A DNA stretch of 64,000 nt from a virus. Below the pieces are notes generated by a model, which worked only from the letters and a program-made list of their open reading frames with translations, made no database searches and was not told where the DNA came from. Below are positions 1 through 64,000 of this stretch, in pieces (the stretch's first letter is position 1; every line of letters starts with the position of its first letter). A program made the position numbers and the translations under genes. The DNA lies in IMG/VR virus record IMGVR_UViG_3300020207_000012, positions 28,011-92,010 of that record; one strand, given 5' to 3'.

Positions 1-626
1 CACGAATTGTTTTTTGGTTACCCAAAGGTACTGTAGCAGACGCACCTGCTACAATCTTTGATTTAAAAGAAATACGAAATAATCAAACATTCGGTCCCCT
101 ATTAAATCTTTCAGTTCGAGGTGAAGGTCTTACTATAAAACATCAGTTTAAAGAAAATGACTGTATTATTGGACGTGACGGTGACGGCGAGAATTCATTC
201 TGTGATAAGACAGATACAATGGTATTCTTGGGTGGAACACAGCGTTATACTGGACGTTGGGTAGAATATGTAAGCCGTGCTGTTTGGTCAAATGATACTA
301 ATGGTGTATACGATGCTTGGATAGATGGTAGAAAGGTTATCGGTTATCGTGGCAATACATCATTTGGTGCTGATAGAATTGCATTTAAGTTTGGTCTATA
401 TCGTATTCGTATGAATGAATTTAATACCGTAAGAGACCTAGAAATATACTTTAGCAAAGTAGGCACAGCAGGTACATGTGAAACATTAGAAATAACAAAC
501 TGTGACTCATTATATAGAACTCAAAATGTAATGGGATACCCATCAGCTACTAAAGTTTTTGAATTCGAAATGAACCAAAAAACAGATTTCATTAACAGTG
601 GCGGGCGTGTATTAAAACGGTTTTAA
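1..626 (+). CDS. Polysaccharide lyase-like protein, 5'-truncated
   Basis: The frame beginning at base 3 is open from the window edge through the first in-frame ATG at 219, so this is the C-terminal ~208 codons of a longer gene and not a 135-aa protein. The segment WVEYVSRAVWSNDTNG, then YDAWIDGRKVI and FKFGLYRIR, matches the jelly-roll pattern of the heparin-lyase/polysaccharide-lyase family (Polysacc_lyase, PF14099 type), where W...W...G.YD.W.DG and K.GIYR are typical. By family it would cleave or bind an acidic polysaccharide, perhaps as a virion depolymerase. Catalytic residues were not assigned. A lectin-like, non-catalytic role is equally possible. It is followed at once by an early promoter for the next gene. 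Confidence 0.6.
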   Translation, partial: RIVFWLPKGTVADAPATIFDLKEIRNNQTFGPLLNLSVRGEGLTIKHQFKENDCIIGRDGDGENSFCDKTDTMVFLGGTQRYTGRWVEYVSRAVWSNDTNGVYDAWIDGRKVIGYRGNTSFGADRIAFKFGLYRIRMNEFNTVRDLEIYFSKVGTAGTCETLEITNCDSLYRTQNVMGYPSATKVFEFEMNQKTDFINSGGRVLKRF

Positions 627-629
627 AAC

Positions 630-658
630 TTGACAGATCCTGCGAATCACTATATATT
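630..658 (+). promoter_or_regulatory. Early sigma70-type promoter with CGAATC box
   Basis: TTGACA at 630-635, 17-nt spacer, TATATT at 653-658. The spacer contains CGAATC at 643-648, a hexamer shared with the promoters at 1339, 46876 and 47197. It drives the 688-1335 gene cluster. Confidence 0.75.
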
Positions 659-687
659 ATATATGTAATTGAGAGAAAGGTGACAAT

Positions 688-939
688 ATGTTTCGTATCC
701 CAGCTTTTAACAAATTTGATATGACTTTTGAAGAAGCAAAAGTGACTATGACACATTATGGTCGTGGCGACTTGCTTGAAGGCATGATGGCTATGGATCG
801 TGTTTGGGAAGAACACTGCGCAAGTTATGGCAGTGACAATGCTCGTTTTGATAGTGACAGTGACTTCTACGAATGGTATGAAGCAGAAGTGAATGCTTAC
901 AACAAAGTGTTCGAAACAATGAAACCTTTATTCGCATAA
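688..939 (+). CDS. Small acidic early protein, unknown function
   Basis: 83 aa, acidic, no recognisable domain, no signal peptide or membrane segment. The start is fixed by a purine-rich Shine-Dalgarno sequence (GAGAAAGGTGA) a few bases before ATG 688, about 30 nt behind the sigma70 promoter at 630. It is the first of three tightly packed small ORFs (688, 950, 1144), the usual look of phage early host-takeover genes. The function cannot be inferred from sequence. The regular codon use and good RBS support a real gene. Confidence 0.7.
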   Translation: MFRIPAFNKFDMTFEEAKVTMTHYGRGDLLEGMMAMDRVWEEHCASYGSDNARFDSDSDFYEWYEAEVNAYNKVFETMKPLFA

Positions 940-949
940 GGAGAGAGAT

Positions 950-1144
950 ATGCAGACAATTTATCGGGATTCACCAAACGGAAACGCTTTCTACATCTTA
1001 GGTGTAGCAGTTCAGTTGATGAAAGATTTAGGTTATGCTTCGCAAGATGCCGAAGCTGTGCTTGACGAAATGAAGTCAGGTGACTATGAGGATCTTGTTT
1101 CTGTTTTTAATCAAACATTCTGTGACTATGCGGAGGTAGTGTAA
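950..1144 (+). CDS. Small early protein, unknown function
   Basis: 64 aa, acidic, no known motif. A strong AAGGAGAGAG ribosome site lies just before ATG 950, 10 nt after the previous stop. Its last base is shared with the next gene (TAATG), indicating translational coupling. It belongs to the early operon from the promoter at 630. The product is not recognised. Confidence 0.65.
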   Translation: MQTIYRDSPNGNAFYILGVAVQLMKDLGYASQDAEAVLDEMKSGDYEDLVSVFNQTFCDYAEVV

Positions 1145-1335
1145 TGAATATAGACTTTAATAAAATTGATAATGTAGAAGTAGCATGTATTGACATGGCA
1201 GACTATCCTGACTTCTGCGATGCGTATATCGAAAGCTGTGACATTGATGGTGTTCCTGCTACTGAGGAAGAACTAGATGCTATCAATGATAATGGTGACT
1301 TTGTTGCTGAGTGTGTATGGGATGCAATCTACTAA
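1144..1335 (+). CDS. Small acidic early protein, unknown function
   Basis: 63 aa and strongly acidic (many D and E, few K and R), with the residue pattern of a small DNA-mimic or regulator. No family is recognised, and DNA mimicry is only a guess from charge. The start codon overlaps the previous stop (TAATG) with GCGGAGGTA upstream as RBS. The stop is followed within 4 nt by the next TTGACA promoter. Confidence 0.6.
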   Translation: MNIDFNKIDNVEVACIDMADYPDFCDAYIESCDIDGVPATEEELDAINDNGDFVAECVWDAIY

Positions 1336-1338
1336 AAC

Positions 1339-1366
1339 TTGACAAGATAGCGAATCGTGCTATATT
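1339..1366 (+). promoter_or_regulatory. Early sigma70-type promoter with CGAATC box
   Basis: TTGACA 1339-1344, 16-nt spacer, TATATT 1361-1366. CGAATC (1351-1356) sits exactly 4 nt before the -10, as in the promoters at 630 and 46876. It serves the 246-aa gene at 1396. Confidence 0.75.
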
Positions 1367-1395
1367 AATAGAGTAATCACAGAGAGGACTTAAAC

Positions 1396-2136
1396 ATGAT
1401 TAATGCTCGTTCATTTGCTGATGAAACTTTAAAACTAAAACCATCAGTTTTCTACGATAATCCTGTTACTAAAACTGAGTTACTTGCGCTTGCTATCGTT
1501 GCTCAAAAGATTAACGGTGAGTATATCAAACGTGGCGGCCATTCGGACTTCATAGAAGATGAAGACGGAAACAGTCAATATGTATTAGTCAAGCAAAGTA
1601 ACCGCTTTGTTATGGAAACCATCCAACAGTTAGACGGCGATGCTCTTTCTACTGATGTTATGATAGAAGCTGAAGAAATGATGAAGAATCTAGAACTTGA
1701 CTACATGTTCAAAGTTTTAGGAGATCAATTGAATGACTTTGAAACAAGCATTCAGCAGTTTCTTTCCGATGATGAAGAACTTTCTCCTCGCCATCATATT
1801 GGTGTTGTTGCTTACATCCCAGCATATGTTGAGCGTGAAGAAACACAGAAGCGTTTGGCAGAACGTTCAGTTGGTTCTGAGCATATCGGTTCTAAAGGTG
1901 ATACTGTGTCTACTGAAATTGAAATTATTTCTAAGCGTCCAGCAACAGCATGGGCAGGATATAATATTAATGCTATTACGACTGATGGTAATCGTGTTTC
2001 ATTCTTTACTACAAAAGATTATATAGCAAATAAAAAAGGTTCTTTTAAAATTACAGGAAAAGTAAAAGATTTGGGACGTGTTTGGAACAATGAGACAATC
2101 AAAGAGACTCGACTGAACTACGTTAAGATTGTCTAA
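1396..2136 (+). CDS. Early protein with C-terminal OB-like module, unknown function
   Basis: 246 aa, cytoplasmic, no signal or membrane segment. Residues ~1-130 are helical and acidic. The last ~55 residues (after ~190) form a strand-rich stretch ending GKVKDLGRVWNN...RLNYVKIV. This resembles the small OB-type tail seen at the C-terminus of various phage DNA-metabolism proteins, but the assignment is by pattern only. AGAGAGGAC is the RBS before ATG 1396, downstream of its own CGAATC-type early promoter. The 3' end overlaps the convergent minus-strand gene by 14 nt, so the two transcripts are antisense at their ends. Confidence 0.6.
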   Translation: MINARSFADETLKLKPSVFYDNPVTKTELLALAIVAQKINGEYIKRGGHSDFIEDEDGNSQYVLVKQSNRFVMETIQQLDGDALSTDVMIEAEEMMKNLELDYMFKVLGDQLNDFETSIQQFLSDDEELSPRHHIGVVAYIPAYVEREETQKRLAERSVGSEHIGSKGDTVSTEIEIISKRPATAWAGYNINAITTDGNRVSFFTTKDYIANKKGSFKITGKVKDLGRVWNNETIKETRLNYVKIV

Positions 2137-3118
2137 GAAAGTTATTATACATGTGTTCTCCTACTTTTTTATGAAATATAGGGCTAGGATGGCTGATAAA
2201 TTTCTTATAAAAGTTTTGTTGAAAATTTTCTGGACTGTGAACGTGTTCATTAAAGATTAAATCACTATCTAAAATATCAAGGGATTTACTTATATCAGCT
2301 GGCTGTAAATCCCTTGCAAAACCATATGTATGTGTAGTTATTTTTGGTAAATCTAAAAACCATGGTTCTTCAAAATAATATTTTATGTTATATTCTTTAC
2401 AGATATCTAATATACTATTCTTATAAAAATCGTATCTCAATATTTCATCATAAAAAAACTTTTCTATTTGTTTAAGAGTATAACCGTGTTCCATTTCTTT
2501 GAACCTCTCTACACCCATATTTTTGTTTCTGTTTTTTAAATCATCTAATATAGTCAACATTAAGGGCCTGTAAAAAGTATTACCTTCAAATGTTCTTTTC
2601 TGTTCTGCTCTACCTTCAAAAAAACCAAGCATTATAATATGGCTAGGAGGATGTTCTACAAACTTTACCCAATTCAAAAAAATTCTATAGGCTGTGTTTA
2701 TACCAGTACCACTAAGTCCATAGTTGATAATTTTTTGATCTGTGAAATTTTGTAGAATACTGGTCCATCTTCGACTCTCTGGGACTCCTATCCCTTCAGT
2801 ATAGCTACAACCAAAACACCAGATTTCATTTTTAGTATTTTTATCAGTATAGTTGTGTTTGCTTCTAAAATCGTAATTGTTATATTTGTACGTCCAATTA
2901 CAGAATTCTTCTATAGTATAATCATCTATACCAATGGTAAAAAGTTTACTTAATAGTTCTGGTTGTGATTTACTATATTTTTTTACTATTTCGACGGTTC
3001 TATCTTCAGCACAATTGTCATTGCCAAACTTTCCATGGTCAGTAAATTCTTCTACTAACTTACTTTTTATTTCTCTACCGTAAGATGGATAAATTCCACG
3101 CCCATATAATTCTATCAT
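2123..3118 (-). CDS. SGNH/GDSL-type hydrolase
   Basis: 331 aa. The segment WCFGCSYTEGIGVP gives the GxS nucleophile block I of the SGNH hydrolase superfamily. INYGLSGTGIN supplies the block II glycine, and a late H-x-HSPENF (near residue 293) may be the block V Asp/His region. Such enzymes deacylate or acylate sugars and lipids, and here it would act on the glycan made by the neighbouring genes. It is last in the 12-kb operon. No Shine-Dalgarno is seen. Instead a TATAAATA late box (3124-3131) overlaps the upstream stop and ends 5 nt before this ATG, so a leaderless late transcript is possible. Confidence 0.65.
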   Translation of the reverse strand: MIELYGRGIYPSYGREIKSKLVEEFTDHGKFGNDNCAEDRTVEIVKKYSKSQPELLSKLFTIGIDDYTIEEFCNWTYKYNNYDFRSKHNYTDKNTKNEIWCFGCSYTEGIGVPESRRWTSILQNFTDQKIINYGLSGTGINTAYRIFLNWVKFVEHPPSHIIMLGFFEGRAEQKRTFEGNTFYRPLMLTILDDLKNRNKNMGVERFKEMEHGYTLKQIEKFFYDEILRYDFYKNSILDICKEYNIKYYFEEPWFLDLPKITTHTYGFARDLQPADISKSLDILDSDLIFNEHVHSPENFQQNFYKKFISHPSPIFHKKVGEHMYNNFLRQS

Positions 3119-3122
3119 AGGA

Positions 3123-3767
3123 TTATTTATAATGACTATACAATGCCTGTGCTAATTCAAACTCTTCCAATTCATCAATATCGATAGCTTCGAATTGATT
3201 CATATTAAAATATTCGAACTCCATTGGTATCATGTATTTTGCTTCTCTTAAATCTTTCATCTTACAGACTGTACCTGCATATGGAAACATATATACTGGA
3301 TCTATTCCTTGACTGTATGGATGCCAAAGACCGAATGTAAAATTAATAGGTCTTTTATTAACATCCAAATAATAATGTGAACTATTGTGTACAGCAATAT
3401 GGTTCTTTCCTGTATTCTTATATACATTATATAATTCATCATATCTTTTAAACAGAGGACAACAAACAAATGTATAAATTACATCTTGGTCATCTTCAAC
3501 TGGTACACCGTTATATATCTGTTCTAATACATATGTAAATCTAGTTACATTGTTACAATATTCAGAATCACGTTGAACATACGTGACATTTTCTGTATTA
3601 GATACTTCTGTATCATCTGTGCTAATATAAACGTGTTCTGCTCCGGCTGCAAACAATTGTTCTAGTTTTACATCTACAAGAGATTTACCATCGTAAAACT
3701 CCATATGATGTTTACCGGGTAATCTTTCACTACTCTTTTTATAATTAGTTACACCTACAAATCCCAT
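3123..3767 (-). CDS. CMP-sugar synthase-like cytidylyltransferase
   Basis: 214 aa. The N-terminus carries SSERLPGKH, the CTP-binding SxRLPGK signature of the CMP-NeuAc/CMP-Kdo synthetase family. ISTDDTEV follows, and IDIDELEEFELA near the C-terminus matches the IDxxxDxxxAE metal/active-site block of NeuA/KdsB proteins. By family it would transfer CMP from CTP to a nine- or eight-carbon acidic sugar. The usual upstream sugar-synthesis genes (NeuB/NeuC type) are not in the window, so the substrate is probably a host sugar. It lies 12 nt after its operon neighbour. Confidence 0.75.
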   Translation of the reverse strand: MGFVGVTNYKKSSERLPGKHHMEFYDGKSLVDVKLEQLFAAGAEHVYISTDDTEVSNTENVTYVQRDSEYCNNVTRFTYVLEQIYNGVPVEDDQDVIYTFVCCPLFKRYDELYNVYKNTGKNHIAVHNSSHYYLDVNKRPINFTFGLWHPYSQGIDPVYMFPYAGTVCKMKDLREAKYMIPMEFEYFNMNQFEAIDIDELEEFELAQALYSHYK

Positions 3768-3779
3768 ATTATACCTTTC

Positions 3780-4655
3780 TTAAATGAAACATTCTTTCTT
3801 TCCGTAAATGAATGCTTGTTTTATTAAATCTGAATCGTTTGTTACTTTAAATGTTAAATCTGTTGTCATCCTTGGTAATCGTACGGTTACACTTTCACAT
3901 GTATCTGGAAAGTTATCATTACAATATTTTAAAAATTTCACAGCATCAAACTTTGGGTATTCTACATAACCTCTATCATCAGGTTTTTCCCAAGATGAAT
4001 GATAACTGTAAAGATGTAAATGTTTTATTCTTCCTGCTATTCTTTCTATGAAGCCAAGAAGATTTCCTTCATATGATTTTTCTAAATCTTCTAAAGTTGA
4101 AATATACTTGTTTACTTTTAATATGTTAACAGGGATTTCAATTCTACTTTCATCTTTAGGTTTCATTAAGATTATACGCAGAGGCTTATCGATTATTTGA
4201 TGAGATTGGCTTATTGTACTTCCTGGATGAATTGTATTTCTATGAACGTTGCTTAATACAGGAGGCGACTTAACATCTCCTTCTATCAAATCACTACATA
4301 ATACTAGCATACGATAGAATCTTGCGAATAGATTATCAAAGTCTGCTTCATCGTTTTTGTCTATAAGCTGTAAGTCTTTTAAAAAATCTAGACCTTTTAA
4401 AACGCCACTACCATATGGTATACTATGATATTTTTCTGAAAGGTTGCCATCTAACCACAGTTGACTCATGTTATGTTCCCTTGTGTCTATAAAACAATCT
4501 ATCAAACTAAATTCTTTTAATACGTCTTTCCAATCTTCGTATGTTGGTTGTGCTATCGTACGCCATGAGTGAGATGGATGAGTCAATAACGCATAGTTTA
4601 CATCATCATCTCTATTATCTAAAAATATCTTTTTAAATAATTCATGTTCATTCAT
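3780..4655 (-). CDS. Unknown protein of the glycan/radical SAM operon
   Basis: 291 aa, soluble, no motif I recognise. The pattern HPSHSWRTIA near residue 27 and HPGSTISQSHQII near residue 150 look like functional loops with His and Ser, but no family assignment is made. Its start overlaps the end of the B12-type radical SAM gene by 8 nt, implying coupled translation and a shared pathway. An association with sugar modification is inferred from context only. Confidence 0.6.
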   Translation of the reverse strand: MNEHELFKKIFLDNRDDDVNYALLTHPSHSWRTIAQPTYEDWKDVLKEFSLIDCFIDTREHNMSQLWLDGNLSEKYHSIPYGSGVLKGLDFLKDLQLIDKNDEADFDNLFARFYRMLVLCSDLIEGDVKSPPVLSNVHRNTIHPGSTISQSHQIIDKPLRIILMKPKDESRIEIPVNILKVNKYISTLEDLEKSYEGNLLGFIERIAGRIKHLHLYSYHSSWEKPDDRGYVEYPKFDAVKFLKYCNDNFPDTCESVTVRLPRMTTDLTFKVTNDSDLIKQAFIYGKKECFI

Positions 4656-6786
4656 TTATAAATTCAACTCCATCGAACTCTGATACGTTTCCTGTTAGTT
4701 CAAAATACTGTTTATCAAAAGACATATCTTCTCTTTTTAGTTCATGTTCTTCTACTGACCTGTCTTCGTTTTGTGCTACATGCTCAAATTCATACCAGCA
4801 TTTAAAGCTATAGTCGCCGTTGTCATCAACTTCCCACTCTGCTTCGCCTGATAGCATAGTGGCAAGGCTCACACCAAACTCCTGCATATCTAGTTCCGGA
4901 TCCCAAGTCATTTTAAATTTATGTCCACTGAACGCTTGATACATAATCCACATATGTGGTAAGTTTTCATTTGCCAATGTAGCAGCTAAATTATTTTGGG
5001 CGGTATCACCACTAAAAATATTAAAATTTTGATTTGAACGTTGTGGTATGTAATCCTTATATTCTCCGGGATTATTCTGTTCAAATTCTACAAATTTACT
5101 CATTCCCGGACGACTCTGAGAATTAATTATAGTTCCTTCTGCTTCGTTGATACACATAGACAACCATTGATTCATGTACTTCAATCGTAATGCCCTATGT
5201 AGAATAGTATTCTCATAATTTTCTGTATACCAATTACTCATAAACTTATTATCCCATGGAGTTTCACTCCATTGAATTTTATAGTTTTTCCAGTTCTTGT
5301 TCATATCACTCAGTGGAGCATCACCGCATGTCATGCCCGGCGAGATAACCGTGGCCCAATTTCGTATATTATACAAAACGTGTAAACTATGACACCATTC
5401 AGCAGGTCCTTCAGTTGGGAATCCGACGACCCAGTTAATATGATTTTCTATTCCTGCTATTTTAGCATCACGTAAGTTGTCTTCTATTTCCCAAACTTTA
5501 ATTTTCTTTTTCATATCAAGTAGAACCTTTTCACTTCCACTTTCAACTCCAAAACTTAACAAGCTACAACCACTCGCTTTGATTTTATGAAAGAATTCTA
5601 AATCCATACGTCCATCACATCTAGCATAGCTATTCCATCTGATGTCCATACTACGTTCAATTATCTGATCTACTAAATCTCTAAACGCTTTTATATTACC
5701 ATTTACTAAACTATCAACAAACCAAAATCGTCTTGTACCATAAGTATCAATCTGATGCTGCATTTCATCTATAACATTTGTACTTTCACGGGATCTAAAC
5801 TTCCAAAAGTGTGTCTCGGAACAGAAACTACATAGAGCAATACAACCTCTACTAGTTTCAATACTAACACCGCCTTGGTGAGAATATAGAGACAAATCAT
5901 AATCTGAATAATCTGGAAAAGGCATTTGGTTTAAATCAAGTCTGCTATTTGCTCCTCCGAAAACATGAGGACCATCTTCTTTTGAATATTCACTATAGTT
6001 TTCCAAGTAACCCAATAACATTTCTTCGCCTTCACCTATAATTCTAACATCATAGTTTTCTATTATATCTGCCAAAGGATATGGATGTCTTTTATGAGGA
6101 TTGGGTTCTTCATAATCATCTAACCAGTCTTGGAACGCTTCTGGGCCACCTATTAATATTGTGATATCGGGCGCAAGACGCTTTAATTCTTTTATCATAT
6201 ACGCACTAGGAACAGTATTTGTAGCATACAAACTGAAGCCAACAAATCTAGCACCATCGTTAATAATACGCTGTACTGTTTCGTCTAATAGTGGAGTTAA
6301 CGCAGGTTTTATTTTAGTATCATAGTTTGGAACAATCCAATGATCCCAGTATATTGCGTCCCATGGATCATAATCTAACTTATCTTTAAGATAATGATAA
6401 GATTCAATATTAGTATCATATACTGTTACTTCATAACCATTTTCTCTCAGCAATGATGATATACGTGCTGCGTTATATGGAGGAAATATAATACCCCAAC
6501 TAGGACAAACAACAAAAGATATTTTATCATTTTTTCTAGGAGGATTTAAACTAGACCAATACTCATATCCAGTATCCTCTCTTTGACTCCAATATGTATA
6601 ATTTTTAGAAACAGAAGAAACAGGATCTGTTCCTAAATGACTGTTGGCATGACGCATTTCTTCTTCATGCTGAATAACAGTTAGAACAATTTGATCTCTG
6701 TCTTCGCTTTTAAAATCATACTTTGGTTTTGACTTTTTTTGAGAGGTCAGCGAGTTTTGTTCTTTGCTTTCGTTTCTCTGCGTCAT
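4648..6786 (-). CDS. B12-binding-domain radical SAM enzyme
   Basis: 712 aa. After a ~85-residue basic lead, residues ~88-270 form a Rossmann-like cobalamin-binding domain (FVVCPSWGIIFPPYNAARIS, then ILIGGPEA). The radical SAM core follows with RGCIALCSFC: C315, C319, C322 in CX3CX2C order for the 4Fe-4S cluster. A C-terminal ~200-residue region is of unknown role. By family these enzymes methylate or rearrange unreactive carbons. Its start lies inside the previous gene (71-nt overlap) with AGGAAGA as RBS. The target is unknown, and neighbours suggest a sugar or a peptide/protein. Confidence 0.85.
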   Translation of the reverse strand: MTQRNESKEQNSLTSQKKSKPKYDFKSEDRDQIVLTVIQHEEEMRHANSHLGTDPVSSVSKNYTYWSQREDTGYEYWSSLNPPRKNDKISFVVCPSWGIIFPPYNAARISSLLRENGYEVTVYDTNIESYHYLKDKLDYDPWDAIYWDHWIVPNYDTKIKPALTPLLDETVQRIINDGARFVGFSLYATNTVPSAYMIKELKRLAPDITILIGGPEAFQDWLDDYEEPNPHKRHPYPLADIIENYDVRIIGEGEEMLLGYLENYSEYSKEDGPHVFGGANSRLDLNQMPFPDYSDYDLSLYSHQGGVSIETSRGCIALCSFCSETHFWKFRSRESTNVIDEMQHQIDTYGTRRFWFVDSLVNGNIKAFRDLVDQIIERSMDIRWNSYARCDGRMDLEFFHKIKASGCSLLSFGVESGSEKVLLDMKKKIKVWEIEDNLRDAKIAGIENHINWVVGFPTEGPAEWCHSLHVLYNIRNWATVISPGMTCGDAPLSDMNKNWKNYKIQWSETPWDNKFMSNWYTENYENTILHRALRLKYMNQWLSMCINEAEGTIINSQSRPGMSKFVEFEQNNPGEYKDYIPQRSNQNFNIFSGDTAQNNLAATLANENLPHMWIMYQAFSGHKFKMTWDPELDMQEFGVSLATMLSGEAEWEVDDNGDYSFKCWYEFEHVAQNEDRSVEEHELKREDMSFDKQYFELTGNVSEFDGVEFINE

Positions 6787-8404
6787 TCATTCTTCCTATT
6801 GCTGCCGCTAAATCTGGTAGACTTTCTTTCCAGTCTTCTTTTCTTATTTTATCAAGTCTAATTGTGTCTCTTTTAAATTTTTCCCACATATTAGGGTCTT
6901 GTTCTTTTGCCCACATTTGTCCTAACGCTTGCTTTAAAGCAGTTTCAGTAATACCTGCCCATATCATATCATGTTGTGTACAAGTGTCGATTGGCCATCT
7001 TTTCCAGATATGAGTTATAAATCTATTATATAGATCCTCTACTTCTTTTTTAAGATATGTAGGTAAATTTTGTATACAATATTGCTCTGGACCAAATACT
7101 AAATGTATATGCATTTCATTACTAAGACGCTTAAAGTTTTGTTCTTTTATCCAATACATAAAGTCTGGTACATGAAACACATTCATAATACTAAGAGTTA
7201 AAGTAACTTTAGCTTCTAAATTATCAAGTCTGGGATCAGTATCTAATTCTTTTAGTAATCTTTCAGTCTTACTCCATTTTCCAGGATTTCGTATGTATTC
7301 AAAATGACTATCCATACCATCAAGACTCATCCCTATTACTACTTTTTTGAATTGTGCCCAAAGATCGAAAAAGCTCTTACTACTCGCAGCCATATTACTA
7401 TTATATTCTAACTCTATATTTTTCGATAAACCTTTTTCAACAATCATTTCTAACAATTCTCTATGCTTATGATTGATAGTAGGTTCACCTCCTGTAAAAT
7501 ATAATCTTTCTATATACTTTAAGTTTTTTGTAATATCAGTCCATAGTTGTGAACCTTCATACCAACTTTTCATATGAGGTATCTCAACCTGACCTTTAGA
7601 ATTTGTTATGATTTCAGCATGTTCTCCGTCTAAATCAATTGTAAATGGTTTATCAGATTTTTTACTGTCTACCATTTCCATATAATCTTTATACCACAAA
7701 TCACTATTTGATGGACCACAAGACCTGCATTTTAAATTACATTTATTACCAAAACGTAGATCCCACCATCTAATAGGAAAATCTTTGTTTTTAATTTTTC
7801 CATCTTTTTTAGTTTTTTCATATGCATTTAGTACTACATCTGGAAAATGTTTATTGGCATATTTTCTTCTTGACATGCCATACGGCACAGCATCTTCTTC
7901 GTCAAAACATAATTTACACGCAGATGGTCTTTTACCTTTCAACATATCACTTCGCAACATCTTCCAAAATTTTGCGTTTCTGTTTCTGCTTATCTTATCA
8001 TTATAATTCAATAACGTACCATCATCTTTTTCAATAAGTCCTACATTAGATGACTCATCCGTGTATATCATTTGACAACAAGCACGAATACTACCATTCG
8101 CATTAGTACCAGCATGGATCCATGGAATAGTACAGAATGAACTTTGGTCTGCTTCTCTTAGTAATTTAGATTCTAATAAATCATTGTAAACCTCACCGAG
8201 TCTATCTTTTACAATATCTATTATATCATCATCTATTATTGGTGATCTAAGTACGCTAAGTAATACATCTTGGTCTTCATCAAATGTTGCTACAATTTCA
8301 AGTACCTCACGTGGACAATCTGGATCTAGAATCATGTCTATACGTTGCTCAGGCGTTCTGTATATGTCTGGATTCAGATCAAATCTACTATCTACATCAC
8401 TCAT
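6716..8404 (-). CDS. Radical SAM enzyme with N-terminal SPASM-like cysteines
   Basis: 562 aa. The radical SAM core begins at ~residue 210 with KCNLKCRSC (C222, C226, C229), and FTGGEPTINH is the GGE motif that binds SAM. Before it, FCTIPWIH...RACC (C91, C109, C110) and ACKLC (C163, C166) form an auxiliary-cluster cysteine set like a SPASM/twitch domain, here N-terminal instead of the usual C-terminal place. Residues 1-85 are an acidic helical head. The end overlaps the B12-radical SAM gene by 71 nt. Substrate unknown. Confidence 0.85.
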   Translation of the reverse strand: MSDVDSRFDLNPDIYRTPEQRIDMILDPDCPREVLEIVATFDEDQDVLLSVLRSPIIDDDIIDIVKDRLGEVYNDLLESKLLREADQSSFCTIPWIHAGTNANGSIRACCQMIYTDESSNVGLIEKDDGTLLNYNDKISRNRNAKFWKMLRSDMLKGKRPSACKLCFDEEDAVPYGMSRRKYANKHFPDVVLNAYEKTKKDGKIKNKDFPIRWWDLRFGNKCNLKCRSCGPSNSDLWYKDYMEMVDSKKSDKPFTIDLDGEHAEIITNSKGQVEIPHMKSWYEGSQLWTDITKNLKYIERLYFTGGEPTINHKHRELLEMIVEKGLSKNIELEYNSNMAASSKSFFDLWAQFKKVVIGMSLDGMDSHFEYIRNPGKWSKTERLLKELDTDPRLDNLEAKVTLTLSIMNVFHVPDFMYWIKEQNFKRLSNEMHIHLVFGPEQYCIQNLPTYLKKEVEDLYNRFITHIWKRWPIDTCTQHDMIWAGITETALKQALGQMWAKEQDPNMWEKFKRDTIRLDKIRKEDWKESLPDLAAAIGRMNDAEKRKQRTKLADLSKKVKTKV

Positions 8405-8406
8405 TC

Positions 8407-9801
8407 TTACTGTTCCTTAAAAAATTCTATTTCGTTATCACTATATTTTACAAGACTACTAGCATCATTTATATCTCTGATTGGTACCAAACTAAGAGTA
8501 CCTTTCATTCTTCCATTTGCACCATTGGTATGCCATTGTGGTATGTTTAAAATTCTATCTCTTAGTTTTTGCGCTCTATCTAAAAATCCTGGAGGGGTCA
8601 TAAGTTTAATTTCTAACCATAGATCATCATCAACATCATCATGGTGCTGCATGATTATTTTACAATTTTCGATAAATCTGTCTTCGTTTCCACGGTATAA
8701 ATCCATACTAGCAAAATGTGCGCTCATATTGACACTATTTATATACTGTGTTGCCTCACGCCAAAACTTAGTACTGCGACTACCATTTGTAGTTACCAGC
8801 GTCCATTGATTTTTAGATTTCAAATGCTTTAAGATATCAATAAATTGAGGATGCATTGTAGGCTCTCCTCCACCAAAGTTCCATCTGATTTGATCTCCGC
8901 CGCTCCAATGTTCAATAATCATATCTATCGTTTCGATAACTGATTCATATGTAGGAAATCTTTCTGTGTTACTATGAACTGCTGGCCAGCAATAATCACA
9001 AGCATAATTACATCTTCTACCAATATCCCATAATATCTGATATGGTATAGGAAAGTTCATTTCTACAGCGACTCCTTTGTCAATAGATTGTGCTGTGTAA
9101 TCATCGCCACCTCGTTCCGTTCCAGAATAACCGTTATGAGTCACATCTAAAAACTTTATATGCTTTTTTGTTTTTGCTTTACTTAATATAACATCAGCAC
9201 CGCAGCCACAATTATTAAATGGACATACTACATACTCTTCGGGTATATCTATACCTTCACGGATATTACCTAATAGACCCCAATTGTCTGGTATATCATC
9301 TAGTGTACTTTCCCATTTCCAAGCACTAGCAGTTGTATCTATTTTTTCTTTTATCATATTTCTACCTAAATTACTAAAGAATGCTTCTTCAGTTTCTTTT
9401 AGGGTCTGCTGTAATTTTACGTGTTGTTCACAAGTTTCCCAGCCTATTTTTGGAAGAGGCCAACCCCCTTCTGTATTTTCATTATACCATTCAATATGAG
9501 GATATGGACCAAAAACACGTTCACGTTCAAGTCTCCATTCTTCTACAACTGTATTATAATGTGCGCTACTATTTCTGTGGCTACTAGCACAGTTTGCATT
9601 CCATATGTTACCGTCGTAATCAATATAAAGTCCTCGGACACCCGCACTACACTTCCATCCCTTCCAAGAGTTATGACCTCTAGCAATCGCTTCGTCTACA
9701 CTCATTCTAATGAACTTGCCATCCGAACCATACAAACGCAATTGCTTATTGTCTAGTGGGATGCTTGGATCTTCTTTAATCGGCATCTTCCAAAACCTCA
9801 T
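8407..9801 (-). CDS. Radical SAM enzyme, SPASM-like domain first
   Basis: 464 aa. The core motif RRCNYACDYC (C264, C268, C271) is followed by FGGGEPTMHP. The N-terminal half carries further cysteines: CSAGVRGLYIDYDG from residue 51, C71, and CPFNNCGC at 193-200, likely ligands of extra Fe-S clusters. The ORF opens at 9801 inside the previous gene, but a second ATG six codons in (MPIKEDPS) is directly preceded by GGAAG. The start is therefore uncertain by five residues. It lies between two other radical SAM genes, suggesting sequential action on one product. Confidence 0.8.
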   Translation of the reverse strand: MRFWKMPIKEDPSIPLDNKQLRLYGSDGKFIRMSVDEAIARGHNSWKGWKCSAGVRGLYIDYDGNIWNANCASSHRNSSAHYNTVVEEWRLERERVFGPYPHIEWYNENTEGGWPLPKIGWETCEQHVKLQQTLKETEEAFFSNLGRNMIKEKIDTTASAWKWESTLDDIPDNWGLLGNIREGIDIPEEYVVCPFNNCGCGADVILSKAKTKKHIKFLDVTHNGYSGTERGGDDYTAQSIDKGVAVEMNFPIPYQILWDIGRRCNYACDYCWPAVHSNTERFPTYESVIETIDMIIEHWSGGDQIRWNFGGGEPTMHPQFIDILKHLKSKNQWTLVTTNGSRSTKFWREATQYINSVNMSAHFASMDLYRGNEDRFIENCKIIMQHHDDVDDDLWLEIKLMTPPGFLDRAQKLRDRILNIPQWHTNGANGRMKGTLSLVPIRDINDASSLVKYSDNEIEFFKEQ

Positions 9802-10783
9802 AACAATCAGCAGGTAATACTTTTTTACTCATAATGTCAAAGTTACAATGACACATACTTTTTGTACACATAGTAGGTTTTCTAGGCCACTTGATATTCT
9901 TAGGGTCTTTCATATTACCAAATGCACCACCAACTCTACACCAGCCGATCATAACACTTCCGTCAAAATCTACAACAATCTGTTCTATGCCACTCCAGCA
10001 ATACCAGCCTTCCCAGTCATTTGTTTTATCGTTAATAAATCTATGTGCGCTGCTGTTCTGCTTTAAATCATTCACATCGTCACACATATCCATACTACCG
10101 CGGTATATCTTCCACTGCTTATCATACTTGATTTTACTACCCAACAGTTTCCATTGGTCATCGATATATTTGATTTGTTCTTCACTGTAAGAGTAAAGAG
10201 TTTCACCAAAATCAATAATCAACGGCTGTAGTGCTAATGAGATATTAGGTATTTCAATAACTTTTTCGGCAACGTCTACACAAGTAGGCCAGATTTCAGG
10301 ATTGTAATGCATCATAATATTAACATGTGTTCTACACTGTTGACTCATAATTTTAACAACTTCTAAAAAGTGTTCTGGATTTCCTTCTTCTGGATGAAAA
10401 CTTAAACACACGTGGTCGAACTTTTCTTTATTCTTCTCCCACCATCTTATAGTTCTACTACTGTTACTGATAAATCCTATATCATGTCCTATTTCTTTAA
10501 TGTATTCAGCACACTTAACAAAGTCTTTCCATAGTGTAACTTCACCGCCTGTAAATTCAAAATATACAGTTCTAGGAGAGTAATGCTCAACAACTTCATC
10601 GATAAAACCTTTAACTACGTCAAAATCATTCCATCCAAAGCTACCGTCGTTAAGAATACTAGGACAATAAGAACATGTAAAGTTACACATGTTGCCTAAA
10701 TTCCAATTAACTACGACCCAATCTTTACATTCTTCATGGTGATGATCTAGTCTATTATAAAAGTTCTGTGGTCCTAATGGCAT
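9776..10783 (-). CDS. Radical SAM-SPASM protein
   Basis: 335 aa. The core is at the N-terminus: NMCNFTCSYC (C33, C37, C40) then EFTGGEVTLW (GGE motif). The C-terminal third holds WYCWSG...VMIGWCRVGGAFGN and a cysteine-rich end (TMCTKSMCHC), a conventional SPASM auxiliary-cluster domain. SPASM enzymes modify peptides, proteins or aminoglycoside-type sugars, and which applies here is not evident. It overlaps the next gene by 26 nt. Confidence 0.85.
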   Translation of the reverse strand: MPLGPQNFYNRLDHHHEECKDWVVVNWNLGNMCNFTCSYCPSILNDGSFGWNDFDVVKGFIDEVVEHYSPRTVYFEFTGGEVTLWKDFVKCAEYIKEIGHDIGFISNSSRTIRWWEKNKEKFDHVCLSFHPEEGNPEHFLEVVKIMSQQCRTHVNIMMHYNPEIWPTCVDVAEKVIEIPNISLALQPLIIDFGETLYSYSEEQIKYIDDQWKLLGSKIKYDKQWKIYRGSMDMCDDVNDLKQNSSAHRFINDKTNDWEGWYCWSGIEQIVVDFDGSVMIGWCRVGGAFGNMKDPKNIKWPRKPTMCTKSMCHCNFDIMSKKVLPADCYEVLEDAD

Positions 10784-10791
10784 AATAGCTC

Positions 10792-11769
10792 CTATCTATC
10801 CCAACCAGTCGATTTTTCTGTTGCTAGTGGATTAGCAACACGTTTTGGATTTGTATATACCTTCTTAAAGAATTGAGCAACCTCTGGGGTTGGATCACAA
10901 ATCTCCATACCGATATCGTCTGCTAGTGTATCGCCTACTCTTAATACATCTTCGTATAATGTATCATAGTCCCATGTTAATCTAGTTGAAGTGCAAATCT
11001 CATCTCCACCTTCATACTGTGGGAATATCTCATTATAAAAATAATCATTAAACCAATCATAGCTAGATATACATTCTAACACAAAGTCATCTTTAAAACA
11101 AACATCATGACATCCCAATCTAGCACCATATAAAGCCCAAAGCCCGTTTTCAACATCGGCGCCTATATTACACCATGTCAAAAGACGTTCATAATTCTTT
11201 GGCCATAACCTGTCTTTGAACTCTTCTGGCTTTACACGATTACCTTCATCAAGTGACATTTTAACACCTTCACGGAAACCGGCACGAAATGCTTGGAAAG
11301 GTGAACCTGCGTTAAACACCATTGAATATACGTTGTTCATATGAACATAATCTAAGTCCCAACAGAAGTCAACTTTCTTTGTTTCGTCTTCTGCGTTTTC
11401 GTGGGTTTTCATTTCTAGTACCAAGTCTACTGGCCAACATTTGATTCCGCCGTTACCGTAAACTAAACCATTAACAACATTCTTCGCACCCCAAGAAATA
11501 ATAGAACGTGAAATATTTGTTTTTTCAGGAAAGACTAGTTCTAAATCAAAGAACTTTTTGTCAACTATATTATCACCATCAATTGTGATAAATCTATCGG
11601 TTTCGCTTGCCCTAGCACATGCTTTATGTGCGTTATCAAATCCTTTAACGCCATCTACTCTTTTTGCCCATGGGCATTTACGCAAAACATCTGCCCAATG
11701 TTCTTCTTTGTTGGGTTCATCATAGCTTAGATAAAAAACATCTGTCTCAGCTACCCGCAAAATTGTCAT
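10792..11769 (-). CDS. Glycosyltransferase-like protein (GT-A fold)
   Basis: 325 aa. RFITIDGDNIVDKKFFD around residue 100 has the hydrophobic-strand-plus-DGD pattern of the metal-binding DxD motif in GT-A glycosyltransferases, and the upstream FDNAHKACARA fits the nucleotide-sugar-binding helix. No transmembrane helix. It sits between the radical SAM genes and two further DxD proteins. By family it would transfer a sugar from an NDP-sugar. The acceptor (LPS, virion protein or small molecule) is not known, and the family call rests on one motif. Confidence 0.5.
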   Translation of the reverse strand: MTILRVAETDVFYLSYDEPNKEEHWADVLRKCPWAKRVDGVKGFDNAHKACARASETDRFITIDGDNIVDKKFFDLELVFPEKTNISRSIISWGAKNVVNGLVYGNGGIKCWPVDLVLEMKTHENAEDETKKVDFCWDLDYVHMNNVYSMVFNAGSPFQAFRAGFREGVKMSLDEGNRVKPEEFKDRLWPKNYERLLTWCNIGADVENGLWALYGARLGCHDVCFKDDFVLECISSYDWFNDYFYNEIFPQYEGGDEICTSTRLTWDYDTLYEDVLRVGDTLADDIGMEICDPTPEVAQFFKKVYTNPKRVANPLATEKSTGWDR

Positions 11770-11770
11770 T

Positions 11771-12355
11771 TTAATCTCCTAATGAATATGTACTGAAAAC
11801 ATAACGTGTATAAACACTTATGTCATATTTATGTTCGTAGTTAATGTGTATCTCTTTGCCTGTTAGAATCTCTGAAAACTTAATTTTCAAATCTTCTACT
11901 ATAAACTCAGGTTCGTCTTTTAATGTGATGTAAAAACGGTGATCTAATTTACCACCTATTTTTACTTTTTCAGAAGCGTCTGGTACAAAATAATCACGCA
12001 ATAAATCTGTGGCACGTATTGTTATGCCGTCATCCACAATCTTTACGATTACTTCTGGATTGTCAGTACGTTCTATCTTCTTAACATATGTTGTCAAGTT
12101 ATTAGACTTGTATTCTTCACTTGTTAATTTTTTTAGATGATGATTCAAAGTTTTACTATCGTAGAATACTTTATAGTCACGCAATCTTTCCGTGCCTACA
12201 ACTAACCCCATAATATCTTTAATTTCAAAATATGCGTGTTGTACACCAGGTTCTTCTGAAATTCTATTATCGATTGAAAGTATAACCCCTCGGTCATCAA
12301 AGTGGATGATTTTGAACTCAGTATTCCAATCTATTTCTTTAATACTCTTAATCAT
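11771..12355 (-). CDS. Unknown protein of the glycan/radical SAM operon
   Basis: 194 aa, strand-rich by eye, soluble, no motif recognised. The first base of the following gene is 2 nt past its stop, and it overlaps the upstream GT8-like gene by 4 nt (ATGA), so it is translated as part of the operon. A structural or chaperone role for the glycosylation proteins is possible but unsupported. Confidence 0.55.
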   Translation of the reverse strand: MIKSIKEIDWNTEFKIIHFDDRGVILSIDNRISEEPGVQHAYFEIKDIMGLVVGTERLRDYKVFYDSKTLNHHLKKLTSEEYKSNNLTTYVKKIERTDNPEVIVKIVDDGITIRATDLLRDYFVPDASEKVKIGGKLDHRFYITLKDEPEFIVEDLKIKFSEILTGKEIHINYEHKYDISVYTRYVFSTYSLGD

Positions 12356-13209
12356 AGTACCACACCTTCATACTTTTTTATGATACTATGTGTTAGCCAA
12401 TCTTTTTCAACATAATGAAATGGATAAATTTGTTCAAAATTTCCAACAGTTAATGTTAAATCGTCTGCTACGTTAGAAAATATATCAGTATTCCAAATGT
12501 TAGATATTTTATGCTTGGGTATATTTTGTATATGACTCTTCATATGCACAAATGTTGGGTATGATTTAATACTGTAGTCGCACACTAACTCTTCAATATC
12601 CATAAACTTTACTGCTAACGCATATGCGATATCAGCACTCATCCAATCTTGTCCGCTTCCACGTAGATGCTGTTCATACACATCTTCCCAGTTTGTCATA
12701 ATTTTTTCTACAGTTTTGAAAAAATCATATGCAAACTCTGATTTATTGAAGTATGAGAAATTACTGTAAACATTTGGCAAATCAAGTGACGTAAACTTTT
12801 TTCTATAGAAGTCGCTTGTTACTTCTTCATTTCTAAATGTCTTTACATTTGTACACAACCAAACATCTTTTTGCGCTAGATAATCCCACCAATGATCAAC
12901 ACTATGAGTGAATATCATATCACTATCTAGTATAATAGTTTCATCATATGGAGACATGTGAATATACTTCCACTTGTTTTCTATCTTCCAAGTAGATTCA
13001 TCTGCTTCATCTTCCCACGGAATATCTACAATATGGTCAAACACTTTTCTATGTTTATCAGTAATTAAAGTTTTTGTGTATTCATCTACACATACACAAA
13101 TAGAGTTTTCACGTTGTGTTGCTTTAAGACTTAATGCTAACGCATATGTCATTCTTAGATAGTCATGCTTTTTGTTATTTTGAACTATAACAATATACCC
13201 TCTACTCAT
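12352..13209 (-). CDS. GT8-like glycosyltransferase
   Basis: 285 aa. ETIILDSDMIFTHSVDHWW near residue 100 carries the DSD form of the DxD metal site. Together with LALSLKATQRENSICVCVDE and the C-terminal H-M-K-S-H segment it resembles glycogenin/GT8-type or related sugar transferases. It is a paralogue-like neighbour of the 13206 gene, which has the same layout (DxD at a similar place, similar length). Four-nucleotide ATGA overlaps at both ends give coupled translation. Sugar and acceptor are unknown. Confidence 0.6.
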   Translation of the reverse strand: MSRGYIVIVQNNKKHDYLRMTYALALSLKATQRENSICVCVDEYTKTLITDKHRKVFDHIVDIPWEDEADESTWKIENKWKYIHMSPYDETIILDSDMIFTHSVDHWWDYLAQKDVWLCTNVKTFRNEEVTSDFYRKKFTSLDLPNVYSNFSYFNKSEFAYDFFKTVEKIMTNWEDVYEQHLRGSGQDWMSADIAYALAVKFMDIEELVCDYSIKSYPTFVHMKSHIQNIPKHKISNIWNTDIFSNVADDLTLTVGNFEQIYPFHYVEKDWLTHSIIKKYEGVVL

Positions 13210-14075
13210 GCCAAGCCTCCAAATTCCAATAAGCTATCCATATGTCTTTCAATAGAACGCTTATTCATAATATGAAGGTCACAATTTTTAAATCTACTTA
13301 GTACACATTCTTTAGACTTCTTAAGAGTAGATGTTGTAAGAACCATTTCCTTTTCGCTGCTAACCTTGTATATGTCATTTGTATCATAGCTATTCATAAG
13401 ATATTTTATAGGTAGTTCTGGAACTGTATACTTTACATTACCATTTAAAATATGAAGAGCAATTGAAAACGCATAATCATTTCTGAATAGTGCGCCTTCA
13501 CAATTGTATAAGTTGTAGTAATACATATAATGTTCTTTAACATTATGTATCATACTGAATAGACTTTCAGTAAATACTGTTTTTCTAAAATAGAACACAG
13601 TCGCCCAATACATATCAATTGAATAATCGTCTATTTTTACCACGTTATTATCTTTATCTTCTCCGCCGGATATATCCCTATAACTTTTTGTAATCATAAA
13701 ATCATTATGACTATCCCAAACACCGTCTAGTGCGTTACTCATTACAAAATAATCACAATCTATTACTAGTGTTTGTGCGTATGGAGAGATATCAAAAACA
13801 GAACTTCTACTTGCGTTTATAAATTTAGCATATTCTGTATCATCTGCTGTATCACGGTATAGTCTATTTGTATAAAACCCACGATTGTCTAATGTGATAA
13901 CTCTATCAAACGCACGACTTACCAATTCTTCATCATACTCAGAATGTACATCAGTGACTAAGCAAATTTCATCAAATCCAGACAAATTCTTTCTAGCATA
14001 GCCAGCACTTGCGCAAGCTATCTTTACGTAGTCAACGTAATCATTGTTTTGTGCAAATAATAAAATACCCTTCAT
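13206..14075 (-). CDS. GT8-like glycosyltransferase
   Basis: 289 aa. The N-terminus MKGILLFAQNNDYVDYVKIACASA matches the opening strand-loop-helix of the neighbouring 285-aa protein, and TLVIDCDYFVMSNAL gives a DCD metal-binding motif near residue 109. The two genes probably arose by duplication, though identity appears low. The start shares a base with the previous stop (14075). It is second in the operon. Confidence 0.6.
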   Translation of the reverse strand: MKGILLFAQNNDYVDYVKIACASAGYARKNLSGFDEICLVTDVHSEYDEELVSRAFDRVITLDNRGFYTNRLYRDTADDTEYAKFINASRSSVFDISPYAQTLVIDCDYFVMSNALDGVWDSHNDFMITKSYRDISGGEDKDNNVVKIDDYSIDMYWATVFYFRKTVFTESLFSMIHNVKEHYMYYYNLYNCEGALFRNDYAFSIALHILNGNVKYTVPELPIKYLMNSYDTNDIYKVSSEKEMVLTTSTLKKSKECVLSRFKNCDLHIMNKRSIERHMDSLLEFGGLA

Positions 14076-14467
14076 TATAATTCTAGTGCCACATCAATCC
14101 TTCTGGAGCTTCTTAATTGCTCGTATTCCAAGTAATACTCATTTACAGCAAAAAAGTATACATCTGAAATTTTATCTAAAAATTCTTTTGTGTTATTAAT
14201 GATTATAGGTAGTCTATTCTTGTCAAGTATAATAGCCTCTTCTCTACCAGATGAAACTATAAAGTTAACAAAACCTATAAGTTCAGGCGATACTTCAAAT
14301 GTACCTCCATTCATACTGTATGACAATAAATTATCTACTTTAGCTTTGATGTTTTCTTTATTCAAGTTAAAGGTCTTCATAGCGTTTTTCATATGAAGAG
14401 CATTTTCGATTTTTTCTTTTTGTAAGTTTCTATTTAAATCATCATTCGATGGTTTTCTCTTAGCCAT
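14075..14467 (-). CDS. Unknown small protein, first gene of the glycan/radical SAM operon
   Basis: 130 aa. The basic N-terminal ~50 residues are predicted helical (MAKRKPSNDDLNRNLQKEK), followed by a mixed domain. No family is recognised. It has a good RBS (CAGGAGTACACGT before ATG) and lies 27 nt behind a consensus TTGACA/TATAAT promoter, making it the leading gene of the 12-kb operon. A regulatory or DNA-binding role is only a guess from its basic start. Confidence 0.6.
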   Translation of the reverse strand: MAKRKPSNDDLNRNLQKEKIENALHMKNAMKTFNLNKENIKAKVDNLLSYSMNGGTFEVSPELIGFVNFIVSSGREEAIILDKNRLPIIINNTKEFLDKISDVYFFAVNEYYLEYEQLRSSRRIDVALEL

Positions 14468-14493
14468 ACGTGTACTCCTGATATAATACTACA

Positions 14494-14522
14494 ATTATAC
14501 ACTATATGATTTTTGTTGTCAA
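14494..14522 (-). promoter_or_regulatory. Consensus sigma70 promoter of the glycan/radical SAM operon
   Basis: On the minus strand TTGACA (14522-14517), 17-nt spacer, TATAAT (14499-14494): both hexamers match the sigma70 consensus exactly. It faces the 14467 gene. No CGAATC box is present. This implies the operon is expressed early by host RNA polymerase, unlike the structural genes on its other side. Confidence 0.85.
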
Positions 14523-14525
14523 CTA

Positions 14526-16556
14526 CTATATTACTTCATCGTAAATAGTATAGTCTGTTGTTGGAGAATATGATATAGATGAGTCAGTAACACCAGTGAT
14601 TTGGCCTATTGTACCATTTGCAAATGCTACGACCCCACCCACTAAACTTAATGTAGATATATCTAATCCATTATCACTAAAGTATGTTCCTGAACCGACA
14701 TTGTTTGTATTGCTTGAATACGCACTAGTTGTGTTAAGAGTAGGAAGACCGTTTAGTAGATTTGTTTCTTCTATACCAGACTGGAATAGCCCTACTACTT
14801 GAACTCCGCTACCAGCACCTGTACCACCATTAACAGAATTTATGATAATGTTTTGTTCTTCGTTTAGTATTCTAGTAGCATTGAATGTTGCACCAACGGA
14901 TGTACCAAGATAAACAATTTCTGTTTCTTTAACAATAAATCTTTGTCCGTTCGCTGGATTTGTAACCTTTCTAGTGTAACCGATTTCGTCTTGTATTGTT
15001 CTGCCGCTATCAACCCAAGAAGACCCATTCCATTCATAAACGATACCAGTCTGTGCGTCAATAAGAATATTAGCATCAAGACCACCTGTAAAATTAATAT
15101 CAGCATATGTACTACCACCTTGAGAGTGGCTATAATACCCATATGGGGCTTCGCCTTTAAATACTGCCAATCGTGGATCGCTATCTAAATCTACAGTTAT
15201 CTCTGAAGAGATTTGATAGTTTTCCAGATCGTTCCAATGTGTTGTATAAAACTTAAATGTGTCACCTTGTCTTTGTACTTTTATTCGTGCTTGATCTGGA
15301 TACCAAGCATTAGAAACTGTTGAACCAGTTGTAAATGATATATTTGCTATTACATACTGAGGCAACCATGGTCCATTTTCAGTATAAAATACCCCCCAAT
15401 GCCCAGTTGGTTGTTGACCACCTTTTGTACGAGCAGCAACTAGTGCTTTGTTGGTCGTACCGTCTCTCACAAAAGCAGCAATAAGACCGATAGTATCGTC
15501 ATCCCATGTAGCTACAGAATATACTGTACCTTCAAAAGTAAAATCGCTGTGAGTTGTTGGTGAAATGAACCCGCCACCCAGAGAAGTATTTGTAGGTTGA
15601 ACAAAACTTTCAGTATTAGTATCATAATACCAATCAGCAGCTTGCCCTCCAGGAGTTGTACCGCCAGGATAATAATTTCCTCCATCAAATCTGTCCCAAC
15701 TGTTGAAAATGTCTTGTTGTGTTGGTGGAACAAGTGTTTGTGTAGCAGCAGTAGCATCACCGGAATCCCTATAGATATAAGACTCTTGTTCCGGTAGAGG
15801 GGTAATGTTTATATAAACATTTCCTGTTTGTGTTTCTGTTCCATTAGTAACAGTGTATTGAAATCCGGCTGGTTGACCAGAAAGCCCTGTCGAAACAAAC
15901 TCAATAGTAGTACCATTTAAACTTAATGTACCATTAGTTGGATTTTGAACAGATGATACACTTAGTGATAAACCCTGTCCATCAATATCGTTTGATACTA
16001 GGTCAGAAGAACTTAGTAAAAGAGTTTCAGCTTGTCTCAAATCATATGTATCAGATACAGCAATAATAGGCGGTATCGCTACAACATTCATTGTTACAGT
16101 GCCTTGTTTTGTAATATTAGATGAGTTTCTAGCTGTATATGTAAAACTTGCTGCTACACCAACTCCACCAGTACTTGTAAATTCAATGTTAGAACCACTA
16201 AGAACAACCGTACCATTAACTGCGTTAGAAACAGATATGATTGTCAAAGGGTCTTGATTATTACTATATTCATCAACTGCGCCATTTAAAATATCTGCGA
16301 TTGGTATAGTAGCAGTATATGTTGTGTATACTTCAAATGAATTAGTAGGAAGAATAATTTGATAATTAGATAAACCGTAAAAATCACTAAAAGACACAGG
16401 ATCACCTGTATTCTTTCCTAATACATCACCGATAGATGCTAAAAATTGTGAAGACGCAATTGCGGTAGCAGAAGGCCTTGCAGCTTCCGGAAGTCGTGTA
16501 CTAAATTCTGTTCTGATGTCGGACATAGAAATAGGTCCGGTACTTTGTAGTGGCAA
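14526..16556 (-). CDS. Virion fibre/decoration protein with Ig- or cadherin-like domains
   Basis: 676 aa. The N-terminus LQSTGPISMSDIRTEF is of a type common at the start of T4-like marine phage fibre proteins. Two repeats follow (residues ~95-160 and ~165-255) with the pattern NGT(V/L)xLxGxxIEF.STG...A.F.YT, i.e. cadherin/VCBS-like beta domains. The middle resembles a concanavalin-like carbohydrate-binding module (WYYDTNTESFVQ...WGVFY). The start is a TTG at 16556, chosen because AGGAGAG lies 4 nt upstream and no ATG fits. A late box at 16582-16589 precedes it. Confidence 0.7.
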   Translation of the reverse strand: MPLQSTGPISMSDIRTEFSTRLPEAARPSATAIASSQFLASIGDVLGKNTGDPVSFSDFYGLSNYQIILPTNSFEVYTTYTATIPIADILNGAVDEYSNNQDPLTIISVSNAVNGTVVLSGSNIEFTSTGGVGVAASFTYTARNSSNITKQGTVTMNVVAIPPIIAVSDTYDLRQAETLLLSSSDLVSNDIDGQGLSLSVSSVQNPTNGTLSLNGTTIEFVSTGLSGQPAGFQYTVTNGTETQTGNVYINITPLPEQESYIYRDSGDATAATQTLVPPTQQDIFNSWDRFDGGNYYPGGTTPGGQAADWYYDTNTESFVQPTNTSLGGGFISPTTHSDFTFEGTVYSVATWDDDTIGLIAAFVRDGTTNKALVAARTKGGQQPTGHWGVFYTENGPWLPQYVIANISFTTGSTVSNAWYPDQARIKVQRQGDTFKFYTTHWNDLENYQISSEITVDLDSDPRLAVFKGEAPYGYYSHSQGGSTYADINFTGGLDANILIDAQTGIVYEWNGSSWVDSGRTIQDEIGYTRKVTNPANGQRFIVKETEIVYLGTSVGATFNATRILNEEQNIIINSVNGGTGAGSGVQVVGLFQSGIEETNLLNGLPTLNTTSAYSSNTNNVGSGTYFSDNGLDISTLSLVGGVVAFANGTIGQITGVTDSSISYSPTTDYTIYDEVI

Positions 16557-16581
16557 AGCTCTCTCCTAATATTACTATTAG

Positions 16582-16589
16582 TATTTATT
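16582..16589 (-). promoter_or_regulatory. Late promoter box AATAAATA
   Basis: AATAAATA on the minus strand, 25 nt before the TTG start of the 676-aa fibre gene. It matches the T4 late -10 element with one change. It lies over the last codons of the upstream gene. Confidence 0.5.
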
Positions 16590-17661
16590 AATTATTAGGA
16601 CTATTTGGATTATAAAGAGTGCCTTCCATATCGTGTAGAATTTGATATGTTGGAGAAGGTGAAATAACACCTAAGCGTGATGGATGAGGGTCGTCTGCTC
16701 TTTGCTGTGAAACGTTCATACTAAGAACACCTTGGATTTGACCTGTTATATAGTTACTGTATCCACCGTAGCCACCATAACCACTATAACCACTGTATCC
16801 TGTATAACCACAGTATCCACCATAAGTATTTAAATGTTCATTATTTAAGAAATATACTGCTACATCAATTTGATGATCTGAATGTAGTTTCGCCCATACT
16901 TCATAAGCGTTATTAGGCAGACCTATATAATTGGCTCTTTTTGTGTAAACATTTTGATAGCTACCAATAAGACCGGTATATCCTAAACCAGGAGTACCTG
17001 CGCCCTTACTTGATACTGTTTCGCTGTGTTGAATTTTCACTACCCCAATATCAAACAATAGTCTATGCCATCCTTCAGATGTATCAAAGTGATAACCTTC
17101 AGGTATATCAGGAAGGTTAGGATCTAATTCTGATTCAATTCTAATTTCACCGCCGGCATTAAAGAAGTGTCTCATTGAGTCTGCGTCAACAAAATTAACT
17201 CTAAATTCGTACCATTGATTTTCTTGTCCCCACTGTTCATCTGTGGGGTCTGGTTCGCATACGACAAATTCATTCATAGAACTTACTAGGTTACTTTGAA
17301 TGCTCATTTTAGATAAAGTATAATTTAGTTTGTTTGCTCTTAGCTCTTCTATGTCATCCATAATCTTTGCCATATGAGCAACAACTTCAGCTTTAGTTCT
17401 AAAGTCACCGTTAAGTAATGTCGTAGGAGTAGTTAACAAAGTTCCCTGATGAACTGCTGCAAACTTCATAGCATCAAATAATCTAAGCCAGTGTCTTCTA
17501 CTTATTCGTGTCCCACTTGTTATCAAATTCACAAACAATTGATCTTGTCCGTATCCAGCATCTCCTGATCCTAGCGCAACGACTTCGTTAATATCGTTAG
17601 CTAGTTGGTTATAATCTTTTGCTTTAAAGTAACTTACAATCGGATAACTTTGCGGCGACAT
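16588..17661 (-). CDS. Virion structural protein with Gly-Tyr repeat
   Basis: 357 aa. The first ~200 residues are a globular domain. Near residue 285 lies a run built of GY(T/S/G) triplets (GYTGYSGYSGYGGYGG), a collagen-like glycine-tyrosine repeat. A second short GxxGLGYTGLIG lies further upstream. Such repeats occur in tail-fibre or neck-whisker proteins of marine myoviruses. It sits between two other baseplate-distal proteins. The exact position in the virion is unknown. It is translated from ATG 17661, 11 nt after the previous gene. Confidence 0.6.
   Translation of the reverse strand: MSPQSYPIVSYFKAKDYNQLANDINEVVALGSGDAGYGQDQLFVNLITSGTRISRRHWLRLFDAMKFAAVHQGTLLTTPTTLLNGDFRTKAEVVAHMAKIMDDIEELRANKLNYTLSKMSIQSNLVSSMNEFVVCEPDPTDEQWGQENQWYEFRVNFVDADSMRHFFNAGGEIRIESELDPNLPDIPEGYHFDTSEGWHRLLFDIGVVKIQHSETVSSKGAGTPGLGYTGLIGSYQNVYTKRANYIGLPNNAYEVWAKLHSDHQIDVAVYFLNNEHLNTYGGYCGYTGYSGYSGYGGYGGYSNYITGQIQGVLSMNVSQQRADDPHPSRLGVISPSPTYQILHDMEGTLYNPNSPNN
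16751..16815 (-). repeat. Gly-Tyr triplet repeat in structural gene
   Basis: Imperfect 9-bp units (on the plus strand forms of ATAACCACT/GTAGCCACC) encode GY-G/S/T triplets within the 357-aa protein. Unit number is likely to vary between relatives by slippage. Confidence 0.8.
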
Positions 17662-17671
17662 TCACTCTTCC

Positions 17672-18346
17672 TTAGTTTACTTGTATTGTTATTGTATAAT
17701 CTATCACTATCGTTCTATTTGCTGAAAGTAAAACTGGATGGAATGTTACATGTGTCAGCATTATTGTCTTGTCTTCGTCAAGTTCATTGCCGTTCTTAAC
17801 ACCACTTAATAGTCCAATCTCATCAAATGTAAATGCTCTAACACTATCCATATCAGGTGAACTATCCGATACAGGCAAAGAAAGATTAGGGTCTACTGCC
17901 TGTACAGCAGCCTCATAATCTGTATGAGATATTTCAACTGAACATAGTATCTTTGCTGTATTCGCTGGAACAACTTCACCATTTCCCATGTCTTGTCCAG
18001 CATGAAATACTGTATTTACAGTCTCTTGTTCATATGTTTTAGCATATAATGTTGAGTTACTAGAAGTTATAGGAAGTTGATCGTATGTACCAAATACTCT
18101 TGGCGCACGATAAGAAAGCGCAGTTGTTGAATTAGAGCCGCCGTTACCGAATGCTAACCAATTAACAACGGGTGGGGCACCATTACTATTAACGCTTGTT
18201 GGATGACCGCCTAAGGCAGAAGCAAGAGCATATGCCATATTACCAGGATGAATGGCATTCTTCTTTTGAAGAAGAACTTTTCCACTATCCTTGTCATAAA
18301 TTTTTATTGTCCCTATGATTTGGGACTTTACATCATCTTTAAACAT
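17672..18346 (-). CDS. Virion structural protein, baseplate-distal
   Basis: 224 aa. The opening TIKIYDKDSGKVLLQKKNAIHPGNMAYALASALGG is a pattern I associate with T4-like marine phage structural proteins encoded after gp6/gp7, but I cannot name a T4 counterpart. By position (after 6 and 7 in T4 order) it could be a gp8/gp10-region wedge or fibre-attachment protein. RBS AAGAGAGAC is near ATG 18346. A GATAAATA late box lies 34 nt upstream. Confidence 0.55.
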   Translation of the reverse strand: MFKDDVKSQIIGTIKIYDKDSGKVLLQKKNAIHPGNMAYALASALGGHPTSVNSNGAPPVVNWLAFGNGGSNSTTALSYRAPRVFGTYDQLPITSSNSTLYAKTYEQETVNTVFHAGQDMGNGEVVPANTAKILCSVEISHTDYEAAVQAVDPNLSLPVSDSSPDMDSVRAFTFDEIGLLSGVKNGNELDEDKTIMLTHVTFHPVLLSANRTIVIDYTITIQVN

Positions 18347-18379
18347 TCTAGTCTCTCTTAAAAAGTTTTTATTCTATAT

Positions 18380-18387
18380 ATTTATCA
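18380..18387 (-). promoter_or_regulatory. Late promoter box GATAAATA
   Basis: GATAAATAT on the minus strand in the 56-nt gap between the giant wedge gene and the 224-aa gene. It would start a transcript near 18374 with a 28-nt leader. Confidence 0.55.
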
Positions 18388-18402
18388 TTTTAACAAATTA
18401 TG

Positions 18403-21400
18403 CTATAATAACCTTTTGTCTGGTTCTTCTAACAAGAATACCATAGTCTCAGGAGATGAGAAAATATATATTTTATCTCCTTGTAGCCCGTTTACAGCTA
18501 TTCCATTAAACAACGCACGGTCTTTTATTCTAAGTTCAGCGCCTTCTTTTCTGTCATAATGTAAGAATTCAATGTTTCCATTTTGATCTTCTATACCTAT
18601 GATTTGTACACTTTCTGCTTTAGCATTTCTAAATTTAGTTTCATCGGTGACGGTCAAAATGTTATTATTCCACGAATCGATACTATCAGTTTCGACTACA
18701 TGCATCATATGACCTCTACCAAGATTATCATACACTATAAATGATTTTTTATCAAGTGTTAATCTTGTTTCATCTGTAAAATTATCAAGTCTGATGATAG
18801 CAGAGTCTAGTATACGTGACTCAACTAGTCCAGTATCATATCCACCTTCATCTGCTGTTGTTTGATAAAAACGTCTTAGTAGACCACCTTGTTCATATGT
18901 ACCATCTTCCATTTCAGGGAAATCTTCTGGCTCAACTGATGGGTGCATTTCTATTCCACCATCATATGTATTAATTTTGTATCTACTATTTCTACCAAAG
19001 TCAATATGTAAGTTCATGTAGTTTAATGCGTCAACATCTGCTTCCACAATCTCTTCTGGTTCATAAATTCTCTTTATGTCTCGTAACTTAACATGATATG
19101 GTTTAGCTTCCATTAAGTATTCAATAGTATCATTGTATGAATCACGTTGATATATTGCGTGTTGTCTTAGTGGTTTATTATAAAGATTAACATCAATGTA
19201 ACTTGTTTTAAACAACCAGTCTGGATATGTTTTTTCAGTATACATATAATCTAACATACCAAAGAATAATTCTTTGATGTATGACAAATCAGAATACTCA
19301 TATATCATATTAATAAATTCATGTAGTTGAACTTTAATAATGTTTTCATAATATTTTGGAACACCTGTTTCTAGTGTTTGACCAGGTAGTTCTATGTCGT
19401 TAAATGTTAGACTTAGTGCGCCTTTTACTTTGTTCACTAATCTAATTTCTTTTGGTTCACCAAAACCAAAGTAATACTCTTCGTAATTTTCATTTTTAAT
19501 TTTGAAACTACGTGTACCATTTTCAAACATTGTTATCATATCAATATTTCTAGTTCTGCTTAAGAATTCATAACTAGTAATATCCTTATAGTCTTCGTTT
19601 ATATACCAATTAACTGCTTCAAAAATATAGTGATCCAATTCCACATAATCTTTATAGAATGGATATCTAGCTTCAATAAGAGTTTTATTAAAGTGGTCGT
19701 TGATTATAGATTTAAAGTTGTCTCTCGCCGAGTCTAAATCTGAGAACCAATTATTAGTGATCGCTCCTACTTGATAAACTCTAACAACATCACCAACTAT
19801 AACATCATAGTTGTTATTAATTCTAAGTGAAGTTCCGTCAATTGAGAAATCTTCTAAATCTATAAAATGATTATTAACTGATACTGCGATATCATCTTCA
19901 GTTAAATCTGTTAAGAAATCAACTTCTAATAGAATGCCTTCATCATCAATATCATATATACCAGCAGTTAGGTGAACACTATTTTCAATCTTACTGTCAG
20001 CAATACTATTTTGTAAATCACTTAAGTATTCAGGCATGATTGCTACTTTTGATTCACGTGACAACAGTTCCCAATCTGAGTGACGATACTGTTTATTTTC
20101 GTCGGAACTATATTGTGTTGTAACCCACCACCATCTGTTTTTAGCTTGTGTTTTATTAGAAACAACAATAGTATTTTCATCGATAGGTATGAACTTATCT
20201 TTGATATCGCCAGTTTCAATAATCATTTTTATTTCATCTGTGCTATACTCTTTGTTGTATCTTGGTAATGTACCTAAATCAGTCCAATAGTAATACTTCG
20301 TAACTTCTTTCTGTCTAGCTTCGTCCCAATATATTTCTTGGTTAAACCATGTAATACCATCTGGTAGAACTTCATTTTCAACCCATTGTTTTATGACAAT
20401 TTGAGAACCGTCGACTACTTTGCCCCAATGTCTTTTTACATAATCAATTTCGATGTTTCCGTTAGCATCCCCATAATCATTATATCTATAGAAACGAGCA
20501 AGATTAGTATCCCACCAAATCTCACCAAGATGCTCATCTAACCATAAGTCTTGTGAATAGTACTCATCATACTTTGCAGGGTCTTGCCAATCCACAAAGT
20601 CGATATCTTTCATAATTGTTCCTGGTAATTTTAGATTTAGTGGATCAAATAATTGGTGTTGAATATAATCTGTCCCATCACGTATAATCATTCGTTTAAC
20701 TAAATCTACATTTACTTCACGTGCTTTTCTATTTTTAACAGTTAGGTTTCCGACATTACTTCTGTCAAGTACTGCCCAACCTCTGTCATTATGTTCATCT
20801 GCCCAAATTGTTGTTTGATCGTTTAGTCCTAGATTTACATAGAAGCTATCAAAGTTATCACCGTTGTATCCAGGTGTGTATCTTACCGACTTCCAACGCA
20901 TAACTTTAAAGTTTGCGTTACTTTGAATACTTGTGTAGTCTCTATACAACCCTAATTTTTCAAGTAGCAGTTCACTTGTTCCGCTGAAACTTATAGCAAG
21001 TGTAGAACTAGATATAATAAATCTACCATCTGAAGTTATAGATGCTGTATATATAGAAGACTGATCATTTATTTGGTCTCTAAATTCAATCAGCGATGTA
21101 CTTAATGATTGTGTATTAACATATTCACCTGCTGCTATACCAAAGTCATCTAACGGATTACCTGTCAGGTTACTTATAGATACACTACTATCATTACCGC
21201 TTATAAGTAGTCTTCTGTCAACTTCTGTAGCTGTCATATCTGTATTAGATAGCACTGAGTTTATATCAGAAATGATATTATCTAATGACCTTGAAACTTC
21301 TGTAGTGTTTAAGAAACCTAATCTTCCCATAGCACCAGTAGTTACTTCTGTTACTGTGAGTGTAGGATTCAATGATCCTATTTTTAATCTACCAGACACA

Positions 21401-24400
21401 GTTGTAGCACTGACACCTGAAATTCCAGCTTGGTTTATCTGTTGTGCTACACTAGAAGATGTAGGCTCTGTAGTAGAGTTATAAGTAGATCCTGGGAATC
21501 CAAACGAGTTGAAACCGCTGCCACTTAAAATCATTTGTGAACCATTTGCTGCGATTACAAGTCTATTACTTGAATTAATGTAAGATGTAACATTAGTTTT
21601 TGTATTAACATCAGCAGCAAAATTACTTAACTTAGAATCTGAATATACAGATGATGTACTAATTCCTAAATCTTGTAGAACACCACCTCTCAATTCTAAT
21701 TCTGGCAGTGAAGATGTTAATCTTAGCGCACCGCCATTGTTTGAAGCCACAACATCAACTGTTCCATTATTGATTGTATCAATTATTTCTTGTAGACTTG
21801 GAGGTTGAGATACCGGTTGGGCTTCTAAATTAATTATAAATGATACTAAACCGTCTTGGTCAACATCTGGTGTTAGTGGATCTCCGTCATCATCAACTTG
21901 CCCATCTTGTATTGGACTAGTAAATGTTATAACACCATTAGAGTACGTATACGCAGTTGTAGTAAACGGAGCATCAACTCCATTATCAACTGTTATAGCT
22001 CCTGGTAAGAAATTTGTCATATCAGTGCTTAAAGTCAGACTTGTCACAGGAGTTGATACGTTTGTTTGTTGTTCTGTTGTATCAGATCCAGTAATCGAAG
22101 GAACTGTAAACTGAATATTTGTTCCATTGATTTGAATTGATTTAGTTTCTGATATCACAGGATTTACAGAACCATCAACAACAATATCTTCGATAACATG
22201 TGTTGTTACATCACCATCTAGGTTAATTCCCAACTGTGTACCAGTAGCAATACTCGTAGATGTTGTTATACTAGATATAGCTTCTATGTTTTGTGTTGAA
22301 CTAAAGTCAACTGTAATATTAGTGCCATTGATAGAGAATACATCTCCCTGATTTGATGTAATACTGTTTACAGCTTCGATATTGTTTCCACCAAATGTCA
22401 CAACTGTATTTGCGTTTCTAATCAAACCTGCATCATCATAAACAACTAATCTTATCTGTTCACCCTCTGATACAATTGGATCAGGTGTTGCTGTTGTGCC
22501 ACCTATGATAATACCAGAACTAGAACCACCTGTTCCTTCTTCGTACACAAAACTTGTACCATCAATTACAAGAGTTTCACCATCGATTAGTATTGGATTA
22601 CTGTTAGAACCGATTGCTTCAACACCAATGTTTTGCGATGTCGGTACATATATAGAATTTGTTGTTGTGCTATCAATCTCAACTGTTACCGGTTCATAGT
22701 CTGTATCAAAAACAAGATACTTGTGAACTGTAACATCATCGAATGCTTCTGTTCCATCATTGACTAGATAATAGTATCCATTAATTTCTGGATCAATGTC
22801 ATCATTTGTAATTTTTAAGTAAACTGTATCTGCGATATCCACCTGATTTGTTAATGCCACATATAATTGACTATCACTTGTTTCTCCAACGTATGATATT
22901 TCAGCAATTTCACTTAGTCTGCGAACATCCCAATCACGTTCACTATCGAACTGAATCCATGCTAAGTCACCTTCATAGTAACTATCACTAACTGTAGTTT
23001 CAAGTACAGCAGCATTTCTAACAATGTAATTAACATCCTTAGAATCAACATATCCTGTTGTTTTTATAGGTGTAGTTCTTGCTGTCTCTCTGTATTTGAA
23101 TGGTGTTTCACCAGTATATTCAACCGAGTATGGATCACTAAAGATTAATTTTGTATCAATACGTTTTGATGATGAAATATCTTTGTTAAAGTTACCATAC
23201 TCTCCTAACTTAAATGCCCACATGTCTTCGTGTTTGATATCTTTAAAGTTAGAATTTTTGTTTACAATTCTGTTTACACTTGAGTCTGTGCCTTTACCTG
23301 CTAGGAAGCCTTTGTAGAATTCTAGTTGTGACTCTCTTTCCATAAGGTGATTGTTTAGATATAGACGTTTTGTGTAACCTATTTGATTTGCTTTTAAGAT
23401 ATTGACATTCTTAAGTGACTGATCTACAATAGTATCTCTGTGATATTTTGTATCAGCTACCATTGTTTCTAAGTTAGGTATCATCACGTTATCATACATA
23501 ATGTAACCATCAGCACTTAGTGTGCCGTCCCAATCACTAGTTCTATTACAGTCAATAATCATTCTTAGATTTCTATTATGGTGTAGTGGATCATAAATTA
23601 CGTCACCATATGAATCTACTCTATCAATCACATAAGCATGTTCTACATCAGTGATATCAATCTTCATTCCGTATACAGGTATCGTTGATTCCCATGTAAT
23701 AGCATCACCTTCTGAATAGAATTTGATTGCTGTGTTTGGTATTTGTCTACCTGATGAATCTACTACTCTGTAGAAGTTTTTATTTGTTTCTTTCTGAACT
23801 GTAGCAACACCATATGGTGTAGAGAATCTACCCGATAGCAGGATAGGAGTTAGAGTTATAAACTCTCCTATATCATGTTTTTCAGCAGACCAATCTAAGA
23901 ACTTGATTAGTAAACTTTCAAAGTCTATGTTTTCACCCTCACTGTTTATATCAGTAAAGTCCCATCCAACTGCTCTTAAGTAATCTTGGTAACCAATAAT
24001 TAAGTGAGCCACTTCGTCTAAACTATAAAGAACGTCACCGTAGTTATAGGATTTGATTTGGTCTTGTAGAGTCTTCTTATAACCATTTGCTCTGATTTGA
24101 TTAACACGTGGCCACTCTTTTAGTAATTTCCAGTTGTCTTGTAAATCATCGTTGAATAAACTAGACGCTGTGTGATCAGACAAAGAAATATATGGGCTAC
24201 CTTCATACATAACATATGTGTCATTCTTATAGAAAGTACCCGGCGTCCAAACGTTTAGTGTTGCTTCGTCGCCTCTTGTTGCCCAATCTTTTTCACCGCT
24301 AGTTCTATCCCAATCCATAGCAAAGAATGTAGGATTAAAATCATCATATCCATAAATTCTGTAACCAAAGTTTCTAATCTTAGGCTGTGATATTAATGTC

Positions 24401-27400
24401 CAAGCAGTATAGTCAAAGTTTATAGTTCCAGCAGTTTCACGTTCTGTTGGAGTTTCAACTTTTCTTCTATAATATTTTTCATCAGAAGGATTAAAGATAA
24501 CAGTTCCTTGAGTGTAATCAGATACGTTGTTTATCGAATATGTAGGATGCTTATCGTCAAGTGAAACTTTTTCTAGTACGATAGCACTGAAACTCTCACT
24601 GCGATTAGGCTCACCTGTGTGAATGAACAAATCATAATTATCTGTTGGAATTTCAGTATATTGACTGTTAGCTAACGAACTATTTTCACTTGATAGTTTA
24701 AAGTTGTTAACAAAGCCACCTAACTTACTACCTAGCTTAAACTGATAACTATCTTTTTGTCTTCTAATTTCTGTAACATCTGAACTTTCACGCTTATGAT
24801 AGATAGAAATAATAGCATCAAGTTCATCTGACCAGTTATCAATAACTTCAAACGGTTTCATAATCATTGAACATAAGAATTCAATGAATGGGAATTCACT
24901 ACTACGTCTCCAAGCCATTTCGATAGGAGATCCGTCACCGAACTCCCAGTCTTGGTCTAAGAATTGAATGTCATCTGTTGATATTTGTGATCCAAAGAAT
25001 AGTTCTTCTACTGTTAACAGATTATTATCAGTGTCTAGTGGAATTGGCCAGTAAGCATTGTAATCTGTTTTTAGCTTCGACCAGAATTCATATGTAGTAT
25101 AACGCTGTTCATCTAGCTCAAACCCCTCAGGAGGTCTACTAAAGCCTACTGTTACCCAAGGTTCTTTTAATGGATTTTCAGTTCTGTAAACATAATGCAT
25201 CAATCCACGCCAATTACCCGGAGTATTATCGTTTACACCTCTATAGTTCCAAGTCTTCCAGTTATCAGGATCAAAATCAGTATTAAAAATATTGTCAATA
25301 CTATTTCTTACCATCCACTTTTTAAAGAATGGGAACATTGTATATTTTTTCTCATTAAATGAATACTCAATAGTAGCATCACGGTAAATACCATACTTGA
25401 TATTTTTCATTGTTAGATTATCTGTAGTTTTGTCTATACGATTATAGATTAACTTTTCAAACATAAGCATGATACTATCTGTTCTGTCACCCCATATAGG
25501 CATTTTAGAACCATCGTGCCCAACTAAGAATGTTGTAGCGGTTTCAAACTCTGTATCTTCTTCGAATCTAGGATCATACAACGTATGTATACCTAACTTA
25601 GTAGCACTTGGAGGAATAAATGATTCTTTAATAAGTTTATAATATCTTACTTCGATTTCATCATCTGCTGTCATTTCACGTTCAAAACTTATTTCAACGC
25701 CGTTTAGAACTGTATAGTTTTTCTCAAGTACACCGTTAATGAATACGCTGATATTTTCATCGTAAACCACTTCAGTTGCGATACTATCTGGAATAAACTG
25801 AATTTTAGATCCAACTGATACTGGAGATACATTAGCTGTAATGTAGTGATTTGGTGTATCACCGATATTAATCATATCGCTTCCGCCAAACACATTGATA
25901 CTTTCACGTTTCGCTAACGCAATCTCTGCTATTGCTTGTTCTAAAATTATTTCATCTGTTTTAGAATCAGAGTCTGGATCATTAAGAATTTCTCTAATGT
26001 TCGTTACAAGTTTGTTTTTATAACCGCCATACGCTAATGAAATATATTCTAATGATGCGAAAGGATCATAGTCATCACGTGTGATTGAAAAATATGCTTT
26101 AGTGATATCAATAGAATTCTTAACCATAACACTACCAAACTTGTTAAATCTTAACTTGTCTGTATTATCACCTATTTTTCTATAAGTGTTTGAAGCGTTA
26201 GGGTTACCTTCAATGCCTTCTGTTGTCTCAACAATTCTTAACAAGTGTTCGTACACTGTTGAGAATGACATTTCAACATTGTTATGGTCTAAATTATCTG
26301 GATTAAATTCAATAGATGGATCGATACGCTGCCAAGTTCCATCACCGTCAACGATAACGTTTTCACGTGTTGTGAAGTCAACGTACACATAGCCTTCTAC
26401 TGGCTTATTGAATGTAATGACGTTATCGTTGTAGGTATAATTTCCTATTTGTTTTATACCTTCCAGATAAACGTCAATGGTATAAAAGTTTTTAGGTTCT
26501 TGTAATAACTCTAATTTTTCATGTGTTCCGAAACCATACTCATGTCTTAAGTTTCTATAATCGAACTCAGAAAGAATATAAAGAGGTTGATATGTTTCGT
26601 CAATTTTATATGACATATTAATTGGCATATCAATGTTAAATAAGAATTCACTTACATAATCACCTGCTTGTAGTTTTGCTTTGATTCCAAGAAATGGATC
26701 TTGTAAAACATCGTCATCTTCTACATAATGAAAAATTTTATAATCTGATTGATACTGTTCTTCATCATTATAAAGTCTAAATGTAGGCACAGCAAAATCT
26801 GTTGCTGTAGCACTTTCATCACTAAGTTCTAGTCTCTTATCAAATTCAATGATCGGTCTTTTTGCTTGTTCAATAAAGTTTTTATTTTGACTTGTGATAT
26901 ATTTTCTAATATCATCATAATGATACCATGAGTTTCTATCACTCCACCAGTTAGTAATCGTGGAGTAGTCAGTATCTTTATCTATAGTAATATAATGTAT
27001 GTCTTCTGAATTACCAAGAATAAAAATATTTTCTAATAATAGATACTGTTCCCAATCCGGAGTTGTAAATTCTGAGTTTGTTTTGTATTCAATTACATGT
27101 AGTATACCTTCATCTGGTTTTACAAAACGTAAAGCATATGGGTTAACTTCTACATTATATGGATCAAATACTTTATCTGTTAACTGATATGTATTATTTC
27201 CTATATTAAGTGTAACACGTAATTCGTCTGTGTCAACAAATGTATCACCTACTAATGGATTTTTAGGTCTATCAGCTCCTTGTGAGAAATCCCTAGCTCT
27301 ATATTTTCCATCTTCTATTCCCAAGTTAGAAAAACCTGTCAGATTTACAACTGAGTTGATGGAACCATCATTAAATATATTGACATATCCATCGTCTAGT

Positions 27401-28512
27401 GTTGCTGATATTCCAATAGAAGCACCTAGTAGATTTAATTCATCTACAAACTCTTGTAGGTTAGCATATTTTGAATTTCCAAGACCATCAACTGTAGAGA
27501 ATTCTAGTTCGTCCTGTCTCTCTACAATACCGCCATCTTCATAAGCACTAAATGCCGTACCATCAACAGGAGATGACATTGCTGGATCATTATATAATTC
27601 ATAAACATCTTTAGAAATTTCTTTTACATAAAACATTTGGTCATTAAGTTGTGTTAGCCCACGTGCTAATGTCAGTTTTATTTTATTTCCATCTAAAATA
27701 ATATGGTCATCATGTATATGCGTATCATCATTGTGAACATGCAATCTGACCGGAGATGTTTGTGTTAAATTTGAAATTCTAGCTGTTGCTTTATTACCCA
27801 ATGTAAATTTAACATTACCGTCAGGTAATGATGGATTTTGAGTTGATGTTGCGACAGGCCAGTTTTTATGCCAGTCTGGAGAACCTAGAACAACCCATTC
27901 GTTTTCTAATCTTACCCAATATACGATTTCATTATTAGATATTACAACCGCATAATCACCAGTTGACCCATACGTATCAATAGGCTTTGCGTTAGCATCA
28001 AGTAGCCCCGTGCCCGGTTCATCTCTGATTATAGCAGGTAGTTCTCTTCTCCAATAAACACCATCAATATCCTGATAGAATGAATATAGTGCGAAATCTG
28101 TAGTGAAGCCTGGTTTAACCCAATAGTATAGTTCCCAGTTTATGAACTTATCATTATCTATAGGTAAGTTTACAGTGTAAGTGTCAGACTTGAATAGTCT
28201 TCTATGGTCATTAATTAACGCACCTTTATTATAAAGTGAGTTTAGTAAGTCATCATAAAATATATTGTCACCAATGTCTACATTAGAGAAAACAGGTTCT
28301 AGTCCATAGTTGTCTCGTTGAAAAAGATGTTCAGGGAAAGAAACATAAGCATCGTCTTCTTTATAGATACCTTTTTCTTTTCTACCAATAAACGCTCTTA
28401 CTTTATCAACTTGTCCTTTAGAAAATGCCCTGTCTAAAGTACTGTCGAACATAGTCTGCAGTTCTTTATTTCTTAAATGTACCGGTAAAAGGTCATATAT
28501 TTTATTCGCCAT
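18403..28512 (-). CDS. Giant baseplate wedge protein, gp7-like
   Basis: 3369 aa, the largest gene here. It starts 2 nt after gp6, the position of gene 7 in T4 (1032 aa). The N-terminus KIYDLLPVHLRNKELQ and the long W/Y/D-rich body are in the style of the large wedge proteins of marine T4-like phages, so gp7-like is inferred from synteny and size. Residues ~2237-2530 hold five ~58-aa repeats (I..IN...V.A...GRLxIxS...L.L.G..LxxLG) that look like flagellin/hook IN modules. Before them is a Ser/Thr-rich stretch with repeated INGTNI-type strands. These look like insertions into the wedge core. Confidence 0.6.
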   Translation of the reverse strand: MANKIYDLLPVHLRNKELQTMFDSTLDRAFSKGQVDKVRAFIGRKEKGIYKEDDAYVSFPEHLFQRDNYGLEPVFSNVDIGDNIFYDDLLNSLYNKGALINDHRRLFKSDTYTVNLPIDNDKFINWELYYWVKPGFTTDFALYSFYQDIDGVYWRRELPAIIRDEPGTGLLDANAKPIDTYGSTGDYAVVISNNEIVYWVRLENEWVVLGSPDWHKNWPVATSTQNPSLPDGNVKFTLGNKATARISNLTQTSPVRLHVHNDDTHIHDDHIILDGNKIKLTLARGLTQLNDQMFYVKEISKDVYELYNDPAMSSPVDGTAFSAYEDGGIVERQDELEFSTVDGLGNSKYANLQEFVDELNLLGASIGISATLDDGYVNIFNDGSINSVVNLTGFSNLGIEDGKYRARDFSQGADRPKNPLVGDTFVDTDELRVTLNIGNNTYQLTDKVFDPYNVEVNPYALRFVKPDEGILHVIEYKTNSEFTTPDWEQYLLLENIFILGNSEDIHYITIDKDTDYSTITNWWSDRNSWYHYDDIRKYITSQNKNFIEQAKRPIIEFDKRLELSDESATATDFAVPTFRLYNDEEQYQSDYKIFHYVEDDDVLQDPFLGIKAKLQAGDYVSEFLFNIDMPINMSYKIDETYQPLYILSEFDYRNLRHEYGFGTHEKLELLQEPKNFYTIDVYLEGIKQIGNYTYNDNVITFNKPVEGYVYVDFTTRENVIVDGDGTWQRIDPSIEFNPDNLDHNNVEMSFSTVYEHLLRIVETTEGIEGNPNASNTYRKIGDNTDKLRFNKFGSVMVKNSIDITKAYFSITRDDYDPFASLEYISLAYGGYKNKLVTNIREILNDPDSDSKTDEIILEQAIAEIALAKRESINVFGGSDMINIGDTPNHYITANVSPVSVGSKIQFIPDSIATEVVYDENISVFINGVLEKNYTVLNGVEISFEREMTADDEIEVRYYKLIKESFIPPSATKLGIHTLYDPRFEEDTEFETATTFLVGHDGSKMPIWGDRTDSIMLMFEKLIYNRIDKTTDNLTMKNIKYGIYRDATIEYSFNEKKYTMFPFFKKWMVRNSIDNIFNTDFDPDNWKTWNYRGVNDNTPGNWRGLMHYVYRTENPLKEPWVTVGFSRPPEGFELDEQRYTTYEFWSKLKTDYNAYWPIPLDTDNNLLTVEELFFGSQISTDDIQFLDQDWEFGDGSPIEMAWRRSSEFPFIEFLCSMIMKPFEVIDNWSDELDAIISIYHKRESSDVTEIRRQKDSYQFKLGSKLGGFVNNFKLSSENSSLANSQYTEIPTDNYDLFIHTGEPNRSESFSAIVLEKVSLDDKHPTYSINNVSDYTQGTVIFNPSDEKYYRRKVETPTERETAGTINFDYTAWTLISQPKIRNFGYRIYGYDDFNPTFFAMDWDRTSGEKDWATRGDEATLNVWTPGTFYKNDTYVMYEGSPYISLSDHTASSLFNDDLQDNWKLLKEWPRVNQIRANGYKKTLQDQIKSYNYGDVLYSLDEVAHLIIGYQDYLRAVGWDFTDINSEGENIDFESLLIKFLDWSAEKHDIGEFITLTPILLSGRFSTPYGVATVQKETNKNFYRVVDSSGRQIPNTAIKFYSEGDAITWESTIPVYGMKIDITDVEHAYVIDRVDSYGDVIYDPLHHNRNLRMIIDCNRTSDWDGTLSADGYIMYDNVMIPNLETMVADTKYHRDTIVDQSLKNVNILKANQIGYTKRLYLNNHLMERESQLEFYKGFLAGKGTDSSVNRIVNKNSNFKDIKHEDMWAFKLGEYGNFNKDISSSKRIDTKLIFSDPYSVEYTGETPFKYRETARTTPIKTTGYVDSKDVNYIVRNAAVLETTVSDSYYEGDLAWIQFDSERDWDVRRLSEIAEISYVGETSDSQLYVALTNQVDIADTVYLKITNDDIDPEINGYYYLVNDGTEAFDDVTVHKYLVFDTDYEPVTVEIDSTTTNSIYVPTSQNIGVEAIGSNSNPILIDGETLVIDGTSFVYEEGTGGSSSGIIIGGTTATPDPIVSEGEQIRLVVYDDAGLIRNANTVVTFGGNNIEAVNSITSNQGDVFSINGTNITVDFSSTQNIEAISSITTSTSIATGTQLGINLDGDVTTHVIEDIVVDGSVNPVISETKSIQINGTNIQFTVPSITGSDTTEQQTNVSTPVTSLTLSTDMTNFLPGAITVDNGVDAPFTTTAYTYSNGVITFTSPIQDGQVDDDGDPLTPDVDQDGLVSFIINLEAQPVSQPPSLQEIIDTINNGTVDVVASNNGGALRLTSSLPELELRGGVLQDLGISTSSVYSDSKLSNFAADVNTKTNVTSYINSSNRLVIAANGSQMILSGSGFNSFGFPGSTYNSTTEPTSSSVAQQINQAGISGVSATTVSGRLKIGSLNPTLTVTEVTTGAMGRLGFLNTTEVSRSLDNIISDINSVLSNTDMTATEVDRRLLISGNDSSVSISNLTGNPLDDFGIAAGEYVNTQSLSTSLIEFRDQINDQSSIYTASITSDGRFIISSSTLAISFSGTSELLLEKLGLYRDYTSIQSNANFKVMRWKSVRYTPGYNGDNFDSFYVNLGLNDQTTIWADEHNDRGWAVLDRSNVGNLTVKNRKAREVNVDLVKRMIIRDGTDYIQHQLFDPLNLKLPGTIMKDIDFVDWQDPAKYDEYYSQDLWLDEHLGEIWWDTNLARFYRYNDYGDANGNIEIDYVKRHWGKVVDGSQIVIKQWVENEVLPDGITWFNQEIYWDEARQKEVTKYYYWTDLGTLPRYNKEYSTDEIKMIIETGDIKDKFIPIDENTIVVSNKTQAKNRWWWVTTQYSSDENKQYRHSDWELLSRESKVAIMPEYLSDLQNSIADSKIENSVHLTAGIYDIDDEGILLEVDFLTDLTEDDIAVSVNNHFIDLEDFSIDGTSLRINNNYDVIVGDVVRVYQVGAITNNWFSDLDSARDNFKSIINDHFNKTLIEARYPFYKDYVELDHYIFEAVNWYINEDYKDITSYEFLSRTRNIDMITMFENGTRSFKIKNENYEEYYFGFGEPKEIRLVNKVKGALSLTFNDIELPGQTLETGVPKYYENIIKVQLHEFINMIYEYSDLSYIKELFFGMLDYMYTEKTYPDWLFKTSYIDVNLYNKPLRQHAIYQRDSYNDTIEYLMEAKPYHVKLRDIKRIYEPEEIVEADVDALNYMNLHIDFGRNSRYKINTYDGGIEMHPSVEPEDFPEMEDGTYEQGGLLRRFYQTTADEGGYDTGLVESRILDSAIIRLDNFTDETRLTLDKKSFIVYDNLGRGHMMHVVETDSIDSWNNNILTVTDETKFRNAKAESVQIIGIEDQNGNIEFLHYDRKEGAELRIKDRALFNGIAVNGLQGDKIYIFSSPETMVFLLEEPDKRLL
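20931..21800 (-). repeat. Five ~58-aa repeats inside the wedge gene
   Basis: Protein-level repeats beginning at SLQEIIDTIN, LSNFAADVNT, SVAQQINQAG, NIISDINSVL and SLIEFRDQIN. Each contains (G)RLxI.(S/G) and ends in xxLG(I/F/L) followed by Y or E. DNA identity between units is low, so they are old. The family resemblance is to flagellin IN-type repeats. Confidence 0.6.
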
Positions 28513-28514
28513 TA

Positions 28515-31500
28515 TTATTCACCTACTAGTTCGTCTGATACGATATTTGAAATGATTTTTACGTCTTCTGATGTTGTGACGCTTAAGAATATTTCTGTTG
28601 GTTCACTACTAATACTTAGTAAGTTTGTAAACTGTGTAGTTTCGTATTTAGGAGTGATAACAACTGAACTGATATGATTTGGTAGCTTATTATGAATATA
28701 AGAAGCTAATTCTGAGTAGTAGAATGTTTCACCAAAGTCCCAGTTGTCAATATCAAAGAATTCGTTAACTGCTGCTGAAACTGCTGTTTTGATTTCACTA
28801 TCTGTGAACGCAGTTTCAGGTTTCTTAACTACTTTGAATACAGCTTGATTTTCTGGATGTGCGTACTTACCAAACAGATATTTAAATTTAACTGGTATGT
28901 AAGATATGTGATCAGAAATCATTGCTTTAGGTTCAATTGATTCCATCATTTTTCTTAGTTCGTAATTGTTTGGTGCTTGTGGTATAACTTCACTAAAGCC
29001 GTTAGAAATCCAAGTATTTACTCTGCGAACATAGTCAGCAGAAAGAACATAGATATCAACAATGTTACTTGTACTTGGATCAATTCTCTTGTCTTCGTCA
29101 GCAAAATGATCCCATCTGAAGCTCATAAATTTGTCTTCTACATATGAACGACCGTTAACTACTCTGTACTTGACACCATCATATTCAATTTTACCAGGTG
29201 CGATATCAACATAATCAAAGTTTGTTGTCCAAACACCTGCGACACGCTTCTGCCAAATACCATCTTCTAAGTCTGTAGCTGTTGGTTCAATTAAGAAACG
29301 TATTAGTGCTGTTTTTGGTATTTCATCATTTGTATTTTCATCATATGCTATTACAGAATCAGAAACTCTTTCATATGTTTTACCATCGACCATATATGTT
29401 TCAAGTACAATATGTGTAAATTCTAGTATAGAAACATCACCTATGTCACTTAAAGAATTACTACTATCAACGTTAACAAATACTTGTAGAACACCATGAG
29501 GATCACGTGATGTGTCAGAAGCATATAGTTTTACTTTATGATAGTCCACATAACCTTCATTTGTTATGAACTCATCGTAGATATAGCTTTCAATCTCATC
29601 ATATGTCTCAACTGCTGTTTGTATTGTAGAAACTTCTTCAACTGTTCTTTCGACACGCACCGTGAATGTTGTTAAATCAGCATCACCAGAACCTGCTATG
29701 AATATATCTAGCACTGATCCGATACCTGGATTAATAGTCCAGAATATAATTTTATGATCGTTACCATTTTTTCTAAATTCGGTATGAGCATTGTCTATAA
29801 TAGTACCGCTAGGATCTTTAATGATGATGTTATCTGCAGTTATTGATTGTGTACTAGAAAAGTTTGCTTCTCCATAAGCAAACTGTTTCCATCTAATATC
29901 ACCGTCTAGGTTGTCGATGGTCCAACCATCTTGTACCATATCTGGGAATGTAAATGTATATACGCCACCGTTGTTTTGAATGAAGTATTCGGTTTGTACA
30001 CCAACCATTGGAGCAACTGCGGTGTCTAATGTTTCACCTGTTGGTAGATGGTTTTCATCAATCCAAACAAAATTATTAGATGATTGTGCTTGATTGAAAT
30101 ACTGTGTACTAACTTTACCTTTGAAAGAGTTATCTGTTAGTTGTACTTCATTATATGTTGTTGTATAACTTTTGGCAGATGTACATGAATCGATTTCTTC
30201 ACTTATTACTGCTGGATTTATAGAATAAACATATTCATTTGTAGTTTCTACAGCAGGATTCTCTCCGGTATCAATAACTGTTCCAACTATTTCAGAAGCA
30301 TTGTCTAACTCATAAGAAACCGTGTAAGATGGCGAGTTACCTATAACTGTAGTACTGCTTGGTGACGTAGGTGTTACTGGATATTCAAGGCCCACAGGTG
30401 ACACTAATACATGTCGTGTAGATGTTGGGTTATAACAATTCATATTTTCAACAAAGTCATTTGTCAATTCAGCGCCTGTATTTTTGTATACGCCGTCGAA
30501 TGTTATAGTTCCATTATTATCTACAACATTTGTCACTGGTGCTGTACCGATATTAACTATCATATCTTCGCCGGTAGTTTGTGCTTGACCACCAGATGTT
30601 ATAGTATTATAATAGTTAAAAAGTATAATGTCACGTTCTATTAGATTAGTTTCGTTGTCAACAATAAACTTGTTGTTACTATAGAAGAACTTAACTTGGT
30701 CTTCACTCTCAAATACAACTTTCTTACCTGTAAACTTAGCAACATACTCTGCTTCATTCTGTCTTGCGCCTGCTTTATATGTGAATGTTATAAAAACATC
30801 TTCACCATCAATTAATTCAGGTTCTGTAACATCATCATGTACATACCATGCCCATTTATTTGTATCTGGTTCTGGGATGTATTTAATTTTGAAAGAGTCA
30901 ACTGATAAGTCTTCAATTTTTTCTTGTTTGATATTCTGAATTTCAATATCTTCAAAGCGTGTTCTGTAACCACGTACAACTTTAGATATACTACCAGACA
31001 TTTCTGGGATAATATCATTAATAATAAATGTGTCAATACTATCACCAGTTTCTGAAACTGTAGTTCCATATATTGTTGTCCAAGTTTCTTCTAGTTCTTC
31101 AGTACCAACTGTAAGAATATGATCTCCAGGATACAATACAGTCTGAGATTCAGTATCAGTTGATATTACTTCGATAACTTTTTTATTTGTTGGACTTACG
31201 TTAAAGTTTAATTTAGGTGTTGTGATAACACTATCAACATTAAACATATAATTGTAAAAGTAAAGATTAATCAAACTAGGATGTTTGATAACTTCTGACA
31301 TGACATTACGAATAAAGTCATCACTGTTACCGTTTGCTCTGTTGAACGGTAAGTTCATTGTAATGATATCATCATCAATATAAACTGATCCATCTGTACC
31401 AGTTACAGAAACATTTGAATGATGTCCTGTTGGATCATCCATTTCAAAGAAACGTGAATTACCTGCAAAACTTGTGTTAATTGCTTTTGCTTTTTCTACA

Positions 31501-32840
31501 ACATTTGTACCAAGTGTTAGTGGGAAAATATTATAGTCTTGTGCGTTTACCATTCTGTCTTGTGAATAATAAGCACGTGGAGCAATACGTCTTACACTTT
31601 CAAAAGTTTCGCCGGCATAGTTTTCGGAGAAATCTCTTGTAGTTGTTAGCGTAACTGTAAGTGCATAATTTCTACCATCTGCTCCAATATACGGGATAGT
31701 AACACTTGCTTCGGGTACATCATTTCCGTTTACAGTAAAGTTTTCATTGTCTGTTTTACGATACCAAACACGATAGTTACCAAAAGGAGCATTACCAAAG
31801 ATGCCGTCAGGCCAGTTGATTTGAATAGAGTTATCTATGTTAGTTGTGACACTAGCTAGATCACCATTTCCGTTTCTTAGAGAATTATAAATTGCTGTTT
31901 CTCTACTGTCATTATCTACAACAGATACACTAGAAACATAATTATTTTCATTATCTAATCTTTGAATCCAAACATCTGAGTTACTAATATTCGTATCGTT
32001 TAAAATCTGAACACGATTAGATAGTCTTTTTGTATAACTTAAATTTTCAAAAGCAAGTTCGCCTAGTTTTGTGAAGATAAAGAAACCTGTTCTATCAGAA
32101 GCTGGACCAAGATTGTCATCTCTATTAACAATTGTAAAGTTTTTAGTAGGAATAGGTTCTGCTTCTATTACGTTGTCTCCGTCAAATTCAGCACGTACGG
32201 ATTCAAATCTTCTACTCGCACCTGCTACATTTGCTGAGAATGGGTAAGTAATACTCTTAGCTATTCTGTTTTCATTAATTTCGTATAGACTATTCTCTAT
32301 ACCAAACGCTGTCATATTCGCAATAGGGTCTTGAATTTTTGAATTCTTTGTGAAAGAAGCGTCTAAAATTGTAATAAAGTTTTCATACCAGTTAACGTCA
32401 TTAGCATCATTCCAGTTAACAGTAGTATTAGCAAGAGAATTCCCTTCATTATCAGTAACATCTTGTGATGTAGTAACACTTGTGATTTTCATATAACCAC
32501 GAGCATTGATAGGTCTTGTTTTAATATAGCCAAGATTTTTTGCTAGTCTTAGTACAGACTCACGGCGTTCTGCTAAATCTAAGAAGTTTTCACGGGTATT
32601 CATATCAAGTCTAAATGATAGTGAATGTCCTAAATACGCAACAATATCTAAGATAGCAATAAATTCTGAACTAGCAATGTAGTCATTATATTTGTCAGGA
32701 TATGTTTCCTGTACATATAATAGTAATGCTTCTCTGATAGTATCAAAGTCATATGCTTTTAAACTAATGTTTGTAAATGCTGTATAAACAGCACTCCAAC
32801 TCTCGCCCGCAAATAAATTGTCAACTCTTTCCTGACCCAT
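28515..32840 (-). CDS. gp6: Baseplate wedge protein gp6
   Basis: 1441 aa, more than twice T4 gp6 (660 aa). The first ~120 residues (YDFDTIREALLLYVQE...SEFIAILDIVAYLGHSLSFRLD...RENFLDLAERRESVLRLAKNLGY) are the highly conserved N-terminal part of T4-like gp6. The C-terminus (DSEIKTAVSAAVNEFFDIDNWDFGETFYYSEL) matches the gp6/gpJ-type end. The middle ~1000 residues are beta-rich and enlarged. gp6 dimers ring the hub and drive sheath contraction. It lies directly between gp25 and the gp7-like gene, as in T4-type wedge clusters. Confidence 0.9.
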   Translation of the reverse strand: MGQERVDNLFAGESWSAVYTAFTNISLKAYDFDTIREALLLYVQETYPDKYNDYIASSEFIAILDIVAYLGHSLSFRLDMNTRENFLDLAERRESVLRLAKNLGYIKTRPINARGYMKITSVTTSQDVTDNEGNSLANTTVNWNDANDVNWYENFITILDASFTKNSKIQDPIANMTAFGIENSLYEINENRIAKSITYPFSANVAGASRRFESVRAEFDGDNVIEAEPIPTKNFTIVNRDDNLGPASDRTGFFIFTKLGELAFENLSYTKRLSNRVQILNDTNISNSDVWIQRLDNENNYVSSVSVVDNDSRETAIYNSLRNGNGDLASVTTNIDNSIQINWPDGIFGNAPFGNYRVWYRKTDNENFTVNGNDVPEASVTIPYIGADGRNYALTVTLTTTRDFSENYAGETFESVRRIAPRAYYSQDRMVNAQDYNIFPLTLGTNVVEKAKAINTSFAGNSRFFEMDDPTGHHSNVSVTGTDGSVYIDDDIITMNLPFNRANGNSDDFIRNVMSEVIKHPSLINLYFYNYMFNVDSVITTPKLNFNVSPTNKKVIEVISTDTESQTVLYPGDHILTVGTEELEETWTTIYGTTVSETGDSIDTFIINDIIPEMSGSISKVVRGYRTRFEDIEIQNIKQEKIEDLSVDSFKIKYIPEPDTNKWAWYVHDDVTEPELIDGEDVFITFTYKAGARQNEAEYVAKFTGKKVVFESEDQVKFFYSNNKFIVDNETNLIERDIILFNYYNTITSGGQAQTTGEDMIVNIGTAPVTNVVDNNGTITFDGVYKNTGAELTNDFVENMNCYNPTSTRHVLVSPVGLEYPVTPTSPSSTTVIGNSPSYTVSYELDNASEIVGTVIDTGENPAVETTNEYVYSINPAVISEEIDSCTSAKSYTTTYNEVQLTDNSFKGKVSTQYFNQAQSSNNFVWIDENHLPTGETLDTAVAPMVGVQTEYFIQNNGGVYTFTFPDMVQDGWTIDNLDGDIRWKQFAYGEANFSSTQSITADNIIIKDPSGTIIDNAHTEFRKNGNDHKIIFWTINPGIGSVLDIFIAGSGDADLTTFTVRVERTVEEVSTIQTAVETYDEIESYIYDEFITNEGYVDYHKVKLYASDTSRDPHGVLQVFVNVDSSNSLSDIGDVSILEFTHIVLETYMVDGKTYERVSDSVIAYDENTNDEIPKTALIRFLIEPTATDLEDGIWQKRVAGVWTTNFDYVDIAPGKIEYDGVKYRVVNGRSYVEDKFMSFRWDHFADEDKRIDPSTSNIVDIYVLSADYVRRVNTWISNGFSEVIPQAPNNYELRKMMESIEPKAMISDHISYIPVKFKYLFGKYAHPENQAVFKVVKKPETAFTDSEIKTAVSAAVNEFFDIDNWDFGETFYYSELASYIHNKLPNHISSVVITPKYETTQFTNLLSISSEPTEIFLSVTTSEDVKIISNIVSDELVGE

Positions 32841-32841
32841 A

Positions 32842-33201
32842 TTATTCTCTTTCTAAATTAACTGTTAATTCAACTTTTTCACTTGTTGGAATGATTGAAA
32901 CAAGTATTTGAATGTTTAATGTATGTTCTGATTCATCTATGATAATACTTTCTAAATTCACTCTAGGATCTTCATTTATAATTTCAGTCAAATCTTGTCT
33001 TATTATACCCTTAACATCTGGTGTTAATGGTTCAAAAATCATATCATGTACAATACTTCCATAAGTAGGCATCATCACACGTTCACCCTTACGAGTCATA
33101 ATATGATTCATTAAGTCTTCGATCACCAAGTCTTTATCAAAAAGACGGTGGTTGATTGCCTTTTTATTTTTTGTACTAAATCCTGTGAATCTAATTGCCA
33201 T
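32842..33201 (-). CDS. gp25: Baseplate wedge protein gp25
   Basis: 119 aa, close to T4 gp25 (132 aa). RKGERVMMPTYGSIVHDMIFEP is the gpW/gp25-domain hallmark, followed by ...EIINEDPRVNLESIII and a closing beta pair. In contractile machines this protein staples the wedge to the sheath (the same fold as TssE). It is the first gene of the minus-strand wedge operon, 22 nt behind the predicted start from the late box at 33229-33236. Confidence 0.92.
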   Translation of the reverse strand: MAIRFTGFSTKNKKAINHRLFDKDLVIEDLMNHIMTRKGERVMMPTYGSIVHDMIFEPLTPDVKGIIRQDLTEIINEDPRVNLESIIIDESEHTLNIQILVSIIPTSEKVELTVNLERE

Positions 33202-33228
33202 AGTTTTCTCTCTATTTTTGATTAAGAG

Positions 33229-33236
33229 TATTTATC
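33229..33236 (-). promoter_or_regulatory. Late promoter box GATAAATA (gp25 operon)
   Basis: GATAAATACTC on the minus strand. The bases 33228-33257 around and upstream of it are nearly identical to those at 42168-42197 ahead of gp48. The early promoter of the ClpP operon lies back to back on the plus strand. Confidence 0.7.
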
Positions 33237-33270
33237 TGCATATAAACTACGAACTTTTTGAAAAAAGATA

Positions 33271-33305
33271 TTGACAACAAAAGTTTTTTAGTATAGACTA
33301 AATAT
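33271..33305 (+). promoter_or_regulatory. Promoter region of the 118-aa/ClpP operon
   Basis: TTGACA at 33271-33276 and TATAGA at 33292-33297 with a short 15-nt spacer, followed by CTAAATAT (33298-33305), which resembles a late box. Both early and late expression of ClpP are therefore conceivable. Confidence 0.55.
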
Positions 33306-33326
33306 ATCATCGTGAAGGAGATGAAC

Positions 33327-33668
33327 ATGCATCATAAACAACTTGAACTAGAATTTTTAGAAGAACTAGACTATTCAAACTATGAAGTAGATGTACAGTA
33401 CGAATTTGACTATGACGATTACCCGTCAATATCATTGGAAGAATTCGAATCTAATCTAATAAACTTCGACAAGTATGGAGTTGAGGTTAGTAGTAATGTT
33501 CTTTGGGAACCTTTTGAGGATACATCATCTGAAAAGATCAAAATTCTTGAAAATGAAGTATTCACATTACAGGGTCAGCTACAAACAGCATATAAAAGAA
33601 TAGCAGAACTTAACCAAGAACTAGATACTTTTAAAAGTATGGTAAAACCAAACTCAAGGACTTTTTAA
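33327..33668 (+). CDS. Acidic protein with C-terminal coiled coil, upstream of ClpP
   Basis: 114 aa from ATG 33327. The longer reading from GTG 33312 would place the AAGGAG ribosome site (33315-33320) inside the gene, so the ATG is preferred. The N-terminal ~65 residues are very acidic ([14 protein letters not shown]...DYDDYPS), and the last ~45 form a heptad-like coiled coil ([17 protein letters not shown]...[12 protein letters not shown]). The stop overlaps the ClpP start (TAATG), so the two are translated together, and an adaptor or partner role for ClpP is a reasonable guess. Family not recognised. Confidence 0.65.
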
Positions 33669-34267
33669 TGCCCAATCTTGTACCAATGGTCGTTGACCAA
33701 ACTGCGAACGGTGAACGCAGTTATGATATCTTTTCCCGATTGTTAAAAGAACGTGTCATTTTTTTGACAGGCGAAGTTAATGATTACCAAGCAGATTTAC
33801 TATGCGCACAAATGCTATTCTTAGAAAGTGAAAACCCAGATAAGGATATACATTTTTACATCAACTCTCCCGGTGGCGTAGTAACTGCGGGAATGGCGAT
33901 CTATGACACTATGCAGTTTGTCAAACCAGATGTGTCAACTACTGTTATGGGGCAAGCATGTTCTATGGGATCGTTACTAGCACAAGCTGGTGCTGCTGGT
34001 AAAAGATATATTTTACCACACGCAAGACATATGATCCATCAACCGAGCGGTGGTGCAGGTGGTCAAGCGACTGACATGGAAATTCAAGTTAGAGAAATTC
34101 TGAAAATGAAACAAAGTTTAACTGAAATCTATGTCAAACATAACAGCACACATAAACAATACCAACAAATATTAGCTGATATGGAACGTGATAACTTTAT
34201 GAGCGCACATGAAGCAGTAGCTTATGGACTAGCAGATAAGGTTATTGACGAAAGACCGACTGATTAA
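33668..34267 (+). CDS. clpP: ClpP-type serine protease
   Basis: 199 aa, full ClpP length. Catalytic triad visible: S99 in GQACSMGS, H124 in MIHQP, D171 in the ADMERDNF segment. INSPGG (oxyanion loop) and [14 protein letters not shown] are standard. ClpP forms a tetradecameric chamber fed by ClpX/ClpA. No Clp ATPase or prohead role is evident nearby, so it presumably uses host ATPases. It is not the prohead protease, since gp21 is present separately. It stands alone between two minus-strand structural operons, and its 3' end overlaps the lysozyme-like gene by 4 nt, convergent. Confidence 0.95.
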
Positions 34268-34896
34268 AATCCAGGAACATAACTCCACATTTTAGCAGTT
34301 TCAATCCTTAGGGCGGCAAGACGTTCATCCGTTTTGTCGCCTCTTTTTATGTTTGTTTGTATTTCATCTGTTATTTCAAACCACTTCTCTCTATTGATTA
34401 ATTTTATAATATTGTGATTTTCTATTTTGTCAACCCCCTCGTAGTAGAAGTAATGTATCAAAGCATCGAATTGCGGTTGACCTAACGGTTGTGTTACGAA
34501 CTTTTCAAGTACATTTCCAATAGCACGTAATTGTTTTTCTAATATAAATTTTGCGGCATCAATTGTTACTTTTTGTTCTGAAATGTCTACACGCTGTGAA
34601 GCAACTGTGATATATCCATACTTAAATTCAACATCAGGTATTTCATAATTGTAACCTATCATACCATTTCTTATTTCAAGTGAAGGTATAACATCGTTAA
34701 CAATAGCATCTTTGCTCATGTTACTGAATACTAGTTCATTTGCTGGGAATGTTTTAACACGTGTATACGAAAGTGTATACGAAGGTTGTTCATTGATATC
34801 ATAACCAGTACCTAGATATGTACCGTAAGGTGTTATAACATTCAACGGAAGCTGAATGTAATTTAACAATGATCCTTTTCGTTTATCATAAATCAT
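34264..34896 (-). CDS. Lysozyme-like protein of the baseplate hub cluster
   Basis: 210 aa. The C-terminal half ([43 protein letters not shown]...[14 protein letters not shown]) follows the conserved second half of T4-type lysozymes (GH24: QpQFDALvsF.yN.G...l...in...w..). The N-terminal [10 protein letters not shown] recalls GGxxTIGYGH, but the catalytic Glu and the E-8aa-D-5aa-T spacing are not obvious. It may be a non-catalytic hub component. Last gene of the hub operon. Confidence 0.55.
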
Positions 34897-34897
34897 A

Positions 34898-36934
34898 TTA
34901 CGCTGTCCTTATTTGTCTTAACCAACTTGGCGCTGTTGCTGAAGTATGTGATGATCCCCAAATTGCTGCTGGCGATGATGGAGCGATATCAACATGAATA
35001 CCTACATTACCCATATAACCTGGACCTACACCAATACTTGTTGCTCCTGCACTGAAACATGCTTGGCAGAATTTTTTCATAATAGGCAAATCAGAGTTAC
35101 TAGTACAACTTAGTTTTTTACCATTACTATAAATCCAAACATCAGCAGCAAAGCCATTATCATGTCTTATACTACCAGTTCTACGTCCACCTGGCGTGCC
35201 TTTTGGATCTTGTCCTCCAGAGAAAATATCAACATCGACACCTGCAGATTCTGCTGCTCTTTCTAGTATACTAAACAGTCTATTTTGAATTGGTTTGTTT
35301 CTTGTTTGATTGGAGAAACCACTGATATATTTAACAGAACCAGAACCGTTACCTGTTTGCTCTTCTATAGATGTATCAGTAGTAAGTTGCTCTGCTGGCG
35401 GTTCAGATTCATCATTTCTAATTTTACTTAGTGGATCTTCTTTTACTGGAGGGATGCTACCAGAGTTTACCGTCGAACCACCATCACTCGAACTACTGGT
35501 ATTAGCAGGAGCAGGTTTCTTTCTAAGCATAGGTTCATGTGATACCATTGTAGATAATACAGATTCGTCTATTTTTGTTGTTTCTAAGTTTTGAATATCA
35601 GCATGTGATACAGTAGATATACCAGGAGATATTGCTGCTTTTGGACCATTCAAATGTAAGATACCACCTGTTGTGACATACATATTTGTTTTTACATTTG
35701 TATGATTTGCACCACCACTAGTGAAGAATTGTGTTCCACCGCTTTTTACATGAAACTGGTCATCAGCATTAATGTGATAATCATTGCCTGCTTTCATGTT
35801 AATATTATTTCCTGCTTCAATGTTTATATTTTGGTCAGCACGTAAGTTGAAATCTTTTTCTGCTCTCATAGATATAGAGCCTTGCCCATATACCATTACT
35901 TCACCTGCGGCGCCAATTTCAACCCAACCTGAACCAGTGGAATTAATCATATAAATCATATCGTTTGTACCATCTAAGATGACACTTGCGCCGCTGCCTG
36001 TTTGTATTCTAATCTGATTTGGATGTACAAAACCGTCATCACCTACACTACCGTCATCAATAGTAATAGCATTTGAACCAGGTGTTTTCCAACCATACAC
36101 AGAGTTTGGTTTAGGTTCTTTATAACTTGCGTTACGAGTTGGACTCGCTGTAGTTTGACCTCTTATTGAATCAGCATATATACCTTGAGTAGCAGTGTTT
36201 ATATTTCTTGGATGATTTTCTGCTTCTTCGTTTCTCTTTGTTTTTGTGTTCTTATTGTTAGAAGTATTCTTTTGATTTCTACCAGTAGTAACCTCGTCTT
36301 CTGGTTTTTCTTTTCCTTCTTTAACACGAAATAATCCGTCTTTTCCATCTAGCTTATCAGAAAGACCAATATCTTTTGAATCTGTACCTACATTACGTCT
36401 TGCCGCTCTGGAGTCAGAGTCCATCTTCTTATCTATTACAGTAGTATCTTTACCTTGTGCTTTAGATAATTCAATGTGGTTCGATTTAGCAGCAGGTTGA
36501 TTTTTAAAACTTCCTTCACCCTGACCGGTACCGTCAGCTTTTGCTTTGCCAGCTGCACCACCAGCAGCAACGTCAGGTACTTCTTGCGCCACAGCAAAGT
36601 AATAACCTTCACTTAGTTCACCATCGTCAGCAAAGAATACCATAATAGTTACACCAGCATCGGGCGGCGTAGAAAAGAAACCATATGAACCGTTAGCATT
36701 AGCTCCAGCAAATGGCGAAGCATACTGAAAAAATAACGGGTTATCAGGATCACCTCCTAATTTAGGAATATAAGCTGCGACTCTACCACGTCCCTCGGGA
36801 TCAGGCTTGCCACCAACAGTTATAGCATGATATATACCACTACTAACAGCATTAAGAGCCGGGTTCTCACCACGTTTTCTCTCTCTTTTTACACTTTTAG
36901 CAAAGTTGTTTGTATTTTCATTCTGTAAACTCAT
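34898..36934 (-). CDS. gp5: Baseplate central spike gp5-like with peptidase domain
   Basis: 678 aa in three parts. Residues ~30-120 form the gp5/VgrG OB-fold (GRGRVAAYIPKLGGDP...AGVTIMVFFADDGELSEGYYFAVA). After a Lys/Asn-rich linker, residues ~340-440 carry VgrG-like beta-helix octads (INIEAGNNINMKAGNDYHINAD). The C-terminus has GSIRHDNGFAADVW ... GIHVDI, the His/Asp/His zinc-site pattern of M15-type D-Ala-D-Ala peptidases. T4 gp5 instead has a lysozyme between OB and helix, so this spike likely cuts peptide cross-links. Starts 2 nt after the hub gene. Confidence 0.8.
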   Translation of the reverse strand: MSLQNENTNNFAKSVKRERKRGENPALNAVSSGIYHAITVGGKPDPEGRGRVAAYIPKLGGDPDNPLFFQYASPFAGANANGSYGFFSTPPDAGVTIMVFFADDGELSEGYYFAVAQEVPDVAAGGAAGKAKADGTGQGEGSFKNQPAAKSNHIELSKAQGKDTTVIDKKMDSDSRAARRNVGTDSKDIGLSDKLDGKDGLFRVKEGKEKPEDEVTTGRNQKNTSNNKNTKTKRNEEAENHPRNINTATQGIYADSIRGQTTASPTRNASYKEPKPNSVYGWKTPGSNAITIDDGSVGDDGFVHPNQIRIQTGSGASVILDGTNDMIYMINSTGSGWVEIGAAGEVMVYGQGSISMRAEKDFNLRADQNINIEAGNNINMKAGNDYHINADDQFHVKSGGTQFFTSGGANHTNVKTNMYVTTGGILHLNGPKAAISPGISTVSHADIQNLETTKIDESVLSTMVSHEPMLRKKPAPANTSSSSDGGSTVNSGSIPPVKEDPLSKIRNDESEPPAEQLTTDTSIEEQTGNGSGSVKYISGFSNQTRNKPIQNRLFSILERAAESAGVDVDIFSGGQDPKGTPGGRRTGSIRHDNGFAADVWIYSNGKKLSCTSNSDLPIMKKFCQACFSAGATSIGVGPGYMGNVGIHVDIAPSSPAAIWGSSHTSATAPSWLRQIRTA

Positions 36935-36935
36935 A

Positions 36936-39900
36936 TCATTCAGCCTCTTCTATTGGTGTAAATACGTCAAGTGAGCCTATCTCTGTTCTCAATGGCCCAC
37001 CTGCATTTTCAGGATCTAATTGTTTTCTTCTCGCTGTTGTTATGTTCGGAAATATATTTCCTATACGACTTATAAAATTGTTCATTACAGCTGGTGTTAG
37101 ACCATGATTATCAGAAAATGAAGTTATTCCTAAATCTTCTGCTGTTAATACTTGTGTATTACCGTTTGCGTCTGTATATGGTATATCTGGAAATTCATCC
37201 CAAACTAGATACAATTCAGTAAACGTTTCTACATTTCCATCTCCAAAATCAAAAGTTTCCTGTACTTCTTTACGAGGTAAGTTTTCTATAGCTTTTCTTA
37301 CATCAGCCCATATATCATTTGCAGCTCTTAGCTCTTTAGAAACTTCTTCACTAACTGTTATTATATCACCAGTTGCTGTTGTAATTGGTACTGTTATTGT
37401 ACCGTCTCCATTGTCTATAGCAGGCGAAGGTAACGCACCAGGAGGTTTAGGTATAATAACAGGTTGATCTATCAATGAAGGTTTGACTTGCACTCTTGTT
37501 TCCGTTTCACCTGTTTCTGGATTAGTCAGAACTGTCACAGTATCTAAAACAAACGGAGAAGTGTTGTTTTCTTCGATTAGTTTTTCTTCTTCTAATCTTT
37601 CTTTTTCTTTAATTCTTTCTTTTTCTACTTCTGGGTCTAATTCAAATACATCTAGTTCTTCTGTTACAGTTTCTAACTCTTCAGTTAAAGTTTCAACTTT
37701 TTTTACATTGTCAGTGTTATCTGTTATACTATCTAACTCTGGCGTAGAGTTTGATTCGGTAAATCCTAAATCAGTTATTGGAATTCCTGCTGAACCTGCT
37801 GCAGTTGTCATAAGTTCGGTGTATATAGAACGCAATTCGGGATCATCGGGTAATCCATCAACACCTTCTCCAAATTCAGCAACCATTGAATTAAGAAGAT
37901 ATTGTGCATCTTCTGTGTTGATATTTGTTCCACCTAATGTACTAAGTAAGCCGCTAAGGTTACCAACAGTTGGATTTGACACCGCGGTATCTACCCCTTC
38001 CTGAAATGCTATAGAATCAAAACCATTACCATCACCACCACCGACGTTTGCATTGCCTCCAGCACCTTGTATGTTTCCATCTTCGTCAACAGCAAATATA
38101 CCATTTCCACCTGTAACCCCATCAACTCCTATAGAAGTATCGCCAAATCCTCCGAAAGCATCCAACTCTTCTTCTATGTCTATTGCTTCCAGTCTAGGTA
38201 TATCCTTAAAGAATCTAGGTACAGGTATTCTTATAGCATCAAATGTTTGTGTAAACATTCCACCACTAAATGAACTTATAGTAGAACGAACTAGATATAT
38301 GAATATTTCTAATTCTTCTACCATAATGTTATCATGTTCATCGACCCCATCTGCTTTATTCACAACAAGAACAAAATAATTGTTACCATTTATATTAGTA
38401 AAAAATCCTTTATTATTATCATTTGTATTGTTTTGACCGAAATGCGTTCTCTGTTGTTCTTTAGTTAAATAATATTCCAACCAAAACGGATCGCCTTTAA
38501 TAGTCATACTAAGTTGATGCATACTTGTATCACCATCTAAAGATTCATAAAACTTCTGTCTTGCTAGTTCCATTTCTTCTTGATCTGGAACTTTGAATAC
38601 TCTGGGTTTCTTCTCCTCCATAAGTGATGGAATAATAGCACGTTTAAAGATTAAAGGGTTCAAAATCAAAGTATCAAGTAACGCACCAAAGGATTTACTA
38701 TCCATCTTACTAGATATCAAATCATCACCTAACTCTTCTGCTAGTATAAATCCACCATTTGAAAACTGTGAAAGTGTAGCAGATTGTTTAGCTGCCTGTG
38801 CTTGGAGTGCATCACCTAACTGTATACCTAATTGTTCCTCAAAACGTCTTTTTATGTTTGAGTCTATTTTATTTTGATTTGCCTGCTCTGTATTTCTTTG
38901 ATTATTAATTTCTTTAAGTTGTTTGTCTAACTGTTGTAATCTGTTAAAACCTTCATTGTTTTTTAATTCAGCAAATTCTTCTGGAAATTCTCTTTGTAGT
39001 GCTGCTAAAGATACAGAGTCTCCATTATCTAATGCTTCTTGTAAAGTTTGGAATCTCTTTTCAAATTCATCTCGTGCACCAGGTGGTGCATTGGCAACCG
39101 TAGAACGTTTTTGACTTGCCATAATTGACAATAACTTAGATTTTTCACCAGCAATTTCCTCTTGTAACTTTGCGGCTTCTCCGTCTTTTTGGTCTATTAA
39201 TTTTTGTATGTCATTAGCTTGTTGCTGTAGTTCGTCCACCTTTTGCTGTTGTTTTTCACTTAACGCAATATGCAAATTAGAATTTGCTTTCAAAAAAGTA
39301 AACGCTGTAAATGAATCTTTGGGTGTATTATATGTTTTTATTAGTTGTCTATCTAATGAAACAGTCAAATCTAAAATCTGATCGTTCAAGCCAGTGTAGT
39401 GATAATAATAAACTTTTCTACATCTACCAGTGCCAAATATCTCATCTAGAGTTTTCCTAACTTCCTGCATTTTAGACAATTGGTTAGCAGCATTTTGGTC
39501 TATAAATTCACGTTTCATAATAATGTTATAGATTACAGTAGAACCTGTTTCACCTGTTATAACATTATACCCGCCGGGTTTAGGTATAACATCCGGTTCA
39601 ATTCGTATAACATTATTAAATGTTTCAGATTCAACCAATATCTCTTTTTTAATTTCAGCAGATTGAATACATATGTCATGTAGAACGTCAATGACACTCA
39701 ACCCAGGGGTTATATTACCAACTGTCTCACCGCTATTAATAGAGTTAGTTCTTTTTGAAACAGTATTATTACCTGCACTTGTATTAACATTTGTACTCGA
39801 TATCATTGAACTTGATTTAAATCTGTCCATAGATGAATCAAATCTTACTTCATATTCAGTTAAAAATCTTAACTGTTCAGCGGTATATGATGTATTTTCT

Positions 39901-41264
39901 GGAGAACTAACAACATCATTCAAATCATCTATAAAACTATTGATAGTTTCTTCAAGTGTGTCTTTGATCGTAAATTCGAATGGATACTCTGTTATATTAA
40001 CATTTGCCAAAGTTGCCATTTGTTGAATTATTGTACCTTCTAAGGTTATAATAGTTCCAGTTTCGTTAGTTGTAGTTGTGATATCTTTTAACTTGTTAAG
40101 TTTGAATGGTATAACTTTTGTAGTTGGTAATTGTGGGGCGTCAGTTGGATCATCTAAATTGTAACCATTAAAATTAATTTTCATATAATATGTAGCATCC
40201 GCAATAGATGCATAGCCCATAAGCATTACGATACCTATAAGTGTGTCATTTATACTAGTATTACCAACTTGTCTTAAGTCAAATGAAAGTGATACACCAG
40301 TACCTACCATTTTGTTTACATCACCTGACCCTGTTCCCATTGATCTTATTTGTAGATTATCTACTGTAAATTCTGTTGTTAACCCAGTTTTAGCAATAGT
40401 AACATAGTTAGAATTCTCTGCTGGCCACTGATTATTAATTATTTGTTCGAATGATACTGATTTAAAATTTAAAAAACTTTCTGACTCACCAACTGGAACT
40501 ACAAGAAATTCTAAATCATAACTATAGTTTTCATAAAAATCTAACTCATTTTCCCAAAATTGGTCTTCATCTTCTAACCAATTCAAAACTGATGTCATAT
40601 TTTCAAATGTAGTAGAATTAAATGTTGATACGTTATCTGTAGATCCTCTACGACCACCTCTTGATGTAGGTCCAGCGGTACTTGTTTGGATATCAGATCC
40701 TCTACGACCACCTCTTGATGTAGGTCCAGCGGTACTTGTTTGACTATCAGTACCCACTCCTTCTGGAAGTTCAGGTGCGATTTCCGATAATATATCAGGG
40801 TTACCTAATCCAGGTAATGTGTTATTTCCTAATTTAGAGGTTGGTGTGCTAACTTCACCATTTGCCATCTTTATACCATTTGAAACATGAGGTTTAAAAT
40901 AGTTTACAGCACTATTACCGCCCTCCATTCTAATCATAGCATTGATTACACGCTCTGTTGTTTTTGGATTGTTACGTAAATCTATAGGCTGATCTGGATT
41001 AATACCAGTTTCTTTAGAAACAATACTAATGTAAGTTGCTGTACTGTTTTCATTAGGTGGCGCCCAACGACCAATAATATCTCGTAATGTTCTTTTGCCA
41101 TGCTTCTCTTGGTAAGTATAAAGAGTTTTTGTCATAGCACGAACACCGTGTTCAGGTGTAGCAAAGGTGACGAAAGAGCCGTCGTCGCCGACTTTTCCTT
41201 CCCATGCTGTTGAATTAGTCCTTATATTACCAGGATTATTATTACGTTGTGACCTTACCGCCAT
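36936..41264 (-). CDS. Large baseplate hub protein with N-terminal lytic-type domain
   Basis: 1442 aa. Residues 1-~130 (RNNNPGNIRTNSTAW...GVRAMTKTLYTY...IIGRWAPPNENSTATYI) match the NNPGNIR lytic/structural domain found in phage virion muralytic proteins. Residues ~600-700, with YYYHYTGLNDQILDLTVSLD, resemble the gp27/gpD hub motif Y.Y.FTG.N.dI. A ~60-residue coiled coil (QQKVDELQQQANDIQKLIDQ) follows, then a Gly/Asp-rich and Glu-rich tail. It combines functions that T4 spreads over several hub proteins. It also holds a perfect 2 x 18-aa repeat near residue 180. Confidence 0.7.
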   Translation of the reverse strand: MAVRSQRNNNPGNIRTNSTAWEGKVGDDGSFVTFATPEHGVRAMTKTLYTYQEKHGKRTLRDIIGRWAPPNENSTATYISIVSKETGINPDQPIDLRNNPKTTERVINAMIRMEGGNSAVNYFKPHVSNGIKMANGEVSTPTSKLGNNTLPGLGNPDILSEIAPELPEGVGTDSQTSTAGPTSRGGRRGSDIQTSTAGPTSRGGRRGSTDNVSTFNSTTFENMTSVLNWLEDEDQFWENELDFYENYSYDLEFLVVPVGESESFLNFKSVSFEQIINNQWPAENSNYVTIAKTGLTTEFTVDNLQIRSMGTGSGDVNKMVGTGVSLSFDLRQVGNTSINDTLIGIVMLMGYASIADATYYMKINFNGYNLDDPTDAPQLPTTKVIPFKLNKLKDITTTTNETGTIITLEGTIIQQMATLANVNITEYPFEFTIKDTLEETINSFIDDLNDVVSSPENTSYTAEQLRFLTEYEVRFDSSMDRFKSSSMISSTNVNTSAGNNTVSKRTNSINSGETVGNITPGLSVIDVLHDICIQSAEIKKEILVESETFNNVIRIEPDVIPKPGGYNVITGETGSTVIYNIIMKREFIDQNAANQLSKMQEVRKTLDEIFGTGRCRKVYYYHYTGLNDQILDLTVSLDRQLIKTYNTPKDSFTAFTFLKANSNLHIALSEKQQQKVDELQQQANDIQKLIDQKDGEAAKLQEEIAGEKSKLLSIMASQKRSTVANAPPGARDEFEKRFQTLQEALDNGDSVSLAALQREFPEEFAELKNNEGFNRLQQLDKQLKEINNQRNTEQANQNKIDSNIKRRFEEQLGIQLGDALQAQAAKQSATLSQFSNGGFILAEELGDDLISSKMDSKSFGALLDTLILNPLIFKRAIIPSLMEEKKPRVFKVPDQEEMELARQKFYESLDGDTSMHQLSMTIKGDPFWLEYYLTKEQQRTHFGQNNTNDNNKGFFTNINGNNYFVLVVNKADGVDEHDNIMVEELEIFIYLVRSTISSFSGGMFTQTFDAIRIPVPRFFKDIPRLEAIDIEEELDAFGGFGDTSIGVDGVTGGNGIFAVDEDGNIQGAGGNANVGGGDGNGFDSIAFQEGVDTAVSNPTVGNLSGLLSTLGGTNINTEDAQYLLNSMVAEFGEGVDGLPDDPELRSIYTELMTTAAGSAGIPITDLGFTESNSTPELDSITDNTDNVKKVETLTEELETVTEELDVFELDPEVEKERIKEKERLEEEKLIEENNTSPFVLDTVTVLTNPETGETETRVQVKPSLIDQPVIIPKPPGALPSPAIDNGDGTITVPITTATGDIITVSEEVSKELRAANDIWADVRKAIENLPRKEVQETFDFGDGNVETFTELYLVWDEFPDIPYTDANGNTQVLTAEDLGITSFSDNHGLTPAVMNNFISRIGNIFPNITTARRKQLDPENAGGPLRTEIGSLDVFTPIEEAE
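40641..40748 (-). repeat. Two tandem 54-bp units in the hub gene
   Basis: Copies at 40641-40694 and 40695-40748 are almost identical at DNA level and encode (D/S)(I/Q)QTSTAGPTSRGGRRGS-type 18-aa units: a basic, flexible linker between the lytic domain and the hub body. The near identity indicates a recent duplication. Confidence 0.85.
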
Positions 41265-41267
41265 TCT

Positions 41268-41558
41268 TTATCCCATTCGCTCAATATTCTTCTTTTGTGG
41301 AACTCTTATCATTGTACCAGCCTTAAAATCATTTATAGGATCTTGTATCGTATCTGGATTTCTTGCTGAAAAAATCCACCAATATTTCGATGTACCATAT
41401 TTTTCATAGCTGAACAAATCAGGCCTACCATCATATTGCTGAGGTATAAGAATTTCTTCATCTAGTGGATCTTTTTTAATATATCTTCTTTTTTGAATAT
41501 CTAAAATTCTATCATATAGAATAGTAGTATTACTCCATGGAGAATGTTTCTTATACAT
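41268..41558 (-). CDS. gp53: Baseplate wedge protein gp53
   Basis: 96 aa, the short form found outside T4 (196 aa). FSYEKYGTSKYWWIFSARN, then DPINDFKAGTMIRVP, is the LysM-like core of the gp53 family (Y.YG...WW.I...N.I.DP...l.aG..l.vP). It joins wedges to one another at the periphery of the hub. It overlaps the gp48-like gene by 8 nt and lies 3 nt before the hub gene. Confidence 0.88.
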   Translation of the reverse strand: MYKKHSPWSNTTILYDRILDIQKRRYIKKDPLDEEILIPQQYDGRPDLFSYEKYGTSKYWWIFSARNPDTIQDPINDFKAGTMIRVPQKKNIERMG

Positions 41559-42144
41559 AACCTCTTCCTTTCAGTTGCCCACTAAGATAAGCATCTAGTG
41601 TGAAGTTTTCTCTTACATTTTTAGGAGAATATGTAGTTTGTAATGTCATAACAAATGTACTACTTACTGGAAGTCTGACAGGTTCTCCATTATCTAAATT
41701 ATCTACATCAATATAAGACATATCAGAATCTAAGTTATATGTAAAATCTGTTATAATAACAGGAACATTTACATACACGCCATGACCAGTAAAACGTAAT
41801 ACAGGTGGTGGGAGACCTCTTTCTTTATCATTTAATCCAAATCTCATTTTCATGGAGCCTCTAAAAAAGTTCAATGCTTTTATGATATGTCTACCTTGCT
41901 CTTCGTTTTCAATTATGATTGGAGCAGCAATAGAAAAACTAGCATTAGCAGCACTTTCAAAAAATGCTTGTTGATAATTTGAATGTGTTGTGGCTGCCAC
42001 GTTATAGTTTGTATTGATTATACTACTAATAGTAGGCGTATAAGGAAAGTAAAAGGTATTTTCTTTCAAACCCGCCTCTTTCAATCTATTACTTGGGTCC
42101 TTTATAAAAACTGGTTGTTCTTCTATATATGGATTGTAAGCCAT
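41551..42144 (-). CDS. gp48: Tail tube-baseplate junction protein, gp48/gp54-like
   Basis: 197 aa. FYFPYTPTISSIINTNYNVAATTHSNYQQAFF and ENEEQGRHIIKALNFFRGSMKMRFG...PPPVLRFTGHGVYVNVPVIITDFTYNL follow the gp48 pattern of T4-like phages (FPYTP...H.NY...f..ee.rYl.aa.hFlrs.tKM.FG...pPPVL...g.G...n.PvvV..f). gp48 with gp54 caps the hub and nucleates the tail tube. It is shorter than T4 gp48 (364 aa). First gene of the hub operon, 19 nt behind the predicted late start. Confidence 0.75.
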   Translation of the reverse strand: MAYNPYIEEQPVFIKDPSNRLKEAGLKENTFYFPYTPTISSIINTNYNVAATTHSNYQQAFFESAANASFSIAAPIIIENEEQGRHIIKALNFFRGSMKMRFGLNDKERGLPPPVLRFTGHGVYVNVPVIITDFTYNLDSDMSYIDVDNLDNGEPVRLPVSSTFVMTLQTTYSPKNVRENFTLDAYLSGQLKGRGYV

Positions 42145-42168
42145 ACTGGTTCTCCTAAATCTTAGCAG

Positions 42169-42176
42169 TATTTATC
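42169..42176 (-). promoter_or_regulatory. Late promoter box GATAAATA (gp48/hub operon)
   Basis: GATAAATACTG on the minus strand, with the conserved upstream block shared with the gp25 promoter. The early promoter of gp55 begins 26 nt away on the other strand. Confidence 0.7.
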
Positions 42177-42201
42177 TGCGTATAATGTACGAACTTAACG
42201 C

Positions 42202-42230
42202 TTGACAACTGCTTTCTCTGGTTGTATAAT
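42202..42230 (+). promoter_or_regulatory. Consensus sigma70 promoter of the gp55-gp47-gp46 operon
   Basis: TTGACA 42202-42207, 17-nt spacer, TATAAT 42225-42230: both hexamers perfect. AGGAG at 42243-42247 is the RBS for gp55. Confidence 0.88.
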
Positions 42231-42253
42231 TAATGTAATATTAGGAGTATACC

Positions 42254-43147
42254 ATGGCTAGACGAGGTCAAAATTATTTAAACAACAAAGATATGTTAAA
42301 ACAAATCCACATATCTAAGTCAAACTTTTGTTGGTTTGAAGACAGAGATTTGTATCATAAATTTGATATTATTATTGATAATATATCAGGCGAATTAAAC
42401 ATAAAAGAAGAAATTAACGGTCTAATGGATATGGCAAGACAAAATCGTGCTGACCGTTTACAGAAAGAAGCATGGGATCTAAACACAGACAAAAAGAAAA
42501 AACAAGCAGATTTTTCTGTGGATCCAACTTCATTCAATGAAGAAGAAATTGTATTTCGAGTAATGACTTATGAACACATTCCAGATGAACCCGGACGTAA
42601 ACAAAACCCAAAGACAGTAGCAGATCATAAAGTGAAACTAAACTTCCCACCTTATAAGCATTACATTCTTAGAAATGATGAGGTCACTGAAGTTGGTATT
42701 TCACATTTTAACAAAAATAAAGAGTTTGATTTAGAGTCTGGTCGTATCACGGCAACACTAGCAAACATGTATATCAAGTTAGTTGAGCGTTATTCGCAAC
42801 GTGCTAACTGGCGTGGTTATACATACATTGACGAAATGCGTGGACAAGCTCTACTACAGTTGACACAGATTGGTCTACAGTTTAATGAAGCGAAATCAGA
42901 TAACCCGTTTGCTTATTACACTGCCGCAGTGAACAACTCATTCACCCGTGTTCTTAATATTGAAAAGAAAAATCAAGGTATTCGTGATGACTTGTTAGAG
43001 AAGTCAGGACAAGCACCAAGTTGGACAAGGCAACTTGAACACGAAATGAAATCACAAGAACGTTGGAAAAAAGTTACCAGTACTAAGATTACAGACGAAC
43101 AAATCCCTACTGAAACTATTAAAGAGATTTACGCAGACGATGACTAA
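42254..43147 (+). CDS. gp55: Late-transcription sigma factor gp55
   Basis: 297 aa, longer than T4 gp55 (185 aa). The segment LANMYIKLVERYSQRANWRGYTYIDEMRGQALLQLTQIGLQFN, then DNPFAYYTAAVNNSFTRVLNIEKKNQ, is the sigma region-2-like core of T4 gp55 that recognises TATAAATA. The N-terminal ~150 residues are an extension. It directs host RNA polymerase to the late boxes seen through the window, and is itself made from a perfect early promoter. The end overlaps gp47 by 8 nt. Confidence 0.92.
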   Translation: MARRGQNYLNNKDMLKQIHISKSNFCWFEDRDLYHKFDIIIDNISGELNIKEEINGLMDMARQNRADRLQKEAWDLNTDKKKKQADFSVDPTSFNEEEIVFRVMTYEHIPDEPGRKQNPKTVADHKVKLNFPPYKHYILRNDEVTEVGISHFNKNKEFDLESGRITATLANMYIKLVERYSQRANWRGYTYIDEMRGQALLQLTQIGLQFNEAKSDNPFAYYTAAVNNSFTRVLNIEKKNQGIRDDLLEKSGQAPSWTRQLEHEMKSQERWKKVTSTKITDEQIPTETIKEIYADDD

Positions 43148-44150
43148 ACTATTCGACAAATTAGCATTCTTTACAGACATTCACTATGGTATGCGAAATA
43201 ATGCAAGACAGCATAATGAAGACTGTGACGCATTTGTAGACTGGTTCATTGAACAAGCACACGCTAAAGGATGTGAGACTTGTATCTTTGGTGGAGACTG
43301 GCACCACAATCGTGCTAGTCTTAATATCTCTACTATGAAGTGGAGTATTCAAGGATTAAGAAAGCTAAGTGAAGCATTTGACAATGTTTATATGATTTTA
43401 GGTAACCACGATTTGTTTTATCGGGAAAGCCGTGATATAAACTCTGTTGAATTTGTAGAAGAATTAGAAAATGTTCATCTAATCAGAGATACACATGTAG
43501 AAGGTGACGTTGCGCTAGTTAGTTGGTTAGTTGGAGATGAATGGAAAAAAGTACCGAAAGTAAAATCAAAATATATGTTTGGTCACTTTGAACTTCCGTA
43601 CTTTATGTTGAATGCTATGGTTGAAATGCCAGATCACGGCGGACTAAAATCTGAAATGTTTCAGAACCAAGATTATGTTTTCACGGGTCACTTTCATAAG
43701 CGACAAGTAAAAGGTAATGTTATCTATACCGGTAATGCATTCCCGCATAATTTTTCTGATGCGTGGGATGATGAACGTGGGTGGATGTACTTAGAATGGG
43801 ATAAAGAGCCAGAGTTTTTTGCTTGGTCAGATGCTCCTAAATATAAGACTATCAAACTATCTCAACTCTTAGATAGCCCAGATAAGTATTTGTTACCCAA
43901 ATCATCCATACGTATCTCTTTAGATATCGATATTTCATATGAAGAAGCAAACTTCATCAAAGATACATTTGTAGAAACCTATGACTTAAGAGATATCACA
44001 CTTGTACCTATCAAGTTATCAGAACACACTGAAGATGTAGGTGCTGAGATACATTTTGAAACAATAGACCAAATTGTTGTTTCGCAGCTATCTGCACTTG
44101 ATGGTAGTTACAATACAAATACTCTTATAGAGATATATAACGGACTATAA
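43140..44150 (+). CDS. gp47: Recombination endonuclease subunit gp47 (Mre11-like)
   Basis: 336 aa, the T4 gp47 size (339 aa). All metallophosphoesterase motifs are present: D13-x-H15, GGDWHH at 51-56, GNHD at 88-91, FGHFELP, and TGHFHKRQ with the GHxH ligands. With gp46 it forms the SbcCD/Mre11-Rad50-type nuclease for recombination-dependent replication and host DNA breakdown. It overlaps gp55 by 8 nt and is separated from gp46 only by the SDR gene. Confidence 0.95.
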   Translation: MTKLFDKLAFFTDIHYGMRNNARQHNEDCDAFVDWFIEQAHAKGCETCIFGGDWHHNRASLNISTMKWSIQGLRKLSEAFDNVYMILGNHDLFYRESRDINSVEFVEELENVHLIRDTHVEGDVALVSWLVGDEWKKVPKVKSKYMFGHFELPYFMLNAMVEMPDHGGLKSEMFQNQDYVFTGHFHKRQVKGNVIYTGNAFPHNFSDAWDDERGWMYLEWDKEPEFFAWSDAPKYKTIKLSQLLDSPDKYLLPKSSIRISLDIDISYEEANFIKDTFVETYDLRDITLVPIKLSEHTEDVGAEIHFETIDQIVVSQLSALDGSYNTNTLIEIYNGL

Positions 44151-44151
44151 C

Positions 44152-44748
44152 ATGGAAAACAAACGTGTACTAATAACAGGAAATAGAGACTATGGACTTT
44201 GTAAAGCGATATGCGATCTTTTTGATACTGTGGGTGGTATTGATTATAGTGCTTGTAGTAGGAGCACTGGCTGGCAGCTAGACAAATCTGACGAACAGGA
44301 TAGACTAGCACAAAAATTTATTGACGATGATTTCAATGTATTCATCAATAATGCAGCACTTTGGAAGTACCAACAAACTCTTATCTTAGAAACGTTTTAT
44401 ACAAAGTTACTAGAAGAAAAACGAACGGCGCACATTATAAGTATGGGTTCGACAGCAGATACTGGTGTTAAGGGTAGAACATGGCGATACCCAACTGAAA
44501 AGAAATCACTAAAGGTATACAACAGAGACTTAACTTATATGACTATCGGCGGTTCAAATGTCAAAACAACACTTTTATCTCCGGGTAGCTTAACAACACC
44601 AAGTGTAGTTAAGAAGCATCCGGATAGAAAACTAATAGATGTTGAATACATAGCTGAAGTTATTTTATGGTTGATTCAACAACCAGATTATGTTAATATC
44701 AATGAGATTAGTTTAGATCCAATTCAATCTGGACATTTCGCAAGATAA
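44152..44748 (+). CDS. Short-chain dehydrogenase/reductase-like protein
   Basis: 198 aa, a compact SDR. RVLITGNRDYGLCKAI is the NAD(P) Rossmann loop (TGxxxGxG in altered form), FINNAA (NNA motif) is at 65-69, SMGS at 97-100 gives the catalytic Ser, and Y113-P-T-E-K117 is YxxxK. Short C-terminus. By family it is an NAD(P)-dependent oxidoreductase. The substrate is unknown, and a metabolic role during infection is inferred. It is wedged between gp47 and gp46, with 1 nt and 10 nt gaps, so it is co-expressed early. Confidence 0.85.
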   Translation: MENKRVLITGNRDYGLCKAICDLFDTVGGIDYSACSRSTGWQLDKSDEQDRLAQKFIDDDFNVFINNAALWKYQQTLILETFYTKLLEEKRTAHIISMGSTADTGVKGRTWRYPTEKKSLKVYNRDLTYMTIGGSNVKTTLLSPGSLTTPSVVKKHPDRKLIDVEYIAEVILWLIQQPDYVNINEISLDPIQSGHFAR

Positions 44749-44758
44749 AGGTGAACAT

Positions 44759-46555
44759 TTGTTAAAAATTAAGAATATTACTATACGTAATTTTATGAGC
44801 GTAGGTAATGTAACACAGGCTATTGACTTACAACGTGATAATCTAACTCTTGTTCTAGGTAATAACTTAGATTTGGGAGGTGATGGATCACGTAATGGTA
44901 CAGGTAAGACAACACTTATCAATGCTTTATCGTATGGATTGTACGGTAACGCACTAACAAACATCAAAAAAGATAATCTAATTAACAAAACTAATAGTAA
45001 AGGTATGTTAGTAACTGTTGATTTTGAATATAATGGAAGTGAATTTAGAATTGAACGTGGTCGTAGACCTAACGTTTTTAGATTAATACGTGATGGAGTA
45101 GATGTAAATGAATCACAAGATGAAGCACAAGGTGAAATGCGTCAAACACAGGTGGAAGTTGACTCTATTATTGGTATTTCACATGGTATGTTTAAACATA
45201 TTGTTGCGCTGAATACGTATACAGAACCTTTCTTGTCAATGAGAGCTGGTGATCAACGTGAAATTATTGAAGAATTATTAGGTATTACTGAGTTATCTCG
45301 CAAAGCAGATAAACTAAAAGACGATATCAAAGACACGAAAGAACAAATGAAAGAAGAAGAATATCGATTAAAATCTATCGAAGAGGCTAATCAACGTATT
45401 CTTAAATCTATCAAGGATATTGAACGTAGACAACGTATCTGGTCAGAGAAACATGAAAAAGAATTATCAGATTTAGAGTCTGGTTTAGATTCTTTATCTC
45501 ACATTGATATTGATACTGAAATAAAAAATCAATCATTGTTATCAGAATACAACGAAAAGAAAACACGTTTAGACGAAGCAGTAAAATGGATTAACAGTAT
45601 TGATACTGAGAATATCAAACAACACAAAGTAATAGAAAAACTAGATGCTGAAATTTTAATGCTGAAAGAACACAAGTGTTATGCTTGTGGTCAGGAAATG
45701 CATGACAGTAAACAAGAAAGTATACTTGCTTCTAAAGAAGAACAAAAACTAGAAGCAGCTAAAACACTGGAAGAAAATAATGTAAGATATAAAGAGTATA
45801 CTAGTGTAATAGATGATATCGGTGATTTAGGAGATAAACCTGAAGTATTCTACAATTCTTTACAAGATGCGTATGAACATCAAAATTCTGTAAGAATGTT
45901 ACAAGAACAAATCGATAGTAAAAGAAAAACAGAAGACCCTTATTCAGAACAAATCAAAGATATGCGTGACAGTTCACTAGAAGAACTAGACTACACAACT
46001 ATGAATAGTCTATCGTCTTATAAAGACCATCAGGAGTTCTTACTAAAGTTACTTACAAATAAAGATAGTTTCATACGTAAGAAAATTATCGATCAAAACT
46101 TATCTTATTTGAACAACCGTTTAGATTTCTACTTAGAAAAGTTAGGTCTACCACACGAAGTCAAATTCCAATCTGATTTGTCAGTTGAAATTACCGAACT
46201 TGGACGTGACTTAGACTTTGATAACTTATCACGTGGAGAACGTAACAGACTTATTCTTGGACTTTCATGGGCATTCCGTGATATTTTTGAATCACTTTAT
46301 TCGACAATCAATGTTATGTTTGTTGACGAACTTATTGACAGCGGTATGGATTCAAATGGAGTTGAAGCATCACTAGCAGTTCTTAAGAAGATGGTACGTG
46401 ATAGAGGACGTTCACTGTTCTTGGTATCACACCGTGAAGAACTTCAAGGTCGAGTAAGTGATGTGCTAAATGTTATAAAAGAAAACGGCTTTACTACTTT
46501 CACACAAGAAGAAGAAATGGTAGAACCTGGTGTAGAACTGGAAACTGTAATATGA
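44759..46555 (+). CDS. gp46: Recombination endonuclease subunit gp46 (Rad50/SbcC-like)
   Basis: 598 aa. Walker A at 43-52 (GSRNGTGKTT), long coiled coils on both sides of a zinc hook CYAC (307-310), ABC signature LSRGERNRLILGLSWAF, and Walker B VMFVDELIDSG near the end. It starts at TTG 44759 with AAGGTGA 6 nt upstream, giving MLKIKNITIRNF, the conserved start of the family. No ATG fits. Partner of gp47. The stop overlaps the next ATG (ATGA). Confidence 0.95.
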   Translation: MLKIKNITIRNFMSVGNVTQAIDLQRDNLTLVLGNNLDLGGDGSRNGTGKTTLINALSYGLYGNALTNIKKDNLINKTNSKGMLVTVDFEYNGSEFRIERGRRPNVFRLIRDGVDVNESQDEAQGEMRQTQVEVDSIIGISHGMFKHIVALNTYTEPFLSMRAGDQREIIEELLGITELSRKADKLKDDIKDTKEQMKEEEYRLKSIEEANQRILKSIKDIERRQRIWSEKHEKELSDLESGLDSLSHIDIDTEIKNQSLLSEYNEKKTRLDEAVKWINSIDTENIKQHKVIEKLDAEILMLKEHKCYACGQEMHDSKQESILASKEEQKLEAAKTLEENNVRYKEYTSVIDDIGDLGDKPEVFYNSLQDAYEHQNSVRMLQEQIDSKRKTEDPYSEQIKDMRDSSLEELDYTTMNSLSSYKDHQEFLLKLLTNKDSFIRKKIIDQNLSYLNNRLDFYLEKLGLPHEVKFQSDLSVEITELGRDLDFDNLSRGERNRLILGLSWAFRDIFESLYSTINVMFVDELIDSGMDSNGVEASLAVLKKMVRDRGRSLFLVSHREELQGRVSDVLNVIKENGFTTFTQEEEMVEPGVELETVI

Positions 46556-46872
46556 CAAAAGAAATTTATACATTAAAAAAATGGAAAACTAAGTGGTGGG
46601 ACGCAGAAGAAGCGTACATTGAATGGTGTTCTGATTTTGATAGAGCAGATGAAAATGACGAAGTAAAAGAACTTATGGAAGACTTCATAGCAGATAAAGC
46701 GTTTATAGAAACATGCAGTTTAGATAAAAATGATAATCTTGTTGTTATCCGTGAATGGAACGATGACAGTGATTATATGAGATATGATATGTTATCAGAG
46801 TTTCCAATGATGACCATTAAAGATGAACTAGAAACACTAGGTTGGGAAATAGAAAAAGAAAAAGACGATTAG
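46552..46872 (+). CDS. Acidic early protein, unknown function
   Basis: 106 aa, with about a third D/E residues, several Trp, no known domain. It is translated through a 4-nt ATGA overlap with gp46, so it belongs to the early recombination operon. No RBS of its own is clear beyond coupling. A modulator of gp46/47 is conceivable from position only. Confidence 0.6.
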   Translation: MTKEIYTLKKWKTKWWDAEEAYIEWCSDFDRADENDEVKELMEDFIADKAFIETCSLDKNDNLVVIREWNDDSDYMRYDMLSEFPMMTIKDELETLGWEIEKEKDD

Positions 46873-46875
46873 TAC

Positions 46876-46904
46876 TTGACATTATTAACGAATCGTACTA
46901 TATA
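46876..46904 (+). promoter_or_regulatory. Early sigma70-type promoter with CGAATC box
   Basis: TTGACA 46876-46881, 17-nt spacer, TATATA 46899-46904, CGAATC at 46889-46894 exactly 4 nt from the -10. It drives the 84-aa gene at 46935. Confidence 0.75.
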
Positions 46905-46934
46905 TAAGATATCAGAAACATTAAGGAAAGTAAA

Positions 46935-47189
46935 ATGTCAGAAGAACCATTTAAAGTATATAAAGCACACAAGATGCTAGACTGGATTGAGGGTCATGTC
47001 ACGGAATGGGCATATGGTTTGATCCAAGAACATTTTGGTGTAGAAAGCCCAAGCGAACTTAGCCGGGAACAACTAGACGAAGTTATCTCAGAGTGGGAAG
47101 AAATGTGCGATTATGACGGCATGCTTGCTCTAGGTTTCCGTAATGCTATTGGTGAATGGGAAAACGAAAATGATGAATATTTAATTTAA
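46935..47189 (+). CDS. Small early protein, unknown function
   Basis: 84 aa, acidic, with Trp-rich helices (LDWIEGHVTEWAYGLIQEHFG). RBS AAGGAAAG lies 5 nt before the ATG. It has its own early promoter and is followed by the sRNA promoter and terminator, so it may form a single-gene unit. No family recognised. Confidence 0.65.
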   Translation: MSEEPFKVYKAHKMLDWIEGHVTEWAYGLIQEHFGVESPSELSREQLDEVISEWEEMCDYDGMLALGFRNAIGEWENENDEYLI

Positions 47190-47196
47190 AAAAGTG

Positions 47197-47225
47197 TTGA
47201 CAAGCGAATCATAATATGCTATAGT
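47197..47225 (+). promoter_or_regulatory. Early promoter of the small RNA
   Basis: TTGACA 47197-47202, 17-nt spacer, TATAGT 47220-47225, with CGAATC at 47205-47210 (closer to the -35 than in the sister promoters). Start expected near 47232. Confidence 0.7.
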
Positions 47226-47231
47226 AATATT

Positions 47232-47344
47232 ATATAAGGAAGTTAGTGTCTCCTCTCACCTCTCTCATCACTACTAGCTTCTTTATAGTTTCAACACAGA
47301 GCATGAAACTAACCCGGTGCAGTCATGCATCGGGTTTTTCTTTT
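47232..47344 (+). ncRNA. Probable trans-acting small RNA with anti-SD loop
   Basis: About 110 nt between a sigma70 promoter and an intrinsic terminator. Three stem-loops: 8-11 bp (47239-47246 with 47274-47281, extendable), enclosing a 27-nt pyrimidine loop containing CTCCTCTCACCTCTCTC; 8 bp (47286-47293 with 47304-47311); and the terminator. The loop is complementary to GAGAGAGG/AGGAGAG-type ribosome sites used by this phage (e.g. before 950, 1396, 16556 and 50051). An ORF frame runs through it from GTG 47246 but has no RBS and would destroy the logic of the terminator. Function is inferred. Confidence 0.65.
47312..47344 (+). terminator. Intrinsic terminator of the small RNA
   Basis: Stem 47313-47321 with 47326-47334 (9 bp, one G-U), GTCA loop, then TTTTTCTTTT. 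Confidence 0.85.
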
Positions 47345-47358
47345 AAATGGAGTTTAAT

Positions 47359-47536
47359 AATGAGCATTACACGGGCACAATCACCAAAGTTAGAAAAAGA
47401 ACGTGAGGAAGCAGATAAAGCTATAAAAGAATTTCTAAAAAAAGGTGGTAAAATTAAAAAGATACCAGACGGTGTACACACCGAAGCGAAAGATATGAAG
47501 TACAAATATCGTAGAGGTGCTAAAAAGAAAGAATAA
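47359..47536 (+). CDS. Small basic protein, unknown function
   Basis: 58 aa from ATG 47359, chosen because GGAG (47349-47352) is its RBS and the longer frame would run back through the sRNA terminator. Very lysine-rich, helical N-terminal half (KLEKEREEADKAIKEFLKKGGK), basic tail ending RRGAKKKE: possibly nucleic-acid-binding. No promoter of its own is evident after the terminator, so it depends on read-through. Its stop lies inside the next gene's late box. Confidence 0.6.
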
Positions 47537-47542
47537 TAAATA
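47535..47542 (+). promoter_or_regulatory. Late box AATAAATA overlapping a stop codon, 5 nt from ATG
   Basis: AATAAATACTTGT then ATG 47548. No Shine-Dalgarno. A start 6 nt beyond the box falls on the A of the ATG. Same geometry as at 3124 and 54031. Confidence 0.5.
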
Positions 47543-47547
47543 CTTGT

Positions 47548-54455: not shown

Positions 54456-55316
54456 ATGTCAAGAAGTAAGTTAGAACAAGTGCTAGAACTTCTTATCAAC
54501 GAGGAGCGTGAAGCAGCAGAAGAGCTACTACATGATTTTATCGTAGAGAACGCTCGTCAAATCCACGAAAAACTTCTAAACGAGAGTGACGAAGTTGTAG
54601 AAGAAGAACTTGAGGATCTGGACGAGTCAGAAGAAGAAGACCTAGACGAGTCAGAAGAGCTTGAAGAAGCTGAACTAGGCCTAGATGAAGAAGAAGATGA
54701 ATCAGCAGAAGAATTAGAAGCGGATGCTGAAGAAATCGAATCTGAAGAAATCTATGACGAAGATGAAATGGATGATGAAGAAGCATTAGCCGACCTAGAA
54801 ATGGGCGATGATGAAGCGGATGAAGACATGGAAACACGTGTAGACGATCTAGAATCAGCACTAGCAGAGCTAGAAGCAGAGTTCGAAAAAATAATGTCAG
54901 GTGAAGGCGATGATGAAATGGACATGGAAGATGAAGAAGACGACATGGAAGAATCATTAGAGCTAGAACTAGAAGAAGCAGATGAAGAAGATTTAGAAGA
55001 GTCAGAAGAAGACTTAGAAGAATCATCAGAAGAAGAGCTAAACGAATACGTTGACGCAGTATCAGCTTCAGCAGGTGACAATGGCGACGGTGGTTCATCA
55101 CCAGTCAATGCGAACCCAGCACGTCCAGGTGACGATTCAAACGCAGCACCAGTAAAAACACACGATGGTAACACAGCGGGTGGCAAAGGTGAAGCACCAA
55201 AAGATATGAATACAAAAAATGTAAATGTATCAGGTAACAAAAAAGCGCCAGCTATGTCAGGTCAAACTGCAAAGCCAGGTGATAATGGTGTGAATACAAA
55301 AGCAATCACATCATAA
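54456..55316 (+). CDS. Prohead core protein gp68-like, with very acidic domain
   Basis: 286 aa (T4 gp68: 141). The first ~45 residues (LEQVLELLINEEREAAEELLHDFIVENARQIHEKLL) match gp68 N-termini. Residues ~48-195 are about half D/E, in runs that would carry extreme negative charge. The last ~90 are Gly/Asn/Thr/Lys-rich and flexible. An internal core protein cleaved by gp21 is likely. AAGGAGAC is the RBS. The antisense ORFs here are artefacts of the acidic codons. Confidence 0.65.
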   Translation: MSRSKLEQVLELLINEEREAAEELLHDFIVENARQIHEKLLNESDEVVEEELEDLDESEEEDLDESEELEEAELGLDEEEDESAEELEADAEEIESEEIYDEDEMDDEEALADLEMGDDEADEDMETRVDDLESALAELEAEFEKIMSGEGDDEMDMEDEEDDMEESLELELEEADEEDLEESEEDLEESSEEELNEYVDAVSASAGDNGDGGSSPVNANPARPGDDSNAAPVKTHDGNTAGGKGEAPKDMNTKNVNVSGNKKAPAMSGQTAKPGDNGVNTKAITS

Positions 55317-55337
55317 TTTATTCATTTGGAGAAACCA

Positions 55338-55967
55338 ATGACAGTTCTTATTGAGAGATTATCACACAATCAAGCAAACGTGAAATCACGTATTGTGGAA
55401 AGTGAAGATGGTGAAAAGAACATGTTCATGGAAGGCATCTTCGTCCAAGGCGGAGTGAAGAATGCTAACCAACGTGTTTATCCGGTATCTGAAATATCTA
55501 AGGCAGTGGAAAGTGTTCAGAAGAAAATTTCTGACGGTTTCCCAGTCTTAGGAGAATGTGACCACCCACCAGAATTAACAGTAAATGTTGATCGTGTTTC
55601 TCATATTATTGAAAACATGTGGATGGATGGACCAAACGGCTATGGTAAACTGAAAATTGTTCCTACGCCAATGGGCAACATTATCAGAACACTAATCGAG
55701 TCAGGCGCTACTTTGGGTGTCTCATCTCGTGGTTCTGGTGAAGTTGATGGCCAGGGTAATGTGAGTAATTTTGAGATTGTCACAGTAGACATCGTAGCAC
55801 AGCCAAGCGCACCGGATGCGTATCCAAAGGCAATCTACGAAGGACTAATGAACATGCGTGGCGGCTTCCAAACATGGCAGCTGGCACAAGATGTAAAACA
55901 TGACAAGGCTGCACAGAAGTACTTGTCAGAGGAAATAGTGAAGTTCATTCGTGAACTAAAACTTTAA
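55338..55967 (+). CDS. gp21: Prohead protease gp21
   Basis: 209 aa (T4 gp21: 212) from ATG 55338. The frame is open from TTG 55326, but GGAG at 55328-55331 is the RBS for the ATG. GECDHPPE supplies His76, and ATLGVSSRGSG supplies the catalytic Ser (129/130) of the herpes-type S77 protease fold. It cleaves scaffold, core proteins and capsid N-terminus during maturation. Gene order with 68, 22 and 23 is the T4 order. Confidence 0.93.
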   Translation: MTVLIERLSHNQANVKSRIVESEDGEKNMFMEGIFVQGGVKNANQRVYPVSEISKAVESVQKKISDGFPVLGECDHPPELTVNVDRVSHIIENMWMDGPNGYGKLKIVPTPMGNIIRTLIESGATLGVSSRGSGEVDGQGNVSNFEIVTVDIVAQPSAPDAYPKAIYEGLMNMRGGFQTWQLAQDVKHDKAAQKYLSEEIVKFIRELKL

Positions 55968-55981
55968 CAGGAGAAGCAACA

Positions 55982-57091
55982 ATGGCAAACGAAATCCTTG
56001 CTAATCTTCTAGAGTCTGGCGCACTAAGCGAAGAAGCTGGTGCGGCAATTAAAGAGGCTATGGAAGCAAAACTAAATGAAGCAAGAGAGGAGATTACAGC
56101 CGAGTTGCGTGAAGAGTTCGCACAAAAATTTGAACATGACAAAGGTGTCATCGTTGAAGCTATGGATAATATGCTAAATGAAGCAATCCGTACTGAAATC
56201 GAAGAGTTCAAAACAGACCGTGAAGCTCTAATCGCAGAACGTGTTGCGTATAAGAAAGCAATTTCGGAACACGCAAAACTCCTTGAAAAATTCATTACTT
56301 CTCAACTTGCAAACGAAGTTAAAGAACTACGTGATGATCGTGCTAAAGTAGCAGAGAATTTAGATAAAACTAAAGAATTCGTTACAAAACAACTAGCACG
56401 TGAACTAGCAGAGTTCCACAACGACAAGCGTGAATTAGTAGAAACTAAAGTACGCATGGTAGCAGAAGGCAAAGAACTTCTTAATAAAACAAAAGAATCA
56501 TTTGTCAAGCGTTCAGCAGAGTTAGTAGAAACAACAATTTCTAACGCTCTACGTTCAGAAATCGCAACGCTAAAAGAGGACATTCAAGCGGCTAAAGAAA
56601 ATGAATTTGGTCGTAAACTGTTCGAAGCATTTGCGGGCGAATTCATGTCTTCACAATTAAATGAAGGCACTGAAGTAGCAAAAATGAACAAAAAGCTAGA
56701 CGAGTCTGCAGAGAAAGTTGCAGAACTAGAAGCAATGATCGCTGAAAAGGAAGCAGAAATTACTGAAGCATCTCGTAAGCAGCGTGTAATGGAAGACAGA
56801 ATGAACCGCAAAGCGGTAATGGATGATCTTCTAGCACCATTAGCTAACGAGAAACGCAGAGTAATGTCTGATCTACTTGAATCAGTAAAAACTTCAAACC
56901 TAAAAACTGCATTTAAGAAATATCTGCCAGCAGTTTTAAACGAAAATGTTACTGCTAAGGCAGAAACAAAAACAACTTTAACAGAAGGCAAAGTGACTGA
57001 ACATACAGGTGATCGTGAATCAACAACTGAAGCACAATCAACTGGTGGCGATGCCGATATTGTCGTGCTAAAGAAATTAGCAGGACTGTAA
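55982..57091 (+). CDS. gp22: Prohead scaffold protein gp22
   Basis: 369 aa (T4 gp22: 269), almost entirely helical coiled coil, Glu/Lys-rich, as expected for the major core scaffold. It lies between protease and capsid genes in T4 order. RBS AGGAGAAG. Several L-x-E sites suit gp21 cleavage. The identification rests on position and composition more than on motifs. Confidence 0.85.
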   Translation: MANEILANLLESGALSEEAGAAIKEAMEAKLNEAREEITAELREEFAQKFEHDKGVIVEAMDNMLNEAIRTEIEEFKTDREALIAERVAYKKAISEHAKLLEKFITSQLANEVKELRDDRAKVAENLDKTKEFVTKQLARELAEFHNDKRELVETKVRMVAEGKELLNKTKESFVKRSAELVETTISNALRSEIATLKEDIQAAKENEFGRKLFEAFAGEFMSSQLNEGTEVAKMNKKLDESAEKVAELEAMIAEKEAEITEASRKQRVMEDRMNRKAVMDDLLAPLANEKRRVMSDLLESVKTSNLKTAFKKYLPAVLNENVTAKAETKTTLTEGKVTEHTGDRESTTEAQSTGGDADIVVLKKLAGL

Positions 57092-57116
57092 CTTATTAAA
57101 ACAGGAGACTGAAAAG

Positions 57117-58280
57117 ATGGAAAATCTTTTTGAAGGAAACAACTGGGACACAACACGTGAAGCACTACTAGAAGGTCTAGAAGGCACAAAGCGTGATGTT
57201 ATGTCATCAGTACTAGAAAACACAAAAGTAGCACTAAACGAAAATGCTACAGCAGGTGCAACACAAGCAGGTAACATTGCAACACTAAACAAAGTGATTC
57301 TACCAGTTATCCGTCGTGTTATGCCAACAGTTATCGCAAACGAAATCATCGGCGTTCAGCCAATGACTGGCCCAGTTGGTCAGATCCACACACTACGTGT
57401 TCGTTACGCAGACAACGCAGGTACAACAACTGCAGGTTCAGAAGCACTATCACCATTTGATATCGCAAAGAACTACTCAGGTGACGGCTCAGCTGCACCT
57501 CTATCAACAGCAGCAATGGAAGGCGCAGCGGGTAACCGTATGTCAATCCAAGTTCTAAAGCAAACTGTTGAAGCGAAAACACGTAAGCTATCAGCACGTT
57601 GGACTTTTGAAGCGGCACAAGACGCTAACGCAATGCACGGTCTAGACATCGAAGCAGAAATCATGGCAGCACTAGCTATGGAAATCACTGCAGAGATCGA
57701 CCAAGAGATCCTAGGTTCATTAGAAAATCTAGCAACATCAGGTGCAACATTCGACATGACACAAACCTTTACAGGTACTCCAACATTCGTTGGTGACAAG
57801 CATGCCGTACTAGCGACACTAATCAACCAACAAGCAAACCTAGTAGCACAGCGTACACGCCGTGGCGCAGCTAACTGGGCTGTTGTTTCACCAGCAGCAC
57901 TAACAGTTCTACAATCTGCGACTACATCAGCATTCGCACGTACAACTGAAGGTACATTCGAAGCACCAACAAACACAAAATTCGTTGGTACACTAAATGG
58001 CACAATGCGCATTTACGTAAACACATACGCAGCAGACGATGCTCCAGTTCTACTAGGCTACAAAGGCCAAGGCGAAATCGACGCAGCAGCATTCTACTGC
58101 CCATACGTACCGCTAATGTCATCAGGTGTTGTGATTGATCCAGGCACATTCGAACCAGTAGTATCATTCATGACTCGTTACGGTTACGTTGAGCTAACAA
58201 ACACTGCGTCATCACTAGGTAACGCAGCGGATTATGTTTCAAAAATCACAATCCCAGCAAACTCACTATCTTTCCTATAA
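57117..58280 (+). CDS. gp23: Major capsid protein gp23
   Basis: 387 aa, clearly shorter than T4 gp23 (521 aa), probably lacking the inserted domain. VILPVIRRVMPTVIANEIIGVQPMTGPVGQI is the conserved gp23 block (P..R...P.LIA.DI.GVQPM.gP.G.I), and the C-terminus (GVVIDPGTFEPVVSFMTRYGYV) fits too. HK97-type fold by family. An L40-N-E42 site is a candidate gp21 cleavage point. Codon use is richer in GCA/CTA/ACA than in neighbours, as for a highly expressed gene. A terminator follows. Confidence 0.95.
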   Translation: MENLFEGNNWDTTREALLEGLEGTKRDVMSSVLENTKVALNENATAGATQAGNIATLNKVILPVIRRVMPTVIANEIIGVQPMTGPVGQIHTLRVRYADNAGTTTAGSEALSPFDIAKNYSGDGSAAPLSTAAMEGAAGNRMSIQVLKQTVEAKTRKLSARWTFEAAQDANAMHGLDIEAEIMAALAMEITAEIDQEILGSLENLATSGATFDMTQTFTGTPTFVGDKHAVLATLINQQANLVAQRTRRGAANWAVVSPAALTVLQSATTSAFARTTEGTFEAPTNTKFVGTLNGTMRIYVNTYAADDAPVLLGYKGQGEIDAAAFYCPYVPLMSSGVVIDPGTFEPVVSFMTRYGYVELTNTASSLGNAADYVSKITIPANSLSFL

Positions 58281-58305
58281 TATTAGGATTAATAGTTATT
58301 ATAAG

Positions 58306-58333
58306 AAACCCGGGATTTATCCCGGGTTTTTTT
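58306..58333 (+). terminator. Intrinsic terminator after gp23
   Basis: AAACCCGGGA-TTTA-TCCCGGGTTT (10 bp, 58306-58329) followed by T residues. It separates the head operon from the fibre gene. Confidence 0.92.
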
Positions 58334-58348
58334 ATTGCTTGTAATAAA

Positions 58349-58356
58349 GATAAATA
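58349..58356 (+). promoter_or_regulatory. Late promoter box GATAAATA before the long fibre gene
   Basis: GATAAATAG 35 nt before ATG 58391, directly after the gp23 terminator. Confidence 0.6.
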
Positions 58357-58390
58357 GACATATAATAAATTCTAAATGTGAGATTAAACT

Positions 58391-61300
58391 ATGGCAGAAC
58401 AAATTAAATTTGGTGATAGACTATTTCTTAGCGGAGATAAGGTTGTCGCACAACAAGACGTTCTTATTAATAGAGACCTTGTTGTTGAAGGCAACTTGGA
58501 TGTTAATGGTAGTATAACAACTATTGACACTACAAATACATATATTTCAGATCCTATTGTTGAAATGAACCATCAATTCGAAGGTAGTCCAACAGATGAT
58601 GTTGGATTTGAAGTTAATCGTGGAGATGAATTAAATGTATTTTGGTTGTGGGATGAAAGTATTGATAGCTGGAGTTCAAGAGGAACAGACCTAAAAGTAC
58701 ATAATTTTCACGCCACTGGAAATACCCAAATTAATGGAACTTTAGATGTTGATGGGCAGAGTACATTAGCAAGCGCCAATATAGAAGACCTCACAAATGA
58801 TAGAATTGTACTTGCTGGTGTTGATGGCGAATTAGAAGATGACGCTAATTTTACAATGGATGGGACAACATTCAATATTGGATTAGGAAATTTTACAGTA
58901 GATATAGCTACAGGTGACACTTCAATCTCTGGTAACGTTGCTATCGGTGGCGATTTAGATATTGATGGTCAACTTACAGCAGCTTCATTGAATGTAGAAG
59001 ATTTAACAAACAATAGAGTTGTGATAGTAGGTGTTGATGGTGAATTAGAGGATGATGCTAACTTTGTTTATGATGGTACTGGGCTAAACATTGGTTCAAG
59101 TAATTTCCTTGTACAAGCATCAAGCGGCGATATCTATAGCCGAGGCACCATACACACTGATGGGCAAGCAACATTTGCGAGTGCAAACGTAGAAGACTTA
59201 ACAGATAATAGAATTGTAATCTCAGGAACACTAGGTGAACTAGAAGATGATGCTAACTTTACATTTGACGGAACGACATTTAATATAGGCCAAGGAAACT
59301 TCACAGTAGATGTAGCAACTGGAAATACAAACTCATCAGGTCAAAGTACATTGGCAAGTTTAAATGTTGAAGATTTAACAGACGATAGAATTGTAATTGC
59401 TGGTGCACTTGGTGAATTAGAGGATGATGCTAATTTTACGTTTAATGGTTCAAAATTTAATATAGGCTTAGGAAACTTCACAGTAGGGGTAGCAACTGGT
59501 AACACACAAGTTATTGGTGCACTAGACGTAGATTCACAATCTACATTAGCAAGTGTAAATGTTGAAGACTTAACAGATAATAGAATTGTAATAGTAGGCA
59601 CTAACGGTGAGTTAGAAGATGATCCTAACTTTACAATGGATGGTGCACTATTCAATATTGGTCAGGGTAATATGACTGTTGATGTTCTATCTGGTAGAAT
59701 TACATCACTTGGTCAAAGTACATTAGCGAGTGTAAATGTAGAAGACTTAACAGATAATAGAGTACTAATCGCAGGAACAAATGGCGAAATAGAAGATGAC
59801 GCTAATTTAACATTTGATGGTAATACGTTACATGTAGGTCCGTTGATACCTGCTATGTCAGTTAATATCGGAACCTATGTAACAACTGTATTCGGAGAAT
59901 TAGATGTAGATGGTCAAGCAAACCTAGCGAGTGCAGCAGTAGAAGATTTAACAGATAACAGAGTTGTTGTATCAGGTGTAGGCGGTGAACTAGAAGATGA
60001 TGCCAACTTTACATTTGATGGTACTGCGCTAGATATCGGGCAAGGTAATTTTACAATTGATGTGGCTACAGGAAATACTGATATCTCAGGTAATCTTAAC
60101 GTTCAAGGTACTCTAACAACATTGAATACTGAAACCATATTATTAGCTGATAACATAGTAACATTGAATAGTAATTATGTAGGATCATCACCTAACGAAA
60201 ACGCAGGTATAGAAGTTAACAGAGGTACAGAAAGTAAAGTAGATGTACGTTGGAATGAAACAACTGATATATGGGAATTTACAAACGATGGTACAATTTA
60301 TAGACCTATACCTCATACAACTGATGACTTGTTAGAAGGGGCAACCAACCTTTACTACTTAGATAGTAGAGCTAGACTTGCTATGAGTGTCACAGATACA
60401 GGCGGAGATGGATCATTGACATATGATAACACAACAGGTGTTATTACATATACTGGTCCATCAGCAATAGAAGTAAGAGCGCACATTTCACATGTGGATA
60501 CAGGTGGTGATGGATCATTTACATATGATAGTAATACAGGTGTTATGACTTACACAGGCGCAAGCCACGCTGAAGCAATTGCACACTTTACTGATGGTAA
60601 AGGAATACAAATTACTGATGATGGTTCTGTTTCTACATTTGCGTTGGACTTTACAGAATTTAGTACAAGTGATGTAGTTGAAGATCCAGCTGCAACAACA
60701 ACTTCTGGAACAATGTACTTTACAGAATCACGTTCACGTGAATCTATTTCGCATGTTGATGGCGGTGGTGATGGATCATTTACATATGACAATGTTACTG
60801 GTGTTATGACATACACAGGCCCGAGTGCTAATGAAACTAGGGCACACTTCTCAGCAACAACTGCGGCCGCGTCAACAACAACTTCATTAACATATGATAG
60901 TAATACTGGTACGTTTACCTATACACCATTAGATATAGCATCAGTAGAAACTACAACAAGTATATCTTTCAACAACGCAACAAATACTCTTTCATACATA
61001 GATGAAGACGGTGTTCAGACTGATATTGACTTGACTCTGTATTTGGATGATACTAATTTAGCAAGACTTACACAAGGTGTTTTAGATTCTAATACTGGTA
61101 TTGCTACATTCACCCGTGATGATAATACTACGTTTACAGTAGATTTCAGTTCTTTATTGAATACAGATACATTTGTAGTTAGTGGTTCATTTGATACTAC
61201 TACTGGAAATTTAACACTAACTAGAAATGATTCATCTACTGTTGTCACAAGTTTAGATGGAAGATATCTACAATCATTTACAGAAACAGATCCAATATTC

Positions 61301-62410
61301 TCAGCAAGTGATGCCGCAGGTATTACATCTACTGATATATCTAATTGGAATACAGCACATGGATGGGGAGATCATAGCACTGCTGGTTATCTAACGAGTT
61401 ATACAGAAACAGATCCAATATTCTCAGCAAGTGAAGCGGCTAGTATTACAGCAACAGATACTACTAATTGGGATACAGCACATGGATGGGGAGATCATAG
61501 CACTGCTGGATATCTATCATCCACTATAACTACATCAGGTGAAGGTATTACTTGGAGTATGAATACAGATGGTGCGAGTATCAAATTCTATAATACAAGT
61601 GATGGTGATACAGACAGTAGATTAGAATTTAGTACAAATGACAACAATGACGAATACTTCCGTTGGACACACGCACCAAGCGGAGGAACAGTATATGAAA
61701 GTATGCGATTAGTTCCAAATAGTGACGGTGATGCAAGACTTACACTAAGCGGTGATTTAGTAGTAAATGCATCACAGTCAGTAGATCCAGTAGCAACATT
61801 TACGGGTACATCATCAACTACCGATAATCCAATTATAGTAGCTGCTACAAATTCAGATAACAGAGACCCTTGGATTAAACTAGTAAGACCAACTACAACA
61901 AGCGGTGCAGACTTAGTAATCCGAGGTGGCGTAGGCAGTGATTGGTTATCTATACATCATATTTCTTCTGGTGCAGATAGCCAACTTGTAGTACATAGTA
62001 ATGGAAATGTTGGTGTGGGTACTGGTACAACTACCGTACCAGCAGAAAAACTACATGTTGGTGGTAATATAGTTGCAACTGGTGATATTACTGCATTCTA
62101 TTCAGATGAAAGACTAAAAGATTTTGACGGTCGTATTGATAACGCACTTGAAAAAGTAAGTATGTTAAATGGTTACTACTATACAGGTAATGAGGTAGCC
62201 GCTGAGTTAGGTTATGATACAGAAGCTAGACAAGTAGGTGTTAGCGCACAAGAAGTAGAAGCAGTACTACCTGAGGTTGTTAAAACTGCACCTATAAGTT
62301 TAGATGGTGAAACCGATTACAAAACAGTGCAATATGAAAAACTAGTTCCACTATTAATTGAATCAATAAAAGAACTAAAAGCAGAGATTGAAGAACTAAA
62401 GAAAAAGTAA
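58391..62410 (+). CDS. Long tail fibre with S74 autocleaving chaperone domain
   Basis: 1339 aa. Seven ~75-110-aa repeats fill residues ~125-565, each with VEDLT(D/N)xR(I/V)V..G..GELEDDANFT.(D)G..F(N)IG.GNFTVD. Three units with GGDGSxTYDxxTGVxTYTG follow, then two 41-aa units with TETDPIFSAS..GWGDHSTAGYL. The C-terminal ~105 residues are a Peptidase_S74 intramolecular chaperone: YSDERLKDFDGR with S1238/K1243 as dyad, and GVSAQEVEAVLPEVV. It trimerises, then self-cleaves. It presumably recognises the host surface. Confidence 0.85.
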   Translation: MAEQIKFGDRLFLSGDKVVAQQDVLINRDLVVEGNLDVNGSITTIDTTNTYISDPIVEMNHQFEGSPTDDVGFEVNRGDELNVFWLWDESIDSWSSRGTDLKVHNFHATGNTQINGTLDVDGQSTLASANIEDLTNDRIVLAGVDGELEDDANFTMDGTTFNIGLGNFTVDIATGDTSISGNVAIGGDLDIDGQLTAASLNVEDLTNNRVVIVGVDGELEDDANFVYDGTGLNIGSSNFLVQASSGDIYSRGTIHTDGQATFASANVEDLTDNRIVISGTLGELEDDANFTFDGTTFNIGQGNFTVDVATGNTNSSGQSTLASLNVEDLTDDRIVIAGALGELEDDANFTFNGSKFNIGLGNFTVGVATGNTQVIGALDVDSQSTLASVNVEDLTDNRIVIVGTNGELEDDPNFTMDGALFNIGQGNMTVDVLSGRITSLGQSTLASVNVEDLTDNRVLIAGTNGEIEDDANLTFDGNTLHVGPLIPAMSVNIGTYVTTVFGELDVDGQANLASAAVEDLTDNRVVVSGVGGELEDDANFTFDGTALDIGQGNFTIDVATGNTDISGNLNVQGTLTTLNTETILLADNIVTLNSNYVGSSPNENAGIEVNRGTESKVDVRWNETTDIWEFTNDGTIYRPIPHTTDDLLEGATNLYYLDSRARLAMSVTDTGGDGSLTYDNTTGVITYTGPSAIEVRAHISHVDTGGDGSFTYDSNTGVMTYTGASHAEAIAHFTDGKGIQITDDGSVSTFALDFTEFSTSDVVEDPAATTTSGTMYFTESRSRESISHVDGGGDGSFTYDNVTGVMTYTGPSANETRAHFSATTAAASTTTSLTYDSNTGTFTYTPLDIASVETTTSISFNNATNTLSYIDEDGVQTDIDLTLYLDDTNLARLTQGVLDSNTGIATFTRDDNTTFTVDFSSLLNTDTFVVSGSFDTTTGNLTLTRNDSSTVVTSLDGRYLQSFTETDPIFSASDAAGITSTDISNWNTAHGWGDHSTAGYLTSYTETDPIFSASEAASITATDTTNWDTAHGWGDHSTAGYLSSTITTSGEGITWSMNTDGASIKFYNTSDGDTDSRLEFSTNDNNDEYFRWTHAPSGGTVYESMRLVPNSDGDARLTLSGDLVVNASQSVDPVATFTGTSSTTDNPIIVAATNSDNRDPWIKLVRPTTTSGADLVIRGGVGSDWLSIHHISSGADSQLVVHSNGNVGVGTGTTTVPAEKLHVGGNIVATGDITAFYSDERLKDFDGRIDNALEKVSMLNGYYYTGNEVAAELGYDTEARQVGVSAQEVEAVLPEVVKTAPISLDGETDYKTVQYEKLVPLLIESIKELKAEIEELKKK
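58750..60090 (+). repeat. Seven VEDLT...GELEDDANFT repeats in the fibre gene
   Basis: Protein-level repeats of variable spacing. DNA identity between units is moderate to high, which makes recombination and length change plausible. Confidence 0.85.
61281..61526 (+). repeat. Two tandem 123-bp units in the fibre gene
   Basis: Units starting at 61281 and 61404 share long identical DNA (e.g. CAGAAACAGATCCAATATTC and GGATGGGGAGATCATAGCAC). They encode TETDPIFSAS...HGWGDHSTAGYL, a module common in marine phage fibres. Confidence 0.85.
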
Positions 62411-63100
62411 TCATTCATTAGTGAAGAAATTTTTAAGGGTATCTAGTAGCGAGACATCATTTTCTTGATTCTCGCTTACCCATTCTGGGAATCTTTTAAA
62501 AAGTTTTTTCCATTGGTGTAACTGTTCGTATGTTTCATAAACTCTTTTGGCGTACTCACTGCTATTAGGAACAGATGATGTAGTTGATATAGTTTTTAAC
62601 TGTTGCTTGCACTTTCTTAAATCTTCTATATCCTTGTCTATTGCTAATAGTATATCTTCAAAACTTGAAGGTTGCGAAAATCTTTCTATAAGAAACTTAT
62701 GATGCTCTTTTTTCGCTTTACCGTCATATAAAAACATAATCTCTTGTAAATCATAATATAACGCTTTTACTGGATTTATAGTATCTCTGTATCTTTCTAT
62801 TACCTTAGGAATGACAAAACTCTTATCAAGTGTACTCATATTTTCTAATACACTTATGGCAATCATATTAACTTTTTGTCTTTGTGATGTTATATTTTTT
62901 TGAAACTTTTGTTTTATTTTCTTAACAACAGTATCTATTATTATTTTTTCATCGTGTGTAAGATTTGTTTTCAAAAATTCTAAATGTCCGGGAGTAGTAT
63001 TGTTTATAGCCATACTTAGGCTGTCTGAAATCTTTCCTGTTTTCAGATAATCCTTACATTCTCTAAGGAACTTTTGTTTTTTGAAATCTACTATACTCAA
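62411..63100 (-). CDS. Unknown protein, helical and basic
   Basis: 229 aa from TTG 63100, fixed by GGGAG six nt upstream. Predicted nearly all-helical, Lys-rich, no motif recognised. It starts 1 nt after the stop of the long fibre on the opposite strand (convergent ends). A structural or assembly role near the fibre is possible by position only. A TATAAATA late box lies at 63120-63127. Confidence 0.55.
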   Translation of the reverse strand: MSIVDFKKQKFLRECKDYLKTGKISDSLSMAINNTTPGHLEFLKTNLTHDEKIIIDTVVKKIKQKFQKNITSQRQKVNMIAISVLENMSTLDKSFVIPKVIERYRDTINPVKALYYDLQEIMFLYDGKAKKEHHKFLIERFSQPSSFEDILLAIDKDIEDLRKCKQQLKTISTTSSVPNSSEYAKRVYETYEQLHQWKKLFKRFPEWVSENQENDVSLLDTLKNFFTNE

Positions 63101-63119
63101 AAAATTCTCCCACTATAAA

Positions 63120-63127
63120 TATTTATA
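63120..63127 (-). promoter_or_regulatory. Late promoter box TATAAATA before the 229-aa gene
   Basis: Exact TATAAATA on the minus strand, part of the palindrome TATAAATATTTATA (63114-63127). Predicted start 63114, a 13-nt leader with GGGAG. Confidence 0.6.
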
Positions 63128-63548
63128 GCGAGGATATAATTGTTTTAATCTGCTTTAACTTTTTCTTTTTGAATAGAGTTCTTTGTGCGCCGGGATGAAG
63201 TGGCTTTGGAAAGTAATCACAATCTAACCAAGCATAGCCTCCACTTTCTGAATTTATTGAAGGTATAAATTCGTTTTCTACTAAAATAACAAAAGTATAG
63301 TAACTAAATGTTTTATCTCTTGCATGATATTGGTCTAGTGGATAAACCTTTACAACCTCTTTTTCAACATCTATTTTTATTTCTTCTTCTAATTCTCTTA
63401 GCAGACCCTGTGAAACATTTTCATTTTGTTCTATTTTTCCACCCCAAAACGCCCAGTTTCTAGGATATGATCCGTTGGTTGATCTGTGTTGTAATAATAT
63501 TCTTTTGGTATCTTTTGCTATTATACAAGCACCTGCAGCTTTAATCAT
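63123..63548 (-). CDS. Nudix hydrolase
   Basis: 141 aa. Nudix box G37-x5-E43-x7-R51-E52-L53-E54-E55-E56 is complete except that the late glycine is lysine. LLQHRSTNGSYPRNWAFWGGKIE is a typical lead-in. By family it hydrolyses a nucleoside diphosphate linked to another group (damaged NTP, ADP-ribose, NADH or sugar nucleotide), and the substrate cannot be told. T4 NudE is a precedent in the group. It sits between structural genes, 22 nt before the 229-aa gene. Confidence 0.88.
   Translation of the reverse strand: MIKAAGACIIAKDTKRILLQHRSTNGSYPRNWAFWGGKIEQNENVSQGLLRELEEEIKIDVEKEVVKVYPLDQYHARDKTFSYYTFVILVENEFIPSINSESGGYAWLDCDYFPKPLHPGAQRTLFKKKKLKQIKTIISSL

Positions 63549-64000: not shown

Follow-up and report, generated by a model that had tools for sequence, protein, structure and literature searches.

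A role is known for few of the regulatory RNAs that phages encode, and temperate phages are the source of many of these. DicF, IsrK, VpdS and PreS (reviewed in PMC12197685) and two noncoding RNAs of PhiKZ (PMC8545117) are small structured RNAs encoded by phages, and some phage-encoded regulatory sRNAs base-pair with host mRNAs (PMC12197685). Among bacterial RNAs, the Burkholderia double-hairpin RNAs of Rfam family RF02278 (ncS03, ncS05, ncS27 and ncS62; PMC4603805, PMC5688073) display CU-rich unpaired regions complementary to ribosome-binding sites (PMC5688073). Overexpression of ncS27 attenuates growth and its silencing has the opposite effect (PMC5688073), and RF02278 RNAs are toxic to E. 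coli when introduced on a cloning vector (PMC4603805). NmsR (RF02877), encoded by chromosomal tandem genes in Neisseria, also combines CU-rich unpaired stretches complementary to ribosome-binding sites (PMC5688073) with a 5' hairpin and a terminator.

We analyzed a stretch of 64,000 nucleotides, hereafter the window, which belongs to a 92-kb virus record of IMG/VR and contains a small RNA (sRNA) whose nearest Rfam relative is RF02278. Common to both are UGUCUCCUC followed by a CU-rich block, unpaired and complementary to ribosome-binding sites, as well as an intrinsic terminator and the form of a short independent intergenic RNA. Unlike RF02278, the sRNA is phage-borne, carries both CU blocks in one large loop closed by an added, long 5' stem, is devoid of the CCACC...GGUGGAUUC hairpin and has an additional stem-loop with an ASAGAGCAU motif. 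With NmsR it shares the architecture named above but not the sequence. The two PhiKZ candidates are fragments of mRNA UTRs (PMC8545117), whereas the sRNA described here combines a promoter of its own with a conserved anti-Shine-Dalgarno (anti-SD) loop, a design for which we found no described phage sRNA in the literature searched.

Promoter, transcript and conserved loop

Sequence comparison confirms positions 47232..47341 (+) as a discrete, independent phage small RNA gene, and we regard its existence together with selection on its anti-SD loop as very likely. The predicted transcript of about 108-110 nt is supported by its fold, by covarying pairs and by a covariance model that finds it in every relative of the group, with the start placed 7 nt past the -10 element and the end at the U run of the terminator. 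The TTGACA/TATAGT promoter of the preliminary description holds up: TTGACA-17-TATAGT with TG before the -10 (47197-47225) is of the sigma70 type, scores 11/12 matches and is the top-scoring promoter site in its 5-kb stretch. The -35 element TTGACA (47197..47202, +) is invariant in all relatives, which also retain TG and TATA..T of the extended -10 element TGCTATAGT (47217..47225, +). Because promoter-like sites in the whole stretch show no excess over shuffles (24 vs 21.6), the weight of the sRNA promoter comes from its conservation. Five related phage records were also scanned without bias for strong promoters with a terminator hairpin no more than 220 nt downstream, and the sRNA was the only such unit common to all five. 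As in the anti-SD class of sRNAs, an own promoter and an intrinsic terminator are both present by sequence and conservation.

Strong extended -10 promoters were also seen in record G001, at L140 (-) near 17425 and at L134 (-) near 18828, each with a perfect hairpin and U run within a few bases downstream. The hairpin stem at L140 holds GAGAGGAGA, which is complementary to the sRNA loop. These hairpins could be 5' stabilisers, tiny RNAs or a sponge.

Folding of the 113-nt RNA gives exactly three stem-loops with a minimum free energy of -37.2 kcal/mol (z = -6.73; 0/200 shuffles as good), in keeping with the earlier claim of a transcript of about 110 nt with three stem-loops, the last an intrinsic terminator. 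Stem 1 pairs a 5' strand near the inferred RNA 5' end (47234..47248, +) with a 3' strand at 47272..47286 (+), both identified by fold and covariation, and encloses a predicted single-stranded loop of 23 nt (47249..47271, +). Stem-loop 2 (47287..47310, +) has 7 bp in the window, is weak in L013 and absent in the L011/L012 group. The terminator (47311..47344, +) consists of an 11-bp stem and a U run and shows most of the compensatory changes (8/10 modelled pairs). Covariation of the first stem had been proposed as a check, and the stems do covary clearly: 13 of the 24 base pairs have compensatory changes on both sides, 8 in the terminator, 3 in stem 2 and 2 in stem 1, and standard pairs make up 98.1% of the pair cells. 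Shuffling reached none of the measures (0/500) and slid controls fell to 40-51%. The alignment was fitted to the model, which favors the structure; for stem 1 and the terminator, folds of the single sequences give the same result.

Loop 1 is, by sequence comparison, the most constrained part of the sRNA. Its anti-SD core UGUCUCCUCUC(A)ACCUCUC (47247..47264, +) is invariant in relatives, with 18/18 aligned letters identical between groups and no substitutions, only indels: one A is missing in the window, where the first two bases of the core close the stem, and an extra UC is present in L011/L012. CTCCTCTCACCTCTCTC lies inside the loop at 47250-47266. Third codon positions of gp46 are only 52-57% identical and the remainder of the sRNA about 60-80%, so the lack of loop substitutions indicates that selection acts on the loop sequence itself. 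The mean unpaired probability of the loop is 0.82-0.91 in the 7 distinct RNAs, so in every member, giving the conserved, accessible and SD-complementary seed that characterizes the anti-SD class. The earlier reading of a pyrimidine tract was right in composition, which persists in relatives along with the sequence, but not in length, given as 27 nt. The second conserved and mostly unpaired motif, ACAGAGCAU at 47296..47304 (+) and AGAGAGCAU in L013, has the consensus A(C/G)AGAGCAU, kept in relatives.

Distribution and genomic setting

Using blastn and pattern searches, we found the sRNA unit in 19 IMG/VR viral contigs, which sort by sequence into five groups, all from related, uncultured T4-like phages: the window with L002 and L003; L006, L007 and L008; L011, L012 and L104; L013-L016; and L097, L098, L101-L103, L105 and L106. 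The covariance model built from five sequences recovers the L013 and L011/L012 groups with E-values of 3e-9 to 1.5e-7. Model R1 found no copies in about 70 gp46 relatives of 60% identity or less, PA5oct and Phosso, and scanning such more distant phages for the pyrimidine tract was equally empty. Against 398 bacterial genomes the same model gave only three weak matches, which rest on terminator-like hairpins. Hits of the loop and motif pattern in bacterial genomes (six contigs) showed nothing resembling the sRNA unit and look coincidental.

The gene neighborhood is of T4-like phage type. A late sigma factor gene (42254), the SbcD/gp47 gene (43140) and the SbcC/gp46 gene (44759) lie upstream; the order then runs from gp46 through two small genes and the sRNA to a SutA-like gene and, on the opposite strand, a RusA/PDDEXK-like nuclease. 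In L013, gp46 is directly upstream of the sRNA and a 381-aa gene separates the sRNA from the SutA-like gene. These differing neighbors argue that the sRNA is an independent unit. By gp46, the nearest isolates are PA5oct-like Pseudomonas phages, with 52% amino-acid identity and similar gene order; together with the SutA-like gene they offer only hints, from sequence, as to the host.

Several features of this neighborhood were recorded in passing. The 58-aa SutA-like gene (window 47360-47533, +), found in all relatives, resembles the RNA-polymerase-binding domain of SutA (PF20661), scoring 28.9 bits against a cut-off of 29.3, and its L013 homologue scores 29.5. The 106- and 84-aa genes of the window are replaced in relatives by an Hc1 histone-like gene (PF07432, E 3e-10), which adjoins the sRNA upstream (L006:5650-5823; homologues in L011, L012, L091 and L097). 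In L095 and L104 alone, an additional gene of 189 aa (MKTFKDYLAEKSGSFTAYHGSGANFDKF...), about 240-815 nt past the sRNA, separates the SutA-like gene from the conserved gene that follows. On the minus strand at window 48420-48880, a non-coding stretch of ~430 nt is about 75-84% identical in all relatives and contains long near-invariant blocks. Its predicted fold has z = -3.3 on the minus strand and -1.2 on the plus strand, double changes occur in 20/114 predicted pairs and it has no Rfam match; the stretch resembles a large structured RNA of phages that has yet to be described.

Scores against known RNA families

At curated thresholds Rfam returned no match for the sRNA, and a tRNA/tmRNA search returned none. 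Below threshold, RF02278 is one of the best-ranking families for the window RNA and the sole family reported for L120 and L114, with 23.1, 24.9 and 23.0 bits, respectively, against a gathering cut-off of 50. Its alignment to the phage RNAs always runs via UGUCUCC(U) and the terminator. True RF02278 members have UGUCUCCUCCACC(C)UCCUCC...GGUGGAUUC and a terminator, and sub-threshold bacterial relatives retain UCUCCUC...CUCCU; 398 genomes, taken from the phylum to which a genome titled Alphaproteobacteria belongs, gave 39 positives, 23 of them over the cut-off. Every phage sRNA has the unpaired UGUCUCCUC with a second CU-rich block downstream, as UGUCUCCUCUC(A)ACCUCUC, and none has the family's short CU-loop hairpin with a CCACC/GGUGG stem directly before the terminator. 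Dinucleotide shuffles matched the likeness of the loop to RF02278 in 99/2000 cases for the window, 21/2000 for L006, 168/2000 for L013 and 397/2000 for L011; as judged from sequence, a likeness beyond composition is only suggestive. With scores of 23-25 bits, far under 50, the phage RNA may act like RF02278 without membership; on this analogy it plausibly works like an RF02278 RNA, and we do not file it there.

NmsR scored 20.1 bits against a gathering cut-off of 52. The Rfam 'trpB motif' (27.3 bits, cut-off 59) was set aside as its score stems from a generic hairpin and terminator. A CsrA/RsmA-sequestering RNA, which needs several GGA in hairpin loops, is unlikely too: within the exposed part of the 5' half of the window copy, the single GGA is in stem 1, and it is absent in L006, L091 and L013 (AAAGAAG).

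Candidate targets and mode of action

Against Shine-Dalgarno sequences of the AGAGGAGA and GAGAGGU types, the loop reaches a pairing energy of about -13 kcal/mol, matched by 0-16 of 300 permuted loops; canonical UAAGGAGGUGA pairs well with the window loop variant only. The preliminary description had the loop complementary to ribosome sites before several phage genes and suggested that it could bind leaders in trans and lower translation of host or early phage mRNAs, or else titrate ribosomes; of these, repression of host mRNAs and ribosome titration may apply. The GAGAGG/AGGAGAG complement does precede a few phage genes, for example at window 50051, 1396, 14526 and 950, but for phage leaders overall the real loop has no pairing advantage over permuted ones, so this complementarity is mainly base composition. 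Sites matching the loop antisense at 13/16 or more were absent from the phage records searched, except for the sRNA's own antisense strand. A specific action on phage leaders is thus not upheld, and host mRNAs become the likeliest main targets. The complement of the second motif (TCATGCTCTGT) occurs exactly at one further site, which lies in the 342-kb record.

With the unit, its structure, its independence from neighboring genes and sequence-level selection on the loop established, we give about an even chance to a trans-acting anti-SD RNA directed mainly at host mRNAs. The host-type sigma70 promoter would drive this stand-alone sRNA probably from early in infection, a timing inferred from the promoter type. 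Stem 1 would seal the 5' end and the terminator hairpin the 3' end, displaying the CU-rich loop between them. Loop blocks UCUCCUCU and ACCUCUC would pair with SDs of the AGAGGAGA and GAGAGGU types, and the sRNA would act in trans on several mRNAs, chiefly host ones, by covering their ribosome-binding sites and blocking translation initiation. Hfq is a probable partner in this scheme, and the U-rich tail is compatible with dependence on Hfq or ProQ. RF02278 double-hairpin ('toxic') sRNAs, which have the UGUCUCCUC block too, have been proposed to work in the same mode.

Selection on the loop could also be explained by a sequence-specific protein: the sRNA would then serve as cofactor or decoy of an RNA-binding protein from host or phage. 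Such a role would suit the conserved CU tract, which is single-stranded and sits in a stable stem-loop, the other conserved unpaired motif (ASAGAGCAU) and the absence of a long complementary target from all phage records searched. Rho, ribosomal protein S1 and cold-shock proteins, the candidate binders, like single-stranded pyrimidines. They tolerate C/U drift, however, which sits poorly with a loop free of substitutions, and the restriction of GGA to stem 1 of the window makes CsrA unlikely; we consider a protein site unlikely, if worth keeping in mind. An attenuator is improbable: the sRNA does lie directly upstream of the SutA-like gene on the same strand in the window, L006, L011, L012 and L097, so that terminator read-through of a cis-acting 5' leader could be imagined, yet in the L013 group (342-kb record) a promoter-like sequence and the 381-aa gene follow the sRNA and the SutA-like gene begins 1.3 kb further on. 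Moreover, predicted folds show no alternative antiterminator pairing and the terminator is strong in all members. As for translation from GTG 47246, the window has an open frame with an RBS-like AAGGAAG that would fuse a short protein in frame to the SutA-like protein. Single-nucleotide indels and stops break this frame in relatives, which excludes it, and paired compensatory changes suit RNA rather than protein; the chance of a coding role is negligible, and the noncoding reading given earlier stands.

Regulation mainly of the phage's own genes, namely at the ribosome-binding site of gp46 (an SbcC-like nuclease subunit) and perhaps of structural gene 50051, also seems unlikely to us, somewhat more so than a protein site. 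The gp46 ribosome-binding site carries GAGAGAGGT, the exact complement of loop ACCUCUCUC, at L154:3200, L157:19029 and L161:6220 (+) and at L146:10425 (-); elsewhere in those records GAGAGAGGT occurs only on the sRNA antisense strand, and it is absent at window ~44750. The exact 9-mer GAGAGAGGU, complementary to ACCUCUCUC, is found at the gp46 leader in four of the five records (G001, G003, G006 and G007) and is otherwise confined there to the sRNA antisense strand. Ranked by pairing, the gp46 leader comes 1/60 and 1/31 in two records and the 50051 leader 1/86, 3/60, 1/50 and 4/31 in four. Against this, the gp46 leader of the window lacks the site although its loop retains ACCUCUCUC, the 50051 homologue of G001 ranks 329/425, and the G001 loop reads ACCUCUCAUC, so the 9-bp match is incomplete there. 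The leaders moreover share a common origin, which keeps the records from counting as independent, and leader pairing overall equals that of permuted loops. Although related by descent, the gp46 and 50051 leaders may be real side targets of an sRNA acting mainly on host mRNAs.

Its promoter, ends, structure and invariant seed define the sRNA tightly enough to make it directly testable. More tentatively, and with some doubt, the trans-acting anti-SD RNA could be a phage version of the RF02278-type anti-ribosome-site module that turns down translation of many host mRNAs early, an RNA-based shut-off. If a generic anti-SD loop does repress host translation, the phages would possess an RNA route to host takeover that parallels bacterial growth control by sRNA.
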